Positions 1 to 34,605 of a stretch of DNA of 34,605 nucleotides are shown one piece after another (within the stretch, counting starts at the first letter, position 1; the number at the start of each line of letters is the position of its first letter). The translations under genes were made by a program, and so were the position numbers. Under the pieces are notes generated by a model. That model made no database searches. It was not told where the DNA came from and saw only the letters and a program-made list of their open reading frames with translations. This DNA is from Bathymodiolus heckerae thiotrophic gill symbiont (lineage in GTDB: Bacteria > Pseudomonadota > Gammaproteobacteria > PS1 > Pseudothioglobaceae), in contig NZ_FXLV01000010.1 of assembly GCF_900180345.1 (NCBI RefSeq), positions 1-34,605 on the forward strand, in the 5' to 3' direction.

Positions 1-128
1 ATTTTTTATCAGCAAAACGACCAAGAAAGATAGGGTATTTTATCAAAATCTGGTTGATTTGTCTGTGATATATTGTGGTTTTATTGTTATAAATCAGTTT
101 GTTGTATGGTTTTTAAGGGTTGACTAAT

Positions 129-224
129 TACAGAAGATTCCATGAAACATTGAAATACAAAAAACCAATGGATGTGCACCAAGAAAGTATAAAATTAAAC
201 CAGAAAAAAAAGAGGGATTCTTGA
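129..224 (+). pseudogene. C-terminal remnant of an IS3-family transposase (OrfB)
   Basis: The open stretch reads YRRFHETLKYKKPMDV and then a lysine-rich tail before TGA at 222-224. The pattern Y-x-R-x-H-E-x-L-x-Y-x-x-P-x-x-V is the typical C-terminal end of IS3-family OrfB (rve integrase) proteins. The frame is closed by TAA at 114-116 only a few codons upstream, so only about 31 residues survive and the element is dead. No terminal inverted repeat was found. Positions 225-375 hold no gene I can support. A frame ending at 371 (roughly 286-371) reads as amino-acid-like sequence but resembles no family I recognise. Confidence 0.65.
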
Positions 225-375
225 GGTTTGCTATATAAGAAAATTTAAAAAGTTGTCAAAGGTTTTGGGGTGATGTAGTAGCTTATAAAGCACGAGGAAG
301 GAAATCCTGCATTAGCGCTAATTAAAACATTTGTTAAGGTCTTTGCAGATGTGCAAATTACAACGGATTAACTTC

Positions 376-1332
376 TCATTTACTTATATATAACTCTGCT
401 TCAATTACTGCCGAATCTTTATTGCTAGTTGAATTTAGTTGTGTGTCCAACACTTGACGATAGGTACGACTAATAACGCTGAGTGTTTTCTCGTGTCGAG
501 AAAATAAGGTTTGTGCTTTGATATGGGTGTCGTTGATATTAACATCAGCTTTAAGTAAAAAATAGCTACTTTTAATGTCAATTAACGGACTGAAAACTGT
601 TTTGACTTGTTCCAAGGTAAGCCCACTAAGCGCTTGATGTATCGCTCTGTATGCTTCTTTAAGTGAATTAAAAGGTCTTTTTTCTGCAATCATCTCTGCA
701 GATGACAGGGATAAATCTGGATACAAAGCGGCAATCATCTTCTTTTCAGCGGTGTTGATATTAACCTTGGTTTTGATACTTGTAGAGGCATAAATATAAG
801 GCTCTATTGTTAAATAATCTTTAAGCGTGATGCCTTCAACCAATTTGAGTTGCGAGATATGCTCAAACCCTTGCAACAACGAGTGATTGTTAATATACTC
901 AAGGATTAAATCAACCATAAAATCTTGATCTAAGACAGTGTTAAGTGTGTTTAAAATACGACTGTACTTTGGTACAATATTAGCCTGATTGTCTTTGAAT
1001 TTAAATGTATCATTGATATTAAAACGCGCTTGAAAATCAACTATCGTGCCATTAATTGTACCATTAGGCACTGAAATTGGAGGAATTTTCTTTGCCCAAT
1101 CCTCACTTAAATCATCGACTTTCTTATCCTCATCTTCTTTCAAAATACTTCGCACCCAAGTCTCTATACTATAAAGGTAATTAATGGCTTGATTAGTGTA
1201 AACACTATTTTTAGTATTTTTTAAACTCAGTGCTTGTTGTTGCCACATTAGGTTCACCGCCAGAGTAATCATAGCGACTATAACTAATACACTAACCAAC
1301 ACCACGCCTTTTTCATGAGATTTTTGCATCAT
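376..1332 (-). CDS. gspK: Type II secretion minor pseudopilin GspK
   Basis: This 318-residue protein matches the usual GspK length. It begins with a short leader MMQKSHEKG followed by a hydrophobic segment (VVLVSVLVIVAMITLAVNLM), which is a prepilin-peptidase type N-terminus. The fifth residue after the cleavage glycine is Ser rather than Glu, and lack of Glu5 is a known trait of GspK. GspK caps the pseudopilus tip with GspI and GspJ in the periplasm and inner membrane. The start overlaps the gspJ stop in ATGA, so it is the last gene of the gspH-I-J-K run and is likely translationally coupled. No gspL or gspM follows; transposase debris lies downstream instead. Confidence 0.88.
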   Translation of the reverse strand: MMQKSHEKGVVLVSVLVIVAMITLAVNLMWQQQALSLKNTKNSVYTNQAINYLYSIETWVRSILKEDEDKKVDDLSEDWAKKIPPISVPNGTINGTIVDFQARFNINDTFKFKDNQANIVPKYSRILNTLNTVLDQDFMVDLILEYINNHSLLQGFEHISQLKLVEGITLKDYLTIEPYIYASTSIKTKVNINTAEKKMIAALYPDLSLSSAEMIAEKRPFNSLKEAYRAIHQALSGLTLEQVKTVFSPLIDIKSSYFLLKADVNINDTHIKAQTLFSRHEKTLSVISRTYRQVLDTQLNSTSNKDSAVIEAELYISK

Positions 1333-1829
1333 TGAATTGCCACGATTTTTTTAATATTACCCCAATAAGGATGGGTAAATTTAATTTCAATGGCTTTTAA
1401 ATAGTTTTTGTTGTTTTTGTCCTTCCAAGTGGCATGCCATTTATTGGTGTTATCTAGCAACCGTATTTTGAACACCTTAACCCCTTCTAACAGAATCAAT
1501 TCTGCTTTTTTATCTAGACTAGAGACTTCCTCTCGCCTGACGGTATTTTCACTAAACTGATACTGAATATCAAGTAAAGTATCGTTCTGCACACTACTAA
1601 GACGGATAGATTTTGTATTCAAAACAATCTTTCGATGCAAGGTTTGGGAAAAATCTCGCTCAAAATACAGCAAGATTTTTTGTAGTTGCATTAAGTTTTG
1701 GGTGTGTTGTTTTTGTATTGATTGATGCTTAAGCGTACTGTCCAGTGCATTATAAGAGATGAGACTAATCACAGACAATATGGCTATTGCAATGAGCAGT
1801 TCTACTAAAGTGAAGCCGTGTTGTTTCAT
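1329..1829 (-). CDS. gspJ: Type II secretion minor pseudopilin GspJ
   Basis: The 166-residue protein has a class III leader MKQHG cleaved before FTLVELLIAIAILSVISL, with Glu at mature position 5 as needed for pseudopilus assembly. The rest is a soluble periplasmic domain of the size expected for GspJ, somewhat short for the family. Assignment as GspJ rather than another pseudopilin rests on its place between gspI and gspK and on the start of the mature protein. It overlaps gspK by 4 bp and gspI by 4 bp, indicating a single mRNA. It should bind GspI and GspK in the tip complex. Confidence 0.83.
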   Translation of the reverse strand: MKQHGFTLVELLIAIAILSVISLISYNALDSTLKHQSIQKQHTQNLMQLQKILLYFERDFSQTLHRKIVLNTKSIRLSSVQNDTLLDIQYQFSENTVRREEVSSLDKKAELILLEGVKVFKIRLLDNTNKWHATWKDKNNKNYLKAIEIKFTHPYWGNIKKIVAIQ

Positions 1830-2191
1830 TTTTCTAAATATAACACCAAGGTGGCAACCGATTGCTTGTTATCACGCTTTTCAATACTTGAGTAAAGGGA
1901 TAAATCGGTTTTAATAATATCTTTGTTGGGCGTTGTTTGTGTATTCGTTTGCCAATACCAAGTTTGCTTACCCATCTCATATTCACCAGATTGATAGCCC
2001 ATATTGGGTTTTAACCCTATACGCTTATCCACACTTAAATTACTAATGACTAAATTTGCCAGTGTTTTTTGTTGAAAATAAGTGATACTATTGGCGTTTT
2101 GCTGATTGGCTGTAACTAAGGCACTAAGCGACACAGCCACGACAACCAATGCAATTAAAACCTCAACCAATGTAAAGCCCTTAACTTTCAT
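1826..2191 (-). CDS. gspI: Type II secretion minor pseudopilin GspI
   Basis: The 121-residue protein starts MKVKG followed by FTLVEVLIALVVVAVSLSAL, a classic prepilin-peptidase site with Glu5. The following AxxxANQQNAN and LANLVISNL pattern is typical of GspI. Length (about 120 residues) is normal for the family. It overlaps gspJ by 4 bp and gspH by 11 bp. In the family, GspI nucleates the minor-pseudopilin tip with GspJ and GspK. Confidence 0.87.
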   Translation of the reverse strand: MKVKGFTLVEVLIALVVVAVSLSALVTANQQNANSITYFQQKTLANLVISNLSVDKRIGLKPNMGYQSGEYEMGKQTWYWQTNTQTTPNKDIIKTDLSLYSSIEKRDNKQSVATLVLYLEK

Positions 2192-2678
2192 CCGCCTTAA
2201 CTTTGGGCATCACACCCGTTTTAAAAGTGACGGATTCGCCATCTTGAGACAAAATAATAGTCGCATCTGTTATAAATCCATTGGGTAGTATTTCAATTAC
2301 CTCAACATCGCAGACAACGCTACGAAGTTTAAATTTCAGTACTTCAAGATGTTGACTAGGCTGCCATAATGATTTTTCTGATAACACTTTTTCTTTACCT
2401 TCATTTATTTCTGGCTGAAAACTGAGCGCCTGTATATTATCCTTGCTCACTTTTAAATATATAGGCTGGTTGTATAATTGCACATGATTCTGCACAAGCG
2501 TAATGTGTTGTTGCATCTTGGCTTTTAACTTATTTACCTCAGAAGGACTAGCAATATTAATGCTCAAAGTAACCAAACTTGCCAAAATACCCACAATCAA
2601 AACCACCACCAATAACTCGATCAGCGTAAACCCCTTTATAAAGGGGCTAGTGTCAATTATATTTTCTTTTTCTACCAT
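2181..2678 (-). CDS. gspH: Type II secretion minor pseudopilin GspH
   Basis: The 165-residue protein has a rather long 16-residue leader ending IKG, then FTLIELLVVVLIVGILASL with Glu5. The remaining domain, with its β-strand-rich end (a GFITDATI stretch), fits GspH, which joins the tip complex to the major pseudopilin. It is the first gene of the gspH-I-J-K set. A purine-rich stretch (AGAGG, AAAGG) lies just before the ATG and a promoter-like -10 lies at 2711-2716. The major pseudopilin gspG and the secretion ATPase genes are not in the window, so the rest of the system must be elsewhere or lost. Confidence 0.82.
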   Translation of the reverse strand: MVEKENIIDTSPFIKGFTLIELLVVVLIVGILASLVTLSINIASPSEVNKLKAKMQQHITLVQNHVQLYNQPIYLKVSKDNIQALSFQPEINEGKEKVLSEKSLWQPSQHLEVLKFKLRSVVCDVEVIEILPNGFITDATIILSQDGESVTFKTGVMPKVKADES

Positions 2679-2710
2679 CCTTTCGGTCTACCTCTGTTTT
2701 TTCTGATTAT

Positions 2711-2739
2711 ATTATAGCCTGTTAAGTTTTTTATCTACA
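2711..2739 (-). promoter_or_regulatory. Probable promoter of gspHIJK
   Basis: On the minus strand a perfect -10 box TATAAT (2711-2716) lies 17 bp after a weak -35 (TGTAGA, 2734-2739). It sits about 30 bp before the gspH start codon with no other gene between. The -35 is poor, so strength is uncertain. Confidence 0.45.
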
Positions 2740-2814
2740 CTATAAAATCTTCATTAACTATAGCCAGCCATACCTTGATTAGTTATTCTACGAATGTGGT
2801 CAATCAACTTAATA

Positions 2815-3172
2815 TCAGGCTCTTATCCAAAACGCAACCAGTATTTTTGCTACTCTAATTAGATTTGTTTCACCTAAAGAGACCTTTGCATAAATATGAA
2901 TAATCATCAAAAATCCACTTTTCACCCGCTTGGCGATTTTTTAAACCCAGCCTTAGCCCTGCTAGGACAAGGTTTAATAAAATCACCAATCTGGCAAAAA
3001 TTGAATTTTGCTAATCATCCCTATTTTATGCAAAGGTCTCCTAAAGACAAATATTCCTCATGCGGTAAACAAAGATTAGAGGCTTTTCCCAACGCATTAA
3101 TTTGATAACTGGAAAAGGAATAATTGACAGGATCACTAACCATACCAGCACGCACTGCACCTAAATACAAAA
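2815..3172 (-). pseudogene. Decayed REP-associated (Y1/RAYT-type) transposase, C-terminal part, split by MITE copy 1
   Basis: Reading the minus strand down from about 3172 gives a frame containing AVRAGMVSDPVNYSFSSYQI, then NALGKASNLCLPHEEYLSL. This is the conserved C-terminal pattern (VRAGMV..P..Y.WSSY..., P...YL.L) of the REP-associated tyrosine transposases of the IS200/Y1 superfamily. At TTTAG (3041-3045) the frame is interrupted by MITE copy 1. Removing the MITE and one copy of the 5-bp duplication restores the frame (YLSLGETNLIRV) to a TGA at 2815-2817. The N-terminal catalytic HUH and Tyr part is absent; upstream the frame runs into a truncated MITE end. It is a dead remnant, useful mainly as an empty-site record of MITE insertion. 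Confidence 0.7.
2879..3040 (-). mobile_element. MITE copy 1 (162 bp), inserted in the RAYT remnant
   Basis: Bounded by inverted ends GAGACCTTTGCATAAAT and ATAnnATGCAAAGGTCTC-like sequence, flanked on both sides by the direct repeat CTAAA. Its interior matches MITE copy 3 (25965-26125) in reverse orientation, including the central CCTAGCAGGGCTAAGG core. The left and right arms are themselves imperfect reverse complements, so the whole element can fold into one long hairpin. It encodes no transposase. The short open frame running through it (from 2896) is a by-product. Confidence 0.88.
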
Positions 3173-3186
3173 AACAGCTATAAAAA

Positions 3187-3225
3187 GATCTTTGCATAAA
3201 TATGGATGATTAGCAGAACACAACT
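3187..3225 (+). mobile_element. Truncated MITE end
   Basis: The stretch GATCTTTGCATAAATATGG followed by ATGATTAGCAGAA matches the left end of MITE copy 4 with small differences. Similarity fades after about 40 bp and no matching right end follows. It marks an older, decayed insertion next to the RAYT remnant. The rest of 3226-3355 holds nothing I can name. Confidence 0.6.
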
Positions 3226-3355
3226 TTTGGTAGCAATCTCTATCAGTATTGGTAAATGTTAAGAAAAGTGAAAAAACACAACAAACCCTTTTGCATTAAG
3301 GTTAAAATACTCATCTTAATTTTGGTAAAATCCTATAAAACCTTGCTGAAAGCCA

Positions 3356-3400
3356 CTTCTAAGCCGTAGGTCAAATGTTCGAATCATTTTAGGTGTACCA
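3356..3400 (+). pseudogene. 3' half of a tRNA-Arg (UCU anticodon)
   Basis: From 3356 the sequence reads as a tRNA from the anticodon loop onward: loop CTTCTAA (anticodon TCT), 3' anticodon strand GCCGT, variable loop AGGTC, a perfect 5-bp T stem (AAATG/CATTT) around TTCGAAT, a 3' acceptor strand TAGGTGT, and ACCA. It is similar in layout to E. coli tRNA-Arg(UCU). The 5' half is missing: the bases before the loop do not pair with GCCGT, and no D arm or ACACCTA acceptor strand is found in the expected 32 bases upstream. It ends 10 bp before the intact tRNA-His. Such anticodon-loop-to-CCA halves are the usual scar of tRNA-targeted integrative elements. Confidence 0.65.
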
Positions 3401-3410
3401 CCCAGTTTAT

Positions 3411-3487
3411 GGCGGGAATAGCTCAGTTGGTAGAGCCCCGGATTGTGATTCCGGTTGTCGCGGGTTCAAGACCCGTTTCTCGCCCCA
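3411..3487 (+). tRNA. tRNA-His (GTG)
   Basis: A full cloverleaf is present. The extra 5' G (G-1, 3411) opposite C73 is specific to tRNA-His. The acceptor stem GCGGGAA/TTCTCGC has one G-T pair. The D arm is GCTC...GAGC. The anticodon stem-loop is CCGGA TTGTGAT TCCGG with anticodon GTG. The T stem is CGGGT/ACCCG. CCA is encoded (3485-3487). It is followed at once by a strong terminator. Confidence 0.97.
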
Positions 3488-3492
3488 TATTT

Positions 3493-3521
3493 AAAAGCTT
3501 GTAGCAATACAAGCTTTTTTT
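3493..3521 (+). terminator. Rho-independent terminator of tRNA-His
   Basis: A 10-bp perfect stem AAAAGCTTGT/ACAAGCTTTT encloses a 6-base loop and runs into seven or more T. It lies 5 bp after the tRNA-His CCA. Confidence 0.9.
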
Positions 3522-3684
3522 GTTTTGATGCAATCACTACTTGATTAGAATATTCTCGATTTTTAATCATCGCTTGCCAAGTATCTGATATTAACAGATG
3601 TTGCTCGCAAATATCAAGGTGTTTAAATAAAAATCTTGTGTGTATTTCTACGAGTATTATTTAAATTTACGCAAAAATCTCCAG

Positions 3685-3690
3685 TATAAT
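3685..3690 (+). promoter_or_regulatory. -10 box of the lemA promoter
   Basis: A perfect TATAAT lies 31 bp before the lemA ATG, in the only gap between the tRNA terminator and the operon. No good -35 is seen at 16-18 bp. A small hairpin ATCTG/CAGAT occurs upstream near 3584. Confidence 0.4.
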
Positions 3691-3720
3691 TTAAAACAAT
3701 ATCTTTTAAGGAGTTTACGC

Positions 3721-4329
3721 ATGGATTTTTTAATACATAACTGGTTATTAATCACAATTATTGGGGTTTTGATTATTTGGATTGTTAACATTTATAACAA
3801 ATTAGTTTCTTATAAAACCCAATATCAAAATGGTTTTGAGCAAATCTCAGTGCAGCTCAAACGACGCTTGGATTTGATTGGAAATTTGGTTGATGCAGCC
3901 AAAAAATACATGGAACACGAAAAAGAAACGCTCATGGCAGTAACACAAGCAAGGTCTGGACTTTTACAAGCGACACAAGCAGCTGAAAGCAATCCAAGTG
4001 ATGCCAGTGCCATGGCAACATTAGCAAGTTCGCAAGTGGCATTAGAAGGTGCGATGGGTGGATTTAACTTAAAAATGGAAGATTATCCAGAGTTAAAGGC
4101 CAGTGAAAATATGATGCAGTTGTCAGAGGAATTAACCACAACAGAAAATCGAATTTCCAGCGCTCGTCAAGGGTATAACGATTTGGTACAAAAATTTAAT
4201 GAATACAAAAAATCTTTTCCCAATGTTATTTTTGCAGGGATGTTTGGTTTTGGTGCTGATGCACAAAATTTAGAATTTAACGAAAGTATTCAGCAACTTA
4301 ACGAAGCGCCAAAAGATTTATTTAAATAG
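3721..4329 (+). CDS. lemA: LemA family membrane protein
   Basis: The start at 3721 is chosen because AAGGAG sits 7 bp before it; a longer open frame from 3640 lacks a ribosome site. The 202-residue product has one N-terminal membrane anchor (about residues 8-26, WLLITIIGVLIIWIVNIYNK) followed by a helical domain with the LemA pattern VQLKRRLDLIGNLVDAAKKY, and ends with the family's EYKKSFPNVIFA region. LemA proteins are of uncertain function and are commonly encoded beside an M48 membrane protease, as here (17 bp to the next gene). It probably forms a complex with or serves as partner of that protease. Confidence 0.92.
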   Translation: MDFLIHNWLLITIIGVLIIWIVNIYNKLVSYKTQYQNGFEQISVQLKRRLDLIGNLVDAAKKYMEHEKETLMAVTQARSGLLQATQAAESNPSDASAMATLASSQVALEGAMGGFNLKMEDYPELKASENMMQLSEELTTTENRISSARQGYNDLVQKFNEYKKSFPNVIFAGMFGFGADAQNLEFNESIQQLNEAPKDLFK

Positions 4330-4345
4330 TGATTTTTAAATAAAT

Positions 4346-5374
4346 ATGGACTTTAGAGAACACCAAGACCGTGCTAGAAAAAATAGCCGAATTATCTGGT
4401 TTTTGTATATTTTATTGCTATTGGTTTCTTCCTTTTTAATCGGCTGGACTCTTGCAGTTGGGCTTAATTTGGCAGAGCTTTATCAACCTGGTTATGAGCA
4501 ATATAGTTTTGGACAAAAATTTATTGCCAGTAATGTTCGTGCTTTTGATGACAAACACATTCAAATTTTAATCGGTTTTTCTGCAATTGCCTTTATTGTC
4601 CAAGGTTTGACCACGGTATTTGGCTTTGTCAAAAAATCAAATGGGCACAAAGTTGCGCTTGCTTTTGGTGGCAGCCTATTAAACGAGGACACAGCTGATT
4701 CTTTGGCACAAAAACAAGCCTTAAATATTGTTACCGAACAAGCCTTGGCAGCCAGCATACCAACCCCCAGTTTATATCTTATTCCAGAACAAGGTATCAA
4801 TGCTTTTGCCGCTGGAAAATCTAGCAAAAGTGCCATAGTCGCTATTACCCAAGGGGCATTGGATAATTTTAACCGCAACGAACTTTCAGGTGTTATTGCA
4901 CATGAAATAGGGCATATTACCAATCAAGATATTAAATTAAATATTCAAATATCTGCTTTTGTTTTTGGCTTTACCGCACTGTTCTTTTTAGCAAGATTCA
5001 TCTTTTATAATGCGATATATAATCGTAGAATGGATGGGCGTGCCAAATTGGTTATGTTTGCTATGGCAGCCGTTATTGGCATTATTGGTGCACTCACTGT
5101 GTGGCTTGGCAGGATTTTACAAGCCGCTATGAGCAGACAAAGAGAGTATTTGGCTGATGCTTCTGCGGTGCAATTTACGCGTTATCCTGAAGGTTTGGTG
5201 CAGGCCTTTGAAGTGCTGGAAAATGGAGGAAAGTCAAGTGTAATGGAAAATCCTTCTTCTAAAGAATACGCCCACGCTATGATGTTCGGCATTGGTGGTG
5301 AGTTGTTTGCTACACACCCGCCACTTAAAGAACGCATCGCTAGAATTCAAAATAGAAAAACAAATGTCAATTGA
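4346..5374 (+). CDS. M48-family integral membrane zinc metallopeptidase (HtpX-like, LemA-associated)
   Basis: The 342-residue protein has two N-terminal membrane segments (about 17-40 and 73-95), a zinc site HEIGH at residues 186-190, two further membrane segments after it, and the third zinc ligand Glu267 in the EYLAD motif. This is the M48 layout of HtpX/Ste24-type membrane proteases. Family members degrade misfolded or damaged inner-membrane proteins. It follows lemA by 16 bp and overlaps the map start by 11 bp. It carries FAAG after the linker, as in the LemA-linked M48 subgroup rather than classical HtpX, so I give no symbol. All catalytic residues are present. Confidence 0.9.
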   Translation: MDFREHQDRARKNSRIIWFLYILLLLVSSFLIGWTLAVGLNLAELYQPGYEQYSFGQKFIASNVRAFDDKHIQILIGFSAIAFIVQGLTTVFGFVKKSNGHKVALAFGGSLLNEDTADSLAQKQALNIVTEQALAASIPTPSLYLIPEQGINAFAAGKSSKSAIVAITQGALDNFNRNELSGVIAHEIGHITNQDIKLNIQISAFVFGFTALFFLARFIFYNAIYNRRMDGRAKLVMFAMAAVIGIIGALTVWLGRILQAAMSRQREYLADASAVQFTRYPEGLVQAFEVLENGGKSSVMENPSSKEYAHAMMFGIGGELFATHPPLKERIARIQNRKTNVN

Positions 5375-6155
5375 TATTAAATCTAGTGCTGAAATAGCAA
5401 AAATGCGTGTTGCTGGTCGCTTGGCAGCGCAAGTGCTAGATATGATTACGCCTTATGTCAAATCAGGTATTAGCACCGATGAACTAGATAAAATCTGCCA
5501 TGATTATATTGTCGATATTCAGGGTGCTATCCCCGCTCCGCTCAACTATCATGGCTTTCCAAAATCGATTTGTACCAGTATTAATAATGTGGTGTGTCAC
5601 GGTATTCCGAGTGAGAAAAAACTAAAAAAAGGCAACATTGTTAATATTGATATTACCGTGATTAAAGACGGCTATCACGGCGATACTTCTAAGATGTTTA
5701 TCATTGGAAAATCCAGCGTTAAGGCGCAACGCATTTGCCGTATTGCGCAAGAATGCTTATATATTGGCATTGAAAAAGTAAAACCCGGCATTCATTTAGG
5801 TGAAATTGGCAAAGCTATTGGCAGCCATGCGATTAAAAATAATTGCTCTATTGTGCGTGATTATTGCGGACATGGTATTGGCAGTGTGTTTCACGCCGAG
5901 CCGCAAGTGGTGCATTATGACGATGGCAATGTGGTTAATAGTGCAATTCTTGAAGCAGGTATGTCGTTTACCATTGAACCAATGGTAAATTTAGGTGGTT
6001 TTGAAGTCGTCACCTCAAAACTTGATAGTTGGACTGTTACCACCAAAGACCGCTCCTTGTCAGCACAATGGGAACATACGATTTTGGTTACCAAACAAGG
6101 TTATGAAATCCTCACACTTAGAGACGAAGAAAGTAATGCGCCTGTGCTAAAATGA
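5364..6155 (+). CDS. map: Methionine aminopeptidase, type I
   Basis: The start at 5364 (MSIDIKSSAEIAKMR) fits the family N-terminus; the frame is open further upstream inside the protease gene. The 263-residue enzyme removes N-terminal Met from new proteins in the cytoplasm. The two-metal site is intact: Asp96 and Asp107 (NIDITVIKDGYHGDTSK), His170 (CGHGIG), Glu205 (TIEP) and Glu237 (WEHT), with the substrate histidine in VCHGIP at 79. The length is normal. It overlaps the upstream protease gene by 11 bp, so the two are probably coupled, which is an unusual neighbour for map. Confidence 0.96.
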   Translation: MSIDIKSSAEIAKMRVAGRLAAQVLDMITPYVKSGISTDELDKICHDYIVDIQGAIPAPLNYHGFPKSICTSINNVVCHGIPSEKKLKKGNIVNIDITVIKDGYHGDTSKMFIIGKSSVKAQRICRIAQECLYIGIEKVKPGIHLGEIGKAIGSHAIKNNCSIVRDYCGHGIGSVFHAEPQVVHYDDGNVVNSAILEAGMSFTIEPMVNLGGFEVVTSKLDSWTVTTKDRSLSAQWEHTILVTKQGYEILTLRDEESNAPVLK

Positions 6156-6182
6156 CTTTTTTATTGAGATTGTTTTAAACCG

Positions 6183-6776
6183 TTGAAACGCTTACGAAAT
6201 TATTTTATCTCTGGTCTGCTTTTTTGGATTCCATTAGGTCTTAGCATTGTTGTTATCAAATTCTTTTTAGAATTGATCGATAACCTCATTCCTACCCAAT
6301 ACCTACCAGAATCCTTATTTGGTTTAGACAACGCTATTCCTGGGTCTGGCGTTGTTTGGATTATACTAATTATGCTTATTACTGGCGCTTTGGTGAATAA
6401 TTTTATCGGGCGTAAATTGATACAACTCTGGGAAAAATTACTCAATAAAATTCCAGGTTTTAGGGGAATTTACAGTGCGCTAAAACAACTTTCAGACACA
6501 GTGCTCAGTCCTTCTAGTGAAAGTTTTAAAAAAGTATTGCTGGTTGAGTATCCACGCCGAGGTATGTGGACTATTGCTTTTCAAACAGGCAGTTATCATG
6601 GCGAAGCAGAGAAAATAATCGGGCAAGAAATTGTTAATATTTATGTGTCTACCACGCCCAACCCAACTTCTGGGTTTTTTATTATGCTGCCAAAAAAAGA
6701 CACAGTTGAGCTAAATATGAGCGTCGATGACGCATTCAAATTAATTATTTCTACTGGTGTAGTAACGCCAAACTAA
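6183..6776 (+). CDS. DUF502 family inner-membrane protein
   Basis: The frame starts with TTG at 6183 ([20 protein letters not shown]); no ATG is close enough, so a TTG start is the best choice. The 197-residue protein has two membrane helices (about residues 9-30 and 53-72) and the DUF502 hallmarks [14 protein letters not shown] and the downstream [12 protein letters not shown]. Function is unknown. In many proteobacteria a DUF502 gene lies directly before aspS, as here (29 bp), and the same mRNA probably covers map to aspS. Confidence 0.9.
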
Positions 6777-6805
6777 ACAAACATAAAAGGAAAAAGAAAA
6801 AGAAA

Positions 6806-8560
6806 ATGATGAGAACACATTATTGCGGTGAATTAAATAAAGAAAATATCGATCAAACTGTTGAAATTTGTGGCTGGACTAATCGTCGTCGCGACCATGG
6901 CGGGGTAATATTTTTAGATGTGCGTGATAAGCGCGGCATTGTGCAAGTGGTGATTAACCCAAACAACCAAGATTTTGCTTTGGCTGAGACCATTCGCAAC
7001 GAGTTTGTGTTAAAAATCACGGGCAAAGTGATTGCCAGAGATGACAATCTTATCAACTCAAAACTTGCAACAGGTGCGATTGAAATTGTGGCTGATAAGA
7101 TTAAAATTCTAAATACTTCTAAGCCAGTGCCTTTTCAGATTGATGCGGTGGATACTTCAGAAGAGGTGCGCCTTAAATATCGTTTCCTAGATTTACGAAC
7201 CAATGTAATGCAACAGCGGCTAAAACTGCGCTCAAAAGTAACGCACTATATGCGTGATTTTATGGAAAACCATGATTTCTTAGACATTGAAACACCATTT
7301 TTAACCAAGGCAACCCCTGAGGGTGCGCGCGATTATTTGGTACCTTCACGCACTTATCCAGGCGAATTTTTTGCCCTGCCACAATCACCGCAATTATTCA
7401 AACAATTATTAATGATGTCGGGTTTTGAACGCTACTATCAAATCGTTCGATGTTTTAGAGATGAAGATTTGCGTGCCGACCGTCAGCCAGAATTCACCCA
7501 ACTTGATGTTGAAACCTCATTTATGAACGAAGATGAGATTATGGCAATGATGGAGGAAATGACACGAGGGCTATTTAAATCAGTAATTAATGTAGACTTA
7601 GATAGTAAATTTCCCACCATTACCTACGCCGATGCGATGGATAAATACGGTGTTGACCGCCCTGATATGCGTATTCCACTTGAGATTATCGGCATTGATG
7701 AGCTACTTGAAAACATTGAATTTAAAGTCTTCGCTGAGCCTGCTCAAAACCCAAATTCTCGGGTTGCAGCAATGAAAATTACTGGCGGCAGTAGCATTTC
7801 ACGCAAACAAATCGACAACTACACCAAATATGTCAGCATCTATGGCGCTAAAGGCTTGGCATATATAAAGATGAACGAAGAAGGTCCTGCTTCACCCATC
7901 TTAAAATTCCTTGGTAAAGAAGTTACACAAAACATCGTTGATAAAGTGGGTGCAGAAACAGGTGATATTATTTTCTTCGGTGCAGATAAAATCAAAGTGG
8001 TTAACGAGGCGTTGGGCAATCTGCGTGAAAAAATCGCCAAAGATTTAGACCTATACACCTGTAAATGGGCACCAATTTGGGTGGTTGACTTCCCTATGTT
8101 TGATGAAAATGACGACGGCTCTTTAAGCGCTATTCATCATCCATTTACCGCACCAAGTGTTAATGCTAAAACCTTAGAATCAGCCCCAAATACCGCCCTA
8201 TCTCGTGCCTATGACTTGGTCATTAACGGTTCTGAAGTTGGTGGTGGCTCTATTCGTATTCACCAAGTCGAAATGCAACAAACCGTGCTGAAATTATTAG
8301 GTATTTCCGATGAAGAAGCACAAGATAAATTCGGCTTTTTGCTCAATGCCCTAGAATATGGCTGCCCTCCTCACGGTGGTATGGCATTTGGCTTAGATCG
8401 TTTGGTAATGATTATGACAGGTAGCGATTCTATTCGTGATGTGATTGCCTTTCCAAAAACTCAAACTGCCGCTTGCCTGCTAACCAACGCCCCTGCCAGC
8501 GTGCCAAACAAAGTGTTAAGGGAATTAAGCATTAAAGTGAGTTTGCCTGAAAAAGATTAA
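6806..8560 (+). CDS. aspS: Aspartyl-tRNA synthetase
   Basis: The 584-residue enzyme shows the OB-fold anticodon domain, class II catalytic motifs ([45 protein letters not shown]), and the bacterial GAD insertion between about 290 and 400. AAAAGG precedes a double ATG; the second ATG (6809) is equally possible. The N-terminal loop reads RRRDHGG, with His at position 31 of this numbering. In Pseudomonas AspRS this His marks a non-discriminating enzyme that also charges tRNA-Asn, while E. coli has Leu. That role is inferred here. nadA starts 4 bp after its stop. Confidence 0.97.
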
Positions 8561-8564
8561 TAAA

Positions 8565-9515
8565 GTGTCAATCCAAGCACAAATCAAATCTGCATTACAG
8601 GCTCAAAATGCCGTATTGGTGGCGCACTATTATGTGAGTGGCAATTTGCAAGATTTGGCGCAGGAAACAGGGGGATTGGTCTCTGATAGTTTAGAGATGG
8701 CACGATTTGGGCAAAACTGCGATGCTGACACCATTATCGTTGCAGGCGTTAAGTTTATGGGCGAAACGGCAAAAATCCTCTCACCTGAAAAAACCGTTTT
8801 GGTATTGGATAAAAATGCCACTTGTTCGTTAGATGAAGATTGCCCGATTGAGGATTTTTCAAAATTTTGCGACCAGCACTCCGATAGAAAAATCGTGGTT
8901 TATGCCAACACTTCAGCTGAGGTTAAAGCCCGTGCTGACTGGGTAGTCACCTCAGGCAGTGCACTCAAAGTGGTAAAACATTTACACGAACAAGGGCATA
9001 AAATTCTTTGGGCACCTGACAAGCATTTAGGGCGTTATGTGCAAAATGAAACAGATGCAGATATGCTACTTTGGCAAGGTGCGTGCGTGGTACACGAGCG
9101 TTTTAAGGCAGATGCCTTGTCAGCACTTAAAGCAAAACACCCACAGGCTTGCGTGTTGGTACATCCAGAATCCCCACAAGCGGTAGTAAATTTAGCTGAT
9201 GTAGTTGGCTCAACCACGGCGCTGATTAATGCTGTCAAAGACCGAGAAGAGCAAACCTTTATTGTGGCAACAGACAACGGCATTTTCCACAAAATGCACG
9301 CAGTAGCACCACATAAAAAACTCATAGAAGCCCCAACTGCAGGCGTAGGTGCGGATTGTGAAAGTTGTGCGCATTGCGAGTGGATGGCGATGAATACACT
9401 GGAAAAGTTATTAGAAACCCTAAACAACCAGCAGAATGAAATTAAAATTGACAAAAACATCACTCAACAGGCACAACATTCAATACAAAAATTACTAGAT
9501 TTTACGGAGAAATAA
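8565..9515 (+). CDS. nadA: Quinolinate synthase NadA
   Basis: Start is GTG at 8565, 4 bp after the aspS stop. The 316-residue enzyme condenses iminoaspartate with dihydroxyacetone phosphate to give quinolinate for NAD synthesis. It has the family N-terminus (VLVAHYY...[17 protein letters not shown]) and Cys residues for the 4Fe-4S cluster at [17 protein letters not shown] and [20 protein letters not shown] is conserved too. nadB and nadC are not in the window. It is probably co-transcribed with aspS and yebC. Confidence 0.97.
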
Positions 9516-9518
9516 AAA

Positions 9519-10259
9519 ATGGCAGGACACAGTAAATGGCACAACATTCAACACCGAAAAGGTGCGCAAGATGCCAAACGAGGCAAAATTTTTACTAAAC
9601 TAATCAAGGAAATTGTTATCGCTGCCAAAGCAGGTGGCGGTGTAATTGAAAATAACCCTTCTCTTAGAATGGTAATTGACAAAGCCTTGGCAGCGAATAT
9701 GAAACGAGATACCATCGAAAGTGCCGTTAAACGAGGCAGTGGCGACCTTGATGGCGAAAATTATTACGAAGTGCGTTATGAAGGTTACGGCTTGGGTGGC
9801 ACAGCTATTATGGTAGACACCCTGACGGATAATCGCAATCGCACCGTGGCAGATGTGCGCCATGCTTTTTCTAAACATGGAGGCAATTTGGGCACAGATG
9901 GTTCGGTGGCTTATTTGTTTAAAAAACAGGGTTTTATCAGTTTTATCTCAGGTAATGAAGATCAAATTATGGAAGTGGCACTGGAAGCAGGTGCACAGGA
10001 TATTATCAATAATGACGATGGCTCAGTCGATGTAGTTACCGAACCCGAAGATTTTTTCACTGTAAAAGACGCACTTACCGATGCTGGACTTGAGTCAAGC
10101 CATGCCGAAGTGACTATGGAGCCTGATAATCGTGTCGCACTTAATCTCGGCGATGCAGAAAAATTCATGAAACTCATCGACCGCCTAGAGGACTTAGACG
10201 ATACACAAGAAGTCTATCACAACGCTGATATTTCTGATGAGGTTATGGCACAACTCTAA
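9519..10259 (+). CDS. yebC: YebC/PmpR family protein (transcription or translation factor)
   Basis: The 246-residue protein starts with the invariant [22 protein letters not shown] and covers the full three-domain YebC family length. GGAG lies about 8 bp before its ATG. Family members bind DNA as regulators (PmpR) and have also been shown to relieve ribosome stalling at proline stretches. It follows nadA by 3 bp. Confidence 0.97.
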
Positions 10260-10289
10260 AGTAGTTTGTGCAATAAAGGTGATGTTTAA

Positions 10290-10494
10290 ATGAAAAACCC
10301 ATTTTCTAAACTTGAAAGTTGGCTGCAAAATATCGCCCTAGAAGTCAAAATAAAAAACCTTCTACAAGCAAGCAAAAACCACATAAAACGCTACTATCGT
10401 AGTTACCATATTCCTTTTTTATATCATTGGATTATCACTTGGCTGGGTTATTGGCTATTATGCTTATAGACAGAGTCCACTTTTTTACAAATAG
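10290..10494 (+). pseudogene. Small single-span membrane protein with a probable frameshift
   Basis: ATG at 10290, preceded by AAAGGTG, opens a basic amphipathic N-terminus (MKNPFSKLESWLQNIALEVK) that continues to about HIKRYY near 10395. In the same frame it then degrades to an aromatic tail and TAG at 10467-10469 (59 aa). One base out, from about 10399, the reading VVTIFLFYIIGLSLGWVIGY gives a clean membrane helix ending ...RQSPLFYK and TAG at 10492-10494. The join lies near ACTATCGTAG. This looks like a ~67-residue inner-membrane protein broken by a single-base insertion. I do not recognise the family. The remaining gap 10495-10537 holds only the purL leader. Confidence 0.5.
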
Positions 10495-10537
10495 AAGACA
10501 AGAAAACAAATGACATATTTATTTACCGTAAACCACT

Positions 10538-13500
10538 ATGATTAAAACTATTCAACACATTCAAGCATTACGAGGCTTTAAAAAAGCAGGATTAAACAAA
10601 AAACTTTCTGCATTAGGGGTGCAACTTATTGACACAGAGTTTGTGCATTTTGCTAATTGCGATAGTGCGCTGACGGCGACTGAGGCTGAGATGCTGGAGG
10701 CATTGTTAAGTTATGAAGAGCGAATTGAGATAACAAGTAGCACGCAAATCATCATTATGCCACGCCTTGGTACGATTTCGCCTTGGTCATCTAAGGCAAG
10801 TGATATTTTGCATTTGTGCGGGCTTAAAAAAATCAGCCGTATTGAGCGAGGGATTGTTTATCATTTTGATAAAAAAATCACCAATAAAAAAGCCGTTTTA
10901 GCTGTCATTATGGACAAAATGACCGAGTCAGAACTTAGATCAATAGAGGATGTGCACTCGATTTTTGATGATTTTGAGCCACAGGCTTTTAGCAGTGTTG
11001 ATATTCTGTCTGACGGAAAATCTGCACTAGAACACGCTAATACTACACTAGGTTTGGCGTTATCGAGCGGGGAAATTGATTATTTGCTAGAGAGTTTTAG
11101 CCAATTAAAACGCAATCCAACCGATGTGGAACTGATGATGTTTGCGCAGGCAAATTCTGAGCATTGTCGACACAAAATTTTTAACGCCGATTGGACTGTC
11201 GATGGCGTAGCACAAGCAAAAAGCCTGTTTGCTATGATTCGTAACACTTATCACCAGCATCCTGAGGGTTTGCTCAGCGTCTATTCGGACAACTCTGCGG
11301 TAATGGCAGGCTATCAAGGTGAGCGTTTTTATGCTGATGAAAATGGCAAATATGTCACCTCGACAGAGCATAGGGCGATTTTGATGAAAGTGGAAACCCA
11401 TAACCACCCTACTGCCATTGCCCCACATCCAGGGGCTGCGACTGGGTCTGGAGGCGAGATTCGTGATGAAGGTGCGACAGGTCAAGGTTCAAAACCCAAG
11501 GTAGGTTTGTGCGGATTTAGTGTGTCTAATCTTAAAATAAACGGTGCCAAACAGCCATGGGAAGCTGAATACGGCAAGCCCAGTCACATTGTCTCAGCGC
11601 TGGATATTATGTTGGAAGGCCCAATTGGTGCGGCCAGTTTTAACAACGAATTTGGTCGCCCAAACATACTCGGTTATTTTAGAACTTATGAGCAACAAAC
11701 CCCTGATGGCGATGTGCGGGGCTATCACAAGCCGATTATGCTGGCTGGCGGATTGGGGCATATTCAAGAGCAACATATTGAAAAAGGCAATATTCCTGTG
11801 GGCAGTTTGATTATCGTTTTGGGTGGCCCAGCGATGTTGATTGGTTTGGGTGGTGGTGCGGCATCGTCTATCAATAGTGGCGAGCAAAATGAAGATTTAG
11901 ATTTTGCTTCGGTGCAACGCGCTAATCCAGAAATGCAGCGCCGTGCGCAAGAAGTTATTGACCGTTGTGCCAATTTAGGCGATAAAAATCCTATTATCTC
12001 CATTCACGATATTGGGGCTGGTGGCTTGTCAAATGGCTTACCTGAATTGGTGAATGATGCAGGCAAAGGCGGGTGTTTTCAGCTACGCAATATCCCCAAC
12101 GATGACAAGAAAATGTCGCCACTTGAGGTTTGGTGTAACGAATCACAAGAGCGGTATGTACTAGCGATTAGCAACGAGAGTCTTGAATTATTTAGCCAAC
12201 TTTGCCAGCGTGAGCGTGCGCCATTTGCCGTATTGGGCGAGTCAACCAAACAACAAGAATTGATTTTAAGCGATGCTTTATTTAACAACAATCCTATTGA
12301 AATGCCGATGAGCGTGCTACTCGGCAACCCACCCAAAACCACGATTGATGCCACCACACAGCCACTTAATCCCAACACGCTAGACACAAGTGCTATTGCA
12401 CTTGATGAGGCGATTAGTAGAATATTACAATTACCCACCGTTGCCAGCAAAAACTTCCTGATTACTATTGGCGATAGAAGTGTAACGGGTATGGTGGCTC
12501 GTGACCAATTTATCGGCCCGTGGCAGGTTCCAGTGGCAGATTGTGCGATTTCTACTGCCGATTACACAGGCTATCAGGGCGAAATTATGTCTTTGGGCGA
12601 ACGCACACCTCTGGCATTGTGTGATGCCAATGCCGCTGCCAGAATGACCATTGGCGAAGCACTTACCAATATGCTTGGTGGCTATGTTGAAAACATTCAT
12701 CATATCAGTCTAAGCGCTAACTGGATGAGTGCCAGCGGTCATACGGGCGAAGATGCCAAATTGTTTGAGGCAGTAAAAGCAGTGGGTATGGATTTGTGCC
12801 CTAAACTAGGTTTGACCGTGCCAGTTGGCAAAGATTCGATGAGTATGAAAAGTGCTTGGGTTGAAAATGGAGAAGAAAAATCAGTCACTGCCCCACTTTC
12901 CCTCATCATTACTGCATTTTCCAAAACGCCTGATGTGCGAGCACAAATCACCCCATTGCTTGACACTACGATAGAGAGTGAATTACTGCTGATTGATTTA
13001 GGGCTTGGTAAAAATCGCATGGGTGGCTCTTGCTTAGCACAAGTTTATAGTCAAATCGGTAATACTGCACCAAACCTTGATGATTCAACACTGTTTAAGA
13101 GTTTTTTCACTGCCATTAACCAACTTAATCAAGACGGTTTAATTAGTGCTTATCACGACCGTAGTGATGGCGGTGTTATCACCACCTTGCTAGAAATGGC
13201 GTTTGCCTCTCATTGTGGTTTAGACATTGCCGAGGATGATATTTACACTCTGTTTAACGAAGAACTGGGCTGCGTTATTCAAGTAGAAAACAGCAACAAA
13301 ACAGCCGTAAAAAACGCACTGTCTAAGGCTGGATTAGCAGACTGCACCCGTGTTATTGCCACACTCAACAATACCGATACCTTCAATATCGGCAATTTTA
13401 GCGAAAAACGCAACACCTTACAGCAGTTGTGGAGCAAGACTTCTTACGAGATTGCCAAACTTAGAGACAACCCTGAATGCGCCAAACAAGAATTTGACTT

Positions 13501-14329
13501 AGTCGGACAAAACACGCTGGGGCTACAAACAAACACAACATTTGACATCAACCAAGCACCTGCCATCTTGACCCATCGCCCTAAAGTCGCCATTTTGCGT
13601 GAGCAAGGCGTCAATGGACATATCGAAATGGCAGCCGCCTTTGACAAAGCAGGATTTGAGGCAATTGATGTACACATGAGTGATATTTTAGCCAATCGCC
13701 TTTCCCTGTCCGAATTTAACGGCTTGGTGGCTTGCGGTGGCTTTTCGTATGGCGATGTGTTGGGTGCTGGGCGTGGCTGGGCAAGATCCATCCTTTACAA
13801 TCCGCACGCCAAAGATACATTTGAAGCCTTTTTTAATCGCAACGACAGCTTTGCCCTAGGGGTATGTAACGGCTGCCAAATGATGTCTAATTTAGGCGAA
13901 ATTATCCCCGGTAGCGACTATTTTCCCGCCTTTAAACACAACACTTCTGAGCAATTTGAAGCACGCTTTTCTTCGGTTAAAATCGGCAAAACCAACTCTC
14001 TGTTTTTTGACGGTATGCAAGGCTCCATCATCCCAGTCGTTACCGCCCACGGCGAAGGTCGTGCCATTTTTACCGGCGAGCAAAACAACAACATTGCCCT
14101 ACAATATGTTGATCACCAAGGCGACGCCACCCAAGCCTATCCGCACAATCCAAATGGGTCGGATTTTGCCACGGCAGGCGTTACCAACAAATCTGGGCAA
14201 GTTACCCTGATGATGCCACACCCAGAGCGTGTTATTCGAGCCGTGCAAAACTCACACCACCCGAAAGACTGGAATGAGCGCAGCCCATGGATGAAAATGT
14301 TTGAAAACGCCAGAACCTGGATCGGATAA
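10538..14329 (+). CDS. purL: Phosphoribosylformylglycinamidine synthase, large single-chain form
   Basis: The 1263-residue enzyme carries out step four of purine synthesis (FGAR + Gln + ATP to FGAM). It has the N-terminal domain, the PurS-like linker, two AIRS-type ATP-binding halves ([31 protein letters not shown]-like VGKDSMSMK near 760), and a C-terminal class I glutaminase with GVCNGCQMM (nucleophile Cys) and the His/Glu pair in MMPHPERV. The length is slightly under that of E. coli PurL (~1295). It is complete. No strong ribosome site precedes the ATG. Confidence 0.98.
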
Positions 14330-14335
14330 ACAACC

Positions 14336-14360
14336 CTTGTCAAGGTTGAACCTTGACAAG
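14336..14360. repeat. 25-bp palindromic repeat, copy A
   Basis: Two 12-base arms, CTTGTCAAGGTT and AACCTTGACAAG, are separated by a single G. The inner 23 bases recur exactly at 16402-16424. It lies between purL and the YgjP gene, 6 bp after the purL stop. It has no T run, so it is not a standard terminator. Confidence 0.85.
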
Positions 14361-14370
14361 ATAGACTTTA

Positions 14371-15036
14371 ATGAAACTACCTTATTATCAACTGATTCGC
14401 TCTAAGCGTAAAACTCTGAGTCTACAAATTAACCGTAGCGGCGAGTTGCTCGTTCGTGCACCGCAGCAATTATCTGTTAAAAAAATTGAAGCATTTATTC
14501 GAGAAAAATCCGCTTGGATTGAGAAAAAAACCCAAACACTGCGAGAAAATGCACAACCAAAACCCACTTATTTAAACGGCGAAGTGTTCCTATATTTGGG
14601 TAATTATTATCCTTTAATACGGGAACAAGCTCCAAAAAACAAACTTGAATTTGAGGGAAAGGTTTTTAAACTGAGTAGCGCAGATAACGGTAGCACAGAG
14701 TTTCACCGCTGGTATAAAGCCTCATTTAAGAAAATCGCCCTGCCTAGGCTTGATTACTACGCCGATTTGCACCAGCTAAACTACCAAAAAGTGCGGCTAA
14801 AATCACAAAAAACCTTGTGGGGATCGTGTAGTAGCGCAAATAACATCAATCTAAATTATTTACTGATTGGCGCACCAATCTCAGTTATTGACTATGTTAT
14901 TGTGCATGAACTGGCGCACATTAAGCACAAAAATCATTCAAAAGTATTTTGGCAATTGGTTGCGTTCATCCTGCCTGAGTATAAAACTGAAAAACAATGG
15001 CTAAAAGACCACGGTCACAAACTTCATAACCTGTAA
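14371..15036 (+). CDS. YgjP/DUF45-type M48-like zinc metallopeptidase
   Basis: The 221-residue protein has the WLM/YgjP-family signature: a basic N-terminus (YQLIRSKRKTLSLQI), then KTLWGSCSSANNINLNYLL, then the zinc motif HELAHIKHKNHSKVFW with HExxH and a downstream His ligand. The length is close to the family norm (~230). Physiological substrates are unknown; the E. coli homologue is reported to be a zinc-binding protein of unclear role. Its stop codon abuts that of the convergent grxD with no bases between, so no intergenic terminator separates them. Confidence 0.9.
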   Translation: MKLPYYQLIRSKRKTLSLQINRSGELLVRAPQQLSVKKIEAFIREKSAWIEKKTQTLRENAQPKPTYLNGEVFLYLGNYYPLIREQAPKNKLEFEGKVFKLSSADNGSTEFHRWYKASFKKIALPRLDYYADLHQLNYQKVRLKSQKTLWGSCSSANNINLNYLLIGAPISVIDYVIVHELAHIKHKNHSKVFWQLVAFILPEYKTEKQWLKDHGHKLHNL

Positions 15037-15363
15037 TTAAGCATTAAACTTTTCTACCGCTGATTCCATCTCACCTTTAAGCGTGCCCATTTCTGCCATT
15101 TCAACAATAATATCGCCGCCACCCATTAACTCAGAGTTGAAATAAATTTGCGGGAAAGTTGGCCAGTCGGCAAAAGCTGGTAGATTTTTCATCACCTCTT
15201 GGTCGTCAAAAATATTCACATATGAAAACTCCACCCCTGTAGAGGCGAGTGTTTTCGCCGCAGTTGATGAAAAACCACATTGTGGGAATTGAGGCGTGCC
15301 TTTCATATATAAAACGATTGGTGCGCTATCCACTTGTTTTTGGATTCTCTCTAATACATCCAT
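15037..15363 (-). CDS. grxD: Monothiol glutaredoxin, Grx4 type
   Basis: The start at 15363 (MDVLERIQKQVDSAPIV) is chosen because AAGGAG lies 7 bp before it; an ATG six codons upstream lies before this ribosome site. The 108-residue protein has the single-Cys site CGFS (FPQCGFS), the glutathione/Fe-S pocket (LYMKGTPQ, WPTFPQIY) and GGGDI. It transfers or stores 2Fe-2S clusters, usually with BolA, in the cytoplasm. Confidence 0.96.
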   Translation of the reverse strand: MDVLERIQKQVDSAPIVLYMKGTPQFPQCGFSSTAAKTLASTGVEFSYVNIFDDQEVMKNLPAFADWPTFPQIYFNSELMGGGDIIVEMAEMGTLKGEMESAVEKFNA

Positions 15364-15458
15364 GATTTTCTCCTTAAGCATAAAACTTCAATATTTTATA
15401 CCGTTTATAAAGCGTAATAACATTAAAAAAGCGTTAGAAAGTGTGGGTATTTTTGGGA

Positions 15459-16052
15459 TTAGGGTGTTTTGATTGCCTGAGAAATGGTATATTTTTGCCC
15501 TTGCTTGAGTTTTTTGTAGTTACCAAACACGGATTTAAAGTTGTCTTTGACAAAATGCCGCAAGCCATTAATAGTCACAAAAGTAATTCTGCCTCCTGGC
15601 TTCAGTGCATCATAAGCATCATACAAAATAATACTAAGCTGTTCTCTACCCACTTTAGCGGGCACATTCGAGACAATTTGGTCAAAATAATTATCCTTAT
15701 TAACCCCCAAAAACGCATCCGACAAAATCGCCTTAGCATTGTCAATACGATTCAGTTTGGCGTTAATATTTGACAACTCAACAGCCACAAAATCCTTGTC
15801 CACCATACACACCTCACCTTGAGGACAAGACTTTGCCAGTGCCAAGCCAATCGGTCCATAACCACAACCAAGGTCAAGACACTTATCAGCCTCGCTCACT
15901 TGCAGATATTTCATCAACAGCACTGTGCCATCATCAATCGCACGAGGCGAAAACACCCCCCAGCGGGTTTTAAGCGTCAAATCATACCCCAACAAATGAG
16001 CCTGGACAGTTAAATCTTGCTTGAGTTTGGCAATATCATTACGAAAAAACAT
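15459..16052 (-). CDS. MTS-domain class I methyltransferase (RsmC/YbxB-like)
   Basis: The 197-residue protein has the SAM-binding motif DLGCGYGPIG (residues 60-69) and the MTS small-domain layout with TRWGVFSPRAID near 29-40. The length matches single-domain YbxB-type enzymes rather than the two-domain E. coli RsmC (~340). The usual catalytic NPP(F/I) motif reads SNVPAKVG at 128-135. It may modify guanine in 16S rRNA or a similar substrate, but the altered motif leaves activity and target open. Confidence 0.8.
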   Translation of the reverse strand: MFFRNDIAKLKQDLTVQAHLLGYDLTLKTRWGVFSPRAIDDGTVLLMKYLQVSEADKCLDLGCGYGPIGLALAKSCPQGEVCMVDKDFVAVELSNINAKLNRIDNAKAILSDAFLGVNKDNYFDQIVSNVPAKVGREQLSIILYDAYDALKPGGRITFVTINGLRHFVKDNFKSVFGNYKKLKQGQKYTISQAIKTP

Positions 16053-16167
16053 AAAATAGTATTTTAATGGTAATTGTTAAGGGTTAACTATTAATTATTA
16101 ATTATTAATGACAAATGATTATCCGGCCACAAAGAGGCAAGGCTTGCTTCTCGCTCTTTAGAAGAAA

Positions 16168-16365
16168 GTGCAATGCGTGGCCAGTAAAGTCATTAACCTG
16201 AATACCAATAAAAGTGGCACAACCTTTACCATTACTGGTAGCGCAGACCAAGCCAGTTTTACCCTTAGTGGCACCACTATTTACGTAAACCACGAACGCA
16301 TTCAATCCACCGACAACAAAGTCCATAGCAACGGCATCAAAGGTACAGTTCGTTGGAAGCTTTAA
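16168..16365 (+). other. Unassigned short open frame (possible protein tail remnant)
   Basis: From GTG at 16168 a 65-residue frame reads SGTTFTITGSADQASFTLSG and then TTIYVNHERI, with alternating polar/hydrophobic β-strand-like residues and codon use similar to nearby genes. There is no ribosome site, and TAG lies at 16159-16161. It could be the C-terminal tail of a lost surface or pilin-like protein, or a chance frame. It lies in the 425-bp gap 16053-16477. Otherwise the gap holds an A/T-rich ATTAATT tandem tract (about 16088-16108), a weak hairpin at 16366-16390 and palindrome copy B. Confidence 0.3.
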
Positions 16366-16400
16366 TCAGGCAAAACTTGATTAATTGCCTAATTGTCAAG

Positions 16401-16425
16401 GTTGTCAAGGTTGAACCTTGACAAC
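16401..16425. repeat. 25-bp palindromic repeat, copy B
   Basis: Arms GTTGTCAAGGTT and AACCTTGACAAC surround a single G. The inner 23 bases equal those of copy A at 14336-14360; only the outermost pair differs (G/C for C/G), which keeps the pairing. A partial direct repeat TTGTCAAG precedes it (16393-16400). It lies downstream of trhO (minus strand). Confidence 0.85.
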
Positions 16426-16477
16426 AGGGGGTAGTAGAGACGAGCCGCTCGTTTTAGGGGGAGGAAAGGGTTTGTTT

Positions 16478-17434
16478 TTATGACGAGATGGTGGCTTTCT
16501 TTTTCGTTTTGGCGTTAATTATCTGTGCGGCATTGTCGCCAATATGCTCTTCACCACGCACTTTTGCCAGCTCGATTTGGTGTTGTCTTTCTTTGTAACG
16601 ACTGAGTTGATCTTCAGAGCGAGTGCCGTGGCAACGAGGACAAGAAATCCCTTTTTCATAATGTTGGTGTTGTTTGTCTGCCGCTGTAATAGGATAACGG
16701 CAGGCGTGACATTGGTCGTATTGCCCTTGTTCTAAATTATGCTTAACGGCGACTCGCTCATCAAACACGAAACATTCGCCCTCCCAAAGGCTTTCGGCCT
16801 CATCCATTTCCTCTAAGTATTTCAACACACCGCCGTGTAGGTGATAAACGGACTTAAAGCCTTGTGATTTTAAATAAGCAGTGGATTTTTCGCAACGAAT
16901 ACCACCAGTGCAGAACATTGCCACTTTTTTATCACGATATTGCTCTAAATTTTCTTTGGTATAAGCAGGAAATTCTCTAAAAGTCTCAGTATTCGGGTTA
17001 ATAGCACCTTTAAAACTGCCAATCCCATATTCATAATCATTACGAGTGTCAATCAACACCACATCAGGGTCGTTAATGAGTGTATTCCAATCTTTGGGTT
17101 TCACATAAGTGCCAACTGAAGATAGTGGGTCTATGTGCTCAACGCCTAGCGTTACGATTTCTTTTTTGAGTTTAACTTTGAGGCGTTTAAAAGGTAATTT
17201 TTTAGCCTGGGAAAACTTAATTTCTAAATTGTTAAAGCGTCCATCGTCTTCAAGGAACTGAACCAATTTATCAATCGCATCTTGTGTACCAGCGACTGTG
17301 CCGTTCAGCCCTTCTAATGCCAAAAGCAGTGTGCCTTTTATTTCTAAATCCGCCATTAATGTACACAAAGGTGTACGGAATTTTTCAAAATCATCTAAAC
17401 GCACGAACTGATAAAGGGCGCAAACTGTGAACAT
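16478..17434 (-). CDS. trhO: tRNA uridine(34) hydroxylase (rhodanese-related, YceA/TrhO)
   Basis: The 318-residue protein has the N-terminal YceA domain (residues ~1-95, with [16 protein letters not shown]), a rhodanese domain (~120-215) with Cys175 and Cys181 in [11 protein letters not shown], and a C-terminal zinc-finger-like CHAC...CPRC region (~240-275). TrhO makes 5-hydroxyuridine at the wobble position of several tRNAs using O2. The rhodanese Cys residues needed are present. It is divergent from dxs, 63 bp apart. Confidence 0.95.
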
Positions 17435-17461
17435 AAGTTTTTTATTGCAATAAAAGTATCT

Positions 17462-17491
17462 ATTTTACAATGAGATATAAATGTTTGTCAG
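17462..17491 (-). promoter_or_regulatory. Probable promoter of trhO
   Basis: On the minus strand CTGACA (17486-17491) and TAAAAT (17462-17467) are separated by 18 bp, about 28 bp before the trhO ATG. The -35 lies beside a TATAAT (17494-17499) on the other strand that may serve dxs. Confidence 0.5.
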
Positions 17492-17497
17492 CGTATA

Positions 17498-19330
17498 ATG
17501 CAAACCTTTAAAATACTTTATTTTTGCGTGCTTGATTCAATCAACTGTCCACAAGATATTAAACAACTGAATTTAGAGCAGTTGCAATCTTTAGCAGATG
17601 AAATTCGTGCATTTTTAATTAAAAATATTCAAAAAACAGGTGGGCATCTTGCGCCTAATCTCGGCACGGTTGAGATGTCTATTGCGGTGCATTATGTTTT
17701 TAATACGCCAACAGACAGCCTGGTGTTTGATGTGGGGCATCAGGCTTATACGCACAAAATCCTCACAGGGCGTAAGGATAAAATGCACTCGTTGCGACAG
17801 AAAAATGGACTGTCTGGCTTTACCAAAAGATCGGAAAGTGAGCACGACAGCTTCGGTGCTGGACATTCTTCTACTTCGATTAGCGCCGCACTGGGTATTG
17901 CGATTGCCAATGGTATTAATCACAATAATAGCAAATCTATTGCGATCATTGGCGATGGTGCGCTCACAGGTGGCATGTCGTTCGAGGCGCTAAATCATGC
18001 AGGCGACAGTAATGCGGATTTGTTGATTATTCTCAATGATAATGATATGAGCATCTCAAAAAATGTCGGGGCAATGAGCAAATATTTAACCAAACTTATT
18101 TCTGGCAAGATGTATTCAACTATGAAAAACAAATCGCTGGGATTTTTGGAGAAAATGCCGCGTATGCATGAATTCGCCAAACGCTCAGAAGAACACCTTA
18201 AAGGCATGGTTTTGCCTAGCACTTTGTTTGAAGAATTGGGGCTTGATTATTATGGACCTATTGATGGACACGATTTACCCACTTTAATTAAAACACTGCA
18301 AAATTTAAAGACGCAAAACAAACCTAGACTACTTCATATTATCACCAAAAAAGGCCGTGGACTAGACAGTGCAGAAAACGACCCTTGTAAATTCCATGGT
18401 ATTGCTCCTGCCACTGATGGTACAAGCACATTAGACAGTTATAGCGCTGTTTTCGGACGCTGGCTGGTCAATACAGCTACCAACAACAAGAAGCTAATTG
18501 CCATTACACCAGCAATGTGTACTGGCTCTGGCATGGGCGAATTTGAGCAGAAATTCCCTGAGCAGTATTTTGATGTGGGGATTGCCGAACAACACGCTGT
18601 TACTTTTGCAGGTGGCTTGGCTACACAGGGATTAAAACCTGTTGTGGCTATTTATTCGACTTTTTTACAACGCGGTTATGACCAGCTTATTCACGATATT
18701 GCTTTGCAAAATCTGAATGTTATTTTTGCCATTGACCGTGCAGGTTTGGTGGGTACTGATGGTGCTACTCATGCTGGGTGTTTTGATTTGAGTTTTTTAA
18801 GATGTATTCCAAATTTAACGATTATGACACCCAGCAATGGCTTAGAAATGTATCAAATGTTAAACACCGCCCTTAAGATGGAGTCACCTGCTTGTATTCG
18901 TTATCCTAGAGGTGTGGCAAATGTAGAAAACTACGAAACTCAAGGTACGATAGAAATTGGCAAGGCTAAGATTTTGTTAAAAGGCAAAAAAACGGCTATT
19001 TTCGCTTTTGGCAATAGGCTTGAATGCGCCCTAGAAGCTGGCAAAAAGTTAGGGGCTAGCGTGATTGATATGCGTTTTGTTAAGCCGCTAGACACAGCAC
19101 TTATTAGTGCGCTGACAGATGCGCATCAACAGTTGATTTCTATCGAAGATAATGCCATATCAGGGGGTGCAGGCAGTGCAATTGGCGAATACCTACATCA
19201 GCAAAAAATCACCACGCCTTTACACATTCTAGGATTGCCAGATGATTTTACTGAGCAAGGTTCTCAAGAAGAATTGTATCAACAATATGGGCTAACAGCC
19301 GAAGCCATTGTTGCCATTGCCAACTTATGA
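17498..19330 (+). CDS. dxs: 1-deoxy-D-xylulose-5-phosphate synthase
   Basis: The enzyme condenses pyruvate and glyceraldehyde 3-phosphate, the first step of the MEP isoprenoid pathway. It shows FDVGHQAYTHKILTGR, the thiamine motif GDGALTGGMSFEALNHAG, and the catalytic Glu/His region VGIAEQHAVTFAGGLA. The 610-residue frame starts at ATG 17498, but that ATG overlaps a TATAAT (17494-17499). The GTG at 17528 (VLDSINCPQD, matching the usual LLD.IN.P.D N-terminus, 600 aa) may be the true start. No good ribosome site supports either. The stop overlaps the next gene in ATGA. Confidence 0.96.
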   Translation: MQTFKILYFCVLDSINCPQDIKQLNLEQLQSLADEIRAFLIKNIQKTGGHLAPNLGTVEMSIAVHYVFNTPTDSLVFDVGHQAYTHKILTGRKDKMHSLRQKNGLSGFTKRSESEHDSFGAGHSSTSISAALGIAIANGINHNNSKSIAIIGDGALTGGMSFEALNHAGDSNADLLIILNDNDMSISKNVGAMSKYLTKLISGKMYSTMKNKSLGFLEKMPRMHEFAKRSEEHLKGMVLPSTLFEELGLDYYGPIDGHDLPTLIKTLQNLKTQNKPRLLHIITKKGRGLDSAENDPCKFHGIAPATDGTSTLDSYSAVFGRWLVNTATNNKKLIAITPAMCTGSGMGEFEQKFPEQYFDVGIAEQHAVTFAGGLATQGLKPVVAIYSTFLQRGYDQLIHDIALQNLNVIFAIDRAGLVGTDGATHAGCFDLSFLRCIPNLTIMTPSNGLEMYQMLNTALKMESPACIRYPRGVANVENYETQGTIEIGKAKILLKGKKTAIFAFGNRLECALEAGKKLGASVIDMRFVKPLDTALISALTDAHQQLISIEDNAISGGAGSAIGEYLHQQKITTPLHILGLPDDFTEQGSQEELYQQYGLTAEAIVAIANL

Positions 19331-19821
19331 AAAAACTACTGAAACGCTATAGTCTCAATGTAAATGAACTAAAAAATCACAAATCGCTTGGCTGGCTCAG
19401 CAAACATTTAAACAACGCCAGTTTATGGAATTTCAATCGAAAATCCATCTCCAAAGCCTTTGCAGTTGGCTTATTCTGTGCTTTTATTCCCGTGCCATTC
19501 CAGATGTTATTAGCAGCACCCAGTGCCATTATTTTTTCAGCCAACTTACCTGTGGCAGTCGCATTGGTATGGATTACCAATCCTATTACTATACCACCAA
19601 TTTTTTACGCCTGCTACAAACTCGGTGCTTGGGTTTTGGGCGTAAGTATTGAGCAGGATTTTGTGATGTCGCTTGAGTATGTGTGGCAAGTATTTGATAC
19701 TATTTGGCAGCCATTTTTGTTAGGCTGCTTAATTGTGTCTACCGTTAGTTCGATAATGGGTTATTTTACTATTCAGTTTATTTACCGACTAAAAATCTAT
19801 AAAAGACTTAAAAAATCTTAA
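19327..19821 (+). CDS. DUF2062 family membrane protein
   Basis: The 164-residue protein shows the DUF2062 pattern: an N-terminal [35 protein letters not shown] region, a second hydrophobic segment with [24 protein letters not shown], and a C-terminal membrane helix. Function is unknown. It overlaps the dxs stop by 4 bp, so it is coupled to dxs. It ends RLKKS inside a perfect palindrome and overlaps the convergent ispG stop by 4 bp. Confidence 0.9.
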
Positions 19822-19837
19822 GATTTTTTAAGTCTTT
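19802..19837. terminator. Perfect 36-bp palindrome, likely bidirectional terminator, containing both stop codons
   Basis: Arms of 18 bp pair without a mismatch or loop around TT|AA at 19819/19820 (left arm AAAGACTTAAAAAATCTT). The DUF2062 TAA (19819-19821) and the ispG TAA (19820-19818 on minus) lie at the centre. T-rich right arms on either strand would give terminator-like RNA hairpins with U runs for both genes. Confidence 0.75.
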
Positions 19838-20894
19838 GTCTGATTTGCGCCTCAAATTCGTCAACCAAATTCTCATTGGTTACTTTAGAGTGCGTTAATC
19901 CGTCAATATACATTAGATTAGGATCGCCGCCAGTAAGCCCCACTGAGACTGCCTTGGCTTCACCAGGTCCGTTGACTACACAGCCAATCACCGCTGCATC
20001 AATCGGCTCGTTAATGTCTTCAAGGCGAGCTTCAAGTTCGTTCACTACTTTAATCACATCGAACTTTTGCCGTGAGCAAGAAGGACAGGCAATCAAATTA
20101 ACGCCTTTTTGTCGTAAACCTAATGATTTTAAAATATCAAAACCCACTTTGATTTCATCCACTGGATCTGAGGCTAAAGAAACACGAATAGTGTCGCCGA
20201 TGCCTTCTGCAAGCAACAAACCCAAACCAACTGAAGATTTGACCGATCCTGATCTGAGTGAGCCTGCCTCGGTAATACCCAAATGCAGTGGGTTGTCAAT
20301 TTGCGATGCCAGTTGTTTATAGGCAAAAACACTCATAAATACCTCAGAGGCTTTGAGTGATATTTTATAATTATCAAAGTTCAGTTTGTCTAAAATATCG
20401 ATATGCCTAAAGGCACTTTCTACCATTGCCTCAGGGGTTGGCTCGGTGTATTTCTTTTGTAAATCTTTTTCCAAAGAGCCTGCATTCACGCCAATACGAA
20501 TAGGGATATTATGGTCTTTAGCGGATGCTACTACTTCTGCCACCCTATCTGCTCGCCCAATATTTCCGGGATTAATACGCAAACAATCAGCACCATATTC
20601 TGCCACTTTGAGTGCAATTTTATAATCAAAATGGATGTCGGTAATCAGCGGAATATTTACCTGTTTCTTGATGGCTTTAAAAGCCTCTGCCGCACCCATC
20701 GTCGGCACAGAGACACGCACCAAATCAGCACCTGCATTTTGAATGGCTTGTATTTGTGCAACCGTTGCTTTAACATCGTTGGTATCTGTATTGGTCATAC
20801 TCTGCACAGAAATAGGCGCATCACCACCAATTGCCACATTGCCAACAAAAATTTGCTTAGATTTTCTTCTAACGATAGTATGAATAGGTTTCAT
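19818..20894 (-). CDS. ispG: (E)-4-hydroxy-3-methylbut-2-enyl-diphosphate synthase IspG
   Basis: The 358-residue enzyme performs the sixth MEP step with a 4Fe-4S cluster. The TIM-barrel starts with [20 protein letters not shown], and cluster ligands are in IACPSCSRQ and [10 protein letters not shown]. It is the two-domain bacterial form without the plant/Chlamydia insert. It overlaps the upstream 94-aa gene by 4 bp (ATGA) and the convergent DUF2062 gene by 4 bp, ending RLKKS. It and dxs face each other here, so two MEP genes end at one palindrome. Confidence 0.97.
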
Positions 20895-21175
20895 TTTTGA
20901 ATAATTTCATCCAAGTTTTCTAAAATTTCAATTTTTTTTGGTTGGACTTTGTCATGCTCAACATTGACAAAGGTGGTGGTAACTTTTATTTTTTCTATTT
21001 CTGCCTCTTTAATAATAATCAAATCTGTGCTTGGTTTTTGCGGCACTTTTAACCCATCAAAAAAATAGTAAATAACAGCAATAATTAATACAAAAAATAA
21101 TATTGACAGCCACTTAATCAAACTTTTTTTGTTTATTCTTGTTTGTCGTGGATAGTAATCAATACCGCATATCAT
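20891..21175 (-). CDS. Small single-span membrane protein in the rodZ position
   Basis: The 94-residue frame overlaps rlmN and ispG by 4 bp each (ATGA at both ends), which strongly suggests a translated gene. It has a basic juxtamembrane stretch ([13 protein letters not shown]), one membrane helix (about 25-44, [20 protein letters not shown]) and a charged C-terminal tail of about 50 residues ([13 protein letters not shown]). In many gammaproteobacteria rodZ lies between rlmN/pilF and ispG. The basic-TM-periplasmic order recalls the middle of RodZ, but the HTH domain and β-domain are missing. I treat it as unknown, possibly a reduced RodZ-like protein. Confidence 0.7.
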
Positions 21176-22239
21176 GTTTGTGTGCGCTTGGTTTTATCAA
21201 CAACCTTGCCAGCCAATTGTCCGCAAGCTGCATCCACCTCTTCTCCGCGTGTGCGTCTAGTCATGGTACGAATGCCGTTGTCAAATAAAACATCTTGAAA
21301 AGATGCAATTGTAACCTTTTTTGAAGTTTGATACTGGGTTTCGGGAAAGGGGTTAAAGGGAATTAAATTCACTTTAGCCGAGAGTCCTTTTAACAAAATT
21401 GCTAATTTTTTAGCCTGAGCGACGCTGTCATTGACGCCCTCTAACATCACATATTCAAATAAAATATGCCGTTCCTGCGTACCTGCCGCTAAATAATTTT
21501 GACAAGCTGACAAGAGTTCTTGAATGGGGTATTTTTGATTAATCGGCACCAATTCATCACGCAAAACATCATCAGGTGCATGCAAGGATATTGCCAAACT
21601 CACTGGGGTTCTGTCTGCCATACGCAACAATGCTGGCACCACACCTGAGGTAGATATGGTTACCTTACGCCTAGAAAGTCCAAAGGCTAAATCATCTAGT
21701 AGCAAATCACAAGCCACATATACTGATTTTTCATTCAACAATGGCTCACCCATACCCATAAACACCACATTGGAAATGCGCTTATCTTTATCGGTTAAAT
21801 ACTGCTTAGCAATCATTACTTGGGCAATAATCTCTGCCGTGCTCAGATTACGATTAAACCCTTGCACACCTGTTGAACAAAAAGTACACGCTAATGAGCA
21901 GCCTACTTGCGAGGAAATACATAGCGTGCCTCTGTCTTTCTCAGGAATATACACCGTTTCTATGAAATTATTGTCGCCCACATCAATAACCCACTTAATA
22001 ACACCATCAAGCGCACAATCCTGTTTGAAAACTTTGGGAAAATCAATACAGGCAATATCGTTAAGCTGTTGTCTAAGTTTTTTACTAAGATTTAACATTT
22101 TGTCAAAATCAAATTCGTGGTATTTATAAATCCACTGCATAATTTGCTTGACACAATAAGGCTTCTCACCCAAAACTTGAAAAAACTCAGCTAACATTTG
22201 TTGATTCAGGTTTAAAAGATTTTGCTTGTTATTTGGCAT
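21172..22239 (-). CDS. rlmN: Dual-specificity 23S rRNA/tRNA adenine-C2 methyltransferase
   Basis: This radical SAM enzyme methylates A2503 of 23S rRNA and A37 of tRNAs. It has the CxxxCxxC cluster in CSLACTFCSTG, the EVYIP..-like VETVYIPEKDRGTLC..SSQ motif written here as FIETVYIPEKDRGTLCISSQ, and the C-terminal catalytic Cys in VDAACGQLAG. The start is set at 22239 (MPNNKQNLLNLN, 355 aa). The frame also opens upstream at 22272, but those codons lie in the T run of the hup terminator. There is no clear ribosome site. It heads an rlmN / 94-aa gene / ispG unit. Confidence 0.95.
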   Translation of the reverse strand: MPNNKQNLLNLNQQMLAEFFQVLGEKPYCVKQIMQWIYKYHEFDFDKMLNLSKKLRQQLNDIACIDFPKVFKQDCALDGVIKWVIDVGDNNFIETVYIPEKDRGTLCISSQVGCSLACTFCSTGVQGFNRNLSTAEIIAQVMIAKQYLTDKDKRISNVVFMGMGEPLLNEKSVYVACDLLLDDLAFGLSRRKVTISTSGVVPALLRMADRTPVSLAISLHAPDDVLRDELVPINQKYPIQELLSACQNYLAAGTQERHILFEYVMLEGVNDSVAQAKKLAILLKGLSAKVNLIPFNPFPETQYQTSKKVTIASFQDVLFDNGIRTMTRRTRGEEVDAACGQLAGKVVDKTKRTQT

Positions 22240-22261
22240 AATTATTTGACATAAGAGGCAT

Positions 22262-22286
22262 AAAAAAAGCACCCGAAGGTGCCTCT
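22262..22286 (-). terminator. Rho-independent terminator of hup
   Basis: On the minus strand GCACC/GGTGC form a stem with a 4-base loop followed by seven T (22262-22268), directly after the hup stop. The T run abuts the rlmN leader. Confidence 0.9.
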
Positions 22287-22304
22287 TTCTGAAACAATTA
22301 AAAT

Positions 22305-22580
22305 TTAACCGTTTACGGCTTCTTTGAGTGCCTTGCCTGCTTTAAATGCAGCTACTTTAGAGGCTTTGATTTGAATCGTAGCGCCTGTTTGTGGGTTACG
22401 ACCTGTGCGTGCTGCACGGTCTCTAACAACAAAAGAGCCAAAGCCTGTTAGTTGCACACCATCGCCTTTAGACATAGCGCCAGAAATAGCATCAGTTGTA
22501 GCGTTTAATGCGCGACCTGCGTCTGCTTTAGAAAGGTTTGCTGCCGATGCGATTGCATCAATTAATTCAGATTTATTCAT
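22305..22580 (-). CDS. hupB: DNA-binding protein HU, beta type
   Basis: The 91-residue protein is a full-length [22 protein letters not shown], then the DNA-arm region [21 protein letters not shown], and the [16 protein letters not shown] tail. It bends and compacts DNA. GAGGAG lies 6 bp before the ATG. It is a single-gene unit with its own promoter at 22687-22716 and a terminator at 22262-22286. HU alpha and beta cannot be told apart reliably here. Confidence 0.96.
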
Positions 22581-22686
22581 GTTTTTCTCCTCGAAGGTTT
22601 TTGTTAAAAAAAATACTAAAGGTTTTTTACCTATGCAAGAGATGAAAATAATGAACTAACCACCATCTCAACATTTAGTGGACACA

Positions 22687-22716
22687 ATTATAGACAGAAA
22701 AATACCCTTGTGTCAA
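22687..22716 (-). promoter_or_regulatory. Strong sigma-70-type promoter of hup
   Basis: On the minus strand both hexamers are perfect: TTGACA (22711-22716) and TATAAT (22687-22692), separated by 18 bp. The leader to the hup ATG is about 100 bases and can form a small hairpin CCAC/GTGG near 22660-22681. Confidence 0.85.
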
Positions 22717-22753
22717 TGTTTTTCAATAAAAAAATACAAACAAACAAGTTTAT

Positions 22754-23233
22754 TTATTTACAACTCTCTTTTAACGCCCTTTGCTTGTCTCTTTTCCAGT
22801 CTTTTTCTTTAATATCTTGGCGTTTGTCGTACCCCTTCTTTCCTTTAGCCACACCAATTTCTAGCTTAACCTTGCCTCTAAGCCAATACAATTTGAGTGG
22901 CACCACAGTCGCCCCTTTTTGATTGATTTTATCCTTGATGCGGTTAATTTCTAAACGGTGCAATAACAGTTTTCGGGTTCTAGTTGGGTCTGCATTGACA
23001 TGGGTAGAGGTGTATTTCAACGGAGAAATGTGGCTACCAAACAAAAATAACTCATTATTTTTTAAAATAACATAACTTTCTTTAATCTGTACTTTATTGT
23101 CTCGCAGGCTTTTTACTTCCCAGCCCTCTAAAGAAACGCCAACTTCAAGCGTTTGTTCGATAAAATAGTCATGTCGTGCTTTTTTATTGACGACAATCGT
23201 ATTTGAACTTGTTTTTTTATTTTTCTTGACCAT
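22754..23233 (-). CDS. smpB: SsrA-binding protein SmpB
   Basis: The 159-residue protein binds tmRNA for trans-translation rescue of stalled ribosomes. It has NKKARHDYFIEQTLEVGVSL, GWEVKSLR, THVNADPTRTRKLLLHR and the C-terminal GKKGYDKRQDIKEKDWKRDK tail that enters the mRNA channel. Its ATG (23233-23231 on minus) overlaps the ratA ATG on the other strand in CATG. A weak AGAG lies upstream inside ratA. No ssrA gene is seen in the window. Confidence 0.97.
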   Translation of the reverse strand: MVKKNKKTSSNTIVVNKKARHDYFIEQTLEVGVSLEGWEVKSLRDNKVQIKESYVILKNNELFLFGSHISPLKYTSTHVNADPTRTRKLLLHRLEINRIKDKINQKGATVVPLKLYWLRGKVKLEIGVAKGKKGYDKRQDIKEKDWKRDKQRALKESCK

Positions 23234-23669
23234 GCATAAAATCTCTAAAAGTGCTATCGTGCCTTACTCGTGCAGGCAAATGTATCAGTTGGTTAATCAA
23301 ATTGATGAATACCCGCAATTTTTAAACTGGTGCTCATCTGCGTGTATTTTAAATCAAACTGAGGATGAAATTACCGCTTCGGTAAGTATTAATAAAGGTG
23401 CATTCCAACAAGCCTTTACCACTATCAATAAATTAACTACTGATGCGTGCATTGATATGCAGCTCAAAGACGGTCTTTTTAAGCAATTAAAAGGTGCATG
23501 GATTTTCACCCCACTAAGCGACAGTGCCTGCAAAATCAACCTTGAGTTAGAATTTAGTTTTGCTTCTAAATTGGTTGATATAGCAATTGCGCCTATTTTT
23601 ACTTCAATCTCCAACACACAACTCGATGCCTTTGTTGAGCGTGCTAAATGCCTTTATGGTTCTGTTTAA
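23232..23669 (+). CDS. ratA: Ribosome-association toxin RatA-like START-domain protein
   Basis: The start at 23232 gives MHKISKSAIVPYSCRQMYQL, which aligns with the E. coli RatA start (PQISRTALVPYSAEQMYQLV by memory). The 145-residue protein is a polyketide-cyclase/START (SRPBCC) fold. RatA blocks 70S formation in E. coli; homologues also act in ubiquinone handling (CoQ10-binding). smpB and ratA are neighbours in many gammaproteobacteria, but here their start codons overlap. The 3' end overlaps the next gene by 14 bp. There is no purine-rich ribosome site before it. Confidence 0.9.
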   Translation: MHKISKSAIVPYSCRQMYQLVNQIDEYPQFLNWCSSACILNQTEDEITASVSINKGAFQQAFTTINKLTTDACIDMQLKDGLFKQLKGAWIFTPLSDSACKINLELEFSFASKLVDIAIAPIFTSISNTQLDAFVERAKCLYGSV

Positions 23670-24177
23670 TAAGCCGTTTGGGGTGTTGTGTCAATTTAGT
23701 GGCAAAGGGAAAAACTTGTCCAACTACATTGATATAAAAAACATTTATCCAGCAGGACGACTTGACAAAGACTCAGAAGGCTTGGTGTTATTAACCGATG
23801 ATGGAAAATTACAACATCAAATTTCACACCCAAAATTTGACAAAGAAAAAACCTATCTCCTCCAAGTTGAGGGCAAAATCACAGATAAAGCCATCACTCA
23901 ATTATGCCAAGGAATAACACTAAAAGACGGACGCACCAAGCCTGCCAAGGCAAGTGTTATTCAGCAACCTGACTGGCTTTGGCACAGAAACCCGCCAATA
24001 CGCATACGTCAAAACATCCCAACTTCGTGGATTGAACTCAAAATCACAGAAGGCAAAAATCGCCAAGTTCGGCGCATGAGTGCCCATGTTGGTTTTCCAA
24101 CATTACGCTTGATTCGGATTGGTATTGGCAAGTTTCAATTAAAACAACTAAAACTTGGCGACTATGAACGCATTTGA
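23656..24177 (+). CDS. rluE: RluE-like 23S rRNA pseudouridine synthase
   Basis: The start at 23656 (MVLFNKPFGVLCQFSGKG) fits the family; the frame is open further upstream inside ratA. The 173-residue protein has the catalytic Asp motif AGRLDKDSEGLVLLTDDG and the KNRQVRRMSAHVGFPTLRLIR region of the RsuA/RluE branch, and lacks the S4 domain, as RluE does. In E. coli RluE modifies U2457 of 23S rRNA. It overlaps ratA by 14 bp and the next gene by 14 bp, forming a tight three-gene unit. Confidence 0.9.
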   Translation: MVLFNKPFGVLCQFSGKGKNLSNYIDIKNIYPAGRLDKDSEGLVLLTDDGKLQHQISHPKFDKEKTYLLQVEGKITDKAITQLCQGITLKDGRTKPAKASVIQQPDWLWHRNPPIRIRQNIPTSWIELKITEGKNRQVRRMSAHVGFPTLRLIRIGIGKFQLKQLKLGDYERI

Positions 24178-24946
24178 ACTGGCTTTTAACGCATTAACTG
24201 AGTGCGATATTGATAAAAAAATCAATCAAGTAGCAAGTTTACATGCGCACAAAAATACGCTAGAATTTTCAAATGCCTTTCCGGTGCATTCTATTGAAAT
24301 TCCTGGTAGACCTGACAAGCCAGCATTAGTACGGTTTCAAGATTTACCCAAACACAACAAATCAGACCTGAGTTTTATTCACACCATTCATGCTATTTGC
24401 CATATTGAGTTTAATGCGATTAATTTGGCATTAGATGCTATTTATCGCTTTCAAAAGTTGCCTGAACAATTCTATCAAGATTGGATTCAAGTGGCTTTTG
24501 AAGAGTCGCAGCACTTTACTCTGATTAATAATTATCTAACCGAACTGGGTTATCAATATGGCGACTTTGTAGCGCACAATGGCTTATGGAAAATGACGCT
24601 TGATACCGATTATGATGTGCTTGCGCGTATGGCACTAGTGCCCAGAGTACTAGAAGCCAGAGGCTTAGATGTTACGCCGAAAATTCAAAAACGCTTCCTG
24701 CATTCTAAATTTAGCGCTATGAGTGATATTTTACAAACCATCTTTGAAGATGAAATTGGCCATGTCAAAATCGGCAATACTTGGTTTCATTATCTATGCC
24801 AACAAAGAGGGGTGAATCCTTTAAGTACTTTTGATGACTTGATAAAAAAGCATATAGGCTCTGAACTTCGAGGTCCGTTCAATATTGAAGCTAGAAAACT
24901 AGCAGACTTTTCTAAACAAGAATTAGACTATTTACAGCGCATTTAA
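24164..24946 (+). CDS. DUF455 ferritin-like protein
   Basis: The start at 24164 (MNAFELAFNALTECDID) is preferred over TTG at 24155. The 260-residue protein has ferritin-like metal-ligand patterns: HAICHIEFNAIN, FEESQHF and the late EDEIGHVKIG, and the family motifs SIEIPGRPDKPALV and VPRVLEARGLDVTP. A di-iron or similar oxidase/oxygenase role is inferred; no substrate is known. It overlaps rluE by 14 bp and, convergently, the DUF3530 gene by 15 bp. Confidence 0.9.
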   Translation: MNAFELAFNALTECDIDKKINQVASLHAHKNTLEFSNAFPVHSIEIPGRPDKPALVRFQDLPKHNKSDLSFIHTIHAICHIEFNAINLALDAIYRFQKLPEQFYQDWIQVAFEESQHFTLINNYLTELGYQYGDFVAHNGLWKMTLDTDYDVLARMALVPRVLEARGLDVTPKIQKRFLHSKFSAMSDILQTIFEDEIGHVKIGNTWFHYLCQQRGVNPLSTFDDLIKKHIGSELRGPFNIEARKLADFSKQELDYLQRI

Positions 24947-25810
24947 CCAACTACTTACCTTGATAATAAGGCGTTCAACTGATTTATTGTTTGTGTAATA
25001 ATGATCGGCATTGTTAATAATCATTTGTGCTGACTTTTTATTACCTGCCATCTTAATCAACCTACCCCTGTAGGCTGATAGTTTTCTCACGCCAGAGAAA
25101 TCCTGAGCAGCGTAAATATCCAATAACGGTACTGACATCTTGTGAAATGGAAAGCCATTTACAATCTTCTGATTGTAGTCCGTTGCTCCCATACCAATAC
25201 CAACAAATGCCTTGATTTTATCGTTGTTGTATTTATCCACATAACTCATCGCCATATGTGCGCCGCAACCATGCGCAATCAGCACAATATTACTAATACC
25301 TTTTTCCTGGTAAAAATCAATTGCCGCATCAATGCGCTCGTGCGAATAAGGAAATATTGGCACATAATCATAATATTTAGCCTCTTTGCCTAACACTGGC
25401 ATTTGCACCGATAAAGTATGCCAGCCCTGCTCTGTCAATCCAGTGCGAAGTGGCTTAATGGTGTCCGCCCAGTTAGCGTGCTGCCCACGATTGTGTAGAA
25501 TAATCACACCGCCTTTAGGCTTATCCGCCTCACTTTCCATAAAGATGCTAAACACTTCTTGGTCGTTTTTAAGGGATAAATATTCCACATCGCCATCCAT
25601 CACCGCATCCGCTATCTCATCAACCATTCGTTGTTCTCTAAGAAAATCAGGCTTAGAGTCTACAAACTGATTAAATTCAGCATGTAATTTATTTGGATTA
25701 AAATCACCAAACATTGGCAAATTTGGCAGCTTCAACATACCAGGGATTGGAAACACCGCATACGATACTTGTATCAATAGTAAACTTAATGTTAATAGAG
25801 ACCTTTGCAT
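24932..25810 (-). CDS. Exported DUF3530 family α/β-hydrolase-fold protein, start codon supplied by a MITE end
   Basis: The 292-residue protein has a signal peptide MQRSLLTLSLLLIQVSYA and an α/β-hydrolase fold (VIILHNRGQHANWAD near 103-115; VLIAHGCGAHMAM near 176-188; late D and H in DIYAAQDF and NADHYY). The nucleophile elbow reads AHGCGA, with Gly in the usual Ser position, so hydrolase activity is doubtful, as in much of DUF3530. Its ATG and first four codons lie in the end of MITE copy 2. Removing both MITEs restores MNKLLLTLSLLLIQVSYA with AGGAG before it. No ribosome site precedes the present ATG. The 3' end overlaps the DUF455 gene by 15 bp. Confidence 0.85.
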   Translation of the reverse strand: MQRSLLTLSLLLIQVSYAVFPIPGMLKLPNLPMFGDFNPNKLHAEFNQFVDSKPDFLREQRMVDEIADAVMDGDVEYLSLKNDQEVFSIFMESEADKPKGGVIILHNRGQHANWADTIKPLRTGLTEQGWHTLSVQMPVLGKEAKYYDYVPIFPYSHERIDAAIDFYQEKGISNIVLIAHGCGAHMAMSYVDKYNNDKIKAFVGIGMGATDYNQKIVNGFPFHKMSVPLLDIYAAQDFSGVRKLSAYRGRLIKMAGNKKSAQMIINNADHYYTNNKSVERLIIKVSSWLNAL

Positions 25811-25959
25811 AAATAGGGATGATTAGCAGAATTCAATTTTTGTCAAATTGGTATTTTTTTTAAACTCTGCTCTAGCAAGACTAAGGCTAGGTTTAAAAAA
25901 ATTACCAAATTGGTAAAAAGTGGATTTTTGATGATTATTCATATTTATACAAAGGTCTC
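25798..25959 (+). mobile_element. MITE copy 2 (162 bp), subfamily B
   Basis: Ends are GAGACCTTTGCATAAAT and ATTTATaCAAAGGTCTC, flanked on both sides by TAATA. The interior (CAAATTGGTATTTTTTTTAAA-type arms, AGCAAGACTAAGGCTAGG core) matches copy 4 rather than copies 1 and 3. The left end overlaps the first codons of the DUF3530 gene. Together with copy 3 it accounts for the whole 25811-26135 gap. Confidence 0.92.
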
Positions 25960-25964
25960 TAATA

Positions 25965-26125
25965 GAGACCTTTGCATAAATAGGGATGATTAGCAAAATT
26001 CAATTTTTTCCAGATTGGTGATTTTCTTAAACCTTGTCCTAGCAGGGCTAAGGCTGGGTTTAAAAAATTGCCAAGCGGGTGAAAAGTGGATTTTTGATGA
26101 TTATTCATATTTATGCAAAGGTCTC
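25965..26125 (+). mobile_element. MITE copy 3 (161 bp), subfamily A
   Basis: Ends GAGACCTTTGCATAAAT / ATTTATGCAAAGGTCTC, flanked by TAATA (25960-25964 and 26126-26130); the left TAATA is shared with copy 2. The interior matches copy 1 in reverse orientation (CCTAGCAGGGCTAAGGCTGG core, GCCAAGCGGGTGAAAAG arm). Because copies 2 and 3 belong to different subfamilies, the pair is best explained by two separate insertions at the same target, not by a tandem duplication. Confidence 0.92.
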
Positions 26126-26135
26126 TAATAGTAAT

Positions 26136-26675
26136 TTATTCATTATTTTCTCCTAATTTATCTAGTGCAGTTTGTGCCTGAGGATGTTTGTTTTTCCTAG
26201 CTTTGTCAAACCAATAAGTTGCTTGTTTGCTGTTATTTTGCTCCAAAAACAACGATGCCAAATTAAACTGTGCATATTCATCGTTTGCATTTGCCGCTAT
26301 TAACCACCACTGCCGTGCCTTTTTTGTGTCGCCGTGTCGATAATACAGCATTGCTAATTCACTTTGTGCGTAAGTCAGGCCTTGTTTGGCAGACTTTTCA
26401 AACCACGCAAATGCTTCTTTATCGTCTTGCTTAACACCCAATCCATGCAAATAACTCAGCCCAATATTATTTTGAGCCGCACTATGGCCTGCCTCAGCCG
26501 CACGCATCATCCAGAGAAAGGCATCATCATTGCGTTTTCTCTGAGAATATTCATGTCCAATTCGATACCACGAATCTGCACGACTATCAGCAATCGCTGA
26601 GGGTGCACTTAGTAGTAAGACGAAAAAAAAGGGTGTTATTAGCACCCTTTTTTCCTTTAGTAGAGGTCTTTGCAT
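26136..26675 (-). CDS. Exported Sel1-repeat protein, upstream ATG inside a MITE end
   Basis: Up to 179 residues: a signal peptide (KEKRVLITPFFFVLLLSAPSAIA, cleavage before DSRADS) followed by about four Sel1/TPR-like repeats (AFLWMMRAAEAGHSAAQNNIG; GVKQDDKEAFAWFEKSAKQG; and so on). Sel1 proteins are periplasmic or secreted adaptors. The ATG at 26675 lies in the end of MITE copy 4 (MQRPL...). An alternative GTG at 26645 has AAGGA 7 bp upstream but would drop the basic KEKR n-region. A native TTG start is also possible once the MITE is removed. The stop TAA overlaps the original DUF3530 ATG in ATGAATAA. Confidence 0.8.
   Translation of the reverse strand: MQRPLLKEKRVLITPFFFVLLLSAPSAIADSRADSWYRIGHEYSQRKRNDDAFLWMMRAAEAGHSAAQNNIGLSYLHGLGVKQDDKEAFAWFEKSAKQGLTYAQSELAMLYYRHGDTKKARQWWLIAANANDEYAQFNLASLFLEQNNSKQATYWFDKARKNKHPQAQTALDKLGENNE
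26623..26653. terminator. Bidirectional terminator-like hairpin at the start of the Sel1 gene
   Basis: GGGTG/CACCC with flanking A8 and T6 forms a stem on both strands, with U runs either way. On the minus strand it lies inside the signal-peptide codons of the Sel1 gene and encloses the candidate GTG start at 26645. It may be the former rhodanese terminator, or may limit Sel1 expression. Confidence 0.55.
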
Positions 26676-26825
26676 AAATATGGATGATTAGCAGAATTCA
26701 ATTTTTGTCAAATTGGTATTTTTTTTTAAACTCTGCCCTAGCAAGACTAAGGCTGGGTTTAAAAAAATTACCAAGTTGGTAAAAAGTGGATTTTTGATGA
26801 TTATTCATATTTATGCAAAGACCTC
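26663..26825 (+). mobile_element. MITE copy 4 (163 bp), subfamily B
   Basis: Ends read GAGGTCTTTGCATAAAT and ATTTATGCAAAGACCTC: both ends carry the matched change AC-to-GT, so the inverted repeat stays perfect. The flanks are TAGTA (left) and TAGCA (right), a 5-bp duplication with one difference. The interior matches copy 2. It lies between the rhodanese and Sel1 genes. Confidence 0.92.
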
Positions 26826-26843
26826 TAGCAAGGTAATCAAAGA

Positions 26844-27485
26844 TTACTTACCAACAGTGCTAAGACCTAATGAATGCCATGCATTCATACCTGAGCGGTA
26901 ATATTTAAGTTTGCTTTCTGGGTAGCCCAAAGAAAGTAAGGCTTTAATCGCCTCAGGGGATTGCCCACACCACAAACCATTACAAAACAAGTATAAAGTT
27001 TTAGCTCTACTGAAGTTAAAAATACCATCTTGTTCAGTCACACCAAACCTACTGGTTAAAATTTCCATCACTGCATCTGGATCTTTAGCAACTGCCTTAG
27101 CGTTTAACTTTTTAAATGAGATATTTACTGAACCTTTGATAGTGCCACCTTTTTTAGCACTCATCCAAACTGGGGTTCTTGCATCAATCACCATTTTTGA
27201 GTTGTCGCCTTTGGCAATATCACTAAGTGCGTGGATAATATCTAATTCACTTACAGTATCAACGGCAGCAGGCACAAACGGATTTGTTGGTTGAATACAG
27301 AATGGCGGACAAGGACGCGAAGTCTTTGCAAACGCTGGGTGGATAGTGGCTTTATTATTTTGGTCACGCGAAATGCCTGCAGCCTCCATAACACCTTTAA
27401 CAATGCCAACTGGCTTAGCCATTACAGTCGTTGACGCTAATAATGCTACCGATGCAGCACTTACTACTAGTGTTTTAAGTTTCAT
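26844..27485 (-). CDS. Periplasmic rhodanese-domain protein
   Basis: The 213-residue protein has a clear signal peptide (MKLKTLVVSAASVALLASTTVMA, cleavage before KPVG) and a rhodanese domain from about 80 to 208 (KMVIDARTPVW, KGSVNISF, YLFCNGLWCGQS, YYRSGMNAWHSLG). The active loop is Cys168-NGLW-Cys173-G, with two Cys and no Arg as sixth residue. A second Cys pair (Cys59, Cys63) lies in RPCPPFCIQPT before the domain. Such exported two-Cys rhodaneses are common in sulfur-oxidising and thiol-redox bacteria and may carry persulfide sulfur or act as thiol-redox proteins. AAGGA lies 8 bp before the ATG. Confidence 0.9.
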   Translation of the reverse strand: MKLKTLVVSAASVALLASTTVMAKPVGIVKGVMEAAGISRDQNNKATIHPAFAKTSRPCPPFCIQPTNPFVPAAVDTVSELDIIHALSDIAKGDNSKMVIDARTPVWMSAKKGGTIKGSVNISFKKLNAKAVAKDPDAVMEILTSRFGVTEQDGIFNFSRAKTLYLFCNGLWCGQSPEAIKALLSLGYPESKLKYYRSGMNAWHSLGLSTVGK

Positions 27486-27506
27486 ATTATTTTTCCTTTT
27501 TTATAT

Positions 27507-27527
27507 AAAAAATGACTCTTTTGAGCC
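27507..27527 (-). terminator. Terminator-like hairpin between the 76-aa gene and the rhodanese gene
   Basis: On the minus strand GGCTC AAAA GAGTC (one G-T pair) is followed by A and six T. It can end transcripts of the 76-aa gene, though it lies inside the rhodanese leader. The same hairpin on the plus strand is followed by four T. Confidence 0.5.
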
Positions 27528-27583
27528 TTTTATTGATAGTTCCCCACTTTAGCAGAACTAAAAATTCTTATAATCTCTGTTTG

Positions 27584-27814
27584 CTAATCGCAACTAGGCG
27601 CTTCTTCTAAATTATGTTGTGCGTAATAATCAACCACACAAATCTCACGCTGATCTTCATCATCAACCTCTTCACAACGGTTTTTAGCGCCATCACGCAC
27701 TAGTTGTATTTGAGCCTCAGTTGCATCATCACTTAATGCGGTAACACCGTCTTGCACATCAGCAAACACATTAAAACTTAATGCCAGTCCAAATAATATT
27801 GCTAATTTTTTCAT
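27584..27814 (-). CDS. Small exported protein with three Cys, unknown function
   Basis: The 76-residue protein has a signal peptide MKKLAILFGLALSFNVFA and a 58-residue acidic mature part with Cys in KNRCEEVDDEDQREICVVDY and a terminal PSCD. AAGGAG lies 5 bp before the ATG. I do not recognise the family. The spaced Cys could form a disulfide in the periplasm. It lies upstream of the rhodanese/Sel1/DUF3530 exported-protein genes on the same strand but is separated from the first by a terminator-like hairpin. Confidence 0.8.
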   Translation of the reverse strand: MKKLAILFGLALSFNVFADVQDGVTALSDDATEAQIQLVRDGAKNRCEEVDDEDQREICVVDYYAQHNLEEAPSCD

Positions 27815-27899
27815 TACTACTCCTTGCGTTTTATTGATTTAAAGATGCTCATTATTCACAGGAAAAAATACTTTGCAAGTCTATCTATATTTAATAATA

Positions 27900-28343
27900 T
27901 TATGATAAATTAATATTATCCATTGCTTGATTGGCTAACAAATCCGCTATATCATTACCTTCATTGCCACTGTGTCCTTTGACCCAATACCAATTCACCT
28001 GGTGTTTTTGATTAAGTGCGTCTAATTTTTGCCACAAATCTGCGTTTTTAACGGGTTTTTTTGCCGCTGTTTTCCAGTTTTTTCGCTTCCAACTAACAAT
28101 CCATTGGGTAATGCCATTCATCACATATTTTGAATCAGTATATAAATCAATAGCAATATCACTTGATTTAATCTCCTCTAAGGCTTTAATTGCAGCCATT
28201 AATTCCATGCGATTATTGGTGGTGTCTTTTTCAGAGCCGTTGAGTTTTTTCTCACGCTTGCCATAACGCAACCACACGCCCCAACCCCCAATACCGGGAT
28301 TGCCTCGACAGCCACCATCTGTGTATATAATTATTTTATTCAT
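27900..28343 (-). CDS. rnhA: Ribonuclease HI
   Basis: The 147-residue enzyme degrades RNA in RNA-DNA hybrids. The four carboxylates are present: Asp in [11 protein letters not shown], Glu in [10 protein letters not shown], Asp in [10 protein letters not shown] and the late Asp in GNDIADLLA, with the His loop [10 protein letters not shown]. The length is normal. It overlaps the upstream amidotransferase gene by 8 bp. Confidence 0.96.
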
Positions 28344-30096
28344 CGATATTTATTTGTAGCCAATATTCTAATAATGCCAAATGCCACAAGCGTGAGCCAT
28401 TCAATGCGGTCATATAATTCTCAGGTTTGTTAATAACTTTTTTGACAAATTTTTGGTCAAATACGCCACGATTTTTGCAGGCACTTGAGGTGAGGATATC
28501 ACTCATAAAATCCAAAAATTCACCTTGCACATATTTCAGTGCTGGCATCGGGAAATATCCTTTCTTTCTGTCAATCACACTATCGGGCAACAAGCCTCTG
28601 GCGATATGTTTAAGCGGATATTTACCTTCTTCTGCCATTTTTAGGCTCGGTGGCATACTCAGCGCATGCTCGACCAATTGCGTATCCATAAACGGCACTC
28701 TCGCCTCTAGCCCCCACGCCATAGTCATATTATCCACTCGCTTGACAGGGTCGTCAACAATCAAGCGGGTAATATCAGTGCGAAAAACCTTGTCCATAAA
28801 TTCCCCCGCATTGTCTTTGGAAAATTCTTTATTGAGCCAATCTTGCGTATGATTGCCAGTGTGATATTTCTTGTTCACAGTTTGTAAATATTCTTCATAA
28901 GGCCTGTCAATATAGTGTTTGGCAAAGCGTTTAAATTCACTGCCCGATTCTTGATTCATGCGTGAATACCAAAAATACCCAGCAAATGCCTCATCCGCCC
29001 CTTGCCCTGATAGCACGACTTTAATATGCTTTGACACTTGCTCAGACAGCAAATAAAACGCCACCGCATCCTGCCCCACCATTGGTTCTGCCATATTTAC
29101 CACTGCCTCTCCTAATCGTGGCAAAACTTGCGTATTACTCACCACATATTTTTCGTGGGTGGTTTTAAATTTCTCAACAATTTGATCAGAATATTCAAAC
29201 TCTGAACCTGATTCATCGCCAATGTCTTCAAAACCAATCGAAAACGAACGAATATCTTGATGCCCTGCCTCATGTAAAAGCCCAACCAGCAAAGAAGAAT
29301 CCAACCCACCTGAAAGCAACACACCAATTGGCACATCAGCCGCTAACATTCTTTTATCAACAGCCTTAATCAGCAGTTCATGGGTTTTTTCCAGATATTC
29401 TTTGTCGCTCAAATCCATCCTTTGTGCGTTCGGTTGCCAATAGGTTTTTTCGATTATTTTTCCCTGCATGTCAATCATTAGCGTGGTAGCAGGCTTGATT
29501 TTATTCACCCCATTTAAAATCGTATTGGGTGCAGGCACCACGCCATGCAAGGATAATTGCTGCTGCAACGCCACCGAATTAATACTGGTGTCTGCGCCAA
29601 TCACCGTCAAAGCTTGTGTGTTGGAAGCAAAACTAAACGCCTTGTCGGTTAGATTAAAATACAGCGGTTTGATTCCCATCCGGTCTCGTGCAACAAACAA
29701 TTGCTTGCCATTCCAAATGCAAAAAGCAAACATCCCGTCCAAATGCATTACACAATCCTCGCCCCAATAATGATAAGCCTTAAGTATCACCTCAGTATCC
29801 GATGTGGAAAAAAACTGATAACCCTGCTTGATTAAATCTTGTCGTAGGGCTTTATAATTATAAATCGTGCCGTTAAATACCAGTGTCAAGCCCAAAGTTT
29901 CATCCACCATTGGCTGATGCGCATGATTAGACAAATCAATAATACTCAAACGCTGATGCCCAAAACCAACATTTTTATCCAACCACACGCCACTATCATC
30001 AGGGCCTCGGCGTGCAATCTTATACATCATCTGCTCTAAATCTGATGACTTAACCGCTTGTTTATCAAATCTTAACTGACCACAAAGTCCGCACAT
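28336..30096 (-). CDS. Glutamine-dependent asparagine-synthase-family amidotransferase, probably N-acetylglutaminylglutamine-amide type
   Basis: The 586-residue protein has an N-terminal Ntn glutaminase (Cys2 in [43 protein letters not shown]) and a C-terminal synthetase with the ATP P-loop [11 protein letters not shown] and [17 protein letters not shown]. The MCG(L/I)CG.LRFD start, FNGTIYNY, the [16 protein letters not shown] stretch and [12 protein letters not shown] resemble the AsnO-type enzymes that amidate N-acetylglutaminylglutamine to an osmoprotectant dipeptide. The partner N-acetylglutaminylglutamine synthetase gene, usually adjacent, is absent from the window. Ordinary AsnB is the alternative. 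It is divergent from leuC. Confidence 0.85.
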
Positions 30097-30149
30097 AAGT
30101 TTAATGAAAATGTAAAATGAACTATTTTATCAAGTATTGTGTATTAATA

Positions 30150-31547
30150 ATGACTCAAACACTTTATGACAAATTAATGGTTGCACACACGATTTGTGAA
30201 GAAGAAACCACTTCGCTGATTTATATTGACAGACAGTTAATTCACGAAGTTACCTCACCACAAGCCTTCGAAGGTCTAGAAATAGCAGGCAGAAAACCAT
30301 GGCGTATTCAGGCAAATTTAGCGGTTCCCGATCACAATGTGCCAACGACTGAGCGTTCAAATGGTGTTAATAGCATCACTGACCCAATTTCAAAACTCCA
30401 AGTGGAAACTTTGGATAAAAATTGCAAAAAATTTGGCATTAATGAAATTCAGATGAATGACATTCGCCAAGGTATTGTGCATGTAATTGGCCCTGAACAA
30501 GGTGCAACGCTACCGGGCATGAGCATCGTTTGTGGCGATTCACACACCTCCACCCACGGTGCATTGGGTGCCTTAGCCTTTGGCATTGGCACCAGCGAAG
30601 TTGAGCATGTGCTAGCCACAGGTTGCTTGTGGCAATCTAAAGCCAAAAATCTCAAAATTGAAGTTACTGGCACGCTTAACAACATGGTTAGCGCTAAAGA
30701 TATAGCACTTTATATCATCGGACAAATCGGCACAGCAGGTGGCACAGGTTACGCCATTGAATTTACAGGCAGCACCATTCAAAACCTATCCATAGAAGGC
30801 AGAATGACCTTGTGCAATATGGCAATCGAAGCTGGTGCACGCATCGGTATGGTTGCTGTTGATGACAAAACCATTGACTATGTCAAAGGCAAGCCACTCG
30901 CACCAACTGGCGACGAGTGGGACAAAGCCGTTAAATATTGGCAAACTTTACATTCAGATAAAGACGCATATTTTGACAAAACACTACATTTTTCAGCCAG
31001 CGACATTAAACCCCAAGTTACTTGGGGAACCTCTCCAGAAATGGTAGTAGCAATTGATGAAAGCGTGCCAAACCCTAAAAATGCCAAAAACGAAGTGCAA
31101 AAAACCAGTTGGCAAAACGCACTTGACTACACCCATCTAACCGCCGACACCCGTATATCAGATATTAAAATCGACAAAGTTTTTATTGGCTCTTGCACTA
31201 ACTCACGCATTGAAGATTTACGCATTGCTGCCAGCGTTGCCAAAGGCAAACACATTGCCGATAACATTAAATTAGCACTGGTCGTCCCCGGCTCTGGTTT
31301 AATCAAAAAACAAGCCGAAAAAGAAGGCTTGGACAAAATTTTTACCGATGCAGGTTTTGAATGGCGTGAAGCTGGCTGCTCAATGTGCCTAGCTATGAAC
31401 GCCGACAAGCTAGAAGCAGGTGAAAGATGTGCCAGCACCTCAAATCGTAACTTTGAAGGTCGCCAAGGTCAAGGTTCATTCACTCATTTAGTTAGCCCTG
31501 CAATTGCTACAGCCAGCGCTATTGCTGGTCATTTTTCAAATATTTAG
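30150..31547 (+). CDS. leuC: 3-isopropylmalate dehydratase large subunit
   Basis: The start at 30150 ([15 protein letters not shown]) fits the family; the frame is open from 30117. The 465-residue subunit holds the aconitase-type 4Fe-4S cluster ([11 protein letters not shown] near 346-356, [11 protein letters not shown] near 410) with ...[10 protein letters not shown]... early. With LeuD it isomerises 2- to 3-isopropylmalate in leucine synthesis. leuD is 1.7 kb downstream because a DUF262-DUF1524 gene lies between. The 53-bp gap from the divergent amidotransferase gene must hold both promoters. Confidence 0.97.
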
Positions 31548-31558
31548 AAGGTAAAAAT

Positions 31559-33250
31559 ATGTCATTTCTTACTATGGAGCCCAGCAATGAAACATTTAAA
31601 AACTTGATGGGGAATAGTGTTCAATACCATGTGCCTCGCTTTCAAAGGGACTACTCTTGGGATCAAGAGCAATGGGAAGACTTATGGGAAGATATTGAAA
31701 ACTTAAATGAAGAAGAGCACTATATGGGTTACATTGTCCTTCAACGCAATGAAGAAGATAAAAATAACTTTTCGGTAATTGACGGACAACAGCGACTGAT
31801 TACCTTGTCTTTATTTGTGCTGTCTTCTATGCGGGCAATTCAAACCCTAATTGATGACGATATAGATAGTAACGACAATGAATTAAGATTAAAAGGCTTT
31901 AGAAGTGATTTTATTGGCTCTTTAAGCAGAACAACGCTTACACCTTACAACAAACTCACTTTAAATAGAAATAATAACGACAAATTTAAATCCATTTCTG
32001 AGAAATTAAAGCCCTTAATTAGTAGAAACCAAACCAAAACAAATAAATTAATGTCTAATTGCCTTGAGTTTTTCTATAAAAAAATCACGCAAAAATCTGG
32101 TGAAGAAATTGTTAATTTTATTGAAAAAACAACAGATGGTATGTTATTTACTAAGATTGTAGTAGATGATAATCTAAATGCCTATAAAGTCTTTGAGACG
32201 CTTAATGCTAGAGGCGTTCAGCTTTCAACGCCTGATTTACTTAAAAATTATCTATTTTCACAGATTACTCATAATAATTCAATTGACGATACTGAACTCG
32301 ATGATATGGATAAAAAATGGAGCGAAATTATTTCTGAATTAGGGGAAGGAAATTTCACAGATTTTGTGCGTTATTATCATAATGCCAATTACCCATTAGT
32401 TACCAAGAAAAAACTATTTAATGGAATTAGAGACAAAATTACACAAGCAGAAAATGCACAAAACTATTTAAACAATTTATCAGAATACGCACCAATATTT
32501 GCAGCACTCAACACTCCAGAAGATGGGCTCTGGAATAATTCAAAGTATTCTGAAGTTAAACCCTACTTGAAGGCCTTTAAATTATTTACTATTAAGCAGC
32601 CATTTTTATTATTACTAACCGCTTACAATGAATTTAATGCCGATGAATTTATTAAACTTGCCAAATACTTATACATCTTATCAATTCGTTACAGCGTTAT
32701 TGCTCATTATTCTCCTAACAAACTAGACAAGGTTTACAACGCATTAGCAATAAAAATATCAAGTAAAGAATTAACACGAGCAAGTCACATTAAAAATCAA
32801 CTAGAATTTAAAGACTTATATCCTAATGACGATAAATTTAAAGCAATGTTCAAATATCACACCATGCCTAGCCGACAGAGTAGTAAAAAGATTCGCTTTT
32901 TATTAACGCAAATTGAAAACCAAATTGCACAAACTGGTTCAGATGATGAAAATTGGACATTAGAGCATATCATTCCTTACAATATATCTGAAAAATGGGT
33001 AGCATATTATCAAGGTCAATATAGCCAAGAGATTGATAGATTAGGAAATATGACACTACTAACAAAGTCAGAAAATGACGAGTGTGGCACGCAATTATTC
33101 AATAAAAAAAAGGCGATTTACCAAAATTCTAATTCCAAACTCTCTAAAAAAATATCTGAATACGAAGAATGGGATAGCGAAACACTCGAGCGTCATCAAG
33201 ATTGGTTAGCACAACAAGCAACAAATACCTGGAAAATAAATTATGAATAA
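31559..33250 (+). CDS. DUF262-DUF1524 (GmrSD-like) protein inserted in the leuCD operon
   Basis: The 563-residue protein has an N-terminal DUF262 domain ([21 protein letters not shown], then the nucleotide motif [10 protein letters not shown] with Asp75-Gly-Gln-Gln-Arg79), a helical middle with [19 protein letters not shown] near 216-235, and a C-terminal DUF1524 HNH-type nuclease (LEHIIP with His470, [13 protein letters not shown] at about 495-508, then FNKKKAIY). This is the architecture of type IV restriction enzyme GmrSD and related anti-phage proteins. All motifs look intact. AAGG lies before its ATG, 11 bp after leuC. Its stop overlaps the leuD ATG by 8 bp (ATGAATAA). It looks A/T-richer than leuC and leuD. 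Confidence 0.92.
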
Positions 33251-33857
33251 ATTTACAATATTAACTTCAATTGGACTGCCTCTTAATCGTGCCAATATTG
33301 ATACCGATGCAATTATCCCGAAGCAGTTTTTAAAATCAATTAAACGCTCAGGCTTTGGGGTTAACTTATTTGATGAATGGCGTTATTTAGATCATGGCGA
33401 AGTGGGAATGGACAATACTAAGCGTCCATTAAATAATGATTTTGTTTTAAATAAACCTGAGTATCAAGGGGCAAAAATACTTCTAACACGGGAAAATTTT
33501 GGTTGTGGCTCAAGTCGTGAACATGCACCTTGGGCGTTGGAAGATTACGGCTTTTGGGTGATTATTGCACCGAGTTTTGCCGATATTTTTTACAATAATT
33601 GTTTTAAAAATGGCATTTTGCCTATTGTGCAAGACAATGATGTAATGGACAAATTATTTGCAATAACAGATGAAATTACCATTAACCTTGAGGCGCAAAA
33701 TATCTATGCTAATGGTGAGAATTACCCTTTTGAGGTGGATTTAGAGCGAAAAAGGCGATTGCTAAATGGCCTTGATGACATTGACTTAACTTTGCAATAT
33801 AAAGACGAGATTAAAGCCTTCGAAAAAAACTACTTTAACCAATACAGCTGGCTATGA
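33243..33857 (+). CDS. leuD: 3-isopropylmalate dehydratase small subunit
   Basis: The 204-residue subunit has [28 protein letters not shown] and [17 protein letters not shown], all standard for LeuD. The start overlaps the DUF262-DUF1524 stop by 8 bp and there is no strong ribosome site of its own, so it is probably coupled to the inserted gene. The stop overlaps ruvA in ATGA. leuB and leuA are not in the window. Confidence 0.96.
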
Positions 33858-34438
33858 TTGGCAAACTTACTGGCGTTATTTTAGGCAAAAACCCACCTGA
33901 AATCTTGCTTGATGTCGCTGGCATTGGTTATGAAATTTTATGCCCAATGTCCAGTTTTTACGCAATGGGGGATGAAAAACAACTGTCGTTATATACCCAT
34001 CTATCCATCAAAGAAGATGCACATACCCTATATGGCTTTGTCTCCAAAGATGAAAAAACCTTATTTAGAGAATTGATTAGAGTCAATGGCATTGGTCCTA
34101 AAGTGGCACTGGCGATTTTGTCCCATCTTGACATTGCTTCATTAATGAGTGCTGTTGCTAACGAAGATGATATTTTGCTAGCAAAAACACCGGGTATTGG
34201 TAAGAAAACTGCTCAAAAATTGATTGTTGAACTCAAAGATCGCCTAGTCAAACTTGAACTTAATAATTCCAATAATCAAATGATTACACCTAGTAGCAAT
34301 CCAAATACCAGTAAAGCACTATCTGCACTACAAACACTTGGCTTTAAGGCTAAAGAGGCAGAAAAAATGCTCAATGTTATTACCGATCATTCATTGACCA
34401 CCGAAGAACTTATCCGCCAAGCATTGAAAAACAAATAA
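33854..34438 (+). CDS. ruvA: Holliday junction DNA helicase subunit RuvA
   Basis: The 194-residue protein has the OB-fold domain I ([21 protein letters not shown]), two helix-hairpin-helix motifs ([13 protein letters not shown] near 79 and [18 protein letters not shown] near 113), and the C-terminal domain III ([16 protein letters not shown]) that binds RuvB. It overlaps leuD by 4 bp. ruvB and ruvC, usual partners, do not follow; the next gene is unrelated. Confidence 0.96.
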
Positions 34439-34492
34439 TCATTAAAGTCTGAAAATATGGATAACCCCATTAAATAAGTGTAATGATCTAAC

Positions 34493-34521
34493 TTTCTTAG
34501 ACACAAAGATAGCCTTATAAT
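34493..34521 (+). promoter_or_regulatory. Promoter of the terminal small gene
   Basis: TATAAT (34516-34521) lies 17 bp after TTTCTT (34493-34498), 21 bp before the next ATG. The -35 is weak but the -10 is perfect. It shows the last gene is an independent unit from ruvA. Confidence 0.5.
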
Positions 34522-34542
34522 ACAAAAAATAAGGAGGTCAAA

Positions 34543-34605
34543 ATGACGCAAATAATAAAAACCAGAAAAGAGAGAATAAATCTAACAATTGAGCAAAAAT
34601 TAGAC
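34543..34605 (+). CDS. 5' end of a small gene, possibly a DUF1778 (TacA-type) antitoxin, cut by the window end
   Basis: AAGGAGG lies 5 bp before ATG. Only 21 codons are visible: MTQIIKTRKERINLTIEQKL plus D. The RKERINL..IEQK pattern, a short β-strand followed by a helix, is typical for the ribbon-helix-helix start of DUF1778 antitoxins of GNAT-toxin pairs. A HTH transposase N-terminus (LTIEQKLD) is the other possibility. It cannot be decided from 21 residues. Confidence 0.4.
   Translation, partial: MTQIIKTRKERINLTIEQKLD

Follow-up and report, generated by a model that had tools for sequence, protein, structure and literature searches.

The 3′ half of a tRNA-Arg(UCU) gene lies directly upstream of an intact tRNA-His(GUG) in the window, the whole 34,605-nt stretch of DNA analysed here, which is an entire contig (C10) of a symbiont genome (G000) assembled into 1.44 Mb on 119 contigs. 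Because the 5′ boundary of this fragment is sharp and the ancestral flanks have been split, the evidence supports a scar left where recombination broke a tRNA operon, with a tyrosine integrase as the likeliest, albeit unproven, single agent. The account as a whole, in which a dead 3′ half was displaced when such an integrase cut the operon in the Arg anticodon loop, is put forward with moderate confidence.

Structure of the fragment

The fragment opens with CTTCTAAG and comprises the anticodon loop, the 3′ strand of the anticodon stem, the variable loop, the T arm, the 3′ acceptor strand and the closing CCA, as seen on inspection of the sequence (Table 1). Its T arm is perfect, with positions 3373–3377 pairing with 3385–3389 around the loop TTCGAAT. 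ARAGORN and Rfam found no tRNA in the window beyond tRNA-His and left the fragment undetected; a 29-base core pattern has one match in the window and none in 100 shuffles. The fragment is a confirmed, real 3′ half of tRNA-Arg(UCU). An initial annotation had described it in these terms, with a perfect T stem and an intact tRNA-His alongside, and the sequence agrees; its start was placed correctly, but its end at 3410 is 10 nt too far, as positions 3401–3411 form the 11-nt spacer before tRNA-His. The lack of a 5′ half, which was also claimed, holds in G000, where the anchored score of the window sequence upstream of the fragment was reached by 2890 of 5000 shuffles. The same fragment is present in the sister genome G006, where there is a weak hint of a 5′ half (score reached by 161 of 5000 shuffles and 488 of 11436 slid windows).

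Table 1. Features around the tRNA-Arg fragment in the window
Feature	Position	Strand	Remarks
T2SS pseudopilin genes gspK, gspJ and gspI, with an N-methylation-motif protein at the gspH position	376–2678	−	abut the repeat debris
Self-complementary repeat, 170 nt, MITE-like	2876–3045		ends like GAGACCTTTGCATAA
Partial copy of the 170-nt repeat	3181–3229		
Promoter-like element CAAACCCTT-N9-GGTTAAAATA	3282–3309	+	once per genome in six genus genomes, just upstream of tRNA-His
Leader, from promoter-like element to fragment	3310–3355	+	without significant Arg 5′-half similarity in G000
tRNA-Arg(UCU) 3′ half, without 5′ half	3356–3400	+	anticodon loop to CCA
tRNA-His(GUG), intact	3412–3487	+	ARAGORN; Rfam RF00005, 62.6 bits
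lemA	3640–4329	+	ancestral downstream neighbour of the operon

An ancestral operon and its split

An intact tRNA-Arg(UCU), with which the annotation had proposed a comparison, exists in a tRNA-Pro(UGG)–tRNA-Arg(UCU) pair on contig C53 of the same genome, and its 3′ half is 84% identical over 49 nt. It was the sole other match to an 80-base query in the 1.44 Mb searched, leaving no further copy of the 45-bp segment, for which a search had likewise been suggested. The genome contains 35 tRNA genes, as does the single-contig genome G003. A split, permuted or intron-bearing tRNA was ruled out by the intact gene, and there were no intron-family matches. Contamination was ruled out for C53, which shows 68–92% identity with each of six relatives in aligning 300-base windows and reaches approximately 100% in tRNA genes only. 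The genes ahead of the Pro-Arg pair encode a dnaQ-like exonuclease and an omega subunit (Rpb6 family).

Three of the 12 genus genomes (G007, G008, G010) keep Pro-Arg-His together and G011 keeps Arg-His, while His is separate from Pro-Arg in G000, G001, G003, G004, G005 and G009; G006 yielded fragment-His alone, and G002 no matches. In a wider search of 76 genomes, which included these 12, the operon query was covered from base 1 to at least 247 in at least 20 rows among the matches listed, all from the same family. Blast comparison of C53 and C10 with the relatives assigned the C53 genes to the Pro side and lemA to the His side of one ancestral locus, and the ancestral state of the family is a Pro-Arg-His operon between the dnaQ-like gene and lemA. 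The named genomes with lemA matches are Bathymodiolus gill symbionts, Candidatus Thiodubiliella, Ruthturnera, Ruthia, Vesicomyosocius and Thioglobus, and the genome under study is that of a Bathymodiolus-type thiotrophic gill symbiont.

In G000 these flanks are divided, with Pro-Arg on the dnaQ side and the fragment and His on the lemA side; C53 and C10 are unjoined in the assembly, and their flanks agree with the ancestral order. The missing Pro-Arg of G006 and G002 most plausibly reflects an assembly gap, since the dnaQ-like gene is absent too, which in G006 ruled out a biological loss. Elsewhere in the genus, G011:C18 carries what looks like a decayed tRNA-Pro upstream of its tRNA-Arg, with an intact tRNA-Pro on C42. 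A seemingly decayed His behind Arg in G001 was rejected, as 296 of 2000 shuffles equalled its score.

The annotation had also placed mobile debris in the 2.7–3.3 kb region, and the 170-nt repeat with its partial copy bears this out. Three further copies of the repeat occur in the window, which carries it at 25798–26126 and 26656–26826 as well as at 2876–3045, and C53 has two full copies and a partial one; several genomes of the genus share this MITE-like repeat, and in the present case it lies at a breakpoint. The homologous block of G006 loses its match at window position 2702 and goes on with different sequence; the gsp-His junction is thus G000-specific, or possibly a misassembly.

Divergence of the fragment

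Between G000 and G006, the Arg part differs at 7 of 49 aligned positions, compared with 0 of 76 in tRNA-His and 6 of 60 in the flank upstream of the promoter-like element. The fragment is thus not conserved as a tRNA would be, and its rate of evolution is neutral. Neutral rate, lost cloverleaf and an intact copy elsewhere together match the criteria for a bacterial tRNA pseudogene. The G006 fragment differs at 3 of 45 positions from the Arg genes of G004 and G009 and at 6 of 45 from the intact Arg of G000; for the G000 fragment the corresponding values are 6 and 7 of 45. These low distances suggest that the 3′ half was nearly intact shortly before G000 and G006 split, and since the 5′ half of G006 is gone at only 3 of 45 differences, its loss was presumably sharp and fairly recent. 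This points to a sharp cut over slow decay, with some doubt from the weak 5′ signal of G006. Across the genus, the 5′ half of tRNA-Arg(UCU) is nearly invariant (0 or 1 of 32 differences), and the T stem of the G003 and G005 genes differs wholesale, as if 3′ halves had been exchanged.

The boundary and tyrosine integrases

According to the Islander study (PMC4383910), the crossover sites of tyrosine integrases in tRNA genes are the anticodon loop, the T loop and the T-acceptor junction. When IMG/VR was scanned for the 3′ half of Arg, at least 120 stretches matched, of which 80 were listed. Among those listed, four are cut by the locus end, which leaves 76 scorable matches, 38 with a 5′ half and 38 without; the latter represent 22 distinct left contexts. 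In 19 of these 22 contexts (again among the matches listed) identity ends exactly before CTTCTAAG, as in the window, a count that is biased because the search pattern itself began there. Furthermore, integrase-type domains were found in four of five tested proteins near the provirus 3′ halves. Because provirus 3′ halves stop at this position, often with an integrase nearby, the boundary in the window is a usual att boundary.

The left arm, by contrast with the boundary, is unlike that of the proviruses: scored against the provirus left arms, it does no better than 36% of window positions in G000 and 57% in G006, in a test of our own that lies outside the published Islander criteria and in which 9 of 13 leave-one-out controls ranked in the top 11%. 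No integrase or island was found beside either half, in the tested stretch of the window or on C53, where the annotation had suggested looking for a nearby integrase gene. G000 has five PF00589 matches, none of them on C10 or C53, and the DNA between the contigs is unseen. Of the proposed attachment-site scar, the sharp boundary and split flanks therefore uphold a recombination scar, while an integrase att site is compatible with the data but unproven, given the absent integrase, the dissimilar left arm and the His promoter-like unit upstream, which species lacking the fragment share.

The case resembles the tDNA 3′ fragments of Islander islands (PMC4383910) in that an intact tRNA gene is accompanied by a cognate 3′ fragment, in what may be the right configuration, and the fragment starts in the anticodon loop, a named crossover subsite; it differs in that no integrase or island is seen and the halves are on separate contigs. 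Islander looks for a cognate intact tRNA gene, here tRNA-Arg(UCU) on C53; for a fragment that reaches the tRNA end, here one closing in CCA; for a location on the same replicon in the right configuration and orientation, 2–200 kb apart, here two unjoined contigs whose flanks fit the ancestral order; and for an integrase between the two, for which C10 and C53 hold no PF00589 match, the gap being unseen. A clear, clean att scar exists within the genus at G011:C25:3647–3699, where a 52-bp tRNA-Lys(UUU) 3′ fragment, which like the Arg fragment runs through CCA, lies approximately 210 bp from an integrase match; unlike the Arg fragment, it is 100% identical to the tRNA-Lys of its own genome, has an integrase near and starts at nt 25. 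An independent case is found in another genus of the family (G029:C1, approximately 440340–442420). There, as in G000, Pro-Arg is intact and a dead Arg relic precedes His, but the relic extends back to nt 18 (nt 18–76), and a continuous 1.8 kb with no integrase match connects the two halves. The Arg fragment is an ordinary kind of recombination scar, of a kind already known, and the available parts of the literature on tRNA, integrases and genomic islands of Bathymodiolus symbionts do not mention it.

Integrase remnants were observed at two other tRNA loci. At G010:C41:14233–14415, a C-terminal remnant lies approximately 120 bp 3′ of tRNA-His and shares 85% identity across 82 aa with an open frame of G011:C25, which also carries the Lys-site integrase. 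At G000:C30:11932–13254, an integrase remnant and a PemK/MazF-like gene come after tRNA-Ser(UGA), and the locus is probably an island in decay.

The presumed tRNA-His promoter and the origin of the fragment

The promoter-like element CAAACCCTT-N9-GGTTAAAATA, allowing up to two mismatches, occurs once each in seven of 12 genomes and its reversed pattern in none; it lies just upstream of tRNA-His in G000, G001, G003, G004, G006 and G009, with the seventh match in G002, and from this placement is the presumed tRNA-His promoter. A split-off His is found at a common radA locus in G001, G003, G004, G005 and G009, with extra DNA between in G004. In G000, G002, G007, G008 and G010, radA has no His behind it; the next gene is a putative glnS (by eye) in G000, G002, G007 and G010, and a neighbour gene follows in G008. 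For G000:C70, the radA tree places G000 with G002, G007, G010 and G011 (99/99) and the purL tree with G006 (100), a conflict that could reflect recombination between symbiont lineages; as species trees, both are single-gene trees that disagree on G000.

In the preferred account, the ancestral Pro-Arg-His operon would have been cut within the Arg anticodon loop by a tyrosine integrase that integrated an element, whose attP would have restored Arg and displaced the old 3′ half. Pro and a complete Arg would thus remain next to the dnaQ-like gene, and His with the old half next to lemA, tRNA-His presumably being transcribed now from the promoter-like element approximately 100 bp upstream. The integrated element may since have been lost, been rearranged by repeats, or lie in the assembly gap. 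That promoter-like element also precedes His at another locus in G001, G003, G004 and G009, so this left-hand neighbour of the fragment is not the end of an ordinary island, and for the same reason ordinary recombination is a serious rival. An integrase-free rearrangement that fused a His promoter unit, such as that of the radA locus, to what remained of the old operon, the Arg 3′ half with His, is a tenable but doubtful origin. The single element per genome, the His unit at radA in five relatives and its lack there in G000, G002, G007, G008 and G010, TACCACCCAGTTTATG kept before His in G003 as in the window, and the repeats and the G000-specific gsp junction all speak for it; against this, leader similarity past the promoter is insignificant (0.055–0.65 of shuffles), several events would be required, and a cut exactly at the anticodon loop is left unexplained. 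It is quite unlikely that a mobile promoter–(Arg remnant)–His unit shifts between loci by repeat-mediated recombination, on the lemA side in G000 and G006 and on the radA side in the five relatives, with the fragment as a by-product.

Slow decay and function are both unlikely origins. The annotation had considered a decayed gene of a former Arg-His operon and named, as what would refute a scar, an intact Arg at this place in relatives with gradual 5′ decay; the operon and the intact Arg are indeed found contiguous in relatives, but the 5′ loss is sharp rather than gradual. In-place decay of a redundant, complete second tRNA-Arg ahead of His, its 5′ half decaying faster, would suit a leader of about the right length, the weak alignment of the G006 upstream bases with the Arg 5′ half and the G029 relic between Pro-Arg and His, which reaches back to nt 18 (0 of 3000 shuffles). 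Nevertheless, it is improbable, as G000 lacks 5′ similarity although its 3′ half is 84% identical, and neutral decay is expected to strike both halves equally. A role for the fragment as a functional RNA element, such as in tRNA-His transcription or processing, is scarcely credible: T-stem pairing is preserved in G000 and G006 alike, a C-G pair in one standing against T-A in the other, and RNA of the G006 leader has a slight folding advantage over shuffles (15 of 200), yet the G000 leader folds no better (97 of 200), the rate is neutral, and the fragment is absent from five of the seven split-off-His genomes, with G003 retaining just its last bases. A functional RNA fold is thus unsupported by the comparison with shuffles, and the neutral rate together with an RNA of no special folding makes the fragment look dead.

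Implications

The fragment leaves the general understanding of tRNA genes and islands unchanged. If the unit carrying tRNA-His were indeed mobile, an essential single-copy tRNA gene would change place between symbiont species. The fragment is of use for annotation, as a note, and for marking rearrangement in the genus, and the case documents the dismantling of a conserved tRNA operon in repeat-rich mussel symbionts.

Follow-up and report, generated by a model that had tools for sequence, protein, structure and literature searches.

An in-frame ATG at the end of a MITE as a plausible replacement start for a severed Sel1 gene in a Bathymodiolus thiotrophic symbiont

Where does translation begin when a mobile element stands between a gene and its own start codon? 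The question is raised by the Sel1-like gene in the window analysed here, a stretch of 34,605 nucleotides from the Bathymodiolus heckerae thiotrophic gill symbiont (contig NZ_FXLV01000010.1, positions 1 to 34,605). The original prediction held that a MITE, copy 4, lies directly before this gene and offers it an in-frame ATG at 26675, and the ends of the element, the reading frame and the target duplication all bear this out. The protein read from that ATG opens with MQRPLLKEKR..., and its 179-codon frame contains a Sel1 repeat (PF08238, 6.9e-16).

The two repeat ends of copy 4, at 26663–26675 on the plus strand and 26813–26825 on the minus strand, each read GAGGTCTTTGCAT, with two mismatches to the consensus given in the original prediction; terminal-repeat matches across the whole window number 10, against 1.04 expected by chance. 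Read on the minus strand, the terminal repeat of copy 4 is ATGCAAAGACCTC, which includes the ATG at 26675. The insertion point is five codons into the Sel1 coding sequence, between the native TTG and the codons for the hydrophobic core of the signal peptide. The N terminus, MITLLKEKRVLITPFFF without the insert, becomes MQRPLLKEKRVLITPFFF when read from the MITE ATG; MITLL is replaced by MQRPLL, and the basic KEKR segment and the hydrophobic core are unaltered.

Table 1. Features of the rhodanese–Sel1–DUF3530 region, with positions in the window.
Feature	Position	Strand	Basis or remark
DUF3530 gene, now opening at the ATG of MITE copy 2	24932..25810	-	
MITE copy 2, older subfamily, within the DUF3530 codons	25798..25959	.	
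MITE copy 3, young subfamily, tandem with copy 2 and flanked on both sides by TAATA	25965..26125	.	
Sel1/TPR-like protein with signal peptide, 179 codons	26136..26675	-	frame opened by ATG 26675
Native DUF3530 ATG, AGGAG upstream, now leading to MNKLLLETFA*	26141..26143	-	starts in relatives
Terminator-like hairpin of the rhodanese gene (A-tract, 6–7 bp stem, T8), also coding for the Sel1 signal peptide	26623..26654	-	covariation, fold
GTG, alternative start of the original prediction, in the 5' arm of the hairpin	26643..26645	-	GCG in ten relatives
Target-site duplication, left copy, TAGTA	26658..26662	.	relatives without the insert have a single copy
MITE copy 4, older subfamily, 163 bp	26663..26825	.	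96–98% identical to other older-subfamily copies
MITE-borne ATG in the Sel1 frame, probable present start	26673..26675	-	no Shine-Dalgarno upstream
Promoter-like TTGACA-16-AATCAT, within the MITE end and 8 nt upstream of the ATG	26684..26711	-	weak, chance-level matches
Aborted native frame MITLLEVFA*, stop within the MITE end	26811..26840	-	translation of window
Target-site duplication, right copy, TAGCA, one change from the left copy	26826..26830	.	sequence
Native TTG start of Sel1, now severed by the MITE	26838..26840	-	matching place: TTG in 27 relatives, ATG in one
Rhodanese-like gene upstream, first of the conserved gene row	26844..27485	-	

Comparison with relatives locates the native start. 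The gene order rhodanese, Sel1, DUF3530 is the same in them, the named relatives with this row being Bathymodiolus thiotrophic symbionts and SUP05-type genomes. When the region behind the rhodanese stop was aligned for 28 distinct related Thioglobaceae copies, an in-frame TTG was found 0–4 nt behind the stop in 27; the exception, L170, has an ATG instead, 13 nt behind it. The frame of Sel1 relative to that of the rhodanese gene varies between species, and the TTG is always in the Sel1 frame. Such a conserved start, almost touching the upstream stop, is as expected of a gene pair coupled by termination and reinitiation. In the window this start reads TTG ATT ACC TTG CTA, at 26840; the TTG named in the original prediction (TTG CTA AAG) was thus close, the best one being three codons further upstream. 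The other pre-MITE candidate, GTG at 26645, with AAGGA 7 nt upstream, aligns with ATG or GTG in 18 of the related copies and with GCG in ten (L162, L163, L167, L170–L174, L184 and L186), so that it cannot be the common start, and we rejected it as the conserved or ancestral one.

Several relatives depart from this plan. In L061, L062 and L064 (and in L164–L166) Sel1 is shifted about 100 bp downstream and has its own ATG, and in L061 a MITE end lies in the spacer. The ATG starts of L061 and L062 (ATGCAAAAAAATC) were considered as derivatives of a MITE end and rejected as such, the evidence going no further than seven shared letters. Thiodubiliella endoseptemdiera carries a second, partly degraded rhodanese–Sel1–DUF3530 row (L065), and in its main copy (L060/L160) the DUF3530 frame is apparently broken.

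The element itself belongs to a large family. The genome (1.44 Mb in 119 contigs) holds 301 MITE ends, corresponding to about 150 copies. All 86 complete copies examined are 161–163 bp long, 79 of them exactly 161 bp, and 75 of these 79 lie within four positions of their consensus, a low divergence that points to a recent burst. An older subfamily includes copies 2 and 4, which are 96–98% identical to their nearest relatives, and copy 3 is identical to copies of the young subfamily. The elements have the characters of MITEs, being short, high in copy number and devoid of transposase, with terminal inverted repeats (GAGRYCTTTGCATAAA) and target-site duplication; 5-bp duplications, such as TAACA/TAACA and TATTA/TATTA, flank most of the copies inspected. 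Relatives of the element are present in 12 of the 12 genomes of the genus searched, in many of them in high copy. Half of an older MITE end at 3185–3220 of the window has no partner and is a decayed copy.

A possible source of mobility is seen at contig ends (L251–L253), where a DDE_Tnp_1 transposase fragment is followed by ...ATTATGCAAAGGTCTC or ...GAATTATGCAAAGGTCTC, the MITE terminal repeat. This juxtaposition indicates that there is, or once was, an autonomous element sharing these ends, and the contig-end sequences are probably fragments of the mobilising IS element; the transposase beside the common end is known from such fragments only, the complete element being unseen. A check against the IS5 family found only transposase fragments, and those with the common end fall below the curated cut-off. 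The IS terminal repeat, GAGACCTTTGCATAA, is that of the MITE, ATG included, and the presence of the ATG therefore needs no selection for starts; in the comparison between the two, the 5-bp duplication is a measurement made on the MITEs only.

The codons that follow the insertion have a second character. The hairpin at 26623–26654 has stem codons of the pattern RGG-(ATG/GTG/GCG)-YTN-NTN-GCN-YCC-YTT, giving up to seven pairs, with a T-tract next. Over 27 sequences, standard pairs make up 98.4% of pair cells, and both sides of the stem have changed in 25 cells, where shuffles gave 3.8 ± 2.2 and slid controls no more than 4; T5–T8 follows the stem in nearly all of them. A simple terminator scan of the region did not list this hairpin. 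It has the form of an intrinsic terminator, a G+C stem and then a T-tract, and by that form would be the terminator of the rhodanese gene. Its A-tract appears to encode the lysines of the Sel1 signal peptide, and its stem and T-tract the hydrophobic core. The covarying hairpin is seen across Thioglobaceae (L159–L187, L065 and L070), directly behind the TTG that abuts the rhodanese stop. L062 and L064 retain a similar hairpin after the rhodanese gene despite the shift of Sel1, which suggests that the hairpin has a function in its own right.

A published study in E. coli reports that the translating ribosome almost completely represses a terminator placed a few bases after a gene (PMC4824070). 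By analogy, re-initiation at the TTG could allow transcription to continue into Sel1. Likewise positioned just behind a gene, the Sel1-family hairpin differs from the E. coli terminators in that it also codes for the next gene. Termination–reinitiation coupling (PMC10666635) offers a second comparison: the rhodanese stop and the Sel1 start nearly touch here as well (TAATTG), but here the opening codons of Sel1 contain a terminator-like hairpin. No Shine-Dalgarno sequence was found before the native Sel1 TTG in the window. We propose tentatively, as a reading that is possible rather than probable, that the signal-peptide sequence of Thioglobaceae Sel1 is at the same time the preceding terminator, that re-initiation at the TTG decides whether it folds and so opens the gene's own transcription, and that in the present genome the MITE has broken this switch and put a start of its own in its place.

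For the gene as it now stands, the account that we consider the probable one is that a non-autonomous element severed the Sel1 start and that the in-frame ATG at its end restores the protein, as a retained accident. Before the insertion, the native TTG would probably have taken over ribosomes ending on the rhodanese gene. An element of 160 bp then entered five codons in, past that TTG; the native frame now closes within it, and the outward ATG of the terminal repeat, being in the same frame, restores an open frame for an intact Sel1 protein. The in-frame placement would be a one-in-three accident, kept because Sel1 is under selection, and ribosomes would now start at the MITE ATG, perhaps on a short transcript beginning in the element end. 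Since this ATG is in frame and the native start, known from relatives, is cut off, it is a plausible replacement start; it alone among the candidates gives a full signal peptide with a basic n-region. Two features of the ATG are less favourable. Neither it nor the corresponding MITE ATG of DUF3530 has a match to a Shine-Dalgarno sequence upstream, and in read-through RNA the ends of copy 4 pair and place ATG 26675 within a long stem, which counts against its use. A transcript from TTGACA-16-AATCAT, a sequence that 12 sampled ends of the older subfamily carry 8 nt upstream of the ATG, would be nearly leaderless and free of this pairing. We considered a promoter supplied by the MITE; the region contains 5 promoter-like matches, and 4.5 are expected by chance.

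The choice between the MITE ATG and other readings turns on the N terminus and on the state of the frame. Translation could now proceed from GTG 26645, with the MITE ATG an unused accident, and the AAGGA before this codon and the ATG or GTG found there in 18 related copies would favour such a start. Against it, ten relatives that keep Sel1 have GCG at this codon, so that it is not ancestral; the codon sits in the stem of the hairpin; and the resulting MLITPFFF would be a signal peptide without a basic n-region. We regard initiation at this GTG as unlikely, though possible as a fallback. Still less likely is that the insertion has silenced Sel1, leaving a young pseudogene whose frame has yet to decay. 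Silencing would fit the break in the native frame that follows the rhodanese stop, the lack of a Shine-Dalgarno sequence at the MITE ATG and the continued presence of the terminator-like hairpin downstream of the MITE, but the frame is intact across 179 codons, and copy 4 is of the older subfamily, its target duplication already carrying one change. The changes private to this Sel1 since its divergence from relatives are also mostly synonymous (7 against 2 nonsynonymous); these span more time than the insertion and do not date it, and selection on Sel1 after the insertion is not proven by the substitution pattern.

The same kind of replacement is seen in the next gene of the row. The native DUF3530 frame, from ATG 26143, ends in tandem MITEs: 25798–26125 comprises the older copy 2 and the young copy 3 with one TAATA between them, the second insertion having gone into the target duplication of the first. 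From the copy 2 ATG at 25810, DUF3530 is again open, as MQRSLLTLSLLL in place of MNKLLLTLSLLL (MNKLLL to MQRSLL). Both the MQR(S/P)L opening common to Sel1 and the DUF3530 frame and the description of the latter as a second, independent in-frame capture, made in the original prediction, are upheld, the native start being seen in relatives. Two other genes of the genome show it too: an M23 lipoprotein gene has changed from MLNNLIVAF to MQRSLNNLIVAF (MLNNLIV to MQRSLNNLIV) and a DsrE-like gene from MKQYKLKSLIAVF (MKQYKLKSLIAV) to MQRSLIAVF, with both native starts visible in relatives. All four swaps fall between the start and the hydrophobic core of an apparent signal peptide, as read from sequence. 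There is one out-of-frame counter-example (L014), in a polysaccharide deacetylase-like n-region, where MFKFII is followed by LMLFPLSVSA.

The original prediction went further, and suggested that the ATG-bearing end might be a selected property of the family. The four in-frame n-region swaps against the single out-of-frame case would favour an end selected because it spares or captures genes (4/5 in frame, p=0.045), a comparison chosen after the data had been seen. The wider count argues otherwise. It used 211 distinct ends of the approximately 301, taken from stretches around MITE copies and so a sample rather than a census, and outward frames that stay open over 80 codons or more. In this genome 11 of 29 such frames are in the frame of the ATG (the other two frames having 9 each), and in a relative (G053; 800 kb, 117 ends) 3 of 8 (the others having 4 and 1). 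Pooled, 14 of 37 such frames are in the ATG frame, or 38% (95% interval 22–55%), which is indistinguishable from one third (p=0.34) and in substance the outcome that the original prediction named as refuting it; at 30 codons the figure is 51 of 150. Several in-frame cases are either split genes (L008, L020, L036 and L019) or genes with their own downstream ATG (L202 and L219). Survival of needed genes would be expected to produce the small excess seen at 5' ends, and the ATG is part of a terminal repeat common to the IS element. The proposed family property thus fails, and we consider selection of the ATG-bearing end very improbable; in the Sel1 case the in-frame ATG looks like an accident rather than something designed into the element, one kept because the gene is needed.

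In-frame fusions with bacterial MITEs are known, from QMITE of Coxiella, ERIC and the Rickettsia palindromic elements (PMC5896051, PMC10969869). There, as here, a short non-autonomous repeat in or beside a gene adds codons to a protein. The element described here differs in supplying the start codon and first residues of a signal peptide, in place of a severed start, and it lacks the conserved open frame that runs through the Rickettsia elements. Among open-licence papers we found in-frame MITE fusions, and none in which a MITE replaces the start of a signal peptide.

The locus shows how a gene can tolerate an insertion that would be expected to kill it. A methionine and a basic residue suffice for the n-region of a signal peptide, and the element end codes for M-Q-R; signal-peptide n-regions may therefore be a general soft spot for replacement of start codons by mobile elements. 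Annotation of start codons near MITEs is correspondingly unsafe. The terminator-like hairpin embedded in the Sel1 signal-peptide codons would, if true, be a compact form of operon control.
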